In this document: in pieces, positions 1 to 64,000 of the stretch
Layout: the number at the start of each line of letters is the position of its first letter
How positions within the stretch are numbered: position 1 is the first letter of the stretch
Source of the DNA: Flavobacteriaceae bacterium MAR_2009_75
GTDB lineage: Bacteria; Bacteroidota; Bacteroidia; Flavobacteriales; Flavobacteriaceae
Reading direction: 5' to 3'
Assembly: GCA_002813285.1 (NCBI GenBank)
Contig: PHTZ01000001.1
Span: forward strand, 3,781,501 to 3,845,500
Length of the DNA: 64,000 nt
Translations under genes and position numbers: made by a program
Notes under the pieces: model-generated
Told to the model about the DNA's origin: nothing
The model's input: the letters and a program-made list of their open reading frames with translations, nothing else
The model's database searches: none

Positions 1-444
1 TCAACTTGGATGGGGAAGGATAAGAGCGACGTCTCAGCTAAACCTGGGCTATACTTTGGTGGTATCGGAGAAATACCAGCATTTATTGATGACTTATATA
101 TACAACCCGAACTTTTGGTTTCTTTGGTAGGTGCAGATATTGGACCGTCAAATGTAAACCTTACCTATATCACTTTACCAATGATGGGTAAATATCATAT
201 TATAGATGAAGTTGCCATCGAGTTTGGGCCTCAATTAGGTTTTTTAATAGGAGATAATTGGGAAGAAGACCTGCAAGGTCAAGATACTAAGAAAATCGAT
301 TTAGGTTTAAATGTCGGAGGCGGATACCGTTTAAATGAAAATTTTTATTTTCAATTACGATTTAATTTTGGTCTAAGTCAAGTGCTTGATGTAGCGAATG
401 TAAGAAATGGTGTATTGTCTATTGGGGCATGCTATTTTCTATAG
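1..444 (+). CDS. Outer-membrane beta-barrel protein, 5' truncated by the window edge
   Basis: The frame is open from base 1, so the true start and signal peptide lie outside the window. The visible 148 or so residues alternate polar and hydrophobic positions in short strands, are rich in Gly, Tyr and Asn, and end on a Phe-Leu strand, as in the small 'OMP_b-brl' porin-like family of Bacteroidota. It is probably an 8-stranded outer-membrane barrel; the ligand is unknown. The Met codon at 10 is internal and is not a believable start because strand-like sequence follows directly without a signal peptide. Family is seen by pattern only. Confidence 0.6.
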   Translation, partial: STWMGKDKSDVSAKPGLYFGGIGEIPAFIDDLYIQPELLVSLVGADIGPSNVNLTYITLPMMGKYHIIDEVAIEFGPQLGFLIGDNWEEDLQGQDTKKIDLGLNVGGGYRLNENFYFQLRFNFGLSQVLDVANVRNGVLSIGACYFL

Positions 445-527
445 TAATGCTTTAACTTGAAAAAAGTTTAGGTGTTGATACAATGATTTCTAAAGAGTAG
501 GAATAATTTGAAGGAGAAACCAATAGA

Positions 528-947
528 ATGAAAATAATTATAATAAACGGACCCAATCTTAATCTATTGGGCAAGCGCGAACCCGAAGTATATGGTGATA
601 AAACTTTCGAAGATTATTTTACCGACCTTCAATTTAGGTTCAAGGAGGTTCAATTAGAGTATTTCCAGTCGAATATTGAGGGAGAGCTTATTGAAAAAAT
701 TCAAGACGTCGGTTTTTCATATGACGGCATCGTACTAAATGCCGCTGCCTATACCCATACCTCTATAGGTATCGGTGATGCCATTAAAGCGGTCACCACA
801 CCAGTTATTGAGGTTCATATCTCAAATACACATAAGCGTGAAGAGTTTCGTCATGTCTCATATATTTCTCCTGTGGCAAGAGGTGTTATTTTAGGTTTTG
901 GACTACAAAGTTATGATTTGGCCATTCAAAGTTTTCTTCAAGAATAG
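528..947 (+). CDS. aroQ: 3-dehydroquinate dehydratase, type II
   Basis: Third step of the shikimate pathway: dehydrates 3-dehydroquinate to 3-dehydroshikimate, cytoplasmic dodecamer. The 139 residues match the type II family length. The N-terminus has GPNLNLLGKREPEVYG, containing the flexible-loop Arg and the catalytic Tyr. The middle has LNAAAYTHTS, the substrate-binding Asn and Ala region, and EVHISN carries the catalytic His. A later Arg-Glu-Glu-Phe-Arg stretch fits the lid-contacting region. An AAGGAG sits about 15 bases before the ATG. Flanked by two unrelated outer-membrane barrel genes, probably monocistronic. Confidence 0.96.
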   Translation: MKIIIINGPNLNLLGKREPEVYGDKTFEDYFTDLQFRFKEVQLEYFQSNIEGELIEKIQDVGFSYDGIVLNAAAYTHTSIGIGDAIKAVTTPVIEVHISNTHKREEFRHVSYISPVARGVILGFGLQSYDLAIQSFLQE

Positions 948-1108
948 TTAAAGGGAGTATTTGTTTTATCGAATAGTTGGCTCAATATTAGTTTGTTCTG
1001 CTGTTACTTTAATTCAAATTATCGGGACACAATTACCAAAAAAATAGCTGAGCCCATACTTATATGATGATTTTTTCGTTTTTCATTTCCGTACAAAAAG
1101 GAAACCAG

Positions 1109-1627
1109 ATGATGAAGCGAATCGTAATATTGGCACTATGTTGCCTAACCTATATTTCAATAAATGCTCAAGAAGGCTTCAAATTAGGATTGCAAAGTGG
1201 TTTGCCGCTTGGTGATTTTAATGAGCGAATTGGTGTAGTTATTGGGGCTGACATGGGGTATATGTGGGCGCCGAACAAAGCTTTTGATCTAGGAATAAAA
1301 GCGGGCATCATTCATGGTTTTGCAGAAGAATTTAGAGAAGGTACTATTTTAGAAGACTTGCCAAGTATGCAATTTGCCCCTCTAGCCGCGTCAGTAAGAA
1401 TATGGCCGGGAAAAACATTTTCTTTTGGGGGTGATATAGGTCAGGCGTTTGGACTCAACAAGGGCAATGATGGCGGATTATACCTACGACCTCAATTTGG
1501 CTTTCAAGTAGGCCCAAAATCAGAAGTGAACTTTTCATACACTTCAATTAATGTAGATGAAGATAAATGGTCTACCGTGACTATTGCTTACGTCTACACC
1601 TTCTTATCGGCACGACATTTCAGATAG
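1109..1627 (+). CDS. Secreted outer-membrane beta-barrel protein
   Basis: About 172 residues. The chosen start gives MMKRIVILALCCLTYISINAQ, a clean signal peptide ending at Ala-Gln, typical of Bacteroidota. An upstream in-frame ATG at 1064 would bury it, and an AAAAAGGAAA precedes 1109. The mature part begins with FKLGLQSGLPLGDF and continues as amphipathic strands (DMGYMWAP, FGGDIGQAFGL, VNFSYTSINV, TIAYVYTF), as in small 8-stranded barrels. It resembles the truncated barrel at the left edge in style but is not an obvious duplicate. Role unknown. Confidence 0.7.
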   Translation: MMKRIVILALCCLTYISINAQEGFKLGLQSGLPLGDFNERIGVVIGADMGYMWAPNKAFDLGIKAGIIHGFAEEFREGTILEDLPSMQFAPLAASVRIWPGKTFSFGGDIGQAFGLNKGNDGGLYLRPQFGFQVGPKSEVNFSYTSINVDEDKWSTVTIAYVYTFLSARHFR

Positions 1628-1649
1628 TAATCTTAAATAACTAGAAGGC

Positions 1650-1934
1650 TTATTCAGCTTCGGGTTTTAGGTACTTGTTCTCTACATAAAAAGTAGCGAA
1701 GGGTAGAAGAGAAGCCAATAAAAGAATTATGCCTTTTTTGATACTCCATTTTTTTTCCATCCAAAGAACTATAGCAAGAATAATATAGGCTATAAAAAGT
1801 ACACCGTGGGCATACCCAACATACTTATTCGGCATGGGCAAATCGGCCATGTATTTTAAGGGCATGGTTATGGCGAAAAGTGCCAAGTATGAAATACCTT
1901 CTAAAATTGCTGTAATTCTGAAAAATGAGAGCAT
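1650..1934 (-). CDS. DUF3817 family small integral membrane protein
   Basis: A 94-residue protein with three hydrophobic spans (about residues 10-28, 42-60 and 68-85). It opens with FFRITAILEGISYLALF and has a P-x-P-NKYVGYAHG loop with the conserved Gly-x-x-His-Gly, which is the signature of the DUF3817 (YdzA-like) membrane family. Function is not known for this family; it is found as a single gene in many bacteria. It converges with the barrel gene ending at 1627 and lies upstream of nothing co-directional within 60 bases of its start, so it is likely transcribed alone or from read-through of nothing visible. Confidence 0.75.
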   Translation of the reverse strand: MLSFFRITAILEGISYLALFAITMPLKYMADLPMPNKYVGYAHGVLFIAYIILAIVLWMEKKWSIKKGIILLLASLLPFATFYVENKYLKPEAE

Positions 1935-2005
1935 AGTGTCAAGGGTAGATTAATACCCATACGATTTTCGAAAATCAAAAAATCGTATGGGATCAAGAAT
2001 GTTAT

Positions 2006-3397
2006 TTACAAATGTATTACCTCATCGTATGCCGCAGCGACCGCTTCCATAACCGCCTCGCTCATTGTAGGGTGAGGGTGAACGGCTTTTAGTATTTCAT
2101 GACCAGTGGTTTCAAGTTTTCTTGCGACCACAGCCTCTGCAATCATGTCGGTAACACCGTTACCTATCATATGACAACCTAGCCATTCTCCGTATTTGGC
2201 ATCAAAAATTACTTTTACGAAACCATCTGGGTTACCCGAAGCCTTGGCCTTGCCACTGGCAGAAAATGGAAATTTACCGATCTTAATATCGAGACCTTTT
2301 TCTTTCGCCTGCTTTTCGGTCAAACCTACAGAAGCTACTTCAGGCATACAGTATGTACAACCTGGAATATTGCCATAGTCTAAAGCTTCAACGTGCATAC
2401 CTGCAATTTTTTCCACACATAGAATACCCTCGGCAGAAGCAACATGAGCCAATGCTTGACCTGGTGTTATGTCACCAATCGCATAATACCCGGGAATGTT
2501 GGTTTGATAGTAATCGTTGACCAAGATTTTATCGCGGTCTGTTGAGATGCCCACATCTTCAAGACCTATGTTTTCAATATTTGATTTAATACCTACGGCT
2601 GATAGAACTATATCAGCTTCTAAAACCTCTTCACCTTTAGCCGTTTTCACCGTTGCCTTAACACCTTCACCTGAAGTGTCTACGGAAGTAACCTCGGCAT
2701 TCGTTTTTATCTTAACACCGGCTTTTTTAAAACTACGCTCCAATTGTTTCGATACTTCTTCGTCTTCGACGGGAACAATATTCGGTAGGTACTCGACCAC
2801 TGTAACTTCGGTACCCATAGAGTTATAGAAATAGGCGAATTCAATACCAATGGCACCGCTACCCACAACAATCATACTCTTTGGCTGCTTGTCTAAAGAC
2901 ATCGCTTCTCGATATCCTATAATTTTTTTTCCATCTTGAGGAAGGCTTGGTAATTCTCTACTTCTGGCTCCTGTTGCGATGATAATATGTTCGGCACTGT
3001 ATTCGGTTTCTTTACCTTCTTCATCTTTGACCGAGACTTTCTTCTTTGGCTTTAATGTGCCATAACCTTTGATAACCTCGATTTTATTTTTCTTCATCAA
3101 GAACTGAACACCTTTGCTCATTCCATCGGCCACCCCTCGACTACGTTTTACTACAGAACCAAAGTCTTTATCGACGTTTTCAGCTTTAAGACCATAGTCT
3201 TCGGCGTGTTTTAAATATTGAAAAACCTGAGCTGACTTCAATAATGCCTTGGTAGGTATACACCCCCAATTTAGGCAAACACCACCTAAATTTTCTTTTT
3301 CGATTATAGCCGTTTTAAAACCTAATTGTGAGGCTCTAATGGCGGTAACATATCCTCCGGGGCCGCTACCCAAAACAATAACATCGAAATTGCTCAT
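2006..3397 (-). CDS. lpdA: Dihydrolipoyl dehydrogenase (E3)
   Basis: FAD flavoprotein that reoxidises dihydrolipoyl groups of pyruvate/2-oxoglutarate dehydrogenase complexes and of the glycine cleavage system, using NAD+. The 463 residues are full length. FAD-binding GSGPGGYVTAIRA lies at residues 10-22, the redox disulfide in GGVCLNWGCIPTK near residues 38-50, a second Rossmann motif VVGSGAIGIEFA in the middle, an AIGDI FAD motif, and the C-terminal dimer-interface HPHPTMSEAVMEA with the catalytic His-Glu pair. No E1/E2 genes are adjacent; gcvT is in this window but 58 kb away. Confidence 0.97.
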   Translation of the reverse strand: MSNFDVIVLGSGPGGYVTAIRASQLGFKTAIIEKENLGGVCLNWGCIPTKALLKSAQVFQYLKHAEDYGLKAENVDKDFGSVVKRSRGVADGMSKGVQFLMKKNKIEVIKGYGTLKPKKKVSVKDEEGKETEYSAEHIIIATGARSRELPSLPQDGKKIIGYREAMSLDKQPKSMIVVGSGAIGIEFAYFYNSMGTEVTVVEYLPNIVPVEDEEVSKQLERSFKKAGVKIKTNAEVTSVDTSGEGVKATVKTAKGEEVLEADIVLSAVGIKSNIENIGLEDVGISTDRDKILVNDYYQTNIPGYYAIGDITPGQALAHVASAEGILCVEKIAGMHVEALDYGNIPGCTYCMPEVASVGLTEKQAKEKGLDIKIGKFPFSASGKAKASGNPDGFVKVIFDAKYGEWLGCHMIGNGVTDMIAEAVVARKLETTGHEILKAVHPHPTMSEAVMEAVAAAYDEVIHL

Positions 3398-3433
3398 ATT
3401 TTTTTAGTTTTTTGCTGTTCTAAAATTGAATTT

Positions 3434-3451
3434 ACCTTCTTTAAAGAAGGT
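3434..3451. repeat. Perfect 18-bp palindrome in the lpdA promoter region
   Basis: ACCTTCTTTAAAGAAGGT is perfectly self-complementary with no loop. It lies two bases downstream (in the lpdA sense) of a TACTTTTG box, so it would overlap the expected transcription start. It looks like an operator for a dimeric regulator; a hairpin role is possible but there is no spacer loop. Confidence 0.55.
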
Positions 3452-3452
3452 G

Positions 3453-3460
3453 CAAAAGTA
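3453..3460 (-). promoter_or_regulatory. Probable -7 box of lpdA
   Basis: Read on the minus strand it is TACTTTTG, matching the Bacteroidota TAnnTTTG consensus, 56 bases before the lpdA start. I see no clear -33 TTG at the usual distance. Confidence 0.4.
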
Positions 3461-3546
3461 AGCATTTCTCATCAAATTATAGAAGGGGTAAGGGAGATGG
3501 TTCTAGAATAATAACAGAATATTAATACCACGTTCAAAATTCTGAA

Positions 3547-3563
3547 TACTCAGCGAAACTGAG
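3547..3563. repeat. Short inverted repeat downstream of the DinB-like gene
   Basis: ACTCAG-CGAAA-CTGAGT forms a 6-bp stem with a 5-base loop, 34 bases past the stop of the minus-strand gene. There is no strong U run on either strand, so a terminator role is only weakly supported. Confidence 0.3.
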
Positions 3564-3596
3564 TCGCGATTGTATAGGGAAGAGGGGGCGACTAAG

Positions 3597-4127
3597 CTAG
3601 TTTTTTCCAAACTTTTGTTTATTGAAATCTTCGGAACCACCCTTTGGTATAGATAGTGATTGCCATGAAGTACCCTTGATCATCTTGGCCAAAAGCACTA
3701 TTTGCCCAACGTGATTGGCGTAATGGGCCAATTGGCGGTTTATCGCCTCGACAATGGTATGTTCTTCATTTCTGATTTTAATGAGACGATTATAGTCTTG
3801 CTCGCTTATAGATTCGAGAGCGTTGAACAGGCAAGTCCAGCCTTTTTCCCAAGCCACAATCATTTCTTGCTTTGAGCCATAAGGTTGTTGAAATTCGTGC
3901 TCGCGGTTGCGCCACGGTTTTTCCCCGTCTTCGGTCAAGAAATTGGTCCAGCGACTCAACATGTTGCCCGATAAGTGTTTTACAATTTGGGAAATGCTGT
4001 TATCGTCACCTCCATTTGTCCAAAGAATTTCATTATCTTCTAATTGTGCAAACGACTTGTCGCCTAGATCCTTATATCTTCTAAATTCAAAAACTACACT
4101 CTTTAAGTAATTTTCGAAAAAATTCAT
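3597..4127 (-). CDS. DinB-like four-helix protein (DUF1572 family)
   Basis: 176 residues, all-helical. The order of motifs fits the DinB/DUF1572 superfamily of putative metal-dependent enzymes: SISQIVKHLSGNMLSRW (first His), a helix with W-x-x-L-F-N-A, and a C-terminal RQLAHYANHVGQIVLLAKMI supplying the two further His ligands of the usual three-His site. Its ATG directly follows the msrB stop with no spacer, so the two are almost certainly cotranscribed. That suggests, but does not show, a role in thiol or oxidative stress handling. Confidence 0.75.
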   Translation of the reverse strand: MNFFENYLKSVVFEFRRYKDLGDKSFAQLEDNEILWTNGGDDNSISQIVKHLSGNMLSRWTNFLTEDGEKPWRNREHEFQQPYGSKQEMIVAWEKGWTCLFNALESISEQDYNRLIKIRNEEHTIVEAINRQLAHYANHVGQIVLLAKMIKGTSWQSLSIPKGGSEDFNKQKFGKN

Positions 4128-4622
4128 TTAGTTGGCATTATCAGGTACAAAATCTAAAGCGACCCCATTTATACAGTGTCTAAGGCCTGTAGGTTTTGGT
4201 CCGTCTTCGAAAACGTGACCCAAGTGACCACCACAAGTTGCGCAATGTTCTTCGGTTCTCTTATAACCAATTTTATAATCGACATCGTATGCAACGTTAC
4301 CCTCAATTTCTTCATAAAAACTTGGCCATCCTGTACCTGAACGAAATTTGGTCTCACTTCTGAAAAGTTCGGTACCGCAACCTGCGCACACGTAGGTGCC
4401 TTTTTCTTTGTTTTCTAGTAATTCGCTTGTAAATGCGTTTTCGGTGGCTTCTTTTCGTAATACATAAAATTCAGCCTCTGACAGTTCTTTTCGCCACTCG
4501 GCTTCTGTTTTCGTTACCGCAAATTCTTTGTCTTTTTTGCTGGTTATCTCTTTATCTTGAGAGACTCCTTTACAGCTTACTACAATTAAGCAAAGAACGG
4601 GAAGTATATTTTTAAACATCAT
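4128..4622 (-). CDS. msrB: Peptide-methionine (R)-S-oxide reductase, lipoprotein form
   Basis: Repairs methionine-R-sulfoxide in proteins. 164 residues: a lipoprotein signal ending in CLIVVSC (lipid Cys near residue 17), then the MsrB domain. It has EWRKELSEAEFYVLRKEATE at the start, two zinc CxxC motifs (CAGCG and CATCG), RSGTGWPSF in the substrate pocket, and RHCINGVALDF with the catalytic Cys. The lipid anchor places it at the periplasmic face of an envelope membrane, so it likely protects envelope proteins. The start pairs two adjacent Met codons; either could be used. Confidence 0.93.
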   Translation of the reverse strand: MMFKNILPVLCLIVVSCKGVSQDKEITSKKDKEFAVTKTEAEWRKELSEAEFYVLRKEATENAFTSELLENKEKGTYVCAGCGTELFRSETKFRSGTGWPSFYEEIEGNVAYDVDYKIGYKRTEEHCATCGGHLGHVFEDGPKPTGLRHCINGVALDFVPDNAN

Positions 4623-4712
4623 AGTTTTAAATTTTTGAGTAGTATATTTTTTAGACGAACAATTACGGTCATCCTTTCATATATTATTTACGAAAGTTTG
4701 CTCCAAAGGTTC

Positions 4713-4747
4713 AGTCAAAAATAAACCCCATCGTTAACGACAGGGTT
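4713..4747 (-). terminator. Rho-independent terminator after the collagen-like lipoprotein gene
   Basis: On the minus strand a stem AACCC..TCGTTAACGA..GGGTT (mirror arms 4724-4747) is followed by a TTTATTTTT run at 4722-4713. It separates the lipoprotein gene at 4775-5311 from msrB. Confidence 0.6.
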
Positions 4748-4774
4748 GAAAGTAAGATGGAGTTTTTAATTCTC

Positions 4775-5311
4775 CTAATTTATTTTTTTGACCTGGTTTT
4801 CTTCAACACCTAAGGCACTCATCACCGAATTAAGATTAGACTCATCCATGTCTACGGCTGTGCCCAAATCGCCAGGCAGTACTACAATTCTAAAAATTTG
4901 GCTATTTGTTAAATCGGTAGCTACTAATGAAGCATCAAATTCAGGTTCAAGAAGAACCGTATAATCGCCTTGTGTAAAATCGAAGTTGTAGTAGAGCAAA
5001 CCTTCGTCAGAAAAAAATGGTTGAGGTAATTGACGCCAAACATCAAGTCCGTCATTCACTTCTTCCAAACGATACATCAATATAACATCATCTGGAATAA
5101 GAACAATATCAGAAGGGTATTCACTGAAAAATTCGTATCGATTAAGATCCGCATTGAAACTTAGATTGACATCAATTTCAAATGCTGCAGCTTCAAACTC
5201 TGCTCCTGATGGACCTGGTTCTCCATCGCGCCCCGGTATTCCTTCAGGCCCTTCGCACGAAATTAGAAATAGGGTTAAAAATGTACCAAAGAGTAAAGAG
5301 ACCTTTTTCAT
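4775..5311 (-). CDS. Lipoprotein with a short collagen-like Gly-X-Y segment
   Basis: 178 residues. The signal MKKVSLLFGTFLTLFLISC ends in a lipobox; immediately after the Cys comes a collagen-like run of about five Gly-X-Y triplets (GPEGIPGRDGEPGPSG, residues 20-36), then a globular domain rich in Tyr, Phe and Asp of unknown fold. Lipoproteins of this layout are common in Flavobacteriia and have no known function. The triplet run is too short to form a stable triple helix alone. It is followed by a good terminator and appears monocistronic. Confidence 0.65.
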   Translation of the reverse strand: MKKVSLLFGTFLTLFLISCEGPEGIPGRDGEPGPSGAEFEAAAFEIDVNLSFNADLNRYEFFSEYPSDIVLIPDDVILMYRLEEVNDGLDVWRQLPQPFFSDEGLLYYNFDFTQGDYTVLLEPEFDASLVATDLTNSQIFRIVVLPGDLGTAVDMDESNLNSVMSALGVEENQVKKIN

Positions 5312-5565
5312 AGTATATAGTTTTTTTAAAGTTCAACAATTTAGTATAAAGGGTTTCAAAAAGCGTTCCAATTAATGGAGAATCTCAAAAAAAAGGATAA
5401 TTTATTATTTGTTCAGCGGTAGAAACAAAGCTTTTTATCCATTTATTCTATAAGCCAATACTTGTTTTTTTATGCCTGAAAATAATGTTGGTGCAACAAA
5501 GTGAGCATCATTTTAACAAAGTTGTGTAGATTTACTACCTTATAGAGCTAAACACCCTGAATACT

Positions 5566-7464
5566 ATGCCTCATGTAACCGTTTTTAGTCTTTTTTCTGA
5601 ATTTGATATCAATCTCTTTAAATCTGGTAAGCACTATCGTCTTTATGAAAAATTAGGCTCTCACCCTATGGAGCTCAATGGAGTTAAGGGTACTTATTTT
5701 GCAGTATGGGCCCCTTCGGCAAGATCAGTTTCGGTCGTTGGCAATTTCAATAGCTGGAACGACAGTGAACATATATTAAATGTACGTTGGGATGGAAGCG
5801 GAATTTATGAAGGGTTTATACCCGAAGTCGGTGTCGGTGAAATTTATAAATACAAGATATTTTCTAACAACCATGGTGCCGTAACCGAAAAAGCGGATCC
5901 GTTTGCGAGATATAGCGAACACCCGCCCAGAACAGCATCTATAGTTTGGAAGAGGGATTATGACTGGCAGGATAAGGATTGGATGGACAATAGAAAATCT
6001 AAAAATGCATTAGATACTCCATTTTCCGTTTACGAGGTACATTTAGGATCTTGGAAGCGTAATGCCAATGGTGATTTTCTTTCGTACGAAGAATTATCGG
6101 CAGATTTAGTTTCGTATGTAAAAGAGATGGGCTTCACCCATGTGGAGTTTATGCCGATAATGGAGTACCCTTATGATCCATCATGGGGGTATCAACTTAC
6201 AGGTTACTTTGCTCCTACCTCTCGATTTGGCGACCCTGAAGGCTTTAAGCTTTTAGTCGATAAAATGCACCAGGCAGGTGTTGGGGTAATTTTAGATTGG
6301 GTGCCTTCACATTTTCCTGAAGATGCACACGGTCTAGGCTTTTTTGATGGCTCTCACCTCTACGAACACCCTGATAGAAGAAAAGGATATCATCCCGATT
6401 GGAAGAGTCTCATTTTTAATTACGGAAGAAATGAGGTACGTGCCTTTTTGATCAGCAATGCCATTTTTTGGTTAGATCAGTTTCACGCCGATGCTTTGAG
6501 AGTAGATGCCGTTGCCTCTATGCTCTACCTTGACTATTCAAGGGAAGAAGGGGAGTGGGAACCAAACATGTATGGGAACAACGAAAACTTAGAGGCCCTA
6601 TCTTTTATTAGGGAGTTTAACGAAGCGGTTTATGGTCTGTTCCCCGATGTTCAGACCATTGCGGAAGAATCTACTGCATTTTCTGGAGTTTCAAAACCTG
6701 TAATGTACGGTGGGCTGGGCTTTGGTATGAAGTGGATGATGGGGTGGATGCACGATACCTTACAATATTTTAAGAAAGAACCGGTATATCGAAAGCATCA
6801 TCAGAATGATCTCACTTTTAGTATGACTTACGCCTTTACCGAGAATTTTATGCTTCCGTTTTCGCATGACGAAGTGGTATATGGCAAGAAATCGTTGGTC
6901 TATAGAATGCCAGGTGATGAGTGGCAGCGCTTTGCTAATCTAAGGCTGTTGTTTGGCTATATGTTTACCCACCCTGGTACCAACCTAATTTTTATGGGAG
7001 GTGAATTTGGTCAAACTTCCGAATGGAATTTTCAAAAAAGTTTAGAATGGGATTTGACACAGTATGAAGTACATTCAGGTATTCAGCAACTGATAAAAGA
7101 TCTTAATGCCACTTACAAGGGCAAACAGGCATTATACGAAAAACAATTTAGCCCAGATGGTTTTCAGTGGATAGATTACGGAGACCACCAAAATTCGGTA
7201 TTGACCTATATTAGACGCGGTCATGATACAAAGAACGATATTTACGTGGCATGTAATTTTACCCCGGTACCTAGGGAAAACTATATGGTAGGTGTACCCA
7301 AGACCTCAGGTAAATTTAAGGTAATTCTCAATAGCGATGATAAAAAATATGGCGGTTCTGGCATGAACAGTAATATATCTTCGATAAAGAAAACACCTTG
7401 GCACGGTCGTGAGCAATCGGTTGTAATGACCATACCTCCTCTAAGTATTGTCATTTTCGAATGA
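5566..7464 (+). CDS. glgB: 1,4-alpha-glucan branching enzyme (GH13)
   Basis: Introduces alpha-1,6 branches into glycogen. 632 residues: CBM48 N-terminal domain (WAPSARSVSVVGNFNSWN), a GH13 barrel, and a C-terminal beta domain. Catalytic nucleophile is Asp314 in ALRVDAVASM and the acid/base is Glu367 in TIAEEST; the 53-residue spacing equals that of E. coli GlgB (405 and 458). The transition-state Asp lies in FSHDEVV. The N-terminus lacks the extra N1 module of the longest GlgB forms. Next gene downstream is a GH31 alpha-glucosidase, making an alpha-glucan pair. Confidence 0.96.
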   Translation: MPHVTVFSLFSEFDINLFKSGKHYRLYEKLGSHPMELNGVKGTYFAVWAPSARSVSVVGNFNSWNDSEHILNVRWDGSGIYEGFIPEVGVGEIYKYKIFSNNHGAVTEKADPFARYSEHPPRTASIVWKRDYDWQDKDWMDNRKSKNALDTPFSVYEVHLGSWKRNANGDFLSYEELSADLVSYVKEMGFTHVEFMPIMEYPYDPSWGYQLTGYFAPTSRFGDPEGFKLLVDKMHQAGVGVILDWVPSHFPEDAHGLGFFDGSHLYEHPDRRKGYHPDWKSLIFNYGRNEVRAFLISNAIFWLDQFHADALRVDAVASMLYLDYSREEGEWEPNMYGNNENLEALSFIREFNEAVYGLFPDVQTIAEESTAFSGVSKPVMYGGLGFGMKWMMGWMHDTLQYFKKEPVYRKHHQNDLTFSMTYAFTENFMLPFSHDEVVYGKKSLVYRMPGDEWQRFANLRLLFGYMFTHPGTNLIFMGGEFGQTSEWNFQKSLEWDLTQYEVHSGIQQLIKDLNATYKGKQALYEKQFSPDGFQWIDYGDHQNSVLTYIRRGHDTKNDIYVACNFTPVPRENYMVGVPKTSGKFKVILNSDDKKYGGSGMNSNISSIKKTPWHGREQSVVMTIPPLSIVIFE

Positions 7465-7485
7465 AAATAATGTTTGCCGAATATT

Positions 7486-7524
7486 AGCCCTAATTACACC
7501 GAATATCATTTCGCAATTAGGGCT
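7486..7524 (+). terminator. Hairpin between glgB and the alpha-glucosidase gene
   Basis: Perfect 10-bp arms AGCCCTAATT (7486-7495) and AATTAGGGCT (7515-7524), with an inner CGAA/TTCG stem in the loop. A run of seven T follows only after TAAAACCG (about 7533-7539). It could terminate or attenuate glgB transcription ahead of the GH31 gene. Confidence 0.5.
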
Positions 7525-7562
7525 TAAAACCGTTTTTTTGTAAGGTTTAAAATACTTTTAAG

Positions 7563-9962
7563 ATGATAACCAATACAGAGTTAGAGTATAAGGGAAATTT
7601 GTATCCCAATCATGTGGTTGAATATGTGCGCGATAAAGACAAGTTTTACTTTACCAGCGAAAATGGGGTTATTCTTGAAGTAACGGTCATACAAGATAGA
7701 ACGGTAAGGTTCAGGTATGCTACTGAAAATAATTTTCAACCCGATTTCTCATATGCTATAGATCCTGACGCGAAAAGAGGTTACAACCATCTAGATATTC
7801 TTGAAACGGCGACCGAGTATATTATAGAAACCTCTAAAATTCAGCTACTTGTTGATAAAAAGACCTTGCGGGTACAGATATCCGATTTAGATGGCAATAT
7901 TATAAATGAAGATGAATTAGGTTTTCATTGGGAAGAAAATTACGAATACGGTGGTAACACGGTTAAAATGAGTAAGATTACCCAGCATACCGAAAGCTTC
8001 TACGGTATGGGTGATAAGGCCAGCCACAGTAATTTAAAAGGTAAGAGAGTCAATAATTGGGTAATGGATCAATACGCCTTCGGCAAAGATCAAGATCCTT
8101 TATATAAGGCCATTCCGTTCTATATAGGTTTGCACAGTGGGCAGGCTTATGGTATATTTTTCGACAATAGTTTTCGGTCACATTTCGATTTCGCCCACGA
8201 ACGTAGGTCTACTACTAGTTTTTGGGCCGAAGGCGGAGAAATGAGCTATTATTTCTTCTACGGTCCTGAGATGCATAAGGTCGTTAGGGCCTATACTAAT
8301 TTAACAGGTGCCCCTGAACTTCCACCATTATGGGCGTTGGGTTACCACCAGTCGAAATGGAGTTACTTTCCTGAAAGTAATGTTAAAGATATAGCCAAGC
8401 AATTCAGAGATTTAAAAATACCATGTGATGCCATCTATTTGGATATTGATTACATGGATGGTTTTCGATGTTTTACTTGGGATAAAAAGAAGTTTCCCGA
8501 CCCCAAGAAAATGATTAAAGATCTTAGCAAAGATGGTTTCAAAACTGTAGCTATGATCGATCCAGGTATCAAGATAGATAAAGATTATTGGATCTATCAA
8601 GAAGCCATGGAAAATGATTATTTCTGTAAAAGAGCTGATGGCCCGAATATGAAAGGTAAGGTCTGGCCCGGTGAATGTAACTTTCCAGATTTTACCAATC
8701 CAGAAGTTAGAGAATGGTGGGCTGAGCTGTATAAAGAGTTCATGGCCGAAATAGGGGTTCATGCGGTTTGGAACGATATGAACGAACCTGCCGTAATGGA
8801 AGTGCCTACTAAAACTGCTCCATTAGATACCCGCCATGATTATGACGGTCACCCTTGTAGCCATAGAAAGGCGCATAATGTTTATGGTATGCAAATGGTC
8901 AGGGCGACCTATGAGGGGGTAAAAAAATATGTCTACCCTAAAAGGCCTATGGTTATAACTCGGGCTGCTTTTGCCGGCACCCAACGTTTTTCTTCAACTT
9001 GGACAGGGGATAACGTCGCTACTTGGGAACATCTATGGATCGCCAACGTACAGGTGCAGCGCATGTGCATGAGCGGTTATTCATTTGTGGGGTCTGATAT
9101 TGGTGGTTTTGCTGAACAACCCAATGGCGAACTCTTTGCCAGGTGGGTACAATTAGGAGTGTTTCACCCTTTCTGTCGGGTGCATTCCAGTGGAGATCAT
9201 GGGGATCAAGAACCTTGGTCGTTCGGTACCGAAATTACTGATATTGTACGAAGTTTTATTGAATTGAGGTATCAATTGCTACCTTATTTATATACGATGT
9301 TCTGGCGTTATTCTAAAGAGGGCAAACCCATGATTTTGCCTATTGTGTGCTTTGATCAAGAAGATATGCAGACCCATTTTAGAACAGATGAATTTATTTT
9401 TGGGGAGCAAATTTTGGTCTGCCCGGTGCAAGAACCCAATGCACAAGGCCGAAGAATGTATATACCAAAAGGAAATTGGTATAATTATTGGACTGAGGAA
9501 GTCGTTGAAGGAGGTCGAGAGAAATGGGTCGTCGCCGATCTTGATAAGATACCGTTGTTTATCTTAGAAGGTTCCATAATTCCAAAGTATCCGGTACAGC
9601 AATACGTCGGTGAACTAGAGATCGAGCAGCTTATACTAGATGTATATTTCAAAATTGGGGATGAGAGTTCTACGGTATATGAAGATGCATTAGATGGATA
9701 TGATTATGAGAACGGAAAATTTAGTCTTAGAAACTTTAAGCTTTTGGGTAAAGAAGATGAGCTTATAATTCAGCAGTTTAAAGATGGCGGTTTTGCAACG
9801 AGTTACAATAGCTTTCTTATTCACTTGCATGGCATACCCTTTACGATAGCGAACATTGAGGTAGATAATGAAAAGGTGAGCTTAGAAGACGTGAAATTAA
9901 ATGGCAATAACTCGATTCAAGTGAGTAAAGAATTTACGCAATTGCGCATTACTGCAGAATAA
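7563..9962 (+). CDS. Glycoside hydrolase family 31 alpha-glucosidase
   Basis: Hydrolyses terminal alpha-glucosidic bonds. 799 residues: an N-terminal beta-sandwich (GH31_N, about 20-250), a (beta/alpha)8 barrel (about 250-600), and proximal and distal C-terminal beta domains. The catalytic nucleophile is Asp405 in WNDMNEPA and the acid/base is Asp483 in WTGDNVATW. There is no signal peptide, so it is cytoplasmic, in keeping with turnover of glycogen or imported maltodextrins beside glgB. Substrate (maltose, isomaltose or another disaccharide) cannot be decided by eye. Confidence 0.93.
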   Translation: MITNTELEYKGNLYPNHVVEYVRDKDKFYFTSENGVILEVTVIQDRTVRFRYATENNFQPDFSYAIDPDAKRGYNHLDILETATEYIIETSKIQLLVDKKTLRVQISDLDGNIINEDELGFHWEENYEYGGNTVKMSKITQHTESFYGMGDKASHSNLKGKRVNNWVMDQYAFGKDQDPLYKAIPFYIGLHSGQAYGIFFDNSFRSHFDFAHERRSTTSFWAEGGEMSYYFFYGPEMHKVVRAYTNLTGAPELPPLWALGYHQSKWSYFPESNVKDIAKQFRDLKIPCDAIYLDIDYMDGFRCFTWDKKKFPDPKKMIKDLSKDGFKTVAMIDPGIKIDKDYWIYQEAMENDYFCKRADGPNMKGKVWPGECNFPDFTNPEVREWWAELYKEFMAEIGVHAVWNDMNEPAVMEVPTKTAPLDTRHDYDGHPCSHRKAHNVYGMQMVRATYEGVKKYVYPKRPMVITRAAFAGTQRFSSTWTGDNVATWEHLWIANVQVQRMCMSGYSFVGSDIGGFAEQPNGELFARWVQLGVFHPFCRVHSSGDHGDQEPWSFGTEITDIVRSFIELRYQLLPYLYTMFWRYSKEGKPMILPIVCFDQEDMQTHFRTDEFIFGEQILVCPVQEPNAQGRRMYIPKGNWYNYWTEEVVEGGREKWVVADLDKIPLFILEGSIIPKYPVQQYVGELEIEQLILDVYFKIGDESSTVYEDALDGYDYENGKFSLRNFKLLGKEDELIIQQFKDGGFATSYNSFLIHLHGIPFTIANIEVDNEKVSLEDVKLNGNNSIQVSKEFTQLRITAE

Positions 9963-9999
9963 TTTTTTTAGTATTTTGCCAAAAATAAACACAACCATT

Positions 10000-10809
10000 A
10001 TGAAAAAAATTATATTAACGATTGCCATATTTATTGGGGTTGCAGCCTGTAAAACAAATCCTTTTACGGGAAAAAAAGTATTGAACTTTTACCCTAACAG
10101 TCAAGTTTTTCCCATGGCTTTTGCCCAATATGATGAATTTTTGTCTTCCAACAATGTAATTGAAAATTCTTCTGAAGCTAAAATGATAACCAAAGTCGGG
10201 CAGCGTATATCTTCTGCTGCTGAAAGATGGTTGACAGCAAATGGCTATGCAGGGTATTTGAAAGATTATAAGTGGGAATACAATCTTGTCAAAGACGAAA
10301 CAGTGAATGCTTGGTGTATGCCAGGGGGCAAAATTGTATTCTATACAGGTATTTTGCCTATTACCCAAACGGAAACAGGCGTGGCCGTGGTTATGGGCCA
10401 TGAAGTGGCCCATGCACTGGCGGATCATGGTGCCCAGCGAATGAGTGCAGGTACTCTGCAGCAGATAGGTGCGGTAGCTGGTAATGTGGCGATACAAGAT
10501 CCTCAAAAAAGAAATATTTTCAATCAAGCGTACGGCGTTGGTTCACAAGTAGGGCTGATGTTACCTTTTAGTAGAGGCCATGAAACCGAAGCAGACCGTA
10601 TCGGGTTGCAGATTATGGCCATCGCTGGTTACGATCCTGCTGAAGCTGCTGAATTGTGGAAACGTATGAAAGCTAACAGCGGTGGGCAAGCACCACCTGA
10701 ATTTTTAAGTACGCACCCCTCGAACGATACGAGAATTAACAACCTTACGGAATGGGCTCCAATGGCAAGAGCTGAGGCAAAGAAATTTGGGGTTACAACT
10801 TTTGAGTAA
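10000..10809 (+). CDS. M48-family zinc metalloprotease lipoprotein
   Basis: 269 residues from the ATG at 10000; an in-frame ATG at 9976 would spoil the signal. MKKIILTIAIFIGVAAC is a lipoprotein signal. The zinc site is His134-Glu135-x-x-His138 in GHEVAHA, with the third ligand Glu195 in HETEADRIG. A C-terminal LSTHPSNDTRI matches Oma1/LoiP-like proteases. It is likely an envelope quality-control protease, comparable to E. coli BepA/LoiP. A TATTTTG near 9972 may serve as its -7 box. A strong terminator follows the gene. Confidence 0.9.
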   Translation: MKKIILTIAIFIGVAACKTNPFTGKKVLNFYPNSQVFPMAFAQYDEFLSSNNVIENSSEAKMITKVGQRISSAAERWLTANGYAGYLKDYKWEYNLVKDETVNAWCMPGGKIVFYTGILPITQTETGVAVVMGHEVAHALADHGAQRMSAGTLQQIGAVAGNVAIQDPQKRNIFNQAYGVGSQVGLMLPFSRGHETEADRIGLQIMAIAGYDPAEAAELWKRMKANSGGQAPPEFLSTHPSNDTRINNLTEWAPMARAEAKKFGVTTFE

Positions 10810-10834
10810 TTCGGAATGTAAAAATTGTATATTT

Positions 10835-10865
10835 AAAACCGTTCACTAAATGAACGGTTTTTTTA
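10835..10865 (+). terminator. Rho-independent terminator after the M48 gene
   Basis: AAAACCGTTCA, loop CTAAA, TGAACGGTTTTTTT: an 11-bp stem ending in a T run, 25 bases past the stop and just ahead of the MFS gene start. Confidence 0.85.
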
Positions 10866-10872
10866 TGGTATT

Positions 10873-12201
10873 ATGGCAAAAACAATAGCTGCAAAGGGCA
10901 GTAAAAAATTATTGAATGCTTGGGCATTTTATGACTGGGCCAACTCGGTTTATAATTTAGTGGTTTCCTCAGCAATCTTTCCGATTTTTTATGGTGCCCT
11001 TACTTTGGTCAAAGATGAAAATGGTACAGTAGTCAGTGACCGAGTTCAGTTTTTTGGTATTGATTTTAATAACGATACCCTAGTAAGCTATGTAACAGCT
11101 GCAGCTTTTCTGGTGGTTTCATTTTTGAGCCCATTATTAAGTGGTATAGCGGATTACGTTGGTAACAAAAAAGTCTTCATGAAGTTTTTCTGCTATCTAG
11201 GGGCTTTGTCATGTATCGGACTTTTTTGGTTCAATTTAGAATACTTATGGTTCGGGTTGGTATGCTATTTTACGGCCCTCATCGGGTTTTGGGGCAGCAT
11301 TGTTTTCTATAATTCTTACTTGCCCGATATCGCTTACCCTGAACAGCAAGACGCTATCAGTGCCAAAGGTTATTCTTTCGGATATATTGGTAGTGTAATT
11401 CTATTGGTCATTTGTCTTGCCATGATACTTAAGTACGATGCTTTTGGTTTTGAAGATGAAGGTATGCCTACCAGACTCTCTTTTGTGTTGACAGGGCTGT
11501 GGTGGATCGGTTTTAGCCAGTACACCTATTATCATTTGCCAAAAGGGAATAAACAGGAGTCTTTTACCAAAGACATTCTTTTTAATGGTTTTATAGAATT
11601 AAAACTCATATGGAAGAAAATTAAGCAGAATGTGCCCCTTAAAAGATATTTGGGCGCTTTCTTTGTTTATAGTATGGCGGTTCAGACAATAATGTTAGTG
11701 GCTACTTATTTCGGAATTGAAGAATTGGATTGGGGTACCACCGATTCTACTACAGGGTTGATTGTAAGTATTTTGTTGATTCAGATTGTCGCGATTTTGG
11801 GTGCCTACCTTACTTCGCGCTGTTCTGCTAAATTTGGGAATATTAGCACCTTAATAGGTCTTAATATAATCTGGATCGTTATATGTTTATTCGCCTATTT
11901 TATTACTACACCCATTGAATTTTATATAACGGCAGCAATTGTCGGCTTGGTTATGGGTGGTATTCAAGCATTGTCACGTTCTACATATTCAAAGTTACTT
12001 CCTATAGACGCTGTGGACACTACTTCTTATTTTAGTTTTTATGACGTTTCCGAGAAAATCGGAATTGTAATCGGTATGGTTGCCTATGGTTATGTGGCCC
12101 AGGTTACGGGCAGCATTCGATACTCGATCATATTTTTCGGTCTTTTCTTTTTAATAGGAATGGTACTGTTGACCAGAGTAAACAGAAAAGCCCCTAATTA
12201 A
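10873..12201 (+). CDS. MFS transporter, UMF1/Atg22-like family
   Basis: 442 residues with about 12 membrane spans. The N-terminus KKLLNAWAFYDWANSVYNLVV is the Atg22-like signature (W-x-x-Y-D-W-A-N-S), and the QALSRSTYSKLLP loop after the seventh span is also typical. In yeast, Atg22 exports amino acids from the vacuole. Bacterial substrates are not established; amino acids or sugars are possible. It starts right behind the M48 terminator, so it must have its own promoter or rely on leak-through. Converges with the sigma-factor operon. Confidence 0.85.
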   Translation: MAKTIAAKGSKKLLNAWAFYDWANSVYNLVVSSAIFPIFYGALTLVKDENGTVVSDRVQFFGIDFNNDTLVSYVTAAAFLVVSFLSPLLSGIADYVGNKKVFMKFFCYLGALSCIGLFWFNLEYLWFGLVCYFTALIGFWGSIVFYNSYLPDIAYPEQQDAISAKGYSFGYIGSVILLVICLAMILKYDAFGFEDEGMPTRLSFVLTGLWWIGFSQYTYYHLPKGNKQESFTKDILFNGFIELKLIWKKIKQNVPLKRYLGAFFVYSMAVQTIMLVATYFGIEELDWGTTDSTTGLIVSILLIQIVAILGAYLTSRCSAKFGNISTLIGLNIIWIVICLFAYFITTPIEFYITAAIVGLVMGGIQALSRSTYSKLLPIDAVDTTSYFSFYDVSEKIGIVIGMVAYGYVAQVTGSIRYSIIFFGLFFLIGMVLLTRVNRKAPN

Positions 12202-12211
12202 AGAGGCTTTT
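12186..12211. terminator. Hairpin between the convergent MFS and GIN-domain genes
   Basis: AAAAGCCCCT / AGAGGCTTTT, ten base pairs with one mismatch and a 6-base loop overlapping the MFS stop codon. A-rich and T-rich flanks let it act on either strand. Confidence 0.5.
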
Positions 12212-12244
12212 CACTAACTATAGTCCGCTTTTTGATGTATCGTT

Positions 12245-12970
12245 TTATCCCTGGGAAATGTCTCCTGAACCAGAAGTTTTGGTATCAACTTTCTTGGGGT
12301 TTCCTCGGTAACTGATATCCCCAGATCCGGAAACCCTTGCCTTCAGAGATTCTTTGGCCGTTACTTTAATATCCGCAGATCCTGAAATCGTGGCTTCAAC
12401 ATTTTCGGCATCTAAATCGTAAGCTCTGATATCGCCAGAACCGGAAATGGTGACATCTAAATTTCCGGTCGAGCCACTTAAGTTCATATCCCCAGACCCG
12501 GACATTGCTGCAGTCATAGAATTAGACTCTATATCTAAAGTAATATCGCCAGAACCTGACATAGCTGCCTTGAATTTTGAGGTTCTAATCGTTTTTTTGC
12601 CTACGATATCTCCTGATCCCGAAAGACTTAATCCGTCTATGCTTTCAACTGGTACGGTAATGTGTATACCATTGCTAGTACTTGAAGGTTTAAGGTTTAA
12701 GCCTTTTTCAACCTTTATGATTAATTTACCATTGTTAACTTCGGTAATTATATGTTGAAGCAAGTTCTCATCCCCCTTTAGTGTCAACTCTCCTTCTTTG
12801 CCATCGACCAATTCAACATCGAACCAGCCGGAAACGGCAAGCTCATCATAATCACTTACGCTTCGTTCTAAAGTTTTTACTTTACCGTTGCCTTTAATTC
12901 CTTTTCCCCACTGTGCTTGACATGACAATGTGAATGCCAATACTAAACTTAAAACAATTGTTTTTCTCAT
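12245..12970 (-). CDS. Head GIN domain protein (DUF2807)
   Basis: 241 residues with a signal peptide ending CQA (MRKTIVLSLVLAFTLSCQA; either lipoprotein-like or SPI). The body opens ERSVSDYDELAVSGWFDVELVDG, the DUF2807 'head GIN' start, and then repeats the motif SGSGDI or close variants about every 18-20 residues, as in a right-handed beta-helix with Gly-Ser-Gly-Asp turns. Function is unknown; it is an envelope protein. It is 41 bases after the DUF4097 gene in the sigma-factor operon, so it is likely regulated by that sigma factor. Confidence 0.88.
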   Translation of the reverse strand: MRKTIVLSLVLAFTLSCQAQWGKGIKGNGKVKTLERSVSDYDELAVSGWFDVELVDGKEGELTLKGDENLLQHIITEVNNGKLIIKVEKGLNLKPSSTSNGIHITVPVESIDGLSLSGSGDIVGKKTIRTSKFKAAMSGSGDITLDIESNSMTAAMSGSGDMNLSGSTGNLDVTISGSGDIRAYDLDAENVEATISGSADIKVTAKESLKARVSGSGDISYRGNPKKVDTKTSGSGDISQG

Positions 12971-13011
12971 GATGTTTGTTTTTGATGCATACCGAACGGT
13001 AAACTGATTGA

Positions 13012-14109
13012 TTAATAATTTTGATAAAAAGTTACGTTACCATAATCGCTTGAGATAGATACTGAATTTCCGCTTTTCTCTGATCCATAATGACCTTTGT
13101 AATAATTGCTATTATTTTTCTCTTCGCTTATTTGTATTTGAAAATCATCTTTTCCTTTTACATTGGCATAAGATGTATTGATTTCAAACCCAAAATGATA
13201 TTGAGGATTATAGCCTATCTTAACTCCGGTATAATCGGTCTTTATTAGTAGGTTGCCCGCATCACGGGCCATTTGGTCAATTTTCAGTGACCCGTAATCA
13301 GCGTTAATATCTACATTACCATGTATCGTACCTAATTGAACATTGATGTAATCTCCATTACCCTGCACATTTTTAACTTCTTCCACTTCAATTTTTCCAT
13401 AATCACAAGAATACTCAAGGTTGCCCATTTCACCAATAGAAGAATTTGTATAGTCGGCGCTGATTACTAAATCTCCTGCTTTTTCTATTGTAAACCCTGA
13501 ATAATCCGCAGATATTTTTCCGCTATTTATGAATGCAATAGTAGAGTTCGAAGTGTAATCAAAGCCAAGCTGGTTGTTGCGGCCATGAAGCTCACCGATA
13601 GTCAACCGACCATAATCACAGCTTATTTTTGCGTGGCCATCAATACGGTCTAAACTAATATTACCATAGTCATTATTAAGATTTACATTTCCTTTTATCG
13701 GTAATTTTATAGTATAATTTACCTGCATATTAACATTGTTGCTCTTTCCCCAATCCCAGCCCCAGCCACTACTTTTATTATTAAAGTCGGTTCGAGCCGA
13801 GACCGTACTGCGACTTGCTTCAAAATCTATGGTTATCTCGTTCAACTTTTCCGTTACCTTTTCTTCATTATTGCCATTGGTCTTAATATGGACTTCGATC
13901 ATAATTCGATTGTCGTTCCAAGAGGTAATGTTTAAATTTCCGTAACTATTGTTTACTTCTAGAAGAGCATCTGAATTGACTTCAAATTCTTTTTTGATAG
14001 TTTTCTCTTTGGTATATTTTCCCTTTAGCCTTTCATTATTGGCAAGCACCAACACGGGAAGCATGCATACTATTAGTGAGAAATACTTAAATGGTAGTTT
14101 TTTTATCAT
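13012..14109 (-). CDS. DUF4097-like exported beta-helix protein with DYG/DYT repeats
   Basis: 365 residues with signal MIKKLPFKYFSLIVCMLPVLVLA. After the N-terminal SYGNLNITSW segment, the motif Asp-Tyr-Gly or Asp-Tyr-Thr/Ser recurs about every 20 residues (NDYGNISL, CDYGRLTI, ADYSGFTI, ADYTNSSI, CDYGKIEV, ADYGSLKI, TDYTGVKI, SDYGNVTF). This gives a regular ladder like the DUF4097 family. Probably a solenoid at the periplasm or cell surface. Its start overlaps the preceding anti-sigma-like gene by 23 bases, so it belongs to the same transcript. Biological role unknown. Confidence 0.75.
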   Translation of the reverse strand: MIKKLPFKYFSLIVCMLPVLVLANNERLKGKYTKEKTIKKEFEVNSDALLEVNNSYGNLNITSWNDNRIMIEVHIKTNGNNEEKVTEKLNEITIDFEASRSTVSARTDFNNKSSGWGWDWGKSNNVNMQVNYTIKLPIKGNVNLNNDYGNISLDRIDGHAKISCDYGRLTIGELHGRNNQLGFDYTSNSTIAFINSGKISADYSGFTIEKAGDLVISADYTNSSIGEMGNLEYSCDYGKIEVEEVKNVQGNGDYINVQLGTIHGNVDINADYGSLKIDQMARDAGNLLIKTDYTGVKIGYNPQYHFGFEINTSYANVKGKDDFQIQISEEKNNSNYYKGHYGSEKSGNSVSISSDYGNVTFYQNY

Positions 14110-14644
14110 AATCAGTTAATTCTTTAATATTTTCGATTTTATCAAGAACCTCTTGCAACAGGTCTATTCTTGTTTGGAAATTGGTAATCATTGCGCTGAG
14201 AAGCAATTTGCTATTTCCACCATTGAGAAGGTCATCTTCCAATTGAGTATAATTTTTCTCTAACTTATCTAACTGTAACATTGCATCTTCGACCAATCTT
14301 TTGGTTTCGGGCGAATTTTCTTTTTCTAACTTATCTATTTGTTGCTCGATTAGGCTGGTAAAATAGAATTCTGTTCTTGACACTTCCGGCGATATTTCAG
14401 CGACCTGTTCTTCAAGAGACTTTTCAAAAGGGAACATAAAAAAGCTTAGCGTACCAATCACTAAGATTGCTGCTGCAATATTCATTGGTTTTCGCCAAAA
14501 TACTGTCCGTTGGCTTAAACTGACAGTTTGTTGAGAAGTATTCAATTTCTCTAAAAATCGATTTTGATGACCGGCGCTCGGTTCTTCACAATCAAAATCA
14601 TCCTTGAGTTTATCAAAAAGTTTGTCTAGATTTTTATCTTCCAT
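14087..14644 (-). CDS. Probable anti-sigma factor, single membrane span
   Basis: About 185 residues from the ATG at 14644, two bases after the sigma factor stop; a longer frame to 14707 would overlap the sigma gene with unrelated sequence. Residues 1-50 are charged (EDKNLDKLFDKLKDDFDCEEPSAGHQNRFLEKL), one hydrophobic span follows (NIAAAILVIGTLSFFMFPF, about 65-85), then a long helical, coiled-coil-like domain outside. This topology and its place directly behind an ECF sigma gene suggest an anti-sigma factor, although no zinc or RskA motif is visible. Confidence 0.6.
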   Translation of the reverse strand: MEDKNLDKLFDKLKDDFDCEEPSAGHQNRFLEKLNTSQQTVSLSQRTVFWRKPMNIAAAILVIGTLSFFMFPFEKSLEEQVAEISPEVSRTEFYFTSLIEQQIDKLEKENSPETKRLVEDAMLQLDKLEKNYTQLEDDLLNGGNSKLLLSAMITNFQTRIDLLQEVLDKIENIKELTDYDKKTTI

Positions 14645-14646
14645 AA

Positions 14647-15201
14647 TCAAGCGATTAGCATCTTTTTTCGTAAGCTTTCTTTGGCCCTTGAAATAGTCGT
14701 TCTGCAATTTAAATAACTGATATTCATTATTTTACTAATTTCCTCATAATCATAACCTTCAATAAGATGTAAGGTCAAAGAAACTCTGTAATTGTCTTTC
14801 AATCTGTTCATGGTCTCCATCACTTTTTGAGCCTTTAGTTCGGTAAACACATGTTGATCTGTAACGATTTCATCATTATCTTCGACCTTATACAGTACAT
14901 CTTCTAGAGCAACTTCATTCTTTTTTTGTTGCTTTCTGTAATACTGGATACTGTTATTTACTACAATGCGTTTTAGCCAAGATCCGAAAGTCACTTCCCC
15001 CTTGAACATATGCAGTTTCATAAACGCGTTCAGAAATGATTCTTGCATAATATCTTCAGCTTGGTCACTCTTTTTTACAATTCTCAATGCCGTATTGTAC
15101 ATGGCCTTATAGTAGCGATTGTAAACTTCGAGTTGTGCGCTCTGTTTCCCTTCAAGACACAGTTGTAATAAAGCGTCAATATGTTCCTTTTTGTGGCTCA
15201 A
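14647..15201 (-). CDS. RNA polymerase sigma factor, ECF (sigma-70 family)
   Basis: 184 residues. Region 2 is LEVYNRYYKAMYNTALRIVKKSDQAEDIMQESFLNAF, including the D-x-A-E-D-I-x-Q-E-x-F signature, and region 4 is LTLHLIEGYDYEEISKIMNISYLNCRTTISRAKESL. It starts at a TTG codon: an in-frame TAA lies 15 bases upstream and no ATG lies before region 2. It heads a four-gene minus-strand operon with an anti-sigma-like protein and two repetitive envelope proteins. That suggests a cell-envelope stress regulon that autoregulates. Confidence 0.9.
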   Translation of the reverse strand: MSHKKEHIDALLQLCLEGKQSAQLEVYNRYYKAMYNTALRIVKKSDQAEDIMQESFLNAFMKLHMFKGEVTFGSWLKRIVVNNSIQYYRKQQKKNEVALEDVLYKVEDNDEIVTDQHVFTELKAQKVMETMNRLKDNYRVSLTLHLIEGYDYEEISKIMNISYLNCRTTISRAKESLRKKMLIA

Positions 15202-15535
15202 AAAGTAGATGGTTTAGTATAAAGATGAAGAAAGGTAGGCATTGTTACAGTCCTACCTAAATTTCAATGAAAAATGAAAGTGGAGTTTATCGAATTATTC
15301 GGCTATTTGAACGACAACGATGCGCTTGGGTTGAGTAATAACTTAGTTTTGTAATATCCCCCCTCTCATGTTCATTTTTGATTTTTGGTTTTCAAAGAGA
15401 CTCTAGCAGATATGTGTTTGTTAGTAGTCTGTGGTTGTAGAAGTTGAATAGTTTGATACAGATCTTTTAGGAGAAAAGGGAATTGAGGGTAATGGATTCT
15501 GGAATTGTTAATAACGTATACCAACTATTTAAGTC
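15202..15535. other. Divergent intergenic region between the ECF sigma operon and the giant secreted protein gene
   Basis: 334 bases with no supported gene or RNA. On the plus strand TAGTTTTG at 15344-15351 is a candidate -7 box for the giant gene. It would leave a leader of about 175 bases. I found no TAnnTTTG match for the sigma operon on the minus strand, as would be expected if it used an ECF-type promoter. No strong hairpin seen. Confidence 0.5.
15344..15351 (+). promoter_or_regulatory. Candidate -7 box for the giant secreted protein
   Basis: TAGTTTTG fits TAnnTTTG. The nearest upstream TTG is at 15326-15328, a shorter spacer than usual, so support is modest. Confidence 0.35.
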
Positions 15536-18500
15536 ATGACCTATATACCAACCACACTTTTTAGGGAAAGATTTCTTCTATTATTTTTTATTCTTTTCAT
15601 TTCTTCTATACAGATTTATAGCCAAATTCCCGTAACCGGGGTTATGGTAACCCCTGAATCCTCGACCGTTACGGAGGGCAGTACGCTGCAATTAACGGCA
15701 ACGGTTGATCCTTCGGATGCCGACGATCCGAGTGTGGCCTGGAGCATTTCAGACGAGAGCATAGCGACTGTCGACGCTACGGGCCTGGTGGCAACAATAG
15801 TCCCCGGTACGGCAACGATAACGGCAACGACCAACGACGGTGGTTTTACTGCTAGTTCGATCATAACTGTGGAATCGGCCCCGGTACCTGTTACAGGGGT
15901 GGAGGTATCTCCCGAAACCGGACTAATAGTAGTGGGCAATACGTTGCAATTAACGGCCACGGTTGATCCTTCGGATGCGGACGACCCCGGTGTGGTATGG
16001 AGCAGTTCCGACGAGAGCATAGCGACTGTCGACGCTACGGGCCTGGTGACAACGATAGTCCCCGGTACCGCAACGATAACGGCAACGACCAACGACGGTG
16101 GTTTTAGTGCTAGTTCGACCATAACGGTGGAATCGGCCCCTGTCCCGGTAACGGGAGTTACGGTGACCCCTGAATCCTCGACCGTTACGGAAGGCGGTAC
16201 GCTGCAATTAATGGCGACAGTGGAGCCGTCGGATGCCGACGATCCGAGTGTGGTATGGAGCAGTTCCGACGAGAGCATAGCGACTGTCGACGCTACGGGC
16301 CTGGTGACAACGATAGTCCCCGGTACCGCAACGATAACGGCGACCACCAACGATGGTGGTTTTAGTGCTAGTTCTATCATAACGGTGGAATCGGCGCCTG
16401 TCCCGGTAACGGGAGTTACGGTGACCCCTGAATCCTCGACCGTTACGGAAGGCGGTACGCTGCAATTAATGGCGACAGTGCAGCCGTCCGATGCCGACGA
16501 TCCGAGTGTGGTATGGAGCAGTTCCGACGAGAGCATAGCGACTGTCGACGCTACGGGCCTGGTGACAACGATAGTCCCCGGTACCGCAACGATAACGGCG
16601 ACCGCCAACGATGGTGGTTTTAGTGCTAGTTCGATCATAACTGTGGAATCGGCCCCTGTCCCGGTAACGGGAGTTACGGTGACCCCTGAATCCTCGACCG
16701 TTACGGAAGGCGGTACGCTGCAATTAATGGTGACAGTGCAGCCTTCCGATGCCGACGATCCGAGTGTGGTATGGAGCAGTTCCGACGAGAGCATAGCGAC
16801 TGTCGACGCTACGGGCCTGGTGACAACGATAGTCCACGGTACCGTAACGATAACGGCGACCGCCAACGATGGTGGTTTTAGTGCTAGTTCGATCATAACA
16901 GTGGAATCGGCGCCTGTCCCGGTAACGGGAGTTACGGTGACCCCTGAATCCTCGACCGTTACGGAAGGCGGTACGCTGCAATTAATGGTGACAGTGCAGC
17001 CGTCCGATGCCGACGATCCGAGTGTGGTATGGAGCAGTTCCGACGAGAGCATAGCGACTGTCGACGCTACGGGCCTGGTGACAACGATAGTCCCCGGTAC
17101 GGCAACGATAACCGCGACGACCAACGACGGTGGTTTTACTGCTAGTTCGATCATAACTGTGGAATCGGCCCCGGTACCTGTTACGGGGGTGGAGGTATCT
17201 CCCGAAACCGGACTAATAGTAGTGGGCAATACGTTGCAATTAACGGCAACGGTGGAGCCTTCCGATGCCGACGATCCGAGTGTGGTATGGAGCAGTTCCG
17301 ACGAGAGCATAGCGACTGTCGACGCTACGGGCCTGGTGACAACGATAGTCCCCGGTACCGCAACGATAACGGCGACGACCAACGACGGTGGTTTTACTGC
17401 TAGTTCGATCATAACGGTGGAATCGGCCCCGGTACCTGTTACGGGGGTGGAGGTATCTCCCGAAACCGGACTAATAGTAGTGGGCAATACGTTGCAATTA
17501 ACGGCCACGGTTGATCCTTCGGATGCCGACGATCCGAGTGTGGTATGGAGCAGTTCCGACGAGAGCATAGCGACTGTCGACGCTACGGGCCTGGTGATAA
17601 CGATAGTCCCCGGTACGGCAACGATAACGGCAACGACCAACGACGGTGGTTTTACTGCTAGTTCGACCATAACAGTGCAATCGGCCCCGGTACCTGTTAC
17701 GGGGGTGGAGGTATCTCCCGAAACCGGACTAATAGTAGTGGGCAATACGTTGCAATTAACGGCCACGGTTGATCCTTCGGATGCCGACGATCCGAGTGTG
17801 GTATGGAGCAGTTCCGATATCGGTCTAGCAACGGTAGACTCCCTTGGAGTTGTTACGGCAATTTCCTCCGGTACCGTTACGATAACGGCGACAACCGATG
17901 ATGGCGGTTTTGTTGACAGTTCGGAAATAACTATTAAACCTCCTTTAAATCAAGTAGGTCAATGGAGCGAACCCATTCCATTTGGTATTGTTCCAGTGGC
18001 GGTTGCAAACCTTCCTGATGGTAGATTGGTGACTTGGTCTTCAAAATACAAAGATTACTTTGGGGGTTCTGATGGATTTACATATACAGAATTATTTGAC
18101 CCTTTTATTGGACCGAATGGTATGGCTTTAGGTGAGAAAATAACTCCTACAAACCATGATATGTTCTGCCCGGGCATTAACAACTTGGGAAATGGTCAAT
18201 TATTAGTGACGGGAGGGTCGTCGAATGCCAAAAGTACTCTTTATGATTATTCTACAGATAACTGGATTGCCACGGATAACATGAATGTGGGCCGTGGTTA
18301 CCATAGTGGTGTAACTTTATCAGATGGATCTGCTTTTGTAATTGGAGGGTCTTGGAGTGGGGGTCTGGCACCCAGTGGTGAGAAAATTGGTGAAATTTGG
18401 CGACAAGAGAGAGGATGGAAAACCTTACCTGGATTGAGAAGTGATTTACTTTTTAATACTACAGATTTAGCCTTTGAGCAAGAAGGTGTTTATAGAGTAG

Positions 18501-21500
18501 ATAACCATGCTTGGTTATGGGCTGCTCCTAATGGTAAAGTTTTTCACGCTGGCCCAGGTGAAGAAATGCATTGGATAGATGTAAATGGAAGTGGGTCTTA
18601 TAGCTATGTAGGAAATAGGGCAGATGATACGTACTCGATGAAAGGGACCACTGTAATGTTCGATGTCGGAAAAATTTTAAAAGTTGGGGGTGCTACCTCA
18701 TATGCCAGTGGTGATTTAGCCAAAGATAATTCATATGTTATTGACATTAACGATGAAAATAACGTTACTGTCTCACCAACTCAAAATAAATTAAGTTTTT
18801 CTCGTACCATGCATAATAGTGTTGTTCTGCCCAACGGAGAAGTTTTGGTAACCGGAGGACTTAACTCCGCTAGGGTATTTACGGATTATGGTGCCAGATT
18901 AGATGCTGAAATTTATAATCCTACTACAAATCTTTGGAGAACTGTTGCGGGAATGAGTGTGCCGAGAACCTATCACAGTGTTTCTATTTTGCAGTCAGAT
19001 GGTCGAGTATTTGTCGGGGGGGGTGGATTATGTAACACTTGTGATAACCATTTAAATGGTGAAATATATAGCCCTCCTTATCTCTTTGATGAAAGCGGTA
19101 ATCTGGCAGAAAGACCAGTTATAGAGGCTCCAGAAGAGGTGGACTATAATAGTAGCATGACCGTTACGGGAAGTCCAGATATTGTGGATTTCAATTTGAT
19201 TAGAATGTCATCATCTACTCATAGTACTAATAATGAACAAAGAAGGGTTCCTTTAGCTTTTAGTGGCAATGGCACTTACACGCTTGCTATACCTGATAGA
19301 AATATTTTGCCCCCGGGTTATTACATGCTATTTGCTCTAAATACAGACAGGGTACCTTCAGTTTCAGAACCGGTATTGGTTGGTATGCCCGTTGTTTTGG
19401 CTTCAGGGGTATTGCTTTCACATGAAGTATTTGAGCTTAATTCAGGGGAAACAGCTCAATTGATTGCTACCGTAGTTCCCGAAAACACGGAAAACAAGAA
19501 CGTTATATGGTCAAGTAATAATCCTGCAATCGCAACTGTATCTGAAAATGGTGAGGTCACAGCACATTCAATGGGAACGGCTATTATAACTGTAACAACT
19601 GAAGATGGAGGTTTTACGGCAAAATCTAATATCGTAGTAGATGGCGGCTGTTCTTTTAGTAATATAGCGCTGGGTGCGATTGCAAATCAATCATCCACTT
19701 ATGGTAATGGTGTGGCTGCAACTGCTATAGACGGAGTAACCTCAGGTAATTCACCTTGGATACCAAATGTACAACATACGGCCAATGAGTTTTCTCCATG
19801 GTGGGAATTGGATTTAGGTTCGACTTATCTTATGGACACCTTATCTATTTATAATAGAGGTGAAGGTCTTGAAATCAGACTTAAAGATTTTTATGTTTTC
19901 GTTTCTGAAAAACCTTTTCCTTCTACCGCAACCGTTGAAAGTTTAAGCGATGATAGTTCTATATCTTCCTATTTTTTTGAAGGAGAGGCCGGACTATTGG
20001 AAAAAATAGCTCTTAATAAGGATGGTAGATATGTTCGAATTCAATTGTCAGGGGGTGGTATTTTGCATATGGCCGAGGTAGAGATACAAGGATGCTTCTT
20101 GGGTAGCCCTCTTTGTGAAGGGGTGCCTCCACCTGAGATTAGTGCCGTGGAACCATTAATTGAGTCGGATGATGTTCAAAATCTCGTCGCTTATCCTGAG
20201 GGGGGTACTTGGTCAGGAGCTAGTAGCGAAGGTACTTTTAATCCTTCCATTGGTCCGGGTACTTATGAGGTCACTTATACCTACGATAATGGTGAGGGTT
20301 GTGTTCAATCGCATTCTATCGATATGGTGGTTAACAGTGCTTGCTTTGGTATCGATCCACCAACCATAATTTCCAGTGGTCCATATTTAGATACGGATGG
20401 CATTCAAATATTGGAGGCTTTTCCAGCAGGAGGAACTTGGTCAGGAGCTAGCACGGATGGTGCCTTTGACCCAAGTTTGGGGGAAGGGATCTATTCCGTA
20501 ACCTATACATACGATAATGGAAGCGGTTGTATACAGACAGAAACAGGTGAAATTAGAGTAAATACACTTGGTAGTAGAGGCTGTGTGCTATCAAATATTG
20601 CTTTGGCAGGGGAAGCTTCCCAGTCTTCCACATATGGTAATGGAGTGGCTCAACTTGCCGTGGATGGAAATACAGAGGGCTCATCGCCATGGACTGCCGA
20701 TCTTCAGCATACTAATAATGAAAGCAAACCTTGGTGGCAGGTAGACCTAGGTTCCAACAGCGCTATTGAAGAGATACATATTTACAACAGGCAAGGGTTT
20801 GAATTTAGGTTGAAAGATTTTTACATTTTTATTTCTAATGAACCTTTCGAAATCAGTGATACTTTAGAATCCCTCTTAACCGATTCCTCCGTAACAAATT
20901 TTTATTTTAATGGTGAGGCGTCTATCGAAGAGATAATACCGTTTGATAAAGAAGGTCGTTATGTGAGAATTCAACTTAGCGGAAATAATACTTTGCACAT
21001 GGCTGAAGTTGAAATAATAGGTTGTTTGTTAGATGCAGAGGCTTGTACTGATGCGGATCCGATTGTTATCGAAAATTATGGTCCCTTTACTTCTGGCCAG
21101 TCTCTTCAGAATTTAATAGCAACTCCGGAGGGGGGTACATGGTCGGGAGTAACTACTGATGGCACATTTGATCCCTCAATTGGAGAGGGAATCTATGAAG
21201 CTACTTATACCGATGATAATGGTGAAGGTTGTTTGCAATCTCAGACGGTTAGCATTTCAGTAAATGGGCCATGTTTTGGAACAGAACCGATAACTTTTAC
21301 AGATTACGGGCCATTTTTGGACACAGAAGGTGTACAAACGGTAATAGCAAATCCTATTGGTGGAAGTTGGTCTGGAGCCATCACAGATGGTAATTTTGAC
21401 CCTAGTATTGGCGCCGGTTCATATGAGGCGATATATACATTTGATAATGGAGAGGGCTGTATCCAAACAGAAACACTTGAAATTATCGTAAACACACTAA

Positions 21501-22987
21501 GCAATAGAGGATGCATTCTTCAAAACTTAGCTTTAACCGGTTTGGCGTCTCAATCATCGATCTATGGCAATGGGGCTGCAAGTTTGGCTCACGATGGCAA
21601 TTTGGAAGGGTCTTCTGCATGGAGCGCTGACCTTCAACATACTAATAATGAATATAGGCCGTGGTGGCAAATTGACCTAGGTACGAAAGCTGCAATTGAC
21701 GAATTGAAAATATACAATAGACAAGGATTGGAATTCAGGTTGAATAATTTTTATATATTCCTCTCCGATTACCCCATATCTTCAAGCGCTACCATAGAGT
21801 CGTTACAAAATGATCCAGACGTTGTAAACTTCTTCTTTAGTGGGGAGGCGGACACGCAGGAAAATATTCTTGTAAACGGTGAGGGTAGGTATGTAAGAAT
21901 ACAGCTTTCAAGTAGCGGAATATTACATTTGCCCGAGGTTCAGGTAATGGGATGTACGGTAGATGAATCGAGCTGTGAAAACGAACCTCCTTTGACGTTA
22001 GAGGAGTATGGACCATATACGACCGAGGACGAAGTGCAGATTTTAAGTGCCAGTCCAACGGGCGGCGTTTGGTCTGGAGCAACAACAGATGGTACTTTTG
22101 ATCCAAGTATAGGCCCTGGTTTTTATGAAATTACGTATTCCTACGATAACGGTTTAGGGTGTTATCAGTCTAAGTCTATCAATATTGAAGTTAATATTAT
22201 TGGTAATTCAGGATGTGTTCTTTCCAATGGCGCCTTGAGTAAAAATGTTTTACAGTCATCTACGTATGGAAATGGTCTAGCGACTTATGCCGTAGATGGA
22301 AACATACAGGGGAGTTCACCGTGGACTGCCGATTTACAACACACCACGAACGAATTTAGACCATGGTGGCAGGTAGATTTAGGGGAAGTCCGCGAAATAG
22401 AGGAAGTAAAAATATATAATCGCAGCGATGGCCTTCAGTTCAAATTGAAAGACTTTTACGTTTTCGTATCTCAAGAGCCGATTACTGCAGAAAATTCAAT
22501 TGAAAATCTTATTTCTGATGAAAATGTAGAAAGCTATTTTTTTGCTGGCGAAGCAGACCTAATAGAGGTTATAGAAATTCTTGATTTCGGTAGATATTTA
22601 CGTATTCAACTTTCAGGAAGTGGAACATTGCACATGGCCGAGGTCGAGGTGATGGGCTGCAGTTTATCAGGTAATGGAAATGCCTTCAAGGCATCACCTG
22701 AGACTTTGTCTAGGATCAATAAATTTGATGAGTTGAAAACTGTTGAGCTTGTTCCAAACCCTACCACGGATTTTGTTCATATCAATGTGCTATCAGATGA
22801 GAATATTACAAAGATTCTTGTTTTTGATATGGAAGGAAGGCAAGTGTTGTCTAAAAAGCCAATAAGAGATTCTGTATATGAAAATGTTGAGACGATTGAT
22901 GTTTCCTTCTTCACAAAAGGAGTATATCAAATTATGATATTCTTAGATAATGGTGATATTGTAAACAGGAATTTAATAAAGAATTAA
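15536..22987 (+). CDS. Giant T9SS-secreted protein with BIG2 repeats, galactose-oxidase-like copper radical oxidase and four F5/8C domains
   Basis: 2483 residues. Domains in order: signal peptide 1-30 (ending IQIYSQ); nine BIG2 Ig-like repeats of 86 residues (31-804); a seven-bladed Kelch-type galactose oxidase module with DUF1929 C-terminal domain (about 805-1285); a tenth, divergent BIG2 (1286-1370); four F5/8C-like domains (about 1371-1520, 1682-1832, 1992-2140, 2226-2377) separated by two, two and one SprB/PKD-like linkers with GGTWSG..FDPS.G; and a type A T9SS sorting domain (about 2400-2483, VELVPNPTTDFVHINV to the end). The oxidase module keeps Cys878 and Tyr922 (thioether cofactor pair), stacking Trp940, Tyr1146, His1147 and His1229. 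It therefore probably oxidises primary alcohols of sugars or other carbohydrates outside the cell with O2, yielding H2O2. F5/8C domains would bind glycans. The natural substrate is unknown. Confidence 0.9.
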   Translation: MTYIPTTLFRERFLLLFFILFISSIQIYSQIPVTGVMVTPESSTVTEGSTLQLTATVDPSDADDPSVAWSISDESIATVDATGLVATIVPGTATITATTNDGGFTASSIITVESAPVPVTGVEVSPETGLIVVGNTLQLTATVDPSDADDPGVVWSSSDESIATVDATGLVTTIVPGTATITATTNDGGFSASSTITVESAPVPVTGVTVTPESSTVTEGGTLQLMATVEPSDADDPSVVWSSSDESIATVDATGLVTTIVPGTATITATTNDGGFSASSIITVESAPVPVTGVTVTPESSTVTEGGTLQLMATVQPSDADDPSVVWSSSDESIATVDATGLVTTIVPGTATITATANDGGFSASSIITVESAPVPVTGVTVTPESSTVTEGGTLQLMVTVQPSDADDPSVVWSSSDESIATVDATGLVTTIVHGTVTITATANDGGFSASSIITVESAPVPVTGVTVTPESSTVTEGGTLQLMVTVQPSDADDPSVVWSSSDESIATVDATGLVTTIVPGTATITATTNDGGFTASSIITVESAPVPVTGVEVSPETGLIVVGNTLQLTATVEPSDADDPSVVWSSSDESIATVDATGLVTTIVPGTATITATTNDGGFTASSIITVESAPVPVTGVEVSPETGLIVVGNTLQLTATVDPSDADDPSVVWSSSDESIATVDATGLVITIVPGTATITATTNDGGFTASSTITVQSAPVPVTGVEVSPETGLIVVGNTLQLTATVDPSDADDPSVVWSSSDIGLATVDSLGVVTAISSGTVTITATTDDGGFVDSSEITIKPPLNQVGQWSEPIPFGIVPVAVANLPDGRLVTWSSKYKDYFGGSDGFTYTELFDPFIGPNGMALGEKITPTNHDMFCPGINNLGNGQLLVTGGSSNAKSTLYDYSTDNWIATDNMNVGRGYHSGVTLSDGSAFVIGGSWSGGLAPSGEKIGEIWRQERGWKTLPGLRSDLLFNTTDLAFEQEGVYRVDNHAWLWAAPNGKVFHAGPGEEMHWIDVNGSGSYSYVGNRADDTYSMKGTTVMFDVGKILKVGGATSYASGDLAKDNSYVIDINDENNVTVSPTQNKLSFSRTMHNSVVLPNGEVLVTGGLNSARVFTDYGARLDAEIYNPTTNLWRTVAGMSVPRTYHSVSILQSDGRVFVGGGGLCNTCDNHLNGEIYSPPYLFDESGNLAERPVIEAPEEVDYNSSMTVTGSPDIVDFNLIRMSSSTHSTNNEQRRVPLAFSGNGTYTLAIPDRNILPPGYYMLFALNTDRVPSVSEPVLVGMPVVLASGVLLSHEVFELNSGETAQLIATVVPENTENKNVIWSSNNPAIATVSENGEVTAHSMGTAIITVTTEDGGFTAKSNIVVDGGCSFSNIALGAIANQSSTYGNGVAATAIDGVTSGNSPWIPNVQHTANEFSPWWELDLGSTYLMDTLSIYNRGEGLEIRLKDFYVFVSEKPFPSTATVESLSDDSSISSYFFEGEAGLLEKIALNKDGRYVRIQLSGGGILHMAEVEIQGCFLGSPLCEGVPPPEISAVEPLIESDDVQNLVAYPEGGTWSGASSEGTFNPSIGPGTYEVTYTYDNGEGCVQSHSIDMVVNSACFGIDPPTIISSGPYLDTDGIQILEAFPAGGTWSGASTDGAFDPSLGEGIYSVTYTYDNGSGCIQTETGEIRVNTLGSRGCVLSNIALAGEASQSSTYGNGVAQLAVDGNTEGSSPWTADLQHTNNESKPWWQVDLGSNSAIEEIHIYNRQGFEFRLKDFYIFISNEPFEISDTLESLLTDSSVTNFYFNGEASIEEIIPFDKEGRYVRIQLSGNNTLHMAEVEIIGCLLDAEACTDADPIVIENYGPFTSGQSLQNLIATPEGGTWSGVTTDGTFDPSIGEGIYEATYTDDNGEGCLQSQTVSISVNGPCFGTEPITFTDYGPFLDTEGVQTVIANPIGGSWSGAITDGNFDPSIGAGSYEAIYTFDNGEGCIQTETLEIIVNTLSNRGCILQNLALTGLASQSSIYGNGAASLAHDGNLEGSSAWSADLQHTNNEYRPWWQIDLGTKAAIDELKIYNRQGLEFRLNNFYIFLSDYPISSSATIESLQNDPDVVNFFFSGEADTQENILVNGEGRYVRIQLSSSGILHLPEVQVMGCTVDESSCENEPPLTLEEYGPYTTEDEVQILSASPTGGVWSGATTDGTFDPSIGPGFYEITYSYDNGLGCYQSKSINIEVNIIGNSGCVLSNGALSKNVLQSSTYGNGLATYAVDGNIQGSSPWTADLQHTTNEFRPWWQVDLGEVREIEEVKIYNRSDGLQFKLKDFYVFVSQEPITAENSIENLISDENVESYFFAGEADLIEVIEILDFGRYLRIQLSGSGTLHMAEVEVMGCSLSGNGNAFKASPETLSRINKFDELKTVELVPNPTTDFVHINVLSDENITKILVFDMEGRQVLSKKPIRDSVYENVETIDVSFFTKGVYQIMIFLDNGDIVNRNLIKN
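15626..17947 (+). repeat. Nine tandem 258-bp coding repeats (BIG2 domains)
   Basis: Units begin at 15626, 15884, 16142, 16400, 16658, 16916, 17174, 17432 and 17690, each 86 codons. Two alternative head sequences occur: type A (VTVTPESSTVTEGGTLQL) in units 1, 3, 4, 5, 6 and type B (VEVSPETGLIVVGNTLQL) in units 2, 7, 8, 9. The remaining two thirds are nearly identical in units 2-8, including a GTCGAC in every one of units 1-8. Unit 9 diverges in its second half. The array is richer in G+C than the flanks. Confidence 0.95.
18161..19390 (+). other. Catalytic core of the galactose-oxidase-like (AA5) module
   Basis: Within the giant gene. FCPG (Cys878), RGYHS (Tyr922), GGSWSGG (Trp940), YRVDNHAW (Arg987), RTYHS (Tyr1146, His1147) and STHSTN (His1229) correspond in order to Cys228, Tyr272, Trp290, Arg330, Tyr495/His496 and His581 of Fusarium galactose oxidase as I recall it. 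The spacings 44 and 18 between the first three are the same. The galactose-contacting Gln406 position reads Leu1109. Confidence 0.85.
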
Positions 22988-23008
22988 AACTAGCCAAATT
23001 TTATGAAG

Positions 23009-23034
23009 GAGCCTTGGAATCAGGGCTCTTTTTT
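23009..23034 (+). terminator. Terminator after the giant secreted protein gene
   Basis: Stem GAGCC / GGCTC with a loop of about ten bases, followed by TTTTTT at 23029-23034, 22 bases past the stop. Confidence 0.6.
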
Positions 23035-23108
23035 AGTTATAAATATTTAAACTGAATGAGTACTTCTACAGTATTGGCACAACAATTGTCTTGATAGGGC
23101 AGTAAAAA

Positions 23109-23145
23109 AGCCTTCAATTTATGTTTAGCCCATGAAGGCTGGGCT
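23109..23145 (+). promoter_or_regulatory. Overlapping inverted repeats in the lon leader
   Basis: AGCCTTCA (23109-23116) pairs with TGAAGGCT (23133-23140). AGCCC (23127-23131) can alternatively pair with GGGCT (23140-23144). The two foldings share bases and exclude each other. The element ends about 57 bases before the lon ATG. No T run follows, so it is not a plain terminator. Confidence 0.35.
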
Positions 23146-23201
23146 TATCAATGATTAGATATAATTGAATAACTTAGGATTTCTGTTCAGATAATGACAG
23201 A

Positions 23202-25670
23202 ATGACTGTAAATGATACTATGGGAGATTCTAAATTTTCAAATTTTGACAATATGTCGTTGCACTCCATCGATGAAGATGCAGAGCTTATACCATTACTT
23301 ACCCCGGAGGACGAAGAGGAAATGAATAGCGAAGCACTTCCTGAAACGCTTCCTATTTTGCCTTTGAGAAATACAGTACTGTTTCCTGGGGTAGTAATAC
23401 CTATTACAGCCGGCAGAGATACCTCGATAAATCTTATTAAAGATGCCAATAATGGTACGAAGGTTATTGGTGTGGTTTCGCAAAAGGACGAGGCTACCGA
23501 GAATCCGAAGGTCAATGATATTAATGTTTTGGGAACGGTAGCTAGAATATTGAGGGTTCTTAAAATGCCTGACGGAAATACCACGGTAATTCTTCAAGGG
23601 AAGAAACGTTTTGAGATTGCTGAAATGCTTACCGAGAAACCATATATGACGGCTACGGTAAGAGAAGTGACCGAAGAAAGAGGTGATCAGCACGGTCAGG
23701 AGTTTTTGGCCATAATAGAATCTATTAAAGAGCTGGCACTGAAGATTATTCGCGATAATCCGAATATACCCAGCGAGGCCTCTTTTGCCATCAAGAACAT
23801 TCAGAGCAACTCTTTTTTAATCAATTTTGTTTCCTCGAATTTAAATCTTGATGTTAAGGAGAAACAAGAGTTGTTAGAGATTAATAGCTTGCGCGAACGT
23901 GCTTTGGCTACTTTAAAGTATATGAATCTTGAACTTCAAAAGTTGGAGTTGAAGAATGATATACAGTCCAAAGTAAGAAGTGATCTGGATCAACAGCAGC
24001 GTGAGTACTTTCTTCATCAACAAATGAAGACCATTCAAGAAGAACTGGGTGGTGTATCGCATGATGATGAATTAGTCGAGATGCGTAAAAGATCTAAAAA
24101 GAAAAAATGGAGTGAAAAAGTTGGCGAACATTTTGAAAAAGAGTTGGCCAAAATGCAGCGTATGAATCCGCAAGTGGCGGAATATTCTATCCAAAGAAAT
24201 TATTTGGATTTATTCTTAGACCTTCCATGGAATGAATTTTCAAAGGATAAATTTGACCTGAAACGTGCGCAACGAATTTTAGACCGAGACCATTATGGTC
24301 TTGAAGACGTCAAGAAAAGAATAATTGAATATCTAGCGGTGTTGAAACTCCGTAATGATATGAAGTCACCTATATTGTGCTTATACGGACCTCCAGGTGT
24401 CGGAAAAACATCGTTGGGTAAGTCGGTCGCCGAGGCTTTAGGTAGAGAATATGTACGCATGTCTTTAGGTGGTTTGCGTGATGAGGCTGAAATACGCGGG
24501 CATCGTAAGACATATATCGGGGCAATGCCTGGTAGGGTTGTTCAAAGTCTTAAAAAGGCAGGTACTTCGAATCCGGTTTTTATTCTAGATGAAATCGATA
24601 AGTTGGCAAGTAGTCACCAAGGTGACCCTTCTTCTGCGATGCTTGAAGTATTGGATCCAGAACAAAATGGTGAATTCTATGATAATTTCTTAGAGATGGG
24701 CTATGATCTTTCTAAGGTCATGTTTATAGCTACGGCAAATAATCTTTCAACTATTCAGCCTGCCTTACGTGATCGAATGGAAATCATTAACGTAACAGGT
24801 TATACTATAGAAGAGAAGGTCGAAATCGGAAAGCGACATCTTCTGCCAAAACAATTGAAGGAACATGGGTTGACATCAAATCACTTGAAAATCGGGAAAC
24901 CTCAATTGGAAAAGATTGTTGAGGGTTATACCCGCGAATCGGGTGTGCGTTCGCTAGAAAAGCAAATCGCAAAAATGGTTCGGTATGCGGCGACCAATAT
25001 TGCCACTGAAGAAGAGTATGATATTAAGGTTTCGAATGCCATTATCGAAGATGTTCTCGGGCCGGCGCGTTTAGAACGCGATAAATATGAAAATAATGAT
25101 GTTGCTGGAGTGGTTACTGGGCTTGCTTGGACGAGTGTTGGGGGCGATATTCTCTTCATTGAATCGATTTTATCCAAGGGTAAAGGCGCAATGAACATTA
25201 CCGGAAACTTAGGCAAGGTGATGAAAGAGTCTGCTACCATTGCTCTGGAATATATTAAATCTAATTCCGATAGATTCGGTCTTGATTCTGGCATATTTGA
25301 AAAATACAATGTACATATTCATGTACCGGAAGGTGCCACCCCTAAAGATGGGCCTAGTGCGGGGATTACCATGCTTACATCGCTGGTATCACTATTTACC
25401 CAGAAAAAGGTCAAAAAGAGTTTGGCTATGACCGGTGAGATTACGCTTCGTGGTAAAGTACTTCCGGTAGGGGGTATAAAAGAAAAAATCTTAGCTGCAA
25501 AACGAGCGAGAATAAAAGAAATTATTCTCTGTAAAGACAATGAAAAAGACATCTTAGAAATTAAAAAGGAGTACCTTAAGGGTTTAAATTTTCATTACGT
25601 AACCGATATGCACGAGGTAATCGATATCGCCATTACTGGTCAAAAAGTGAAGAACGCCAAAAAGTTATAA
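23202..25670 (+). CDS. lon: ATP-dependent protease La
   Basis: Cytoplasmic AAA+ serine protease degrading misfolded and regulatory proteins. 822 residues: N-terminal LAN domain ([19 protein letters not shown] near residue 50), coiled coil, AAA+ module with Walker [10 protein letters not shown] (Lys402) and Walker [11 protein letters not shown], and protease domain with Ser719 in DGPSAG and Lys762 in GGIKEK, 43 residues apart as in E. coli Lon. The N-terminal 45 acidic residues are longer than in E. coli, as in many Bacteroidota. Met codons at 23220 and 23253 are alternative starts. cmk overlaps by one base. Confidence 0.97.
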
Positions 25671-26365
25671 TGCAAAAAATTGCCATTGCCATAGATGGTT
25701 ATTCATCTACCGGAAAAAGTACCTTGGCCAAACAGTTGGCTAAGGCTTTGACCTATAAATATATCGATACTGGGGCAATGTACAGGGCAATTACCCTTTT
25801 TGCAATGCGTAATGGTTTTATTGGTAATGGGCGAGAAAGACTAGAGGCACTCGTAAAATTGTTACCGAAAATCGATCTTAATTTTATGCCTAACGAAGAG
25901 CTTGGCTTTTCTGAAATGTACCTGAACGGTGAAAATGTCGAAAAAGATATTAGAACACTGGAGGTTTCTAAATTTGTGAGCCGAATTGCTGAAATAGGTC
26001 AAGTCAGGCATATGCTTGTTGAAATGCAAAAGGAAATGGGCAAGGAGAAAGGTATTGTAATGGATGGGCGTGATATAGGTACCGTTGTTTTTCCCGATGC
26101 TGAGTTAAAGATTTTTATGACTGCCTCACCACAAGCAAGGGCCACACGCAGATATAAAGAACTTTTGGATAGGGGCGAGCAAGTGTCTTATCAAGAAGTG
26201 TTGGAAAATGTGCAAAAGAGAGATTATATAGATTCGCATAGGCAGTTTTCACCTTTGAGAAAAGCGGAAGACGCCATTGAATTTGACAATAGTGATATGG
26301 GCTTGGTCGAGCAATTTGACCGTTTGCACAGTATCGCTCTTAGATATCTAGAAAAAGTAACCTAA
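25670..26365 (+). CDS. cmk: Cytidylate kinase
   Basis: Phosphorylates CMP and dCMP to diphosphates using ATP. 231 residues with P-loop IAIDGYSSTGKSTLAKQLAKAL at the N-terminus, YIDTGAMYRAIT (CMP-binding), and GRDIGTVVFPDAELKIFMTAS and RDYIDSHRQFSPLRKA in the nucleotide-binding and lid regions. Its ATG shares the final A of the lon stop (TAATG), so translation is coupled to lon. In many bacteria cmk lies before rpsA; here rpsA is 2.6 kb downstream on the same strand with two genes in between. Confidence 0.96.
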   Translation: MQKIAIAIDGYSSTGKSTLAKQLAKALTYKYIDTGAMYRAITLFAMRNGFIGNGRERLEALVKLLPKIDLNFMPNEELGFSEMYLNGENVEKDIRTLEVSKFVSRIAEIGQVRHMLVEMQKEMGKEKGIVMDGRDIGTVVFPDAELKIFMTASPQARATRRYKELLDRGEQVSYQEVLENVQKRDYIDSHRQFSPLRKAEDAIEFDNSDMGLVEQFDRLHSIALRYLEKVT

Positions 26366-26393
26366 AAAAGCCTTCTTTCGAAGGCCTTTTTTG
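26364..26393. terminator. Bidirectional terminator between cmk and the BON/LysM gene
   Basis: AAAAAAGCCTTC, loop TTTC, GAAGGCCTTTTTT, with a single bulged base. A and T runs on the two sides suit both converging genes. Confidence 0.8.
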
Positions 26394-26415
26394 ATTCATG
26401 ATTTTTGAATAGGAA

Positions 26416-26796
26416 TTAAATATTCGGAATTACCAGTTCTTGATCCGGGTGAATTACATCAGGGTTTTTCAAAATACCTGTGTTTGCCGAAAAAATTTCT
26501 TTATACTTCATCGGGTCACCATAGTATTGCTTGGCAATCTTACTGAGAGACTCTCCGCTCTTAACAGTGTGTCTTGCGTATACCGAAGTATCGGCAACAG
26601 TAATATTGGCCTTGATATCGCTAGGGTTTTCTCCACCGATTTCCTTGATTTTATCCCATAACAGATTTTTCTCGTATTGGGTGCTCGCTTCTCCTTTTAT
26701 CTTAAGAACATTGCCTTCTTCTTGTACATCGCCATCTTTAATGCCTAATTCTTCGCCAAGGTTTAAAACGGGTTGATATTTTGCTTTAACGCTCAT
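26416..26796 (-). CDS. BON and LysM domain protein, Kbp (YgaU)-like
   Basis: 126 residues without a signal peptide. Residues 15-70 form a BON-like domain (GIKDGDVQEEGNVLKIKGEA...WDKIKEIGG). Residues 75-126 are a LysM domain (YARHTVKSGESLSKIAKQYYGDPMKYKEIFSAN...IHPDQELVIP). The order and size match E. coli Kbp, a cytoplasmic potassium-binding protein, better than peptidoglycan-binding LysM proteins. Potassium sensing is inferred from that resemblance only. Single gene, convergent with cmk. Confidence 0.8.
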   Translation of the reverse strand: MSVKAKYQPVLNLGEELGIKDGDVQEEGNVLKIKGEASTQYEKNLLWDKIKEIGGENPSDIKANITVADTSVYARHTVKSGESLSKIAKQYYGDPMKYKEIFSANTGILKNPDVIHPDQELVIPNI

Positions 26797-27013
26797 CTTT
26801 TCTCTTTTTTAATGGTTAAAATTTCTGTGTTCAAGATAATGATTTTAACTGATTTTTTATGCCTTAATTGCTTTAAGAGCATTTAGATGGTCTGATTTCA
26901 CTTTTAAAGTGTTGCAACTAAAATTTTATACTTCTTACCTAAAATTTACTATATCGTTATAGATAAATTTTTATTCTTGCTCTCAGTTCATTATTTACGA
27001 TAAAAATTTAACT

Positions 27014-28672
27014 ATGGAACAGTCCCGATTCTTACTTATTTTTATGACTTCACTACTAAGCCTGTTTTTAATAAGTTGTGAAGAGGAATCTTTGTCCTCG
27101 ATTGACGATTTACAGTCCGACATTATAGCACCTACCATCGACGTAATCGATTTTTCGACTCTTATTGAAACGGAAACTGAGTTTAAATTTACCATTAAAG
27201 ATAATTCGAATGTTTCAACTTCAATTCTATTCAACGGAGAAAGTATATTGGAGTCTGATAATAAAGAGTTAGTTGTCAAAATTGATCCTTTTGAGTATCA
27301 GATAGGTGAAGGTGTATTAGAAGTTATTTCAGTGGATTCTGAAGGAAATGAGCAAAGAAAGAACTTTAAAATAGAAATCAAGCATTTACTATTTAAAGTT
27401 CCATTCGAAAATATCAGATACCCCAACTTTTATGATAATTACATTCTATTGAACAATTCCGAAGGAAAATTATTAGAGTATAAAATAGTAGAGGGAGAAA
27501 GTGATATAAGTTTCTATAGTGATGGGTCATTTCTTGATGAAGAGTTTACGGCAACCCTGTTTTTAGTGCCAAAGCAAAGAACTTCAACTGTAATTTATAG
27601 GTTATATTCTTTTGGAAATATTACTCAGGGAACTATTCTTAAAACTCATAATGAAATCGAACAATTGGAGAATTTTAATGTTCAACAAGATTTAATAGCT
27701 AATAAAAATGTTGAGCTTAATTTTTCATCGGAAGACTATATTTATTCTGGCGCTACAGGTTATTGGCTGAATAGAGTTTCAGATAGTACCCATAGACTGG
27801 ATTATAGCGAAAAAATCGATAATACCTTTTTTTATTTTAGTACCATGCCCATTGAAGGTCGAATAAAGGATGATTATAAGTTTTTGATAATCGATGATTT
27901 GAATAAAGTAAAATATGGTGAAAATGATTTCAAAAAACCGGAATCGTTTTACAAGGTTGATTTACCTGAGAGCATTAGAAATGGTACACATGAAGGATGG
28001 TTTAGTCAAAGCATAATTGGATATAGAAATGAATCGGATTATGAAAAAGGAATAGGTCATGGTTTAACTTCGTACGGGAGTTCTAAGAATATATTTCAAG
28101 ACGATTTTTATGTTCCCGTCTTTGATGAATTTGTTATCTACGAAATGCATTTAAGTGCATCCGATAGAGAAAATTATCAAATGAGTAGAAAGCAAAGGGG
28201 ATTGGAATATAAAGATTTCCCTAATATGGATTTATTCAGCAACAATGATGCGGTCTTTACGACAGGAACATACAATCATATTCTTTTTGATTTTGGATCG
28301 TTTGGGTCAGATTTAAATAATCAGGCTTTGATGCAATGGTTCTTTTATTTTGAGCCATCCGATCAGGTTGAAGTTCCCTACTATGATTTCGAGTTGCCCG
28401 AGGTACTCAATGATTTATTGACAGGTGATAATCTTACTGCAAACCCGAGGTCTGAGAGCAATCAAACTTCAATATCAGTTAAGTTAGTTCATACAAAGGA
28501 AGAGTGGAATTATAAGAAATTGATGTTCGAGTTTTCAAATCATTACGAATCTAGAGGCGAGTGGTTCGTGCTTGAACATTATTTAGAAACTAACGGCGAA
28601 CCAGATAAATACCCCTTTGATAAAATTCAAGAATACGACCTTTATCCACGATTTCCCGATTCACGTTTTTAA
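27014..28672 (+). CDS. Orphan lipoprotein, 552 residues, unknown function
   Basis: The signal FLLIFMTSLLSLFLISC ends in a lipobox, followed by acidic residues (CEEESLSSIDD) that favour surface export of lipoproteins in Bacteroidota. Residues 35-110 look like an Ig-like/bacterial-cadherin-type domain (APTIDVIDFSTLIETETEFKF...). The rest, 110-552, is beta-rich with many Tyr, Phe and Asp and no family I recognise. Base composition is lower in G+C than its neighbours. It lies alone between lon-cmk and rpsA with no partner gene, so no functional context. Confidence 0.6.
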   Translation: MEQSRFLLIFMTSLLSLFLISCEEESLSSIDDLQSDIIAPTIDVIDFSTLIETETEFKFTIKDNSNVSTSILFNGESILESDNKELVVKIDPFEYQIGEGVLEVISVDSEGNEQRKNFKIEIKHLLFKVPFENIRYPNFYDNYILLNNSEGKLLEYKIVEGESDISFYSDGSFLDEEFTATLFLVPKQRTSTVIYRLYSFGNITQGTILKTHNEIEQLENFNVQQDLIANKNVELNFSSEDYIYSGATGYWLNRVSDSTHRLDYSEKIDNTFFYFSTMPIEGRIKDDYKFLIIDDLNKVKYGENDFKKPESFYKVDLPESIRNGTHEGWFSQSIIGYRNESDYEKGIGHGLTSYGSSKNIFQDDFYVPVFDEFVIYEMHLSASDRENYQMSRKQRGLEYKDFPNMDLFSNNDAVFTTGTYNHILFDFGSFGSDLNNQALMQWFFYFEPSDQVEVPYYDFELPEVLNDLLTGDNLTANPRSESNQTSISVKLVHTKEEWNYKKLMFEFSNHYESRGEWFVLEHYLETNGEPDKYPFDKIQEYDLYPRFPDSRF

Positions 28673-28809
28673 CTGAATTTACGGATGAAAACTCCCATAA
28701 AGTAATAATTTGTTTTTTTATTTTTACTCCTTAAAACGCTCTAAATGAATGTTTAGAACAGATTAAAGGTTTGAAAGTTACTGAAGTTGAGAAATACATT
28801 GATTATGTA

Positions 28810-28840
28810 TTGTTTAAATAGTAATAAAAGAGTATTTTTG
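28810..28840 (+). promoter_or_regulatory. Promoter of rpsA
   Basis: TTG at 28810-28812, 20 bases, then TATTTTTG at 28833-28840, matching the Bacteroidota -33/-7 pattern. Predicted leader of about 115 bases before the rpsA ATG, long enough for the autoregulation known for S1, although no specific structure is evident. Confidence 0.65.
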
Positions 28841-28960
28841 CACTCCTTTTTTACAAAGAAAATCAAGAGGGAAAGGGAAGCGAAAAGATAAACTTATAAC
28901 ATCTTCTGCGATAATTGTTTAACTCTTGTGTCGTCGTAGAATACAAATATTGATCAGCAA

Positions 28961-30799
28961 ATGGCTGAAGAAAAAAACACTGTTGAGGTAGAAGAAACTA
29001 CCGAAGCAAAACAAGAAGTGAAGCAAGAAACCCCAAAACAAGATCCAAAGGAATTTTTGGAAAATTTTGATTGGGACAAGTACGAAGAAGGCATCGAGCG
29101 TGTAGACGATTCTAAATTAGAAGAGTTTGAAAAGTTGGTTGCCGAGAACTTTGTAGATACGGCAGATGAAGAAGTCGTAGAAGGTAAAGTTGTGTATTTG
29201 ACAGACCGTGAAGCTATCATTGATATCAACGCCAAATCAGAAGGTGTAATCTCGTTGAACGAGTTTAGATACAACCCTGATTTAAAAGTTGGTGACAAGG
29301 TAGAGGTCTTGATCGACATTCGTGAAGATAAAAGTGGCCAGTTGGTACTTTCTCACAGAAAGGCGAGAACCATTATGGCTTGGGATCGTGTAAATGCGGC
29401 CCATGATAAAGAAGAAATCGTTAGTGGTTTCGTAAAATGTAGAACTAAAGGTGGTATGATCGTAGATGTCTTTGGCATCGAGGCTTTCTTGCCTGGTTCT
29501 CAAATTGATGTTAAGCCAATTCGTGATTACGATCAGTATGTTGGTAAGACTATGGAATTCAAAGTGGTTAAAATTAATCACGAATTCAAAAACGTTGTTG
29601 TTTCTCATAAAGCCTTGATCGAGGCCGATATTGAAGAGCAGAAGAAAGAAATTATCAGCCAGTTAGAAAAAGGTCAGGTATTGGAAGGTATTGTTAAAAA
29701 CATTACTTCTTACGGTGTATTTGTTGACCTTGGTGGTGTTGACGGTTTGGTACATATTACCGATCTTTCTTGGAGCCGTATCAATCATCCGAACGAGGTT
29801 GTAGAATTGGATCAGAAAATCAACGTGGTTATCCTTGACTTTGATGAGAACAAATCTCGTATCCAATTGGGTATGAAACAGCTAGAGAAGCACCCATGGG
29901 ATGCCTTGAGCGATGAAATCAAAATCGGAGACAAAGTAAAAGGTAAAGTTGTTGTAATCGCTGATTACGGTGCATTTATCGAAGTTGTCGAAGGTGTTGA
30001 AGGTCTTATTCACGTTTCTGAAATGTCATGGTCTACGCACTTGCGTTCGGCTCAAGATTTCGTAAATGTTGGTGACGAGGTTGAAGCTGTAGTATTAACG
30101 TTGGATCGTGAAGACAGAAAGATGTCTTTAGGTATCAAGCAATTGACTCCAGACCCATGGACGGATATTACTACTAAATACCCTGTCGGTTCTAAGCATT
30201 CGGGTATTGTTAGAAACTTTACCAACTTCGGTGTCTTTGTTGAGATGGAAGAAGGTATCGATGGTCTTATCTATATCTCTGATCTTTCTTGGACCAAGAA
30301 AATCAAGCACCCATCTGAGTTTGTTTCTGTAGGAGATAAAATGGAAGTTGAAGTTCTTGAATTAGACGTCGAAGGTCGTAAGTTGAGCTTGGGTCATAAG
30401 CAGACTACTGAGAATCCTTGGGATAAATATGAGAAAGAGTTCGCTGAAGGTACTGTTCACAAAGCAGCTATCACAGATGTTGTAGACAAAGGTGCTACAA
30501 TCGAATTCAATGAAGATATCACTGCTTTCGTTCCACAACGTCATATGGAGAAAGAAGATGGTAACAAGTTGTCTAAAGGTGAAGAAGCAGAATTCAGAAT
30601 TATTGAATTCAATAAAGACTTCAAGCGTGTAGTAGCTAGTCATACTGCCATTTTCCGTGAAGAAGAGCAACGTAATGTTAAAGCCGCGCAGAAGAAAGCT
30701 GCCGCTGCTGCCGATGAGGCCAAGCCTACTTTAGGTGATGCTAACGAGGCGCTTCAAGCATTAAAAGATAAGATGGAAGCTGGTTCTAAAAAGAAATAA
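28961..30799 (+). CDS. rpsA: 30S ribosomal protein S1
   Basis: 612 residues. After an acidic N-terminal extension of about 60 residues (rich in Glu, Val, Thr) there are six S1/OB-fold repeats. The best are near 235-305 (GQVLEGIVKNITSYGVFVDLG), 320-390 (VKGKVVVIADYGAFIEV) and 405-480 (SGIVRNFTNFGVFVEM), and a Lys/Ala-rich tail ends the protein. S1 helps mRNAs dock to the 30S subunit. In Bacteroidota, where Shine-Dalgarno sites are scarce, its role in A-rich leaders is likely prominent. Codon choice looks that of a highly expressed gene. Confidence 0.96.
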   Translation: MAEEKNTVEVEETTEAKQEVKQETPKQDPKEFLENFDWDKYEEGIERVDDSKLEEFEKLVAENFVDTADEEVVEGKVVYLTDREAIIDINAKSEGVISLNEFRYNPDLKVGDKVEVLIDIREDKSGQLVLSHRKARTIMAWDRVNAAHDKEEIVSGFVKCRTKGGMIVDVFGIEAFLPGSQIDVKPIRDYDQYVGKTMEFKVVKINHEFKNVVVSHKALIEADIEEQKKEIISQLEKGQVLEGIVKNITSYGVFVDLGGVDGLVHITDLSWSRINHPNEVVELDQKINVVILDFDENKSRIQLGMKQLEKHPWDALSDEIKIGDKVKGKVVVIADYGAFIEVVEGVEGLIHVSEMSWSTHLRSAQDFVNVGDEVEAVVLTLDREDRKMSLGIKQLTPDPWTDITTKYPVGSKHSGIVRNFTNFGVFVEMEEGIDGLIYISDLSWTKKIKHPSEFVSVGDKMEVEVLELDVEGRKLSLGHKQTTENPWDKYEKEFAEGTVHKAAITDVVDKGATIEFNEDITAFVPQRHMEKEDGNKLSKGEEAEFRIIEFNKDFKRVVASHTAIFREEEQRNVKAAQKKAAAAADEAKPTLGDANEALQALKDKMEAGSKKK

Positions 30800-30823
30800 G
30801 CTTTCTTTCTTAAAATAGTAAAG

Positions 30824-30853
30824 GCCCCAACGGTTTTCCGTTGGGGCTTTTTT
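30824..30853 (+). terminator. Rho-independent terminator of rpsA
   Basis: GCCCCAACGG, loop TTTT, CCGTTGGGGC, then seven or more T. A 10-bp perfect stem starting 24 bases past the stop. Confidence 0.92.
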
Positions 30854-30937
30854 ATGTTCTTTATCCACTCCCATAAAGTTTTTTAATTTTCGTATTTATA
30901 GGTAGTTAAGAATGGTTATGCAGGCCTTTGTACAAAC

Positions 30938-30970
30938 TTTGTAAGTTTCGAGTAGAATTCATTATTTTTG
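30938..30970 (+). promoter_or_regulatory. Promoter of the pyrR-pyrB operon
   Basis: TTTG at 30938-30941 and TATTTTTG at 30963-30970, spacer 21. Transcription would start near 30976, leaving a leader of only about 18 bases before the ATG at 30994. Confidence 0.6.
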
Positions 30971-30993
30971 TTCAGCTAAATCAAAAGGGCAGT

Positions 30994-31533
30994 ATGAGTC
31001 AAAGAGTACTTCTTTCCGAAAAGGAAATCAATATCATACTACACCGCTTGGCTTGTCAACTTTTAGAAAATCACCTAGACTTTAATGATACAGTACTTAT
31101 TGGCATTCAGCCAAGAGGCACATTTGTGGCCAAAAGACTGACTCAAATTCTTAAAGAAGAGTACGGTGTCAAACATATTGACACGGGTTTTCTTGATATT
31201 ACTTTTTATCGAGATGATTTTAGAAGGGGAGATAAGACCTTAGAGGCAACAAAGACTAAAATTGATTTTTTGGTTGAGGATAGAAAGGTGGTTCTAATTG
31301 ATGATGTACTCTATACCGGTCGTAGTATTCGAGCGGCTTTAACGGCCATTCAATCTTTCGGTAGACCTTCCGAGATTGAATTGTTAACTCTAATAGACCG
31401 TCGATTTAGTAGACATTTGCCCATACAGCCCAATTATAGAGGGCGACAGGTAGATGCAATTAATGAAGAGAAAGTAAAAGTCCATTGGAAAGAGAATGAT
31501 GGCGAAGATGTAATTTATCTAATAAGTAAATAA
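30994..31533 (+). CDS. pyrR: PyrR-type uracil phosphoribosyltransferase / pyrimidine regulator
   Basis: 179 residues from the ATG at 30994, preceded by AAAAGGG; the frame upstream to 30928 would lie across the promoter. The phosphoribosyltransferase PRPP loop is VVLIDDVLYTGRSIRAAL, and GIQPRGTFVAKRL and DITFYRDDF match PyrR, with the length right for that family. In Bacilli PyrR binds RNA to attenuate pyr operons. Here it overlaps pyrB by one base (TAATG), so it is linked to UMP synthesis, but see the finding on the short leader. Confidence 0.93.
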   Translation: MSQRVLLSEKEINIILHRLACQLLENHLDFNDTVLIGIQPRGTFVAKRLTQILKEEYGVKHIDTGFLDITFYRDDFRRGDKTLEATKTKIDFLVEDRKVVLIDDVLYTGRSIRAALTAIQSFGRPSEIELLTLIDRRFSRHLPIQPNYRGRQVDAINEEKVKVHWKENDGEDVIYLISK

Positions 31534-32459
31534 TGAGCGAATTAAGTGTAAAGCACTTACTGGGAATAAAATATCTAAACGAAAAGGATATACAGCTCAT
31601 TTTTGAGACCGCAGACCATTTTAAAGAAGTTATTAATAGATCGATTAAAAAGGTTCCTTCACTGCGCGATATCACTATTGCAAACATATTTTTTGAAAAT
31701 AGCACTCGCACCAAGTTGTCTTTTGAACTTGCGGAAAAAAGGCTTTCTGCAGATGTTATTAATTTTTCGGCCGGGCAATCATCCGTAAAGAAAGGGGAAA
31801 CACTTATTGATACCGTCAACAATATTCTTTCGATGAAAGTTGATATGGTTGTTATGCGGCATCCCAATCCTGGGGCCGGCATTTTCTTGTCTAGGCATGT
31901 AAAGGCTTCGATAGTCAATGCTGGTGACGGAGCACATGAACACCCAACTCAGGCCTTATTGGATTCCTATTCCATACGTGAGAAATTAGGAGATGTATCG
32001 GGCAAGAATGTAGTAATCGTAGGTGATATACTGCATTCAAGGGTGGCGCTATCGAATATATTCGCTTTAAAACTTCAAGGGGCCAACGTAAAAGTATGTG
32101 GCCCTAAAACACTGTTGCCAAAACACATTCAATCTTTAGGTGTCGGTGTTGAGACTGACTTACGTAAGGCTTTAAACTGGTGTGATGTTGCCAATATGTT
32201 ACGAATTCAGAATGAAAGACTCGATATTAGTTATTTTCCGACCACAAGGGAGTATACACAACAGTTCGGAGTAAATAAAAAGCTGTTAGATAGCCTTGAT
32301 AAGGAAATAGTAATTATGCATCCCGGACCAATTAATAGGGGTGTCGAAATAACGACGGACGTGGCTGACTCTAAACAGTCGATAATTCTCAATCAGGTAG
32401 AGAACGGTGTTGCGGTAAGAATGGCCGTAATTTATCTTTTAGCTTCAAAAATTAAATAG
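31533..32459 (+). CDS. pyrB: Aspartate carbamoyltransferase catalytic subunit
   Basis: First committed step of pyrimidine synthesis, carbamoyl phosphate plus aspartate. 308 residues. The carbamoyl-phosphate loop reads FENSTRTKLSFELAEKRL and the second phosphate site AGQSSVKKGET; the HPTQALLDSYSI and MHPGPINRGVEI motifs are in place. No regulatory pyrI gene follows, as in the PyrR-containing class of organisms. Coupled to pyrR at its start; the next gene begins 7 bases after its stop. Confidence 0.97.
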   Translation: MSELSVKHLLGIKYLNEKDIQLIFETADHFKEVINRSIKKVPSLRDITIANIFFENSTRTKLSFELAEKRLSADVINFSAGQSSVKKGETLIDTVNNILSMKVDMVVMRHPNPGAGIFLSRHVKASIVNAGDGAHEHPTQALLDSYSIREKLGDVSGKNVVIVGDILHSRVALSNIFALKLQGANVKVCGPKTLLPKHIQSLGVGVETDLRKALNWCDVANMLRIQNERLDISYFPTTREYTQQFGVNKKLLDSLDKEIVIMHPGPINRGVEITTDVADSKQSIILNQVENGVAVRMAVIYLLASKIK

Positions 32460-32466
32460 ACACTTT

Positions 32467-32799
32467 ATGATTTTCGATTCAGACGGTAATACAACTATCG
32501 TTTTTCAAGAGAAGACCACCTTATCTACTTTCTTGAAAAACTTAAACGAAGCTTATTCTAAATTAAAGAACGAGCACATTATTGTTAATCTATTTTCTTT
32601 TGAGAAATTAAAGGCTGGTGATGTACTTGAGTTTTTGCAATTGAGTGACGACCATCGAAAGCTGAAGAAATCTTTTGTTCTAGTAACCGATAAGGTTTCT
32701 TACGACGATGTTCCCGATAGTATTTGTGTGGTACCAACTATTCAAGAGGCTCGCGACATAATCGAAATGGAAGAAATTGAACGAGATTTAGAGTTATGA
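32467..32799 (+). CDS. Small STAS-like protein upstream of RNase Z
   Basis: 110 residues alternating beta strand and helix (TIVFQEKTTLSTFLKNLNEA, HIIVNLFSF, GDVLEFLQLSDDHRKLKKSFVLVT, DDVPDSICVVPTIQEARDIIEMEEIERDLEL), compatible with a STAS or anti-anti-sigma-like fold. In Flavobacteriia I recall this gene beside rnz, often loosely labelled ribonuclease Z, but it has no metallo-lactamase motif. Its stop overlaps the next start by four bases (ATGA). Function unknown. Confidence 0.65.
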   Translation: MIFDSDGNTTIVFQEKTTLSTFLKNLNEAYSKLKNEHIIVNLFSFEKLKAGDVLEFLQLSDDHRKLKKSFVLVTDKVSYDDVPDSICVVPTIQEARDIIEMEEIERDLEL

Positions 32800-33269
32800 A
32801 AGAGTACCATCTTGCCCAAGTTAATATTGCCCGAATGTTGGCGCCGATCGATAGTCCGGTAATGGCCGACTTTGTAAACAATCTTGATCGGATAAACGGA
32901 ATAGCTGAAAGGAGCCTTGGTTTTAAATGGCGTTTAACGGGAGATGAGAACAACGCCACTGCACTTCGGGTGTTTGAAGATGATTACTTAATCATTAATA
33001 TGTCGGTCTGGGAATCTAAGGAAGCCCTGTTCAATTTTACTTATGCATCGCAACATGCCGGAGTTTTAAAACGTAAGAAAGAATGGTTTCATAAGATGAC
33101 CGATATGCATATGTGTCTTTGGTATGTCGATAAGGGAAGTGAACCGACACCTGACGAGGCCAAACAAAGATTGCAATACTTGAATGAGCATGGCGAAACT
33201 CCGTATGCTTTTAGTTTCAAGGGTAAATTCACGTCAGATAATGCCTTGAACTATAATCCTAAAGTTTAA
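32796..33269 (+). CDS. DUF3291 family protein
   Basis: 157 residues. MKEYHLAQVNIARMLAPIDSPVMADFVNNLDRINGIAERSLGFKWRL is the typical DUF3291 opening, and SVWESKEALFNFTYASQHAGVLKRKKEWF and MCLWYVDKGSEPTPDEAKQRL follow. Distantly like dimeric ferredoxin-fold (ABM) monooxygenase domains; no reaction is known. Coupled on both sides: ATGA overlap with the STAS-like gene and TAATG with rnz, so it is made in step with RNase Z. Confidence 0.85.
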   Translation: MKEYHLAQVNIARMLAPIDSPVMADFVNNLDRINGIAERSLGFKWRLTGDENNATALRVFEDDYLIINMSVWESKEALFNFTYASQHAGVLKRKKEWFHKMTDMHMCLWYVDKGSEPTPDEAKQRLQYLNEHGETPYAFSFKGKFTSDNALNYNPKV

Positions 33270-34174
33270 TGAGGCTCAATATACTTGGTTGCTATGCGGC
33301 TACTCCTCGAACACTGACAAACCCGACTTCTCAGGTGCTTGAGATGAAAAATCATTTGTTTTTAATCGATTGCGGCGAAGGTACCCAAGTACAGCTGAGA
33401 AAATATAAAATTAGATTTTCACGAATCAGCCATGTTTTTATTTCCCATTTACATGGCGATCATTTCTTCGGTCTGCCAGGTTTGATTTCAACCTTTCGTT
33501 TATTGGGTAGAGATAAGGAAATGCATATTTACGGACCAAAGGGAGTAAAAGAGGCTATTACGCTATTGCTCAAACTTGGTGATTCTTGGACCAATTACCC
33601 ATTGATTTTTCATGAACTTACCTCGAAAGAATCAGAAGTTGTATTCGAAGACGATACGGTCATTGTGAAGACAATCCCCTTAAACCATAGAATTTATACC
33701 AATGGATTTTTGTTTCAAGAGAAACCGGGAGAGAGAAAACTCAATGTTGAGGCGGTTGCAAAATACAAAGTGGATAAAGCATATTTTAGAAATATTAAGA
33801 GCGGAAAAGATGTGGTCTTAGACAATGGAAACGTTTTGCCCAACTCAGAATTAACTTTCGATCCGCCCACACCTAAAAGCTATGCCTATTGTAGCGATAC
33901 TGCTTTTAAACCTGATATCGTAGAACTAATTAATGGGGCGGATGCCCTTTACCATGAATCTACATTTTTAGAGTCAGAAGCTCATCTATCTTTAAAAACT
34001 AAGCATGCCACCGCTAAAGAGGCTGCAACTATCGCTAAATCGGCTAATGTTGGTGCTTTGGTGCTGGGCCACTATTCGACTAGGTACAAGTCGATAGAAC
34101 TTTTCAAAAAGGAGGCTGAAGAAATCTTTGCCAACGTTTATTTGGCAGACGACGGAAAAGTTTTTGAGTTTTAA
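33269..34174 (+). CDS. rnz: Ribonuclease Z
   Basis: Metallo-beta-lactamase nuclease that trims tRNA 3' ends. 301 residues. Zinc motif FISHLHGDHFFGLPGLI (HxHxDH), preceded by FLIDCGEGTQVQLRK typical of RNase Z, then YCSDTAF, the exosite-adjacent LYHESTFLE, and LGHYSTRY with the last His ligand. Length fits the short form. Follows DUF3291 with one-base overlap. Confidence 0.96.
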   Translation: MRLNILGCYAATPRTLTNPTSQVLEMKNHLFLIDCGEGTQVQLRKYKIRFSRISHVFISHLHGDHFFGLPGLISTFRLLGRDKEMHIYGPKGVKEAITLLLKLGDSWTNYPLIFHELTSKESEVVFEDDTVIVKTIPLNHRIYTNGFLFQEKPGERKLNVEAVAKYKVDKAYFRNIKSGKDVVLDNGNVLPNSELTFDPPTPKSYAYCSDTAFKPDIVELINGADALYHESTFLESEAHLSLKTKHATAKEAATIAKSANVGALVLGHYSTRYKSIELFKKEAEEIFANVYLADDGKVFEF

Positions 34175-34242
34175 ATTATTTCTGCTTTCCCGTTTTCAAT
34201 CTTTTGCTGAACTTTGATACTCTAGTGTTAAGCACCTTAATT

Positions 34243-34890
34243 ATGCAAAGGGATTTAGGAGATTACCGAAAATCGTATGAAAAAAGTGAACTTACAGAAG
34301 AAAGTACTTCTAGTAAGCCGATAGAACTTTTTCAAAAGTGGTTCGATGAGACCGAGGCTTCAAAGAGTGTCGAAGAGCCTAATGCAATGACTATATCAAC
34401 TGTGGGTCTGGACGGTTTCCCCAAAAGTAGAATAGTGTTATTAAAGAAATTGACGGCCGAAGGATTTATTTTTTATACCAACTATCGGAGTGAAAAGGGC
34501 CGGGCAATCGCAGAAAACTCTAATGTTTGTCTTTCATTTTTTTGGCCGGGTATGGAGCGCCAGATAATCGTGAAAGGTATAGCTGAGAAGGTAGGGTCAT
34601 CGATGTCAGATGCTTATTTTATTTCAAGGCCTGAAGGTAGTCGATTGGGTGCTATAGCTTCGGAGCAAAGTTCGGTAATTCCGTCCCGGGAATTTTTAGA
34701 AAATAAGTTATCGCAGCTGAAATCTGAATTTGAAGGAAAGAATATAGAGAGGCCTGAACATTGGGGCGGTTACTTGGTAAAGCCGATTTCCGTTGAATTC
34801 TGGCAAGGTAGGCCAAATCGACTGCATGATAGAATTCTCTACACTTTGCAGAGCAATGAAAACTGGCAAAAAGTACGACTTGCTCCATAA
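34243..34890 (+). CDS. pdxH: Pyridoxamine 5'-phosphate oxidase
   Basis: FMN enzyme converting PNP and PMP to pyridoxal 5'-phosphate. 215 residues from the ATG at 34243 (MQRDLGDYRKSYEK); the upstream frame has no conserved residues. Motifs: EPNAMTISTVGLDGFPKSRIVLLKK (FMN), FYTNYRSEKGRAI, FFWPGMERQI, SRPEGSRLGAIASEQSSVI and the C-terminal EFWQGRPNRLHDRI, all characteristic. 68 bases after rnz, so may be in the same transcript or have a local promoter. Confidence 0.97.
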   Translation: MQRDLGDYRKSYEKSELTEESTSSKPIELFQKWFDETEASKSVEEPNAMTISTVGLDGFPKSRIVLLKKLTAEGFIFYTNYRSEKGRAIAENSNVCLSFFWPGMERQIIVKGIAEKVGSSMSDAYFISRPEGSRLGAIASEQSSVIPSREFLENKLSQLKSEFEGKNIERPEHWGGYLVKPISVEFWQGRPNRLHDRILYTLQSNENWQKVRLAP

Positions 34891-34908
34891 TCGATAAAAA
34901 ACGATGGT

Positions 34909-35394
34909 ATGAAAAATTTGATATTGGTGCGACACGGCAAATCTTCTTGGGATTATGCAGTAAGCGATAAAGACCGACCGCTAAAAGAACGAGGCATTAA
35001 TGATGCTCTTTTGGTTTCTGATACTTTCAAACAAAAAGATTATCAGGTAGATGCGGTATTTTCCAGCCCTGCGAACAGGGCACTTCATACTTGTATGATT
35101 TTTCTTAGGAGGTTAGAGTTTCCGTTTACTGACTTTCAGGTGGTCGAGAGTCTTTATGATTTCTCAGGTGATAGTGACTTAGAGTTTATAAAAAGTATCG
35201 ACAATCATTTAAATACTGTAATGGTTTTCGGTCATAATCATGCATTCACATACCTTGCCAATTCTTTAGGAAATAGCTATATTGACAACGTTCCTACGAG
35301 TGGGCTGGTCCATTTGAAATTTGATGTTGATAATTGGAATGCCATTTCACAAGGAGCAACGATTCAAACAATTTTTCCGAAAGATTACAGATAA
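34909..35394 (+). CDS. SixA-like histidine phosphatase
   Basis: 161 residues, a minimal histidine-phosphatase domain. The catalytic His is in LVRHGKSSWDY, then the PLKERGINDAL loop, FSSPANRALHTC, and VFGHNHAF with the second His. SixA-type proteins dephosphorylate phosphohistidines of phosphotransfer proteins. The stop is directly followed by the ppk1 ATG with no spacer. That suggests a link to phosphohistidine-dependent polyphosphate kinase, but this is inference. Confidence 0.85.
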   Translation: MKNLILVRHGKSSWDYAVSDKDRPLKERGINDALLVSDTFKQKDYQVDAVFSSPANRALHTCMIFLRRLEFPFTDFQVVESLYDFSGDSDLEFIKSIDNHLNTVMVFGHNHAFTYLANSLGNSYIDNVPTSGLVHLKFDVDNWNAISQGATIQTIFPKDYR

Positions 35395-37509
35395 ATGATA
35401 AAGAATAAACCCCGTTATATTAATAGGGAAATCAGCTGGTTAAGTTTTAACGAGCGTGTACTACAAGAGTGCGAAGACAAGAATGTGCCCCTGATTGAAC
35501 GATTACGTTTCTTAGGTATATTTTCTAATAACTTAGATGAATTTTTTAAAGTTCGGTATGCAACGGTGAAACGAATTTTTGAGGCCGGTAAGTCTGGTAA
35601 GAGTGTTTTGGGAGGAGAGCGGGCTAAAGATTTGTTGGTTGAGATAACAAAAATTGTTATCGACCAACAAAGAAAGAGTGTCGAGATACTTGGTAAAATA
35701 GAAAATGAGCTAGAAGACCAGAACATTAATTTGCTCAGTGAAAATCAATTGTCTGAAAAGCAGGGTGCGTTTATAAAGAAGTATTTCTTGCAGAAGGTAA
35801 GTCCACAATTAATGACCATCATCCTGAACGACTTGGCGGAGTTTCCGATGCTTAAAGATACAGCAGCTTATTTGGCCGTAAAGATGGTGTTAAGAAGTGA
35901 TGACCGTACCAAAAGCACCTATGAAAAAAGGGAAAAACGGTATGCATTAATTGAAATACCTAAAGGTATTGATCGATTTATAGTTCTACCAAAAGAAGGG
36001 GATAAGAACTTTATCATGATACTTGATGATGCGATCAGATATTGTCTTGACAGTGTTTTTCCGATGTTCGATTATAAGTCCATTTCTTCGCACATGATTA
36101 AAATTACACGTGATGCCGAGTTGGATATTGATAATGATTTGAGTAAGAGTTTTATTGAAAAAATTAGTTCAAGTGTAGAGCATAGAAAAATTGGTGATCC
36201 CGTACGTTTCGTCTATGATAAAAATATCGAGAAAGACACACTCGAATTTCTTAAAGAAAAGATGGAAATTGAAGATGCCGATAGTGTAATACCTGGTGGC
36301 AGATACCACAACAAAAGGGATTATATGGGCTTCCCGAGTCTGGGCAGGCATGATTTGATGTATGATAAAATTACGCCGCTGCCTGTAAAAGGACTAAATC
36401 TTGAGGGTAGTTTATTGGAGAAGATAGCGGAGAAAGATTATTTGCAATACACGCCCTATCATACATTTTCCTATGTATTAAAATTTTTACGGGAAGCTGC
36501 GCTTGATCCAAAAGTCAAGACCATTAAAATTACCGTTTATAGGTTGGCAGCCAATTCACAGGTTGCCGCATGTCTTTCAAATGCCGTGAAAAACGGTAAA
36601 CAGGTAACCTTGCAAATAGAATTGCGTGCGCGTTTCGATGAACAGGCGAACATAAAATACGCTGAAGAGCTTCAAGCGGAAGGCGTGAAATTAATTTTTG
36701 GTGTTCCCGGACTTAAAGTTCACAGTAAAATATGTCTTATTGAACGCGAAGAGAATGAAGAAATAAAAAGATACGGTTTTATCAGTACCGGTAACTTTAA
36801 CGAATCTACGGCACGAATCTACACCGATTACACTTTATTTACTGCTGATGAACCAATTTTGAAAGAGCTAAATAAGGTTTTCGATTTCTTTGAAACTACC
36901 TATAAAATCAATAAATACAAGCATCTTATTGTCTCACCACATTACACTAAAAGTTTTTTCAAAAAGCTGATAGATAATGAGATTACTAACGCAAAAGCTG
37001 GTAAAGAGGCCTACATAAGAATAAAGATGAACAGTTTTACTTCATACAAAATGATTGATAAACTGTACGAGGCCAGTAATGCAGGTGTTAAGATACAATT
37101 GATAGTTCGGGGTGTGTGTTGTCTGATTCCTGGTGTTGAAGGAATGAGCGAAAATATAGAGGCTATAAGTGTGGTCGACAAGTTTTTAGAACACCCGAGA
37201 TTGTTTATTTTCTGTAACGATGGTAATCCAAAAGTGTATATCTCTTCCGCAGATTTTATGACACGTAATATTGAAAATAGGGTAGAGGTAGGTTGCCCGA
37301 TCTATGATGAGGATATCAAACGTGAATTGATCGATACTTTCGATATTTCATGGAACGATAATGTAAAGGCCCGAATTTTTGATGAAGAACAGAAAAATGA
37401 ATATAGGGTAAATGATAAGCCCAAACTTCGCTCTCAATTTGAGATGTATGATTACTATCGCGATAAATTAGGTATAACGGATAATATTGATGAGACTATA
37501 GATATGTAA
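35395..37509 (+). CDS. ppk1: Polyphosphate kinase 1
   Basis: Reversibly polymerises ATP gamma-phosphate into polyphosphate at the inner membrane. 704 residues with the four PPK1 domains: N-terminal YINREISWLSFNERVL, head domain, and two phospholipase-D-like C domains. The autophosphorylated His is His443 in KVHSKICLIE and the second His is His600 in LEHPRLFIF. FISTGNFNESTARIYTDY and SSADFMTRNIENRVEV are also conserved. Directly downstream of the SixA-like gene. Confidence 0.97.
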   Translation: MIKNKPRYINREISWLSFNERVLQECEDKNVPLIERLRFLGIFSNNLDEFFKVRYATVKRIFEAGKSGKSVLGGERAKDLLVEITKIVIDQQRKSVEILGKIENELEDQNINLLSENQLSEKQGAFIKKYFLQKVSPQLMTIILNDLAEFPMLKDTAAYLAVKMVLRSDDRTKSTYEKREKRYALIEIPKGIDRFIVLPKEGDKNFIMILDDAIRYCLDSVFPMFDYKSISSHMIKITRDAELDIDNDLSKSFIEKISSSVEHRKIGDPVRFVYDKNIEKDTLEFLKEKMEIEDADSVIPGGRYHNKRDYMGFPSLGRHDLMYDKITPLPVKGLNLEGSLLEKIAEKDYLQYTPYHTFSYVLKFLREAALDPKVKTIKITVYRLAANSQVAACLSNAVKNGKQVTLQIELRARFDEQANIKYAEELQAEGVKLIFGVPGLKVHSKICLIEREENEEIKRYGFISTGNFNESTARIYTDYTLFTADEPILKELNKVFDFFETTYKINKYKHLIVSPHYTKSFFKKLIDNEITNAKAGKEAYIRIKMNSFTSYKMIDKLYEASNAGVKIQLIVRGVCCLIPGVEGMSENIEAISVVDKFLEHPRLFIFCNDGNPKVYISSADFMTRNIENRVEVGCPIYDEDIKRELIDTFDISWNDNVKARIFDEEQKNEYRVNDKPKLRSQFEMYDYYRDKLGITDNIDETIDM

Positions 37510-37521
37510 CAAGTTTGAGTT

Positions 37522-37555
37522 CATTTACGGTTAATAAACCATTTAACCGTGAATG
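37522..37555. terminator. Long inverted repeat between ppk1 and miaE
   Basis: CATTTACGGTTAA (37522-37534) and TTAACCGTGAATG (37543-37555), 13 pairs with one mismatch and an 8-base loop. The right arm contains the miaE stop codon. T runs are weak, so termination on either strand is plausible but not certain. Confidence 0.55.
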
Positions 37556-38124
37556 GATTCTTTCTTACCTAAATTCTTCATTATTTGAGCTTCGTATGCT
37601 AAGAGGTCTTCCCATTTTTTGTCAACCTCTTCTCGATTACCATATTTTCTGGCGAATTTGAGAAACATTGTATAATGTCCCGCTTCACTGACCATTAATT
37701 TGTGATAGAATTCGGCTAGTTCTTTGTCTTTGAGCTCTTCTGAAAGTAACCTAAAGCGTTCGCAGCTACGAGCTTCAATGAGTCCCGCATATAAAAGCCT
37801 ATGAACAAGTTGGTTGGTTCGGCTTCCCCCTTTAGGGAAAAACTTCAATAGTTCGATTACATACTCATCTTTACGGTCTCTTCCCAATACTATACCCCGA
37901 GCAATTATTCGATCATGAACCATTTTAAAGTGGCCCATTTCTTCTCTGGAGAGCGCAATCATCTCTTCTACTAATTCTGTGTATTCAGGAAAACTGACAA
38001 TGAGTGATATTGCCGTGCTTGCTGCTTTTTGTTCACAATAGGCGTGGTCGATTAAAATTTCTTCAATGTTTTTCTCAACGATATTTACCCATCTAGGGTC
38101 GGTTGGAAGCTTAAGACCGAGCAT
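37543..38124 (-). CDS. miaE: tRNA-(ms2io6A)-hydroxylase MiaE
   Basis: Non-heme diiron monooxygenase hydroxylating the isopentenyl group of ms2i6A37 in tRNA. 193 residues, ferritin-like. Iron ligands sit in ILIDHAYCEQKAAS, MIALSREEMGHF (E-E-x-x-H), GLIEARSCERF and KLMVSEAGHYTMF (E-x-x-H), the usual two E-x-x-H sets. It converges with ppk1 and diverges from the ebo operon. Implies MiaA and MiaB elsewhere. Confidence 0.93.
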   Translation of the reverse strand: MLGLKLPTDPRWVNIVEKNIEEILIDHAYCEQKAASTAISLIVSFPEYTELVEEMIALSREEMGHFKMVHDRIIARGIVLGRDRKDEYVIELLKFFPKGGSRTNQLVHRLLYAGLIEARSCERFRLLSEELKDKELAEFYHKLMVSEAGHYTMFLKFARKYGNREEVDKKWEDLLAYEAQIMKNLGKKESIHG

Positions 38125-38182
38125 AACTCTTAATTTTTTGTAAAATTACTAAGAATACTAAGAATGGAGGGCTAGATTTTGA

Positions 38183-38211
38183 TTGGTTTTCCTTTGGAAT
38201 AATTAGATTTG
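38183..38211 (+). promoter_or_regulatory. Promoter of the ebo operon
   Basis: TTGG at 38183-38186 and TAGATTTG at 38204-38211, spacer about 18: a good Bacteroidota promoter. Predicted start near 38218, leader about 63 bases. Confidence 0.65.
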
Positions 38212-38280
38212 TAATTAGTTGTTCTTGCAAATACTACATCGGTATTTACAACGAAATACTTAATTCGCCGAAACCAAAGC

Positions 38281-39138
38281 ATGAATTCTACCAAAATTGA
38301 AGGGGAGTTGAAGTCGCTCCTCAAAAATAGCTTAGATGAGTTGGCCTTTCAATGGTTAACCTCAAAATTAGAAGTTATAATTGGCTCCAACTCGACCAAA
38401 GATTTATATCTCACTTACAGTTTATTGTCGAGTAAGGTAAATCAAGACGAAAGTTTAGAACTGAATTTAGAAGACGAAAGTCTACAGTCTTATCTAGTGG
38501 AACAGGAGGCCGATGTTCTTGAGATTTCAAGAATATATTTGCTCGTTAGCGTCTTGAACGAAAACCCGGAGTTTTTTGAACCTAAGGTGGCAAACCTTAT
38601 TCAAGTTGCGGATACCGGAGAATTGGTAACTTTTTTAAAGTTTCTGATATTACTGCCAAATGGTGAACGATTTAAGCATTCTGCTGTTGAGGCACTTCGA
38701 ACGAATATAGCAACGGTATTCGAGGCAATAAGCATGAACAACCCGTATCCGGCCACTTATTTCAATGACCAGCAGTGGAATCAGATGTACTTAAAGGCCG
38801 CTTTTATGCAATTGGATCTTTCGAACATTCTTGAAGTGGATACAAGGGCTAACAAAGACTTGGCAAGAATAATATCTGATTATGCACATGAACGCTGGGC
38901 AGCTTCACGCGATATCGACCCTTTGTTCTGGAGACCTGTTTCTTCTTTCATCGATGAGTCTATATTGGAAGATATGAAACGACTTTTAGAAAGTGAGAGC
39001 AATAAAGAGAATATATCTGGTGCACTCTGTTGCTACCATGCTTCGAACAAAGAAGCAAAGAAACTATTAGAAAATTATCCTGAACTACATAATCAAGTGA
39101 AGAATGGTGAAGTCACTTGGGAAAACGCAATTAAATAA
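38281..39138 (+). CDS. eboA: EboA domain protein
   Basis: 285 residues, helical, soluble. Weak motifs only: ELKSLLKNSLDELAFQWL at the start, LSSKVNQ, IYLLVSVL, HERWAASRDIDPLFWRPV and ALCCYHASNKEAKKLL toward the end. The last two are what I recall for EboA, and its place at the head of five recognisable ebo genes settles the call. No catalytic motif is seen. In Nostoc the ebo cluster was shown to help move scytonemin precursors to the periplasm; the biochemical role of EboA is unknown. Confidence 0.8.
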   Translation: MNSTKIEGELKSLLKNSLDELAFQWLTSKLEVIIGSNSTKDLYLTYSLLSSKVNQDESLELNLEDESLQSYLVEQEADVLEISRIYLLVSVLNENPEFFEPKVANLIQVADTGELVTFLKFLILLPNGERFKHSAVEALRTNIATVFEAISMNNPYPATYFNDQQWNQMYLKAAFMQLDLSNILEVDTRANKDLARIISDYAHERWAASRDIDPLFWRPVSSFIDESILEDMKRLLESESNKENISGALCCYHASNKEAKKLLENYPELHNQVKNGEVTWENAIK

Positions 39139-39140
39139 TT

Positions 39141-40049
39141 ATGGAAGATAAAATGATGATAATTGACCCGCACGTTCACATGACGTCACGTACAACCGAT
39201 GATTATGAAGCTATGGCTGCAGCTGGCGTTGTGGCTATCATCGAACCATCATTCTGGTTGGGGCAACCTAGAACTCAAGTAGGGTCTTTTCAAGACTACT
39301 TTAGCAGTTTGGTCGGGTGGGAGCGTTTTCGTGCGAGCCAATTCGGAATACAGCATTATTGTACCATCGGGCTGAACTCGAAGGAAGCCAATAATGAAGC
39401 TTTGGCAGAAGAGGTAATCGAATTATTGCCTTTATATATTCATAAAGAAAATGTAGTTGCCATAGGTGAAATTGGTTATGATGACCAAACCCCTGCGGAG
39501 GACAAATATTTTAGAATGCAACTCGATATGGCCAAAGAGTTGGATATGGTGGTGCAGGTGCATACACCTCATAGAGACAAGAAAGCCGGTACCTTAAAAA
39601 GTATGGAGGTTTGCCTTGAGCACGGCCTGGATCCTTCAAAAGTGGTGATTGACCATAATAATGAGGAAACCGTCAGAGATGTGCTCGATAGAGGGTTTAT
39701 TGCCGCTTTTACCATTTATCCAAAAACAAAAATGGGCAATGAGCGTATGGTCGAGGTGGTGAAAAAGTTCGGTAGTGATAATATTATAGTAGATAGTTCT
39801 GCAGATTGGGGTGTAAGCGATCCCTTATCCGTTCCGAAAACGGCATCTTTAATGCTTAAAAGAGGTATCTCGAAAGAAAATGTGAACAAAACTTGTTATC
39901 AAAACGCATTGGATATTTTTGGCTATAACGGAAAGATGAAAGAAGAACATTGGTTAAATCCGAAAGGTATAAATCAAGCACAGTTTTTTAATGACAATAG
40001 TGTGCTCAGAGGGCAAGAACCTCGGGTAGATGCTGACGAAATCAAATAA
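39141..40049 (+). CDS. eboB: EboB, TatD-like metal-dependent hydrolase
   Basis: 302 residues, amidohydrolase TIM barrel. Metal ligands visible: His11-x-His13 in DPHVHM, Glu110 in GEIGYD, His141 in QVHTPH, His172 in DHNNEE, and Asp218 in DSSADWG. TatD proteins are nucleases or hydrolases. Those in ebo clusters form their own group with a long insertion (residues 40-70) and a C-terminal NPKGINQAQFF...RGQEPRVD tail. Starts 2 bases after eboA stop; its TAATG end overlaps eboC. Substrate unknown. Confidence 0.87.
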   Translation: MEDKMMIIDPHVHMTSRTTDDYEAMAAAGVVAIIEPSFWLGQPRTQVGSFQDYFSSLVGWERFRASQFGIQHYCTIGLNSKEANNEALAEEVIELLPLYIHKENVVAIGEIGYDDQTPAEDKYFRMQLDMAKELDMVVQVHTPHRDKKAGTLKSMEVCLEHGLDPSKVVIDHNNEETVRDVLDRGFIAAFTIYPKTKMGNERMVEVVKKFGSDNIIVDSSADWGVSDPLSVPKTASLMLKRGISKENVNKTCYQNALDIFGYNGKMKEEHWLNPKGINQAQFFNDNSVLRGQEPRVDADEIK

Positions 40050-40951
40050 TGGGTAATGTATTGTTAGCTTATGCCCGTTTGGCACGCCCTGCTAATTTAC
40101 CGACTGCTGCGGCTGATATTTTTGCCGGGGTGGCTGCTGGGGGTTTATTTGCTACTCTCGGGCAGACCAAATTTTTAGAATCTCCGGTTTTCGTGGACTT
40201 CCTGTGTCTGGTTTTGGCTTCCATATTTCTGTATGCGGGCGGGGTTATCTTAAACGATGTTTTCGATTACAAGATAGATCAGGTAGAGCGGCCCGAGCGA
40301 CCAATTCCCAACGGTACTATATCTTTAACTTCAGCGGCAATTTATGGAGGTTTGGTTCTTTTGACGGGTATTGTATTTGCATTTTTGGTATCAAACCTTT
40401 CAGGGGGTATAGCCATAGCTTTGGCCTTGGCAATTCTATTGTATGACGGTATTGCCAAAAAATACGATTTTTTTGGGCCCTTAAGTATGGGTCTGTGCCG
40501 AGGGTTAAATCTAATTCTTGGGCTATCGATTTTTGGCGACCTTAATTTTTGGTGGTTGGCAGTTATACCTATCGTATATATTTTTGCTATAACATTGATC
40601 AGTAGGGGTGAAGTTCATGGTGAGAACAAAAACCATATTGTTTTGGCAGGTGTTCTCTATTCGATTGTGGTAGTGGCCGTTTTATCTGTGGCCGTGTTTT
40701 ATACTGATTCTGTGTTCGTTACGTTACTATATTTAATACTGTTCGCTTTTATGGTGTTTCGACCTTTGGTCAAGGCCTATATGGAGAATTCTCCAAAAAA
40801 TATTAAGAAAGCGGTTATCGCAGGCGTAATGTCATTGATTATACTTGATGCTGCGTTGGGCGCAACATTTTCTGTTTGGTGGTACGGTTTGATTATTCTG
40901 GCTTTACTGCCCATTTCGATGGGGCTCTCCAAACTTTTTGCCGTTACGTAG
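40049..40951 (+). CDS. eboC: EboC, UbiA-family prenyltransferase-like membrane protein
   Basis: 300 residues with eight or nine hydrophobic spans. The first Asp-rich motif is Asn69-Asp70-x-x-Asp73-x-x-x-Asp77 followed by ERPERPIPNGTIS, the UbiA prenyl diphosphate site. The second is weaker (LYDGIAKKYDFFGPLSMGLCRGLN, with Y-D-x-x-A-K). This is the only multi-span protein of the core cluster, so it is likely to prenylate or glycosylate a small molecule at the membrane. The true acceptor is unknown. Confidence 0.87.
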   Translation: MGNVLLAYARLARPANLPTAAADIFAGVAAGGLFATLGQTKFLESPVFVDFLCLVLASIFLYAGGVILNDVFDYKIDQVERPERPIPNGTISLTSAAIYGGLVLLTGIVFAFLVSNLSGGIAIALALAILLYDGIAKKYDFFGPLSMGLCRGLNLILGLSIFGDLNFWWLAVIPIVYIFAITLISRGEVHGENKNHIVLAGVLYSIVVVAVLSVAVFYTDSVFVTLLYLILFAFMVFRPLVKAYMENSPKNIKKAVIAGVMSLIILDAALGATFSVWWYGLIILALLPISMGLSKLFAVT

Positions 40952-40978
40952 CTGTTGCGGTTCAATAAAAATTTTAGA

Positions 40979-42139
40979 ATGTTTAAGACAATAGAACAAA
41001 ACTTTCAGGTTTCTTATCGATACAAACTCTTTTTTACCGAGGGATTGTTTCGGGTGGAAAATCATTTGTTTAGAGACTTGATCAAAAGTTATAAAGATGA
41101 GCCCGTAAAGCTCCTATTTGTGATAGATAGTGGGGTTGCTGAAGCGCATCCATCCCTAAAAGAAGAGATAAGTACTTATTGCGCAAAATACGCGACCAAT
41201 CTGTCGCATACCCAAAGTATAATCGTTCAGGGGGGTGAGGCATGCAAAAATGGAGAAGCGCATGTAAATCAAGTTCTTGACGCTATTAATGATTATGCTA
41301 TTTGCCGTCATTCTTTCGTTGTAGTTATCGGGGGCGGAGCCGTCATCGATATGGCCGGTTATGCTGCGGCAATTGCACATAGAGGTGTTAAGCTCATTCG
41401 TATACCTACCACGGTATTATCTCAGAACGACTCAGCCGTAGGTGTTAAGAATAGCATTAATTTCTTCGGCAAGAAAAATTTTGTGGGCACATTTGCTCCT
41501 CCGTATGCCATTATCAATGATACGTTGTTTTTGAAAACATTGGAACATCGAGATTGGATTTCTGGTATTTCGGAAGCATTAAAAGTCGCTCTTATTAAAG
41601 ATTTAGAATTCTTCAAATTTGTAGAGAAAAATGCTCTAAAGCTTTCACAGAGAGATATGGAAGCCATGCAATATACCATATACCGGTGTGCCGAAATGCA
41701 TATGCACCACATTGCTCAAGGTGGTGATCCTTTTGAGAGTGGCTCATCAAGACCTTTGGATTTTGGTCATTGGGCCGCCCATAAATTGGAACACCTGACC
41801 AATTATAAAATTAGACATGGTGAGGCGGTTGCCAAGGGTATTGTGTTAGATGTGGCTTATGCCCACTTAACGGGTTTGATTACTGAACAAGATTTCAACC
41901 GAGTTGTATCTGTTTTTCAGAATATAGGATTTGATTTAGGTTTTCCGTTAGACTCCGATTTAGAGGTTGATCAACTTCTTAAAGGTATAGAAGAGTTTAG
42001 AGAGCACCTGGGTGGTAAATTGACCATCACCCTTATTTCTGCCATTGGTGTGAAGCACGATGTTCATGAAATTGATGAAGACCTTATGAAAGAGGCATTG
42101 AATTTAGTCAACGAAATTTCCGAATCTAAAGCAGTCTAA
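40979..42139 (+). CDS. eboD: EboD, 3-dehydroquinate-synthase-like sugar phosphate cyclase
   Basis: 386 residues from the ATG at 40979; a TTG at 40955 is less likely. NAD-binding VVIGGGAVIDMAGYAAAI, PTTVLSQNDSAVGVKNSINFFGKKN, and metal/active-site SGISEALKVALI and LDFGHWAAHKLEHLT...RHGEAVAKG place it in the sugar phosphate cyclase superfamily, related to AroB. The HWAAHKLEH block differs from the GHTFGHAIE block of AroB, so a different cyclisation is likely. Lies between eboC and eboE with 2 bases to the next start. Confidence 0.87.
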   Translation: MFKTIEQNFQVSYRYKLFFTEGLFRVENHLFRDLIKSYKDEPVKLLFVIDSGVAEAHPSLKEEISTYCAKYATNLSHTQSIIVQGGEACKNGEAHVNQVLDAINDYAICRHSFVVVIGGGAVIDMAGYAAAIAHRGVKLIRIPTTVLSQNDSAVGVKNSINFFGKKNFVGTFAPPYAIINDTLFLKTLEHRDWISGISEALKVALIKDLEFFKFVEKNALKLSQRDMEAMQYTIYRCAEMHMHHIAQGGDPFESGSSRPLDFGHWAAHKLEHLTNYKIRHGEAVAKGIVLDVAYAHLTGLITEQDFNRVVSVFQNIGFDLGFPLDSDLEVDQLLKGIEEFREHLGGKLTITLISAIGVKHDVHEIDEDLMKEALNLVNEISESKAV

Positions 42140-42141
42140 CT

Positions 42142-43335
42142 TTGCAAATTAATAAACAATTTCAGCTAACGTATTGTACCAATGTGCACCCAGGGTCAGA
42201 TTGGCAGACTACTTTCGACAGTATAAAGAAACATGTTCCTGAAATAAAAGAACAAGTGGCTAATGACAAGCCTTTTGGCTTAGGCTTAAGGTTGTCAAAT
42301 AAAGCTAGTGAAGAATTGGGAACAGGTCAGAAGCTAAATGATTTTAAGACTTGGTTGACTGAGAAGAATGTATATGTCTTTACAATGAACGGGTTTCCGT
42401 ACGGTAACTTTCATAATGAACGTGTGAAAGATGATGTACATGCCCCAGATTGGACGACTAATGAACGTCTCGCATATACAAAAAGACTTTTTAATCAATT
42501 GGCGTTGTTGCTTCCGGAAGGGATGTCCGGTGGCATATCTACATCCCCGGTTAGTTATAAATATTGGCACAAAACAGAGGGGGCGACAGAAGAGGCTTTT
42601 GCGATAGGTGCCAAACATTTGGTCGAAACGATTATCCATTTACAAAAGATTGAGGAGTCCACCGGAAAATATCTTCATTTAGATATTGAACCAGAGCCGG
42701 ATGGTATCCTTGAGAATAGCGATGAGGTTTTATCTTTTTTTTCTGATTATCTTCTTCCCACGGCTAAGAAAGATTTAAGAGAACAGCTGGGAGTAAATGA
42801 AGACGAAGCTGAAAATCTGGTTCGCAAATACATAACCGTCTGTTACGATATTTGCCACTTTTCATTGGCATATGAAGAACCGAAAGACACTTTTGAAAAG
42901 TTCGAAAAGGCCAATATTAAAATCGGTAAAATACAAGTAAGTGCTGCCTTAAAAATAATTTCCGATAATGAAAATAATCAAAAAATTTGGGAGGCTTTAG
43001 CTTTGTTTGATGAGCCTGTTTACCTGCACCAGGTGACTGAACAGATAGATGGTAGGGTTAAAACATATAGCGACCTTCCGGTCGTGCTTGATGAAAAGAA
43101 AGAATTTGAAGAATTACGCGCACATTTTCATGTACCGATTTTTGTGGAAAGTTTCGGGGCACTGTATTCTACTCAAGATCATATTCTGAAGGTGGTCGAT
43201 TATATTAAAGAGCACTCGGTAAGTGAACATTTAGAGATAGAAACCTATACGTGGGATGTTCTACCTGTTGCATTAAAGAGAGATTTAACTGAATCTATAG
43301 TGAGAGAGTTGAACTGGCTTATTGAAAAGTTCTAA
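42142..43335 (+). CDS. eboE: EboE, metabolite traffic protein (sugar phosphate isomerase-like)
   Basis: 397 residues starting at TTG, two bases after the eboD stop. No ATG precedes the conserved LTYCTNVHPGSDW opening, and the first Met is about 80 residues in. It has a xylose-isomerase-like TIM barrel with FTMNGFPYGNFHNERVKD, GISTSPVSYKYW, HLDIEPEPDG and CYDICHFSLAYEEP, where acidic and His residues could bind metal. The name comes from Nostoc ebo work; the reaction is unknown. Confidence 0.86.
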   Translation: MQINKQFQLTYCTNVHPGSDWQTTFDSIKKHVPEIKEQVANDKPFGLGLRLSNKASEELGTGQKLNDFKTWLTEKNVYVFTMNGFPYGNFHNERVKDDVHAPDWTTNERLAYTKRLFNQLALLLPEGMSGGISTSPVSYKYWHKTEGATEEAFAIGAKHLVETIIHLQKIEESTGKYLHLDIEPEPDGILENSDEVLSFFSDYLLPTAKKDLREQLGVNEDEAENLVRKYITVCYDICHFSLAYEEPKDTFEKFEKANIKIGKIQVSAALKIISDNENNQKIWEALALFDEPVYLHQVTEQIDGRVKTYSDLPVVLDEKKEFEELRAHFHVPIFVESFGALYSTQDHILKVVDYIKEHSVSEHLEIETYTWDVLPVALKRDLTESIVRELNWLIEKF

Positions 43336-43338
43336 CGC

Positions 43339-44718
43339 ATGAAGAAAACGGTAGTTATTAATGTTGTTGGGCTTACCCAACGTTTGATTGGGGAACATAC
43401 CCCATTTATCGAATCATTTTTAAAAAATGGAAGGTCGGCCTATATAGACCCGGTAGTGCCTGCGGTTACCTGTTCGGCACAGTCTACCTATTTGACAGGC
43501 AAAACGCCATCGGAACATGGTATTGTAGGTAATGGATGGTACTTTAAAGATGAATGTGAGATAAAGTTTTGGAGACAATCCAATAAACTAGTGGAGTCGG
43601 AAAAGATTTGGGATAAATTAAAAAAAATGGACCCCCACTTTTCGTGTGCCAATCTTTTCTGGTGGTATAATATGTATTCCACGGCAGATTTTAGTGTTAC
43701 GCCTCGGCCGAATTATTTGGCGGACGGTCGTAAAATTCCGGATATATATTCACATCCTGCAGAACTTAGAGATACCTTGCAAGAAGAATTGGGTACATTT
43801 CCATTATTTCATTTTTGGGGCCCTAAAACCTCTATAAAATCAAGCAAATGGATTGCCGATGCCGCGATACGCACCGATGAGATGCACAATCCGACACTAT
43901 CATTGGTATATCTACCCCATTTAGATTATAACATACAGCGGCATGGTCTTGATTTTAAGAAGATTAAGAAAGACTTGAATGAAATTGATGCAGAGGTAAA
44001 AAAATTAGTATCATATTTCAAACAACGTAATGCGCAGGTTATACTTTTATCGGAATACGGTATAACCGATGTAAACAATCCGGTACACCTCAATAGAATT
44101 CTACGTTCGAAAGGTTATTTATCTATCCGTATAGAAAGAGGTTTAGAACTTTTAGATGCGGGGGCGAGTAAAGCCTTTGCGGTAGCCGACCACCAAGTGG
44201 CTCATGTTTATTTGAATGACCCGACTATCAAACAAGAGGTCAAAGCACTTTTAGAAACAGTTACGGGTGTAGAAAAAGTTCTCTCGGGAGAGGAGATTGA
44301 AAAAGCCAATTTAGCCCACGAACGTTGCGGTGATTTGGTAGCTATAGCAGGGCCAGACTCTTGGTTTACCTATTACTTCTGGCTAGATGATGCCAAGGCC
44401 CCTGATTATGCTAGAATGGTAGATATACATAAAAAACCGGGGTATGACCCGGTTGAAATGTTGACCGATCCGAAAGACAAACTGGTCATGGCAAAGGTGG
44501 CAGGTAAATTGTTAAAAAAGAAAATGGGTTTCCGAACCGTATTGGATATTATTCCGTTGAAGGCCACATTGGTTAAAGGTTCTCATGGTCGTGTACCGGA
44601 AGATAAGGCAGATTTCCCCATCTTTATTTCTGATAATCCTACTTCGTCATTTCCTAAAGATATTGCCGCAACAGAGGTTTTCTCTATATTGGAAAACCAT
44701 ATAACCCAGACTACGTGA
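43339..44718 (+). CDS. eboF: EboF, alkaline-phosphatase/nucleotide pyrophosphatase-like
   Basis: 459 residues, type I phosphodiesterase/nucleotide pyrophosphatase fold. The nucleophile region is PAVTCSAQSTYLTGKTPSEHGIVGNGWYF, with Thr or Ser at the metal site. VYLPHLDYNIQRHG and SHGRVP supply Asp and His ligands. No signal peptide, so it acts in the cytoplasm, unlike most alkaline phosphatases. Last of the six canonical ebo genes; its TGA stop overlaps a GTG start of a further membrane gene. Confidence 0.86.
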   Translation: MKKTVVINVVGLTQRLIGEHTPFIESFLKNGRSAYIDPVVPAVTCSAQSTYLTGKTPSEHGIVGNGWYFKDECEIKFWRQSNKLVESEKIWDKLKKMDPHFSCANLFWWYNMYSTADFSVTPRPNYLADGRKIPDIYSHPAELRDTLQEELGTFPLFHFWGPKTSIKSSKWIADAAIRTDEMHNPTLSLVYLPHLDYNIQRHGLDFKKIKKDLNEIDAEVKKLVSYFKQRNAQVILLSEYGITDVNNPVHLNRILRSKGYLSIRIERGLELLDAGASKAFAVADHQVAHVYLNDPTIKQEVKALLETVTGVEKVLSGEEIEKANLAHERCGDLVAIAGPDSWFTYYFWLDDAKAPDYARMVDIHKKPGYDPVEMLTDPKDKLVMAKVAGKLLKKKMGFRTVLDIIPLKATLVKGSHGRVPEDKADFPIFISDNPTSSFPKDIAATEVFSILENHITQTT

Positions 44719-45086
44719 AAAATATATTTAAAATATCGGGAGTAGTATTTGCCATACTATTTATATGGGCGGCTTATTTGCAGTACAATGACCCTGATGC
44801 CTTTTTGTGGTATATAATTTATGGCTTGGCCGCTTTCGGTTGTCTGCTATTCGCATACGGCAGATTGGGTTTTAAAGTTTCCTTGATATTTTGTTTGGCC
44901 TATCTGATAGCCACAGCTTTTCTATGGCCAGAAAAGTTTGAAGGGTTCACTATTGGAGAGGGTGATATCGTAAATATTGAAAAAGGTAGAGAGGCCTGTG
45001 GAATGTTAATTGTCGCCCTCGTATTTTTAGTTTTCGCCTTAAGGCTTCGCTATATCAAAGGGCGACCAGAGAATAAAATTGTTTAG
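44715..45086 (+). CDS. TMEM220-like small membrane protein, coupled to eboF
   Basis: 123 residues with four hydrophobic spans (about 5-20, 30-48, 52-68 and 95-112). The N-terminal AAYLQYNDPDAFLWYIIYGLAAF matches the transmembrane-220 family (Q-x-N-D-P-D). The start is a GTG within GTGA, shared with the eboF stop, so it should be translated by re-initiation. Its own stop overlaps the convergent dnaX stop by four bases. Function unknown; the position suggests it joins the ebo pathway at the membrane. Confidence 0.8.
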   Translation: MKNIFKISGVVFAILFIWAAYLQYNDPDAFLWYIIYGLAAFGCLLFAYGRLGFKVSLIFCLAYLIATAFLWPEKFEGFTIGEGDIVNIEKGREACGMLIVALVFLVFALRLRYIKGRPENKIV

Positions 45087-46918
45087 AGGTCAAGGTCAAA
45101 AGTCTGTCGTAATAGGTCTATAGTAGGGTTCTTTTCTCTTAGTTTTTCATATTTTTCTTCTGGCGTAAAAGCAAACTTCTTGGCTGTTTCTTCATTGACC
45201 GTAATTTTCAAATTAATAAAATAATTGTTGAGTTGTGTTTTCAAGTACTCCATCAAGTCGTACTGTTCACGTTCAATTTCTTTCTTCATTGTACTATTAG
45301 GTAGTTCAATCCAAATAGTAGTATCTTGAAGAAGTTTTGGCACATCTGAGTTAAGGTTCGATGCAAGAATTTTTCTTCCTTTTACATCAATTTCATTAAC
45401 GAATTCTGCCCAATGTTTTTGCATTTCTTCTTCGGAGAAAGGAGAACGTGGCAAACTATCTATATCAATAGAATGGTCTTTTTTATTGTTTTCGTGAGCT
45501 TTCTTTGCTTTTAAGCTAGATATGGAAAGTGCTGATATACGCTTGCTTACAATTTCTGATTTTAGTTTTTTGGCTTCCTTCGAAAGTTCAGGTCGCTCTG
45601 TACCCTCTTCTGTTTTTTGGGGTTTTGGTTCGGCAACGGCTATTTCCTTTTCAGCTCGTTCTGAAGTGCGTTCATAATTAGCAATTGGCTCTGCATGTTC
45701 ACCTACTTCACTGGGTGGTTTGGTGTCGATATATTTTTGCTCGGGCTGAGGTTTTTCAACGACTTTTGTCTTTGTTTGTATATCCTTAAAATGTGATGCA
45801 GGTAGTATATAGTCGGCGGGAGCTTCGCTGACTACGTTGCCATCAAGATTTTTTTTTTCAGCCCCAAAGTCAATAGAGGCTAACTTCATCAAAGTAAGCT
45901 CTACCAATAGCCTTTGATTTCTGCTGGTTTTATACTTTAAGTCGCAATCGTTGGCCAAATCTAGAGCTTTAAGTAAAAAGCTGTTTCCGGTTTTTTTAGA
46001 CTGCTCTAGATAATGCTGTTTTGCATTATCACCGACCTCCAGTAAATTAATGGTGTCTTGATGTTGGCAAACCATTAAATCTCTAAAATGCGAAGCTAAT
46101 CCGCTTATAAAATGATGTCCGTCGAAACCTAAGGATAACGTCTTGTTGAACAGTAGCAGCAATTCGGGTATGTTGTGCTCCAACATAAAATCGGTGGCTG
46201 CAAAATAGGTGTCATAATCAAGAACGTTGAGATTTTCGGTAACCGCTTTTCTGGTTAGTTCTTTCCCTGAAAAACTGACCACCCTATCAAAAATGGATAG
46301 GGCATCGCGCATCGCACCATCCGCCTTTTGGGCAATAATATGCAGTGCATCGTCTTCAGCGTTGATATCTTGGCTTTCGGCTATGTATTTTAAATATTCG
46401 GCTGCATCTTTAACTGTAATTCTCTTAAAATCGAATATCTGGCAGCGCGATAATATGGTAGGTATAATTTTATGTTTTTCAGTAGTCGCCAGAATGAAAA
46501 TTGCATGTTTTGGAGGCTCTTCCAGTGTTTTTAAGAAAGCATTGAAAGCCGATTGGGAAAGCATATGAACCTCATCGATGATATAGACCTTGTATTTGCC
46601 GACCTGAGGTGGAATGCGTACTTGGTCAATTAGATTACGAATGTCATCTACCGAATTGTTCGATGCGGCATCGAGCTCAAAAATGTTAAAAGCGAAATCT
46701 TCATCCTCTCTTTCAGTACCGTCTTGATTGATTTTTTTGGCTAAAATTCGGGCACAAGTTGTTTTACCGACTCCTCTTGGTCCACAGAACAGAAGTGCCT
46801 GTGCCAAATGATTGTGCTCGATGGCATTGGTAAGGGTGTTTGTTATGGCCTGTTGCCCAACCACGTCTTTAAACGTTTGGGGTCTGTACTTGCGGGCCGA
46901 TACTACAAAATGTTCCAA
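45083..46918 (-). CDS. dnaX: DNA polymerase III subunit gamma/tau
   Basis: Clamp-loader ATPase. 611 residues: KYRPQTFKDVVGQ start, Walker A CGPRGVGKTT, FELDAASNNSVDDIR, DEVHMLS (Walker B), EEPPKHAIFILATTE and the sensor ILSRCQIFDF. The zinc-binding CxxC set that normally lies between Walker A and the ELDAAS motif is missing: the segment reads KKINQDGTEREDEDFAFN. The second half (360-611) is a charged linker plus tau-like C-terminal domain. No obvious slippery A-run frameshift signal was noticed. Confidence 0.95.
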   Translation of the reverse strand: MEHFVVSARKYRPQTFKDVVGQQAITNTLTNAIEHNHLAQALLFCGPRGVGKTTCARILAKKINQDGTEREDEDFAFNIFELDAASNNSVDDIRNLIDQVRIPPQVGKYKVYIIDEVHMLSQSAFNAFLKTLEEPPKHAIFILATTEKHKIIPTILSRCQIFDFKRITVKDAAEYLKYIAESQDINAEDDALHIIAQKADGAMRDALSIFDRVVSFSGKELTRKAVTENLNVLDYDTYFAATDFMLEHNIPELLLLFNKTLSLGFDGHHFISGLASHFRDLMVCQHQDTINLLEVGDNAKQHYLEQSKKTGNSFLLKALDLANDCDLKYKTSRNQRLLVELTLMKLASIDFGAEKKNLDGNVVSEAPADYILPASHFKDIQTKTKVVEKPQPEQKYIDTKPPSEVGEHAEPIANYERTSERAEKEIAVAEPKPQKTEEGTERPELSKEAKKLKSEIVSKRISALSISSLKAKKAHENNKKDHSIDIDSLPRSPFSEEEMQKHWAEFVNEIDVKGRKILASNLNSDVPKLLQDTTIWIELPNSTMKKEIEREQYDLMEYLKTQLNNYFINLKITVNEETAKKFAFTPEEKYEKLREKNPTIDLLRQTFDLDL

Positions 46919-46951
46919 AAGGTTCTAATTAGAGATGATGCGACGTAGCTA

Positions 46952-46959
46952 CAAATATA
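46952..46959 (-). promoter_or_regulatory. Probable -7 box of dnaX
   Basis: Minus strand reads TATATTTG (TAnnTTTG), giving a leader of about 27 bases to the dnaX ATG. No clear -33 element. Confidence 0.45.
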
Positions 46960-47024
46960 AAAATAGCAAAGGTTCGAGCCTTTTTTTTTGGTAGGATAAA
47001 GTCTTAATTTATCAACAATTAGTC

Positions 47025-47032
47025 TAATTTTG
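47025..47032 (+). promoter_or_regulatory. -7 box of rnpB
   Basis: TAATTTTG lies seven bases before the predicted 5' end of the RNase P RNA at about 47039, the spacing expected for a Bacteroidota promoter. Confidence 0.65.
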
Positions 47033-47037
47033 CGAGT

Positions 47038-47356
47038 TGAGCAGACCACCTTATCGCTGCCGTTCAAATTATTTTGGACGGGAGAGGAAAGTCCGGACAC
47101 CATAGTGCGGCATAGCGGGTAACACCCGTCGTTCGTTATTTAATGAATAGGACAAGTGCAGCAGAAAGAATGTACAGGTAATGCTGTAGTGAAACCAGGT
47201 AAACTCTATGCGGTGAAACGTCATGTAAATCGGTGCTTGAGGGCTGCACGCCCAAATCGAAGGGTAGGCGGTTAGAGTCTAGCAGTAATGCTTGAACTAG
47301 ATAAATGATAAGGGAAGGCCTTTGGGTCTTACAGAATCCGGCTTATGGTCTGCTTA
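47038..47356 (+). ncRNA. rnpB: RNase P RNA, class A
   Basis: Catalytic RNA that removes tRNA 5' leaders. The conserved CR-I block GAGGAAAGTCCGGACACC lies at 47084-47101. The 5' AGCAGACC (47040-47047) pairs with GGTCTGCT (47347-47354) as helix P1, and the 3' conserved ACAGAATCCGGCTTATGG precedes it. The internal GGGTAACACCCG and GTGAAACGTCATG-type helices fit the ancestral fold. About 318 bases. Divergent from dnaX; downstream gene rsmD converges. Confidence 0.95.
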
Positions 47357-47380
47357 TTTTTTGTGGGAAATGAATTAAAG

Positions 47381-47926
47381 CTATTCTTCGTTTATTTGAA
47401 AAAAACTGAAAACGCTTCCACCATATTTCCTCTTTTCGTTAAAATTCTCGAGATGTGATAAATCCATATGGCTGGCATGCTCGATAATCAATACTCCGCT
47501 TTTCTTTAATAAATCATTCTCGAAAACCAAATTCGGAATTTTTTCAAATTCAGTAATATCTAAATCATAAGGGGGGTCGGCGAAAATAATATCCGACTTG
47601 ACCATCGACCTTTTTAAATAATCAAAAACATCGCTTTTTAGGGCTGTAATATTTAATTCTAAAGCTTTGGAAGTATCGCCAATAAACCTGACACAGCCAT
47701 GATGACTATCTACAGCTGTAATTTCATGAGTACCTCTAGAACCAAATTCGTATGCGATATTGCCTGTGCCGCTAAATAAATCGAGAACAGAAATTTCATC
47801 AAAATAATAGCGATTGTTCAATATATTGAACAGTGCTTCTTTCGCCATATCGGTGGTAGGCCTGACCGGAAGTTTTTTCGGGGCGGTGATTCGCTTCGCT
47901 TTATGTATACCTGAAATAATTCGCAT
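47381..47926 (-). CDS. rsmD: 16S rRNA (guanine966-N2)-methyltransferase RsmD
   Basis: 181 residues. N-terminal MRIISGIHKAKRI and VRPTTDMAKEALFNIL, SAM motif VLDLFSGTGNIAYEFGSRG, and catalytic FADPPYDLD (DPPY) are all typical of RsmD. Its start shares an A with the DUF3822 stop (TAATG), so it is the third gene of a coupled minus-strand set with DUF3822 and a pseudopilin-like protein. Confidence 0.95.
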   Translation of the reverse strand: MRIISGIHKAKRITAPKKLPVRPTTDMAKEALFNILNNRYYFDEISVLDLFSGTGNIAYEFGSRGTHEITAVDSHHGCVRFIGDTSKALELNITALKSDVFDYLKRSMVKSDIIFADPPYDLDITEFEKIPNLVFENDLLKKSGVLIIEHASHMDLSHLENFNEKRKYGGSVFSFFQINEE

Positions 47927-48759
47927 TAGAGCGCATTTATAACTGTGAAATCAATCGTTTCTTTAGAGTTGTCGATGTAGGGGTGGACACCGAAATCAGG
48001 AACAAATATTGATAAATTCTTGATGTATTTATGGCATATATCGTAGATGTCGTCACCTTCATTGATGGCGCCAAAAAGTTTTAATGAAACGGTTTCAGTA
48101 TCGAATTTTAGTTGTTCTAAAGCAAAGAGTAGATAGTAAAGAAAGTCTTCTTTGGTATTAAATCTAAAGCTGTTGAACAGTAGAAGGTTTTTCTGGTCGA
48201 TAATCGTGAGGTCCATTTGTTTTTCTTGAACGTAGACGAAGCAAACAGGTTGTTTGGCCTGGGTCTTGGCATTAAGGAGTGATTCTACCATCACAGTACC
48301 GTTATGCTTAAAAGTGAACGCTCCGTAAAGTTCATAAATGTAATTGTTTATGTTCACGAAGGGTACATACACATTAACCATGTCGTGGCTTTCGAACTCA
48401 TCGTAGGCCAAATGGTCATTCGCCAGTATTTTGGTATTGAACTTAAGGTAATTTGCTAATTCTGAAGGGTCGAAAAGTGATTTGGGTACTAGGCTGAAAA
48501 GTTGGTTTCGGTGAACGACCACCACTTCAACAAAATGTTGATTGGTGAGTTTGTTCGATTTTAGCAGTTTTTTTAAACGCTTTAAAATTTCATAAGGAGT
48601 AAGCGTTTTTTCAAATAATAGATTTTCTGAACTTATCACAGAATTCGATACAGAATCGAATACACAAAAAGAAAGTCCATTCAGGCTAACCTGAATGGAC
48701 AATTTCTTAAATTTTTCTACTAAATCTGTAGTGATGCTATTGGTCTCCTTTTTTGTCAT
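47926..48759 (-). CDS. DUF3822 family protein
   Basis: 277 residues from the ATG at 48759; a GTG at 48780 is possible. Sequence: LSIQVSLNGLSFCVFDSVSNSV, LTPYEILKRLKKLLKSNKL, VVVVHRNQLFSLVPKSLFD, VNVYVPFVNINNYIYELYGAF, VCFVYVQEKQMDLTIIDQKNLLLFNSF, and TVSLKLFGAINEGDDIYDICHKYI. The two-lobed beta/alpha pattern is compatible with the actin/PilM-like ATPase fold. I recall a structural-genomics structure of a Bacteroides relative being described so, but cannot verify it. Overlaps its upstream partner by 23 bases. Function unknown. Confidence 0.8.
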   Translation of the reverse strand: MTKKETNSITTDLVEKFKKLSIQVSLNGLSFCVFDSVSNSVISSENLLFEKTLTPYEILKRLKKLLKSNKLTNQHFVEVVVVHRNQLFSLVPKSLFDPSELANYLKFNTKILANDHLAYDEFESHDMVNVYVPFVNINNYIYELYGAFTFKHNGTVMVESLLNAKTQAKQPVCFVYVQEKQMDLTIIDQKNLLLFNSFRFNTKEDFLYYLLFALEQLKFDTETVSLKLFGAINEGDDIYDICHKYIKNLSIFVPDFGVHPYIDNSKETIDFTVINAL

Positions 48760-49387
48760 AAACTGGTGGCCAGTTACCACTTGTACTAACTTCTTCCATA
48801 GAACCTACTTCAATTGTGGGTCCATTAACCTCATCTACGCCAATTTCTGCTTTTTCTTTATCTAACAGTGTTTTTGGCTGATCATAAAGTACAATAGCTT
48901 TATCTACTTGAACTTTGAATACCGGAGCTCTATATCCACTCTTATCAACAAAGCCGGCCTCCATTTTAAATTTCTCTCCGTTTTGTGCATTTGGTACGTC
49001 TTCTAGATTCTTATAGCGATTATCGCTTTTAAATAAAGAATCTTTGACTGAAACGGTACCTAATGTATCGATAATCTTGACCTCTTTTAACAAATCGATT
49101 TGATAAGTTTCGTCAAACTCCATGAAAGAAGAGTCACGTTGTTGTGTAATGGTATACATTCCAGTATCGACGAACTTAATTAGACTGTTGAAGTCTTTAG
49201 CATATCTTTTGTTAACCGTTTTATAGGCCTCTTGTGCGTTTCTGATATCTTTAAGTTTAGATATAACCTGTCCAAAACGCTCTTGCTTCACTTTATTAAA
49301 TTCGATGGGGCCTGTTACAGATTGATAAATAAGATATCCCAATCCTATGCAAACTATCCAAAGTACAATTTGAATTACGGTCTTCAT
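48737..49387 (-). CDS. Single-span pseudopilin-like protein
   Basis: 216 residues. One N-terminal membrane helix (TVIQIVLWIVCIGLGYLIYQSV, residues 3-24), followed by an amphipathic helix QERFGQVISKLKDIRNAQEAYKTVNKRYAKDF resembling the start of type II secretion/type IV pseudopilins (a helix, then Ala-x-Glu-Ala-Tyr and a globular beta domain). There is no prepilin peptidase Gly-Phe-x-x-x-Glu site, so it is not a true pilin. Cotranscribed with DUF3822 and rsmD. Conserved in the family to my knowledge; role unknown. Confidence 0.6.
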   Translation of the reverse strand: MKTVIQIVLWIVCIGLGYLIYQSVTGPIEFNKVKQERFGQVISKLKDIRNAQEAYKTVNKRYAKDFNSLIKFVDTGMYTITQQRDSSFMEFDETYQIDLLKEVKIIDTLGTVSVKDSLFKSDNRYKNLEDVPNAQNGEKFKMEAGFVDKSGYRAPVFKVQVDKAIVLYDQPKTLLDKEKAEIGVDEVNGPTIEVGSMEEVSTSGNWPPVYDKKGDQ

Positions 49388-49423
49388 TTTTTAATAGTGT
49401 TATTTTAAATTTAGTGGTTACGA

Positions 49424-49431
49424 CAAATCTA
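49424..49431 (-). promoter_or_regulatory. Candidate -7 box of the pseudopilin-like/DUF3822/rsmD operon
   Basis: Minus strand TAGATTTG, 37 bases before the first ATG at 49387; no clear -33. Confidence 0.45.
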
Positions 49432-49476
49432 CAATTTTTTTTCAATCGTAAAAGTATTTCCCGTAAAAATCATGTT

Positions 49477-49484
49477 TATCTTTG
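49477..49484 (+). promoter_or_regulatory. Candidate -7 box of the helicase gene, leaderless
   Basis: TATCTTTG ends seven bases before the ATG at 49491, so transcription would start at or next to the start codon. Confidence 0.4.
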
Positions 49485-49490
49485 AGCTCT

Positions 49491-50930
49491 ATGGTCAGCC
49501 TTACAGACGCATCTTTTTACCGTTTATTAGTCGAGAAATTTCCTCACGAACCTACAATAAAACAATCTGCCGCCTTACAAAAGTTATCAACTTTCGTATT
49601 ATCAAAAGATAGCGATACGGTCTTTATGTTAAAGGGTTTCGCGGGAACTGGCAAGACTACCTTAATCGGTACTTTGGTCAACTCACTTTGGAAAACCACA
49701 CAAAAATCGGTTTTAATGGCCCCTACGGGTAGAGCGGCAAAAGTAATGTCTAACTACTCGAATACACAAGCATACACCATCCATAGAAAAATATATTTTC
49801 CTAAAAAACAAGGTGCGGGCGGTATTCAGTTCGTTTTGGCGCCAAATAAGCATAGAAACACTATTTTCATTGTTGATGAGGCCTCTATGATACCCGATGC
49901 CCCTGCCGATTCTAAACTTTTCGACAATGGGGCACTTTTAGATGATTTACTGATGTATGTCTATTCAGGTCACAATTGTAAGTTGGTTTTAATCGGTGAC
50001 ACGGCCCAGCTGCCCCCGGTACATTTAGATTTGAGTCCGGCACTTGATTCGGACAAATTATCACTGAATTATAATAAAGAGGTGATAAAGTTAGAGTTAG
50101 ATGAAGTGGTTCGACAAGCTGAGGATTCTGGAATTTTAGCCAATGCCACTTTGTTAAGAGAGCAAATTCAAGATAATTTTTTTGAGAACTTCAAGTTCAA
50201 TGTCAACCCTTACAAAGATATTGTTAGGCTTATCGATGGGCACGAAATTCAAGAGGCGATAGATACTTCGTACTCAGAAAATGGTAAAGAAGAAACGACC
50301 TTTATCGTTCGTTCGAACAAAAGGGCGAATTTATATAATGAGAATATACGCAGTAGAATATTATTTCTTGAAAGTGATTTGGCGGTCGGTGATTATATGA
50401 TGGTGGTCAAAAACAACTATTTCTGGCTCAAGCCGAATACAGAAGCCGGTTTTATTGCTAATGGGGATATTATCGAAGTCTTGGAAATTTTCAATATTAA
50501 AGAACTTTATGGCTTCAGGTTCGCTGAGGTGAAAGTGCAAATGGTAGATTATCCCAATCAGAAACCTTTTGAGACCGTTTTGTTACTAGATACTATAAAG
50601 GCGGTAACACCATCGTTGTCTTATGAAGATGGAAATCGGCTTTATCAAGAAGTGATGAAAGACTATGCCAACGAAAAATCTAAATACAAGAAATTTCTAG
50701 GTGTGAAGAACAACAAATATTTTAATGCTTTACAGGTCAAGTTTTCATATGCCATAACTTGCCATAAGTCGCAAGGTGGGCAATGGAATACGGTTTTTGT
50801 AGAGCAACCCTATTTACCCAACGGGGTCGATAAAGAGTATTTACGATGGTTGTATACCGCCGTAACCCGGGCAAAGAAACAGCTTTACCTTATTGGTTTT
50901 AAGAGTGATTTTTTTGTTGATACGGAATAA
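49491..50930 (+). CDS. RecD/PIF1-like AAA ATP-dependent DNA helicase
   Basis: 479 residues from the ATG at 49491; a TTG nine bases earlier is unlikely given the promoter box. SF1B helicase motifs: Walker A FMLKGFAGTGKTTL, motif Ia LMAPTGRAAKVM, motif II FIVDEASMI, motif III IGDTAQLPPV, motif IV FIVRSNKRAN, and the UvrD_C_2 end AITCHKSQGGQWNTVFVE...YTAVTRAKKQLYLIG. No RecB/C partner is nearby. Usually annotated as exodeoxyribonuclease V alpha-like or AAA ATPase. Role in DNA repair is inferred from the family. Confidence 0.9.
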   Translation: MVSLTDASFYRLLVEKFPHEPTIKQSAALQKLSTFVLSKDSDTVFMLKGFAGTGKTTLIGTLVNSLWKTTQKSVLMAPTGRAAKVMSNYSNTQAYTIHRKIYFPKKQGAGGIQFVLAPNKHRNTIFIVDEASMIPDAPADSKLFDNGALLDDLLMYVYSGHNCKLVLIGDTAQLPPVHLDLSPALDSDKLSLNYNKEVIKLELDEVVRQAEDSGILANATLLREQIQDNFFENFKFNVNPYKDIVRLIDGHEIQEAIDTSYSENGKEETTFIVRSNKRANLYNENIRSRILFLESDLAVGDYMMVVKNNYFWLKPNTEAGFIANGDIIEVLEIFNIKELYGFRFAEVKVQMVDYPNQKPFETVLLLDTIKAVTPSLSYEDGNRLYQEVMKDYANEKSKYKKFLGVKNNKYFNALQVKFSYAITCHKSQGGQWNTVFVEQPYLPNGVDKEYLRWLYTAVTRAKKQLYLIGFKSDFFVDTE

Positions 50931-51056
50931 GTTAAATTCGTAATGTTAAGGGTGTCTTACAATTTTAAATGTTTTTGAAGTTAAGTAGAGACTCTAAATC
51001 GAACATGTTTGTTCGCTCTTGCGGCTTTTAAATATGTCATAAGTAGTATCGAGAAA

Positions 51057-51629
51057 ATGACTTCAGAAACAATTATCAGTATTTTTTTAGGTGTAGGATT
51101 GGCCGCTTCGGTCGGTTTTAGGGTGTTTTTACCACTTTTCGCCCTTAGTCTAGCGGCTTATTTCGATATGTGGCAGCTTAATGATAGCTGGCAATGGATC
51201 GGTAGCTTGGCGGCAGTATTGACTTTAGGGGTTGCCACCCTTGTTGAAATCTTTGCGTATTTTATTCCCTGGGTTGATAATCTTTTAGATAGTTTTGCCG
51301 TTCCTTTGGCGGCTATAGCCGGTACCGCGGTTATGGTTTCAACTGTAGCTAATTTAGATCCTTTGGTAACTTGGTCTTTGGCCATTATCGCCGGTGGAGG
51401 TACTGCTACCGCTATAAAAGGTGCGGGAGCGACAAGTCGAATGGCATCTACTGCCACTACAGGGGGTCTAGGTAACCCTATTGTTTCAACAGTAGAAACA
51501 GGTACGGCAATGGTTGTGACCACAGCATCGATTTTTATGCCCATTCTGGCTGCTATTTTGGTAATATGTATTCTGGTCATAATTTTTATGATTTACCGAA
51601 AATTGCGACCCAGGCACAATAGTAAATAA
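51057..51629 (+). CDS. DUF4126 family membrane protein
   Basis: 190 residues from the ATG at 51057. Five or so hydrophobic spans rich in Gly and Ala: SIFLGVGLAASVGFRVFLPLF, IGSLAAVLTLGVATLVEIFAYFIPWVDN, AVPLAAIAGTAVMVS, and a C-terminal span followed by KLRPRHNSK. The R-V-F-L-P-L and E-x-F-A-Y-F-I-P-W-V-D-N motifs define DUF4126. Function unknown. Alone between the helicase and kdsB. Confidence 0.85.
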   Translation: MTSETIISIFLGVGLAASVGFRVFLPLFALSLAAYFDMWQLNDSWQWIGSLAAVLTLGVATLVEIFAYFIPWVDNLLDSFAVPLAAIAGTAVMVSTVANLDPLVTWSLAIIAGGGTATAIKGAGATSRMASTATTGGLGNPIVSTVETGTAMVVTTASIFMPILAAILVICILVIIFMIYRKLRPRHNSK

Positions 51630-51707
51630 AAAAGGTAAATGAAATGAATACGGTTTAAAGGTTAACGTACATTTCAGGTGAATAGAAATTAAAACTTATT
51701 TAAGATT

Positions 51708-52436
51708 TTGAAAATCATAGCCATGATTCCGGCCCGTTACGCGGCCTCTAGATTTCCTGCAAAACTAATGCAAGATTTATCCGGTAAGCCGGTCATTCTC
51801 AGAACTTACGAAGCTGCTCTAAGAACCGAGCTTTTTAACGAGGTTTATGTGGTAACCGATAGCGATGTTATTTTTGATACGATTATGGCAGCTGGTGGTA
51901 AGGCTATTATGAGTATTAAGGAACACGATTGCGGCAGTGATCGAATTGCCGAGGCTGTTGCCGATATGAATGTTGACATCATAGTAAACGTGCAAGGTGA
52001 TGAACCATTTACGGATAGGGAAAGCCTCAAAAGTGTACTGGAAGTATTTCGTAATGACGATAAGCACGAAATTGATTTGGCATCGTTAATGGTTCGCATT
52101 ACCGATGAGGAAGAAATCAAAAACCCAAATACGGTGAAAGTAATCGTAGACCGCCGAAATTTTGCACTTTACTTTTCAAGATCACCTATACCTTACCCAA
52201 GAAATACAGAATCTGATATTCTTTATTACAAACATAAAGGTATCTATGCTTTTCGAAAGAGTGCCTTGATGGATTTTCACCGCTTACCCATGTTACCATT
52301 GGAGGCGACTGAAAAAATCGAAGCCATACGTTATTTAGAATACGGTAAAAAAATTAAAATGGTCGAGACTAATGTAACAGGTATCGAAATCGATACCCCA
52401 GATGACCTAGAAAAGGCACAAAAAGCATGGAAGTAG
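51708..52436 (+). CDS. kdsB: 3-deoxy-manno-octulosonate cytidylyltransferase
   Basis: Activates Kdo (or Kdo8N) as a CMP sugar for lipopolysaccharide core. 242 residues starting at TTG, giving [21 protein letters not shown]; the first ATG at 51723 would delete the first beta strand. Motifs: [65 protein letters not shown], and IRYLEYG with EIDTPDDL. Overlaps the next HAD gene by ten bases. A kdnB-like gene two places on suggests the true substrate could be 8-amino-Kdo. Confidence 0.95.
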
Positions 52437-53128
52437 ATTATAGCACTATAAAGGTAATCGGTTTCGATGCCGATGATACCTTATGGGTGAACGAAACATA
52501 TTTTAGAGATACCGAAGAGCAGTTTGCCAGTCTTTTAGAAGGGTATGAGACCAAAAATAAAATAGACCAAGAGCTCTTTAAAATGGAAATCAGGAACCTT
52601 GAACTCTATGGTTACGGTATCAAGGGCTTTGTTCTCTCAATGGTAGAATCTGCACTCGAGCTTTCTAATAATCAAGTTTCACAGCAAACGATTGGTAAAA
52701 TTTTAAACTTGGGTAAAAAGATGCTGCTTGAACCGGTTGAGCTGCTTGATGATGTGAAAGCCGTTTTAGAGCAATTGAAAGATGATTATCGTTTGATAGT
52801 TTTGACAAAAGGCGACCTTTTAGACCAAGAACGAAAACTAGAAAAATCGGGTTTATCAGAATATTTTCATCACGTTGAAGTATTGAGCGACAAAAAGGAA
52901 GAGAATTATAGGCAACTGCTCGAGCATTTACAAATCGATGTCAAAGATTTTCTAATGATCGGTAATTCGTTGAAGTCTGATGTACTTCCTTTAATAAATA
53001 TTGGCGCGCAGGCGGTACATGTTCCTTTTCATACAACTTGGCAGCACGAAGAAGTGAAGGTCGAAGAGAACAATAACAGTTATTTGAAAATTAGTAAACT
53101 CTCTGATATATTAGATTACCTGAAATAA
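52427..53128 (+). CDS. HAD-family hydrolase
   Basis: 233 residues. Motif [13 protein letters not shown], a helical cap (residues 25-100), motif II VLTKGDL, and motif III/IV region [25 protein letters not shown]. It belongs with YjjG-type HAD phosphatases. It is not KdsC, which is capless. Start overlaps kdsB by 10 bases, so translation is coupled; whether it dephosphorylates a Kdo-pathway intermediate is unknown. Confidence 0.87.
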
Positions 53129-53189
53129 GAGAGTCAAGAAGTGGTTTATCTTCTTTTTTTTTAGAGGATAAAAATTATGATCATTGCAT

Positions 53190-54317
53190 ATGAAGTTCAA
53201 TAAAGATTTGGGAATACAACAAGTTACTTTCACCGAGAAAACGAACTATAAGAATTTTCCTATGGTGCCCCGCGTTATTTTTGGTAAAGGTAGTTTTGAC
53301 CAATTGGGCGATATTTTACTTCCCAAAAGAAAACACTCAGATGCACCTTTTATCTTTTTGGTCGACGATGTTTTCGAAGGAAAAGAGTTGGCCAATCGCG
53401 TACCCTTACTTTTCAATGACCAAATTATATTCATTTCGGCAGATGAAGAGCCAAAAACCAGTCAGGTAGACGCGCTGGTAGAAATGATAAGAAAAGAATA
53501 TAGTGAATTACCGTCGGGCATTGTCGGCATTGGTGGAGGAACCTTAATGGATCTCGCCAAAGCGGTTTCAATTTTATTGACTAACCGCGGCGGTTCTTCA
53601 GAATACCAGGGTTGGGACCTCGTCAATAAACCATCGGTTTACCACGTAGGTATTCCTACAATCAGCGGCACTGGGGCAGAAGTTTCACGAACTACAGTGT
53701 TGCTAGGGCCAGAGAAAAAATTAGGTATTAACTCCGATTTCACCACTTTCGACCAAGTAGTATTAGATCCCGATTTGACCCAAGGGGTATCAAAAGAACA
53801 GTGGTTTTACACGGGTATGGACTGCTTTATCCATTGTATAGAATCTCTGGACGGTACTTATTTGAACGCCTTTAGTCAAAGTTACGGTGAGAAGGCCCTT
53901 GAACTTTGCAAAGAGGTTTATCTTGGTGATATATCTGAAGAAGAGTCACGTGAGAAATTGATGATGGCTTCTTGGCACGGTGGTATGAGTATCGCCTACT
54001 CACAAGTAGGGGTGGCCCATGCCATGAGCTATGGTCTTGGTTATGTGTTGGGGGTAAGGCATGGTATAGGTAATTGCTTGGTTTTTCAACACCTCCAAGA
54101 GTTTTATCCTGAAGGTGTAGCCTTATTTAAAGAGATGCAGAAAAAACATGATATCATGGTGCCTAAGGGAGTATGTGCAAACTTGAGCGATGAGCAATTT
54201 GATATCATGGTTTCGGTGTCTTTGGCAATGGAACCGCTATGGGAAAATGCCTTGGGAACGTCTTGGCGTGAAATTATTACTGCGGAAAAGCTACAGGCAA
54301 TTTACAGGAAAATTTAA
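53190..54317 (+). CDS. kdnB: Probable Kdo 8-oxidase (iron-containing alcohol dehydrogenase)
   Basis: 375 residues from the ATG at 53190. Fe-ADH fold: GIGGGTLMDLAKAVSILL (NAD-binding), IPTISGTGAEVSRTTVL, and metal ligands Asp211 and His215 in MDCFIHCIES, His277 in VAHAMSYGLG, and His291 in RHGIGN, with the 4- and 14-residue spacings of the family. The opening NFPMVPRVIFGKGSFDQL resembles KdnB of Shewanella, which oxidises the C8 hydroxyl of Kdo before transamination by KdnA. kdsB two genes upstream supports this. No PLP aminotransferase (kdnA) is next to it. Confidence 0.7.
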   Translation: MKFNKDLGIQQVTFTEKTNYKNFPMVPRVIFGKGSFDQLGDILLPKRKHSDAPFIFLVDDVFEGKELANRVPLLFNDQIIFISADEEPKTSQVDALVEMIRKEYSELPSGIVGIGGGTLMDLAKAVSILLTNRGGSSEYQGWDLVNKPSVYHVGIPTISGTGAEVSRTTVLLGPEKKLGINSDFTTFDQVVLDPDLTQGVSKEQWFYTGMDCFIHCIESLDGTYLNAFSQSYGEKALELCKEVYLGDISEEESREKLMMASWHGGMSIAYSQVGVAHAMSYGLGYVLGVRHGIGNCLVFQHLQEFYPEGVALFKEMQKKHDIMVPKGVCANLSDEQFDIMVSVSLAMEPLWENALGTSWREIITAEKLQAIYRKI

Positions 54318-54380
54318 ACCTTGTTTTAATCTTATAAGAATACTCCCTAATATCACCTAATCAATTTAAGAATCTGAACT

Positions 54381-54911
54381 GTGCAAAAACTGGCCCATTT
54401 AATTTTTAATAATGTTCTTGGCTGGAAAATGGTTGGAGAATTTCCTGCACATTTAAACAAGTTCGTTATTGCGGTAGTACCTCATACCAGTTATGCAGAT
54501 TTTTTTTTAGGCGTACTCGTTCGTGCCGTTTGGAGCGAACCTATTAATTGGATTGGAAAAAGCAGTTTGTTCAAACCTCCATTCGGATGGTTTTTTAGGT
54601 GGATGGGCGGTGCACCGATTGATCGCAGCAAAAAGAACGACACTGTGACTGCCACGGCCAAAATATTTAAAGAAAGGGATTTGTTTCGACTGACTATTGC
54701 GCCTGAAGGAACCCGAAAGAAGGTAGCCCAATGGAAAACTGGGTTTTATTATATTGCCAAGATGGCACAAGTTCCGATTGTATTGGTAGCTTTCGATTAC
54801 GGCAAAAAACAGATTAAAATTTCAGAACCATATTTTCCCACAGATAATAAAGAACTGGACTTTGAGCTTTATGAAAAGTTTTTTGAAGGAGTAGAGGGCT
54901 TCTATAAATGA
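54381..54911 (+). CDS. 1-acyl-glycerol-3-phosphate acyltransferase-like (PlsC family)
   Basis: 176 residues starting at GTG (no ATG before the conserved block). Acyltransferase motif I VVPHTSYADFFLGV (H-x4-D), motif II around FRWMGGAPIDRSKK, motif III LTIAPEGTRKKV, and the following KTGFYYIAKMAQVPIVLVAFDYG. Shorter than canonical PlsC (about 240) because it lacks the N-terminal membrane segment. It follows the Kdo genes, so it may act in lipid A or phospholipid assembly. A strong terminator follows. Confidence 0.87.
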   Translation: MQKLAHLIFNNVLGWKMVGEFPAHLNKFVIAVVPHTSYADFFLGVLVRAVWSEPINWIGKSSLFKPPFGWFFRWMGGAPIDRSKKNDTVTATAKIFKERDLFRLTIAPEGTRKKVAQWKTGFYYIAKMAQVPIVLVAFDYGKKQIKISEPYFPTDNKELDFELYEKFFEGVEGFYK

Positions 54912-54942
54912 TAAGTGAACTATAATTATAACTGTATAAACT

Positions 54943-54970
54943 AAAAAAGAGGCCCTTTGGCCTCTTTTTT
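54943..54970 (+). terminator. Rho-independent terminator after the acyltransferase gene
   Basis: AAAAAAGAGGCC, loop CTTT, GGCCTCTTTTTT: a perfect 12-bp stem with T run. Confidence 0.93.
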
Positions 54971-55067
54971 AGTTTCTGAGGTTTGATAAAACGCTCTTTT
55001 TTTTAACATTTTTTTTAAAACCTACACAGCGAACCTTCGTAGATATGGGCAAATAAAACACAATATA

Positions 55068-56102
55068 ATGAGTAAAAATTTTTTAAAATTCGGATATGTT
55101 GTTGCCCTAAGTTCAATACTTATGGTTTCATGTGATAGCGATGATGACGACGTAAATGATATGGAAGAGCCTGCAACGGAATCTGCAAAATTATTTGCAT
55201 CGAACAATAGTGATGGTAACGTAACGGTTTATGACATGGTCAGCGGAGAGGTGAGTACTCTGACTACTGCTTCTACTGCAGCTGAAGGAATTTACTATTA
55301 CGATGATACTGATGAAATTATTCAAGCTTCTAGGTCTTCGAATCAATTGAATGTATTCGCTGATATTTCTAGTTTGGTTTTAAATGCAACGATTTCTGCA
55401 ACTGTTTCCAGTTCTGCAGATTTAGAAAGTCCCAGGGATATCGCCGTTAAAGACGATATTATCGTGGTTGCCGATAATGCTGATGTTGACGGAAATGAAG
55501 ATACCGCTGATGGCCGCCTTTTTATATATACACGAAGTAATGGCGAGATTTCTTTACGAAATGTGGTTACAACTGAATTCGCCCTTTGGGGAATTGAATT
55601 TGTAGGTGATGATTTATATGCCGTAGTCGATAAGACCAACGAATTGGCCGTGTTTACAAGCTTTACTGCTTCAAATACAGCTGATGCCACTGTGAGTGCT
55701 TCAAAGAGAGTGGCAATTGAAGGTATCATAAGAACACATGGTCTGGCCTATGATAATGGCACTATGATTTTGACCGATGTGGGTGATGCAGCTTCTGATT
55801 CTGATGGTGCATTTCATATTGTAGCCGATTTCGATTCAAAATTTAATAGTGTTGCAGATGGTGGTACGATGGCCATGGCCAATAACCAAGTGAGGGTTGC
55901 TGGTTCTGGTACTTTCTTGGGTAATCCGGTTTCTGCAGAATATGATGCGGTTTCCAATACGGTATTTATCGCTGAGGCCGCTAATGGTGGAGGTCGTGTA
56001 TTAACGTATGCTAATGCTGATGCGGGTGGTGAAATCGTTCCATCGACGAACAGCACCTTGTCTAAAGCTTCATCACTATATTTTTATAGTGCTGCGCAAT
56101 AA
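55068..56102 (+). CDS. Surface-type lipoprotein with a beta-propeller-like body
   Basis: 344 residues. A lipoprotein signal ends at VSC; the next residues DSDDDDVNDMEE form an acidic tract that contains SDDDD, a known lipoprotein surface-export signal in Bacteroides. The body has repeated strands like a seven-bladed propeller (LFASNNSDGNVTVYDM, PRDIAVKDDIIVVADNAD, GRLFIYTR, LYAVVDKTNELAVF, NTVFIAEAANGGGRVL). No family name is certain. Flanked by two strong terminators, so it is monocistronic. Confidence 0.65.
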   Translation: MSKNFLKFGYVVALSSILMVSCDSDDDDVNDMEEPATESAKLFASNNSDGNVTVYDMVSGEVSTLTTASTAAEGIYYYDDTDEIIQASRSSNQLNVFADISSLVLNATISATVSSSADLESPRDIAVKDDIIVVADNADVDGNEDTADGRLFIYTRSNGEISLRNVVTTEFALWGIEFVGDDLYAVVDKTNELAVFTSFTASNTADATVSASKRVAIEGIIRTHGLAYDNGTMILTDVGDAASDSDGAFHIVADFDSKFNSVADGGTMAMANNQVRVAGSGTFLGNPVSAEYDAVSNTVFIAEAANGGGRVLTYANADAGGEIVPSTNSTLSKASSLYFYSAAQ

Positions 56103-56142
56103 AATAAATTATTAGGTTGTTTTAGGTTTTTAGTTAGTAGTT

Positions 56143-56174
56143 AAAAAGCGACCCAGGGGTGGGTCGCTTTTTTG
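56143..56174 (+). terminator. Rho-independent terminator after the propeller-like lipoprotein gene
   Basis: AAAAAGCGACCC, loop AGGGGT, GGGTCGCTTTTTT; 12 base pairs and a T run, 40 bases past the stop. Confidence 0.93.
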
Positions 56175-56232
56175 TTGGTAAAAGTTTCCAGTAAAGCTTG
56201 CATGAAGCTATCAATTGCAAAGCCAAAGATGC

Positions 56233-57201
56233 TTAATGAAATCTATTCTTATATTTAGTGGCTATAGCACTAATTATTATAATCTGGGTGATGTGAAAAA
56301 GCATTATTGGTAGAAGAATGATGCCTTGTATAGCCATTTTTCCGAATAATATTTTAGAGAAAACAGTACCATGAACCAAAGACTTTTTGGTGCCGCAAAA
56401 TTGGGCTGTAACTCGGTCTTCGACAGAAAACCCTAGTGCTTTAGAAACTTGTCTCATAATCAGGTAAATCAACAAAAACAGTATAAGTACCCCGGTGAAA
56501 ATCAGCATTAGGTCAAGGGTTGACACACTGTTGAACAAATTGTCATTAAAAGATTTGGTAAAGCTTTTGTAAATAATCAAAAGGATTATAGCCTTGTCGA
56601 AAATGGCAATCTTATTTGAGTTTTTTTGAACAATTTCTCCAAAGAACCGTTGCAAAGCTATTCCAATAAATACCGGCAGAAGTACCTGAATTATTAGACT
56701 AAGGTAAATTTCCGTTAAGTTAAAATCCAGTTCTGTATTGTCAATAAAAAGCCCCATCCACAATGGAGTGACCAGAATACCGATTATGCCAGATATACTG
56801 GCATTAAAAATGGCTGCCGGTATGTTACCCTTTGCCAATGAGACCATAACCACGCTAGAGCTCACGGTAGATGGTAAGGCGGCCAGAAAAAAGAAGGCGA
56901 GCCAGAAGGTTTGCTGTTCTTCGGTATAGAGGAAAGGTTTAAATAGGAGTACCACTATAGGGAATAGAATAAAAGTGGCGCACTGTATCAATATATGCAA
57001 CTTCAGGTTGCCCAAACCTGCTTTTAATTTTGATGGACTGAGTTTAAGTCCGTAAAAAAAGAAAATAAGTGCAATACCAACGGAACTTATCTTATTGAGA
57101 ACGGTTAACACATTTCCAGAACCTAAAGCAGGAAAGAAATAAGCTAGAGCTATGACCAGTATAATGGCCAGAACGAAATAATCTATTTTAACTCTCATCA
57201 C
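56233..57201 (-). CDS. SBF-like sodium/bile-acid type transporter
   Basis: 322 residues with nine or ten membrane spans. The N-terminal span set (FVLAIILVIALAYFFPALG) and FFFYGLKLSPSKLKAGLGNLKLH are typical of the SBF_like/YfeH group; LPSTVSSSVVMVSLAKGN is the conserved LPxTVSSSVxxTxxAxGN motif. Members of this family transport organic anions with sodium or protons, but the substrate here cannot be named. Convergent with the lipoprotein gene; reads away from yebC, 122 bases apart. Confidence 0.87.
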   Translation of the reverse strand: MMRVKIDYFVLAIILVIALAYFFPALGSGNVLTVLNKISSVGIALIFFFYGLKLSPSKLKAGLGNLKLHILIQCATFILFPIVVLLFKPFLYTEEQQTFWLAFFFLAALPSTVSSSVVMVSLAKGNIPAAIFNASISGIIGILVTPLWMGLFIDNTELDFNLTEIYLSLIIQVLLPVFIGIALQRFFGEIVQKNSNKIAIFDKAIILLIIYKSFTKSFNDNLFNSVSTLDLMLIFTGVLILFLLIYLIMRQVSKALGFSVEDRVTAQFCGTKKSLVHGTVFSKILFGKMAIQGIILLPIMLFHITQIIIISAIATKYKNRFH

Positions 57202-57276
57202 TTAATACCTTACGAGAATTGTTTTTTGATGAATTTGCATATAAGGGCAAAGAGATTTATTCTATATAATACTATT

Positions 57277-57304
57277 AAAAAAGGTCGCAAATCGCGACCT
57301 TTTA
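57277..57304 (-). terminator. Terminator of yebC
   Basis: On the minus strand TAAAAGGTCGC, loop, GCGACCTTTTTT. T run follows the stem in the yebC sense, 20 bases past its stop. Confidence 0.85.
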
Positions 57305-57323
57305 TATTCTATGTGTTATCAGG

Positions 57324-58034
57324 CTACTCTTGCATAGAGTGATACACGTTCTGCACATCATCGTCTTCTTCAATTTTTTCTAAAAGCTTTTCGACGTCGG
57401 CGGCTTCTTCTTCAGAAAGTTGTTTGGTTACTTGAGGTATTCTCTCGAAACCTGAAGATAAAATTTCAATATTACGGTTTTCGAGTTCTTTTTGAATAGC
57501 TCCAAAACTCTCGAAAGGAGCGTAGATTAGAATTCCGTCGTCATCTACAAAAACTTCTTCGGCACCGAAATCGATCATCTCAAGTTCTAGCTCTTCATGG
57601 TCGATACCTTCTGCCGGAATACGAAAGTTGCAGGTATGATCGAACATGAACTCAACGGATCCCGATGTACCTAAATTGCCGTCGCACTTATTGAAATAAC
57701 TTCTAATATTGGCAACGGTTCGAGTATTGTTATCGGTAGCAGTTTCGATAAGAATAGCAATGCCATGTGGTGCGTAACCTTCAAAAAGTACTTCTTTATA
57801 GTCGCCTAGACTCTTATCGGAAGCTCTCTTAATCGCCCGTTCGATGTTGTCTTTGGGCATGTTTACCGACTTGGCGTTTTGAATTACGGCACGTAATTTT
57901 GAGTTTGAATCTGGATCAGGGCCACCTTCCTTTACGGCCATTACAATGTCTTTGCCAATACGTGTAAAGGCTTTGGACATTGCTGACCAACGTTTCATTT
58001 TTCTTGCCTTTCTAAATTCAAAAGCTCTTCCCAT
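57324..58034 (-). CDS. YebC/TACO1 family protein
   Basis: 236 residues. GRAFEFRKARKMKRWSAMSKAFTRIGKDIVMAVKEGGPDP at the start, NMPKDNIERAIKRASDK, YAPHGIAILIETATDNNTRTVANIRSYFNKCDGNLGTSGSVEFMFD, and a C-terminal acidic tail. YebC proteins were first called transcriptional regulators. Newer work links the family to translation of proline-rich or otherwise stalling sequences, so the name regulator should be taken loosely. Own promoter and terminator. Confidence 0.92.
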   Translation of the reverse strand: MGRAFEFRKARKMKRWSAMSKAFTRIGKDIVMAVKEGGPDPDSNSKLRAVIQNAKSVNMPKDNIERAIKRASDKSLGDYKEVLFEGYAPHGIAILIETATDNNTRTVANIRSYFNKCDGNLGTSGSVEFMFDHTCNFRIPAEGIDHEELELEMIDFGAEEVFVDDDGILIYAPFESFGAIQKELENRNIEILSSGFERIPQVTKQLSEEEAADVEKLLEKIEEDDDVQNVYHSMQE

Positions 58035-58064
58035 AATTCTTAAATACTTTTATTTCAACAATGG

Positions 58065-58097
58065 CAAATTTAAAAAAATGTTCGACTACACTTCAAA
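58065..58097 (-). promoter_or_regulatory. Promoter of yebC
   Basis: Minus strand: TTTG at 58097-58094 and TAAATTTG at 58072-58065, spacer 21, about 31 bases before the ATG. Confidence 0.6.
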
Positions 58098-58165
58098 TAA
58101 ACTTTAGGTATCACAATTGCTGGTAGAGACATATACAATTTATCTAATAATGTACGATAGTTGAA

Positions 58166-58453
58166 CTAATCAATCTCAATGATTTCCTCAATACTTTGAG
58201 CCAGTTTAAAGTCTTTTTCAGTGACTCCATCCGCATCGTGTGTATTCAGCCTAATGTTCAAAGTATTATATACATTTTGCCAATCTGGGTGATGTTCTTG
58301 GGCTTCACACTCGAAAGCGATTCTGGTCATCACAGAGAAGGCCTCTTTAAAGTTCTTGAATTCAAAAGAGGTTTCGATGGCCCCATCGACATATTCCCAA
58401 CCCTCAAGTTGTTCCAAGTTTTTTTCTATTTCTTTTTCGGTAAACTTTTTCAT
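58166..58453 (-). CDS. 4a-hydroxytetrahydrobiopterin dehydratase
   Basis: Regenerates tetrahydrobiopterin after aromatic amino acid hydroxylation, also called PCD/DCoH. 95 residues; the signature EAQEHHPDWQNVYNTLNIRLNTHDADGVTEKDF contains the catalytic HHP and W. It starts 24 bases after the flavodoxin-like gene, so both are probably on one transcript. Implies phenylalanine hydroxylase elsewhere, which is usual in this group. Confidence 0.95.
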   Translation of the reverse strand: MKKFTEKEIEKNLEQLEGWEYVDGAIETSFEFKNFKEAFSVMTRIAFECEAQEHHPDWQNVYNTLNIRLNTHDADGVTEKDFKLAQSIEEIIEID

Positions 58454-58477
58454 CTTCTTTATTTTAAATTAGTGTAC

Positions 58478-59191
58478 TTATCGATATTCCGGATTTTCAA
58501 AACCCCAACGTGAGCCATTGTCCCACTGCTCCCTTGAGTTTCCATAACTAGGGTAGCCTCCGTTGGCCTTGAGCATTTGAGCAAGATGCATCATATTGTA
58601 GGTCATGAAAGTGGTATTTCTATTGGTGAAATCGTTGTTCTTCGCATCGGCCTCTTCGTCTAAATAACTGGGTCCCGGTCCGATTTCTCCCAGCCAGCCG
58701 CTGTCCGCTTGTGGAGGTATGGAATACCCCAAGTGTTGTAGGGAGTAAAGTATACCCATGGCACAATGTTTCACACCATCTTCATTACCTGTAATAATTG
58801 TGCCTCCAACCTTACCATAGTAAAGATACTGCCCCTTTTCGTTCTGTTTACCAGACATGGCGTACAGTCTTTCGATTACTTTGGTGCATACCGAAGAGCG
58901 CTCGCCCAGCCAAATTGGCGTACCCAATACCAATATATCTGCATCGAAAATAGTTTTGAACAACTCGGGCCAAGTATCGCTATCTGCTCCATGTTTTGTC
59001 ATATCGGGCTGAACCCCAAAGGCTATATCATGGTCTACGGCCCTAATATTTTTGACCGAAACACCTTCTTTTTTCATAATGTCTTGAGATACGTTCATGA
59101 GACCTTGGGTGTGACTTTTATCAGGTGATTTCTTCAGAGTGCAATTGACATATACCGCTTTAAGGTTACTGAAATCGACTTTCTTTTCCAT
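58478..59191 (-). CDS. Flavodoxin-like NAD(P)H-dependent FMN reductase family protein
   Basis: 237 residues. AVYVNCTLKKSPDKSHTQGLM (FMN phosphate loop, S-x-T), DILVLGTPIWLGERSSVCTKVIERL, and KVGGTIITGNEDGVKHCAMGILYSLQHLGYSIPP follow the FMN_red/flavodoxin_2 fold. The YxDExxDxKNNDFTNRNT tail is characteristic of a sub-group with no known reaction. Head gene of a two-gene minus-strand unit with the pterin dehydratase, so a redox link to pterins is possible but unproven. Confidence 0.85.
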   Translation of the reverse strand: MEKKVDFSNLKAVYVNCTLKKSPDKSHTQGLMNVSQDIMKKEGVSVKNIRAVDHDIAFGVQPDMTKHGADSDTWPELFKTIFDADILVLGTPIWLGERSSVCTKVIERLYAMSGKQNEKGQYLYYGKVGGTIITGNEDGVKHCAMGILYSLQHLGYSIPPQADSGWLGEIGPGPSYLDEEADAKNNDFTNRNTTFMTYNMMHLAQMLKANGGYPSYGNSREQWDNGSRWGFENPEYR

Positions 59192-59267
59192 TGTACTTTG
59201 TTTGCAAATAAGTTACGGAATTCAAAATCCTTCAAGAGTGCAATACGAATTTCTTTTAGCTATTTTA

Positions 59268-60089
59268 CTAGCTCATAATATGGTGGTCAATGATGTCTTG
59301 GTAGGTAACCTGTAAATTCTTAGGCAGTTTATTATCCTTGGGCAATACGGCTAAATACCGCTCTTCATTGGTAGTGAAAACACGTTTGTAGATAGGGTTG
59401 AAATTGCCTATTCGGTCTACGACCTCTTTGATAAAGTCTTCATGATGTACCAAATCGTTACTTCCCAAATGAAAAATACCGGTTTTATTTCTATTGATAA
59501 GGTAGTGTATCTGTTGGGTCAATTTATCGTCATTGGTCACGTTCAAAATCAGGTTAGGAAAAACTTCAACTGGCTCGTTCTCCCAAATGTATTTTTTGAT
59601 GTCTTTTATTCTCGGAGACCCATTACCGAAGACCATGGGAACCCTTAAAATTCCCATTTTTTTCTGCGGAAGTCTCAGCAGCATGTTTTCTATCTTTATT
59701 TTCAACCGGCCATAAACGCTTTCCGATAAGGTTTTATCATTTTCATAGGAAGGATATTTGCTATAGGCGTCAAAAACGTTGGCAGACGATAAAAAATAGA
59801 GTGTACACTGGTTTTTGTTCAGGTATTCAACGATATGCTGATGGGCTTGAATTTGAGCGGCGAAATTTCCGCGTAGCGCCGAAATAATAATTTGTGGTCG
59901 TACCTGCTCTAAGATTTCGAAAACATCATCTTCTTCTAAATCGTACTTGAAAAACTGTTGGTTTCCTTCAAAGGAACGTCTGGCATTAAAATAGGTGCCA
60001 TAGGTATCAAAATAATTGCAAAGCTCTTTATAGATAGCGTTGCCCAAAAAACCACTTCCTCCTAGGATTAGAATTTTCTTGTTCTCCAA
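59268..60089 (-). CDS. NAD(P)-dependent sugar-nucleotide reductase-like SDR (RmlD type)
   Basis: 273 residues. Rossmann ILILGGSGFLGNAI, IISALRGN in place of the usual dTDP-rhamnose synthase loop, and YFLSSANVFD with YGRLK giving the S-Y-x-x-x-K triad. LGSNDLVHHEDFIKEV follows, as in RmlD-like enzymes. Substrate unknown. It begins one base after the glsA stop, so it is the last gene of the gcvT-glsA-SDR set. Confidence 0.82.
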   Translation of the reverse strand: MENKKILILGGSGFLGNAIYKELCNYFDTYGTYFNARRSFEGNQQFFKYDLEEDDVFEILEQVRPQIIISALRGNFAAQIQAHQHIVEYLNKNQCTLYFLSSANVFDAYSKYPSYENDKTLSESVYGRLKIKIENMLLRLPQKKMGILRVPMVFGNGSPRIKDIKKYIWENEPVEVFPNLILNVTNDDKLTQQIHYLINRNKTGIFHLGSNDLVHHEDFIKEVVDRIGNFNPIYKRVFTTNEERYLAVLPKDNKLPKNLQVTYQDIIDHHIMS

Positions 60090-60090
60090 A

Positions 60091-61005
60091 TTAAAATATA
60101 GATAAATCGGTATCGGAGGTTAATTTCTCTAGTGCTTCCATCCCCAACTTTGAATTTCCCTTTTTATTCAGACCAGGTGACCAAGTGGCCACGCAAAATT
60201 CATTCGGTAACAAAGCCACGATTCCCCCACCAACACCACTTTTTCCGGGCAAACCCACCTCGAAAGCAAATTCTCCGGCCTCGTCGTAAAAACCACAGGT
60301 CAGCATTAGGGCGTTGATTCTTTTGGCTTGATTGACGTTTAAATACGTTTGTTCTTGCATGCAATTACCACGGTTGATAAAAAGAAAAAAGGTCTTTGCC
60401 AACTGGGCACAGTTCATCGCAATTGAACATTGATGAAAATAAAAGTCTAGAACGACATCGACATCGTTACTAAGGTTACCATACGATTTAAGAAGATTGG
60501 CAGCCGCATAATTTCGAAAGCCCGTATTTTTTTCGGACAAGGCAACCTGTTCATCGTACTTTATAGAAGGGTCATTTGATATTTTTCGAATAAACGCCAA
60601 GAATTCTTCTTTCGGATTTTTCAGACGAGAAACCAGTACATCGGCTACCACTAAGGCACCAGCGTTAATCAACGGATTTCTGGGAATTCCGTTTTCCTGT
60701 TCTAAAAGCGAGAGGTGGTTAAACGGATCGCCCGAAGGCTCTACATCGACCCTCCTCCATAAATCTTCCCCTACAAGGCCCAAGGCCATGGCAAGGGTCA
60801 ATACTTTAGAAATACTCTGAATCGAAAATGATTCATTTGAATCTCCGATGGAATAATTTTTCCGATTGAAGTCTATTAGATGAATACCGAATTTATTACC
60901 GTCGATATCGGCGAGTTCAGGTATATAGGCCGCAACGTTTCCCCGTTCTTTACGACTACCTATTTCTTGGTGTATGGTGTCTAAAACCTTTTGAAAGTCT
61001 ATCAT
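60091..61005 (-). CDS. glsA: Glutaminase A
   Basis: Hydrolyses glutamine to glutamate and ammonia. 304 residues. [15 protein letters not shown] carries the serine and Lys of the beta-lactamase-like S-x-x-K site; [34 protein letters not shown] and [18 protein letters not shown] are all characteristic. No signal peptide. Its ATG overlaps the gcvT stop by four bases, indicating coupled translation. Confidence 0.96.
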
Positions 61006-62090
61006 TTAGTGGTGTAGAAGGGTAGTTTTACAATAGTTGCGGGTACTACTTTTTTTCTTATTTGTATGTTGATGCCGTTACCGACCTTTGAAATGGCGGT
61101 GGGTACGTAGCCCAGGCCGATACCTTTGTTCATTGAGGGTGACATGGTGCCTGAGGTAACGATGCCTATTTTTTCTCCGGCATCATCAACAATATCATAT
61201 CCGTTTCTGGGTATTCCACGTTCATCCAATTCAAAGGCAATGAGTTTACGCTGAGGTCCCGCTTCCTTCTCTTTTGCCAAAGCATCACTGTTCACAAAAT
61301 CTTTAGTGAACTTTGTGATCCACCCCAGACCCGCCTCGATAGGTGAAGTTGAGTCATCGATATCATTACCATAAAGACAGTAACCCATCTCTAGTCTAAG
61401 GGTGTCACGGGCTGCCAGACCGATAGGTTTGATATCGAACTCTTTTCCGGCTTCAAATACCTTGTCCCACACTTGCTGCACCTCACTGTTTTTGCAGTAA
61501 ATTTCAAATCCTCCCGAACCCGTATATCCGGTGGCGGAAATAATCACGTGCTCAACACCCGCAAAATCGGCTACCTCAAAATGGTAGAACTTAATGGCCG
61601 AAAGGTCTATGGAAGTTAATGATTGCATGGCCTCTACAGCTTTAGGCCCTTGAATGGCCAAAAGTGAAAATCCGTCAGAGATGTTGCGGATTTCTGCACC
61701 TATTTCTTTGTTGTAGTTTGTAATGTGCTGCCAATCTTTATCGATATTCGATGCGTTGACGACCAACAGGTAGGTTTCGTCTTTTACGCGATAAACGATT
61801 AAATCATCGACAATACCGCCGGTCTCGTTAGGTAGGCAGCTGTATTGCGCCTTGCCCAATGTTAATTTAGAAGCGTCGTTCGAACTGACTTTCTGTATAA
61901 GTTTCAGGGCATTTGGCCCCTCGATCAAAAATTCGCCCATATGGCTTACATCGAACACACCGACCCCGTTGCGAACGGTTTCGTGCTCTATATTCACGCC
62001 TTCGTACGATACTGGCATGTTATAGCCTGCGAAGGGAACCATTTTTGCGCCTAGGGCAATGTGAGTTTGTGTGAGAGCGGTATTTTTCAT
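61002..62090 (-). CDS. gcvT: Aminomethyltransferase (glycine cleavage T protein)
   Basis: Transfers the aminomethyl-lipoyl carbon to tetrahydrofolate. 362 residues. [38 protein letters not shown] at the start, the folate-contacting catalytic Asp in the [17 protein letters not shown] region, [37 protein letters not shown] and [18 protein letters not shown]. No gcvH or gcvP is adjacent. First gene of a three-gene set with glsA and an SDR. Confidence 0.96.
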
Positions 62091-62113
62091 CGTAATTTTA
62101 TATTAGAATGGTG

Positions 62114-62145
62114 CAAATCTATTGAATTTATTAAGTATAGTACAA
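62114..62145 (-). promoter_or_regulatory. Promoter of the gcvT-glsA-SDR operon
   Basis: Minus strand: TTG at 62145-62143 and TAGATTTG at 62121-62114, spacer 21, about 24 bases from the gcvT ATG, so a short leader. No room for a glycine riboswitch, and none seen. Confidence 0.6.
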
Positions 62146-62215
62146 TTGCGAATAGTTATGTTTAGCATAATATTTGAAATGGTTATCTTGTATTCCATTC
62201 ACGAAAATTTAAATT

Positions 62216-63841
62216 ATGAGGAAAAGGATAAGAACGGTTTTTGGAGTGCTAACGGTACTCTTTATCTGCATTGCAAGCAAGGCCCAGGATATTCCAACGG
62301 ATTATTTGTCGGCAGAATTTCATGAGGGAAGAAGGGAAGCCGTTCGTAAAATGATGCCCGCCAATAGCGTGGCCGTTTTTTTTGCCAACCCGGTTAGAAA
62401 CCGCGCGAATGATGTCGACTACATCTACCACCAAGACCCCGATTTTTACTATTTGACAGGGTATAACGAACCCAATTCGGTGTTGCTCATTTTTTCGGAA
62501 ACCCAATACTCAGATGCCGGTGAGGAGTACGATGAAATATTGTATGTGCAAGAAAGAGACCCTAGAGCCGAGCAGTGGAACGGCAAACGCCTCGGTATCG
62601 AAGGTGCGAAAGAACGATTGGGCTTTACGACCGTGTATAACGGTAGCGAATTCTCAAAGCTCGACTTAAATCTTCAGGGTTTCGAGAATGTATTGTTCTT
62701 TGATTTTAAAAATGACGTTCGCGACTCGAGAGATGAAGCCGATTTGTTCAGCTTGATCAAAACCTTTAAGAAAAAGGCCAATTACCCTGCCGACTACGAT
62801 GCTACGAAACAACAGTTGTATTCGATGATAAAATCTACCGAAGTGGAGAACAGTGCCAATGTGGCCCAAATTTTAGGGCGATATATGAGTAGGGATGAAA
62901 GTCTTAAAGAAGATGAACTTATCAAGGGTTTTGTTGATGCGCCCGACGATAAGTTGCGAAGTGATATCAAAGAAAAAGTCTCCCTTAAATTGGAAGCGAA
63001 TAACCTAAACTCGGTCATTTTAGGGGAAATTATGGCCACCCTTCGGGAAACAAAAACCGAAGAAGAGATGGTTTTGTTGAAAAAGGCCATCGAGATATCT
63101 GCAGTCGGTCAGGTCGAGGTGATGAAAGCGATGCATCCGAATATGTCGGAAACCGAAATTCAGGGCGTACACGAGTATGTTTATAAAAAGTACGGTGCGG
63201 AGTATGAGGGCTACCCTTCCATTGTTGGCGGTGGCAACAACGGGTGTATTTTACATTATATAGAGAACAACAAACCAGAGGTGGGCGATGAACTGGTTTT
63301 GATGGATCTAGGTGCGGAATACCGTGGGTATACCGCCGATGTGACGAGAACGATACCGGCAAACGGTAAATTTTCGAAAGAGCAGAAGCAGATTTATGAT
63401 ATTGTTTACGAGGCACAGGAAGCAGGGATCAAGGCCAGTGTAGTCGGTGCCCCTTTTCAGGCTCCGGGCCGGGTTGCCAGCAGAATAGTGACCGAAGGCT
63501 TGATGAAATTGGGGGTCATTTCAAAAGAGGAAGATGCCCGAACTTATTTTCCGCACGGTACCTCGCATTACCTCGGGCTCGATGTTCATGATAAGGGCAC
63601 ATATCAAGCCTTTAAACCCAATACGGTGATTACGGTAGAACCGGGCATCTACATACCCGAGGGCAGCGATTGTGATCAAAAGTGGTGGGGCATTGCCGTG
63701 CGTATAGAAGACGATATTTTAATAACGGATGAAGGCCCTGTCAATCTCTCGGCAACGGCACCTAGAACGACTGAGGCCATTGAGGCAATGATGAAACAAC
63801 CCAGCCCCTTAGACCATTTTAAGTTGCCTCATTTAGATTAA
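62216..63841 (+). CDS. Exported Xaa-Pro aminopeptidase (M24B)
   Basis: 541 residues. A signal peptide MRKRIRTVFGVLTVLFICIASKAQ, then the aminopeptidase P N-terminal domain (EFHEGRREAVRKMMPANSVAVFFANPVRNRANDVDYIYHQDPDFYYLTGYNEP), and the C-terminal pita-bread domain. Metal ligands: Asp in DLGAEYRGYTADVTRTIP (two Asp), His in HGTSHYLGLDVHD, Glu in VEPGIYIPEG and Glu in RIEDDILIT. Longer than cytoplasmic PepP (about 440) by the signal and an insertion near 230-290. Likely periplasmic, removing residues before proline. Confidence 0.94.
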   Translation: MRKRIRTVFGVLTVLFICIASKAQDIPTDYLSAEFHEGRREAVRKMMPANSVAVFFANPVRNRANDVDYIYHQDPDFYYLTGYNEPNSVLLIFSETQYSDAGEEYDEILYVQERDPRAEQWNGKRLGIEGAKERLGFTTVYNGSEFSKLDLNLQGFENVLFFDFKNDVRDSRDEADLFSLIKTFKKKANYPADYDATKQQLYSMIKSTEVENSANVAQILGRYMSRDESLKEDELIKGFVDAPDDKLRSDIKEKVSLKLEANNLNSVILGEIMATLRETKTEEEMVLLKKAIEISAVGQVEVMKAMHPNMSETEIQGVHEYVYKKYGAEYEGYPSIVGGGNNGCILHYIENNKPEVGDELVLMDLGAEYRGYTADVTRTIPANGKFSKEQKQIYDIVYEAQEAGIKASVVGAPFQAPGRVASRIVTEGLMKLGVISKEEDARTYFPHGTSHYLGLDVHDKGTYQAFKPNTVITVEPGIYIPEGSDCDQKWWGIAVRIEDDILITDEGPVNLSATAPRTTEAIEAMMKQPSPLDHFKLPHLD

Positions 63842-64000
63842 GGGTTTTGGATATTTTTTGTGGAATAGTGATTTAATAGATGTATTTGCTAACGGCATTT
63901 GATATACTATTCACCTAAGTTTAAAATTTTAAAATATTGAAAATAAGATATATAAATGTAAGGGAACTCTATGTATTTATGTGTTGTAAAAAAAGCTAAA

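Follow-up and report, generated by a model that had tools for sequence, protein, structure and literature searches.

In the 64,000-nucleotide window of Flavobacteriaceae bacterium MAR_2009_75, which is the whole stretch of DNA analysed here, we identified a gene whose product is, taken as a whole, probably best explained as an active AA5_2-like copper-radical oxidase borne on a giant T9SS substrate and having a glycan-modifying role. It is the only AA5 gene in this genome, and an ortholog of 1,968 aa with a 97% identical core is present in the one other genome of the genus that was sampled. The protein is organized as follows:

15536..22987, + strand: open frame of the AA5 oxidase, 2,483 aa
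15536..15625, + strand: predicted Sec signal peptide, residues ~1-30, MTYIPTTLFRERFLLLFFILFISSIQIYSQ, with a basic N-region and hydrophobic core recognized by eye
15629..17941, + strand: nine tandem Big_2 Ig-like repeats (Pfam PF02368), N-terminal to the catalytic domain
17960..19381, + strand: AA5 catalytic core at residues 809-1282, made up of a kelch-type beta-propeller and the E-set (phmmer, AlphaFold2, Foldseek)
19394..19645, + strand: tenth Big_2 domain, directly C-terminal of the core (PF02368 on P0002 residues 486-555; self-match 479-562)
19649..22663, + strand: four F5/8 type C domains (NedA-like, galactose-binding-type) with five spacer modules between (PF00754/PF22633, 4 stretches each)
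22754..22984, + strand: T9SS type-A sorting domain, residues 2407-2483 (PF18962, TIGR04183)

The Big_2 repeat unit measures 86 aa or 258 bp (TRF: 258 bp x 8.5, 92% matches), and PF02368 detects ten stretches in the frame, nine before and the tenth after the catalytic domain; L009 has only four. The spacer modules around the F5/8C domains are of the type GGTWSGA...DNGEGC. We regard a 716-aa antisense ORF (15616-17766, - strand) as an artefact that stems from the Big_2 repeats. An initial annotation, made from the sequence, had proposed a T9SS-secreted protein of a Bacteroidota; the Bacteroidota origin and the T9SS tail were borne out: the tail scores 37.1 bits with PF18962 (cut-off 27) and 28.6 bits with TIGR04183 (cut-off 23), and the genome encodes a SprA homologue (SprA_N, 439 bits). 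With a sorting domain above cut-off and SprA in the genome, the oxidase protein is by sequence a T9SS type-A substrate.

The same annotation had described a complete galactose-oxidase active site in a domain spanning 18161-19390. The site does lie within that span, but the core (catalytic propeller and GO-like E-set) is larger, from ~17960 to ~19381, and position 18161 falls inside it. The residues concerned, matched to galactose oxidase (GalOx) by alignment, are:

18167..18169, + strand: Cys878 (GalOx Cys228), thioether partner
18299..18301, + strand: Tyr922 (Tyr272), thioether partner and Cu ligand
18353..18355, + strand: Trp940 (Trp290), stacking residue
18482..18496, + strand: Glu983 (Gln326), Tyr986 (Tyr329) and Arg987 (Arg330; codon 18494-18496), substrate side
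18704..18706, + strand: Ala1057 (Gln406), where the GalOx ligand of galactose C2-OH is lost
18971..18976, + strand: Tyr1146 (Tyr495, catalytic Tyr and Cu ligand; codon 18971-18973) and His1147 (His496, Cu ligand; codon 18974-18976)
19220..19222, + strand: His1229 (His581), Cu ligand, in the E-set domain (PF09118, residues 1193-1280)

All residues named earlier were found at the positions given. In a 58-sequence alignment the seven active-site residues share columns with GalOx 228, 272, 290, 330, 495, 496 and 581, and C1166/C1169 match the disulphide pair C515/C518 of GalOx. The first two gaps between active-site residues, 44 and 18, are the same as in GalOx, as had been noted, while the later ones are 47, 159 and 83 versus 40, 165 and 86. 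All seven align in register, without variation, across 20 distinct flavobacterial homologues and 30 others that are mostly burkholderial. The Cys-Tyr thioether pair (as residues, not as a bond), the second Tyr and two His Cu ligands are thus present and invariant in the clade.

Searching the PDB with phmmer returned matches over ~470 residues, with E = 2.6e-129 for 9g8h/9g43 and 2.7e-101 for 1gof, a resemblance to galactose oxidase that is, at the sequence level, far above chance. An AlphaFold2 model of residues 809-1282 (pLDDT 89.9, pTM 0.91) matched 9g43, 9g8h and 1gof in Foldseek at TM 0.91-0.92 and 1.4-2.0 A, the superposition on galactose oxidase proposed earlier giving a fold-level match (TM 0.91). 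Clustering of the active-site residues was assessed at this level, from the superposition and the in-register alignment. A profile search for AA5, likewise proposed, succeeded in part: GO-like_E_set (PF09118) scored 71 bits (cut-off 25), but Glyoxal_oxid_N fell below its Pfam cut-off and the GlxA equivalog NF052501 reached 122-129 bits where its cut-off demands 800, and no Pfam or NCBIfam model names the whole propeller. The AA5 assignment, which agrees with the earlier one, therefore rests on the GO-like_E_set score, the PDB sequence matches and the structural model; by predicted fold and residue set, residues 809-1282 are an AA5 copper-radical-oxidase core, and oxidase activity is likely.

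The gene lies between two further features:

14650..15201, - strand: ECF sigma factor (Sigma70_r2/r4_2), left border of a synteny gap
23202..25670, + strand: Lon protease, so named from its sequence, right border of the gap

The order M48-MFS-[DUF2807, DUF4097-like, antisigma, ECF]-lon also occurs in relatives without the oxidase; in five of the six genomes concerned, 0.2-0.3 kb separates ECF from lon. Since ECF and lon adjoin there, we place the oxidase gene in a gap of core synteny between the ECF-sigma operon and lon, and the ECF sigma operon was set aside as a functional partner because the order is the same without the oxidase. At its own locus the gene has no adjoining polysaccharide or copper genes and no polysaccharide-utilisation locus, its neighbours being flavobacterial core synteny, a point against the explanation that we favour.

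Gln326 and Gln406 shape galactose binding in GalOx. Relative to that enzyme, the alignment shows the pocket residues R330, Y329, Y405, F194 and F464 kept, and Q326, Q406 and F441 replaced by Glu983, Ala1057 and Met1092; two galactose ligands, Tyr329 and Arg330, are thus present and two, Gln326 and Gln406, appear as Glu and Ala. Among the 20 flavobacterial sequences, none has Gln at position 406 and 15 have Met at position 441, which likewise counts against the favoured explanation. Gln406 is the GalOx ligand of galactose C2-OH, and characterised AA5_2 carbohydrate oxidases vary at 326 and 406 too (PMC6519835). By its residues the pocket is non-canonical, and galactose is a candidate substrate. 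One might go further and see in the protein a true galactose 6-oxidase used in feeding on algal galactans (agar, carrageenan, porphyran), given the retained Arg330 and Tyr329, relatives in Zobellia and other marine flavobacteria, the NedA-like F5/8C domains, the galactose complex of the closest solved relative (9g8h) and the use of fungal GalOx in agarose modification (PMC9914589). The three replacements (Gln406 to Ala, Gln326 to Glu, Phe441 to Met), the position outside polysaccharide-utilisation loci and the paucity of GH16 enzymes (two matches) argue against this, and we consider it unlikely, albeit the strongest of the alternatives.

Vanadium haloperoxidases require H2O2 for making hypohalous acids. 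The oxidase could accordingly serve H2O2 supply rather than glycan change, oxidising small primary alcohols or algal sugars and feeding secreted or envelope vanadium haloperoxidases. The genome does encode an orthologue of the solved vanadium haloperoxidase 4cit (E = 3.7e-248) and two more haloperoxidase relatives, and PMC9770985 describes fungal alcohol oxidase-peroxidase pairs. A 4cit-type enzyme occurs in 8 of 10 AA5-bearing family genomes versus 80 of 191 others, but this association is weak (Fisher one-sided p = 0.02) and uncorrected for kinship, genome size and marine habitat. Since haloperoxidases are also common without AA5, and the oxidase and haloperoxidase genes are unlinked, at least 0.8 Mb apart, we regard this explanation as somewhat less probable still.

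The homologue search in flavobacteria suggested by the initial annotation yielded an AA5 clade, with genes in 10 of 201 Flavobacteriaceae genomes sampled. Five genera together have seven AA5 paralogues at a distance of 2.6-4.3 kb from wza, and these adjoin wzc, a Polysacc_synt_2 dehydratase and an aminotransferase or sugar transferase; one further paralogue adjoins glycosyltransferases, Wzy and a UDP-sugar dehydrogenase, and two other AA5 genes adjoin HlyD/CusB-type and AcrB-family efflux genes. The capsule-linked paralogues all fall in one subclade, not that of the MAR_2009_75 gene, and the tree needs three changes between capsule and non-capsule contexts, so these linkages should not be counted as many independent events. 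Our best guess for the role of the clade is modification of extracellular polysaccharide, given the capsule clusters beside these paralogues. The AA5-wza neighbourhood recalls cslA-glxA of Streptomyces, in which GlxA is reported to work with CslA in glycan deposition (PMC4736821). That Flavobacteriaceae use a T9SS-exported oxidase to add aldehydes to their own exported capsule or exopolysaccharide, as a separately evolved parallel of CslA-GlxA whose H2O2 passes to envelope vanadium haloperoxidases, seems to us a long shot. A dead enzyme, its propeller a mere binding module of an adhesin, is very improbable: the giant, repeat-rich architecture, the altered pocket and the Hahella and cyanobacterial relatives without Trp290 itself would fit, but the 20 distinct flavobacterial sequences all agree at the Cu and thioether positions and at Trp290, Arg330 and Tyr405, a conservation not expected of a dead domain.

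For the active, glycan-modifying oxidase that we favour, we infer the following steps from the fold, residues, sorting domain, clade and gene contexts observed. After Sec export, Cu and O2 would form the Cys878-Tyr922 thioether radical cofactor, with Cu held by Tyr922, Tyr1146, His1147 and His1229. The T9SS would carry the protein to the outer surface, where the Big_2 array may form a stalk, with the four F5/8C domains perhaps keeping the enzyme on carbohydrate. There, primary alcohols would be converted to aldehydes and O2 to H2O2. As Arg330 and Tyr329 are kept, the likely targets would be the C6 hydroxyls that galactose-type or similar units present in cell-surface or algal polysaccharide; as Gln326, Gln406 and Phe441 are replaced, specificity would be unlike that of fungal GalOx.

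If active, the family would supply biocatalysis with copper-radical oxidases of bacterial origin whose pocket, Glu326/Ala406/Met441, is new, and its H2O2 could serve the genome-encoded vanadium haloperoxidases. The repeated capsule-cluster setting of the paralogues allows the role of bacterial AA5 enzymes to be tested in culturable bacteria other than Streptomyces. In the open-access literature we found no report of AA5 oxidases from Bacteroidota or among T9SS substrates.

The flavobacterial AA5 sequences form a monophyletic clade (support 100/100), new in this analysis, whose sister is a group of Burkholderiales, 9g43 and fungal GalOx, the one fungal sequence included lying on a long branch beside 9g43. 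Streptomyces GlxA (4unm), the bacterial reference named earlier, shares the superfamily and cofactor and is tied to extracellular glycan, but has ~20% identity and TM 0.78 to the flavobacterial core; the NF052501 score, phmmer bits (343 to 1gof versus 99 to GlxA) and Foldseek rule it out as closest relative. Profile searching gave 541 bits to 1gof versus 194 to GlxA and 109 to the glyoxal oxidase 9n3u, and by sequence the oxidase is nearer AA5_2 than glyoxal oxidases or GlxA, in a scheme whose CAZy subfamilies were defined from fungal sequences (PMC13094651). Fusarium GalOx (1gof, AA5_2; 42% identity) shares the seven active-site residues, the C515/C518 pair and the E-set, but has one N-terminal CBM32-type domain rather than four C-terminal F5/8C domains, has Gln326/Gln406/Phe441 and is without a T9SS tail. 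Burkholderiaceae homologues (Paraburkholderia, Caballeronia) are 43-50% identical across the whole core with the same active-site set, but are mostly 660-870 aa frames with other accessory parts in a separate clade; an AA5-CE3 fusion in Burkholderia pseudomallei is cited in PMC11267884. The nearest solved relative is the bacterial galactose oxidase of Pseudarthrobacter siccitolerans (9g43/9g8h, released 2025), with the same core fold and cofactor residues at 47-49% identity; it too is without Gln326 and Gln406 (Gly and Asp there), but retains Phe441 and Pro463 where the flavobacterial protein has Met and Val, and its solved chain of 617-618 aa is ~1/4 as long. That enzyme is bacterial, and close homologues, frequent in Burkholderiaceae, occur in Flavobacteriaceae too; for a bacterium to have a complete AA5_2-like site is therefore unexceptional, and the flavobacterial oxidase is a new addition to a known family, with an unusual architecture.

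The giant oxidase protein and the repeat array within its gene lie as follows:

15536-22987 (+), open reading frame of the oxidase protein, 2,483 aa
15628-17817 (+), tandem array of Big_2 repeats in 258-bp units, 92% matches

Behind a signal-peptide-like N-terminus, nine Big_2 repeats of 86 aa each precede the oxidase core (residues 809-1282), and a tenth Big_2 C-terminal to the core is followed by four F5/8 type C domains interleaved with five spacer modules and by a C-terminal T9SS type-A sorting domain that exceeds both curated cut-offs. Adjacent units of the array are as much as 98% identical. The orthologue in the sister genome has four Big_2 repeats versus ten in the window protein despite cores that are 97% identical, and stalk length thus changes fast. 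A 716-aa antisense frame over the array (15616-17766, -) is probably a by-product of the repeats. The host genome is complete (one contig, 4.76 Mb) and encodes one AA5 oxidase gene, 15 T9SS-tail matches and SprA.

The initial annotation had claimed a complete galactose oxidase (GalOx) active site in this protein, and alignment placed every residue it named in the assigned GalOx column. Comparison of 20 distinct flavobacterial sequences with 30 others, mostly burkholderial, showed no variation at C228, Y272, W290, R330, Y405, F464, Y495, H496, C515, C518 and H581 (GalOx numbering). The sugar-side positions, in contrast, were variable. In GalOx, galactose receives bidentate bonds from Arg330, to which Gln326 is itself bonded; Gln406 also binds galactose, and Phe441 is stacked on Tyr495 (PMC6519835). 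The window protein carries Glu at position 326 (E, Q, R or A across the flavobacterial clade), Ala at 406 (Gln in none of the clade), and Met at 441 and Val at 463, each found in 15 of the 20 flavobacterial sequences. Glu326 also occurs in two aryl-alcohol oxidases, paired there with Lys330 (PMC8207647). It is a fair prediction that the enzyme is a primary-alcohol or sugar oxidase. AA5 homologues from Hahella (L047, L048 and L051) and a cyanobacterial MAG (L042) keep all copper and thioether residues, with Trp290 replaced by Gly and Arg, respectively.

An AlphaFold2 model built with 32 natural sequences gave a core with pLDDT 89.9 and pTM 0.91. Using Foldseek, we found that this core resembled GalOx (1gof; TM 0.92) and the Pseudarthrobacter siccitolerans galactose oxidase (9g43, 9g8h; TM 0.91, 1.4-1.5 A, 47% identity) more closely than glyoxal oxidase 9n3u (TM 0.80, 21% identity) or GlxA (4unm; TM 0.77-0.78, 20% identity). 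The initial annotation had made clustering of the active-site residues its structural test; judged by fold superposition and alignment register, they do cluster. The original observation is real and its AA5 reading correct; to call this protein a "galactose oxidase" or a "mature radical enzyme" is a prediction.

Among named relatives, the nearest are Pseudozobellia sp. WGM2, 97% identical across the core, and, at 79%, Zobellia uliginosa and Pseudozobellia thermophila, so that the window belongs to a Zobellia-like flavobacterium of the Flavobacteriaceae. When 84,980 species genomes were searched, 56 AA5 loci emerged, nearly all in Flavobacteriaceae and Burkholderiaceae, with a minority from Hahella, from a cyanobacterium and from other phyla; since the search patterns were derived from the window's own sequence, distant relatives are undercounted. 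The gene was present in 10 of 201 sampled Flavobacteriaceae genomes, including one copy cut by a contig end, and in 5 of 396 sampled genomes of the phylum. Flavobacterial AA5 sequences form a single clade (support 100/100), sister to a group made up of Burkholderiales, 9g43 and fungal GalOx.

The oxidase gene has an ECF-sigma operon on one side and lon on the other, or simply adjoins that operon, in the window as well as at ten further loci, some of them truncated by contig ends. Of nine oxidase-free relatives, six showed both borders, which were 0.2-0.3 kb apart in five and 1.3 kb apart in one. The oxidase is therefore an accessory gene that occupies a gap in core synteny, and the flanking genes are uninformative on function. 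The conserved ECF operon includes two proteins without a Pfam match, which stay adjacent to DUF2807 across the family:

13015-14109 (-), protein without Pfam match
14090-14707 (-), protein without Pfam match

Paralogues elsewhere have other neighbours. Seven AA5 genes in five genera lie 2.6-4.3 kb from wza within capsule or exopolysaccharide clusters:

L089, L090, L092, L095, L015, capsule-cluster AA5 loci beside wza/wzc

Nearby are wzc, wza, a Polysacc_synt_2 dehydratase, a DegT aminotransferase or sugar transferase, and CpsB/CapC; in two genera (L089, L090) one capsule block is flanked by two AA5 genes of different subclades. These genomes carry one or two wza genes apiece, so any one AA5 gene would fall within 7 kb of wza with a probability of about 0.3-0.8%, although the events share ancestry. 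In a Croceivirga MAG the AA5 gene adjoins a UDP-sugar dehydrogenase, glycosyltransferases and Wzy. Two Winogradskyella-like genomes (L017:2046-7464; same block in L019) place it beside HlyD/CusB-DUF3347 and AcrB-family genes, possibly for metal efflux and copper handling. In two other Winogradskyella genomes (L014:13400-17449, L016) the downstream gene encodes a GSDH/cytochrome c/ricin-lectin protein of at least 1,350 aa with Big_2 parts, a second redox protein that may be secreted.

We propose that the window protein is a copper-radical oxidase displayed on the cell surface, where it would act on polysaccharide or small alcohols and release H2O2. Residues and fold make the oxidase chemistry highly probable, and the sorting domain argues just as strongly for T9SS display. 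The paralogue gene context is a lead toward polysaccharide as the true target, a reading we consider evenly balanced. The released H2O2 could feed vanadium haloperoxidases, of which the host genome encodes, outside the window, an orthologue of 4cit (E = 3.7e-248) and two further relatives:

L114, L115, L117, vanadium haloperoxidase relatives, including the 4cit orthologue

L116, also outside the window, is a more distant PAP2 protein. A 4cit-type enzyme occurs in 8 of 10 AA5-bearing genomes versus 80 of 191 others (p = 0.02, kinship ignored), a weak co-occurrence.

AA5_2-like enzymes from bacteria are already known by structure. What deserves further work is the flavobacterial clade, together with its T9SS architecture and the paralogues in capsule clusters. 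As a parallel to the flavobacterial AA5 enzymes, rather than as evidence, we would point to Streptomyces GlxA, which is reported to work with CslA in glycan deposition (PMC4736821).
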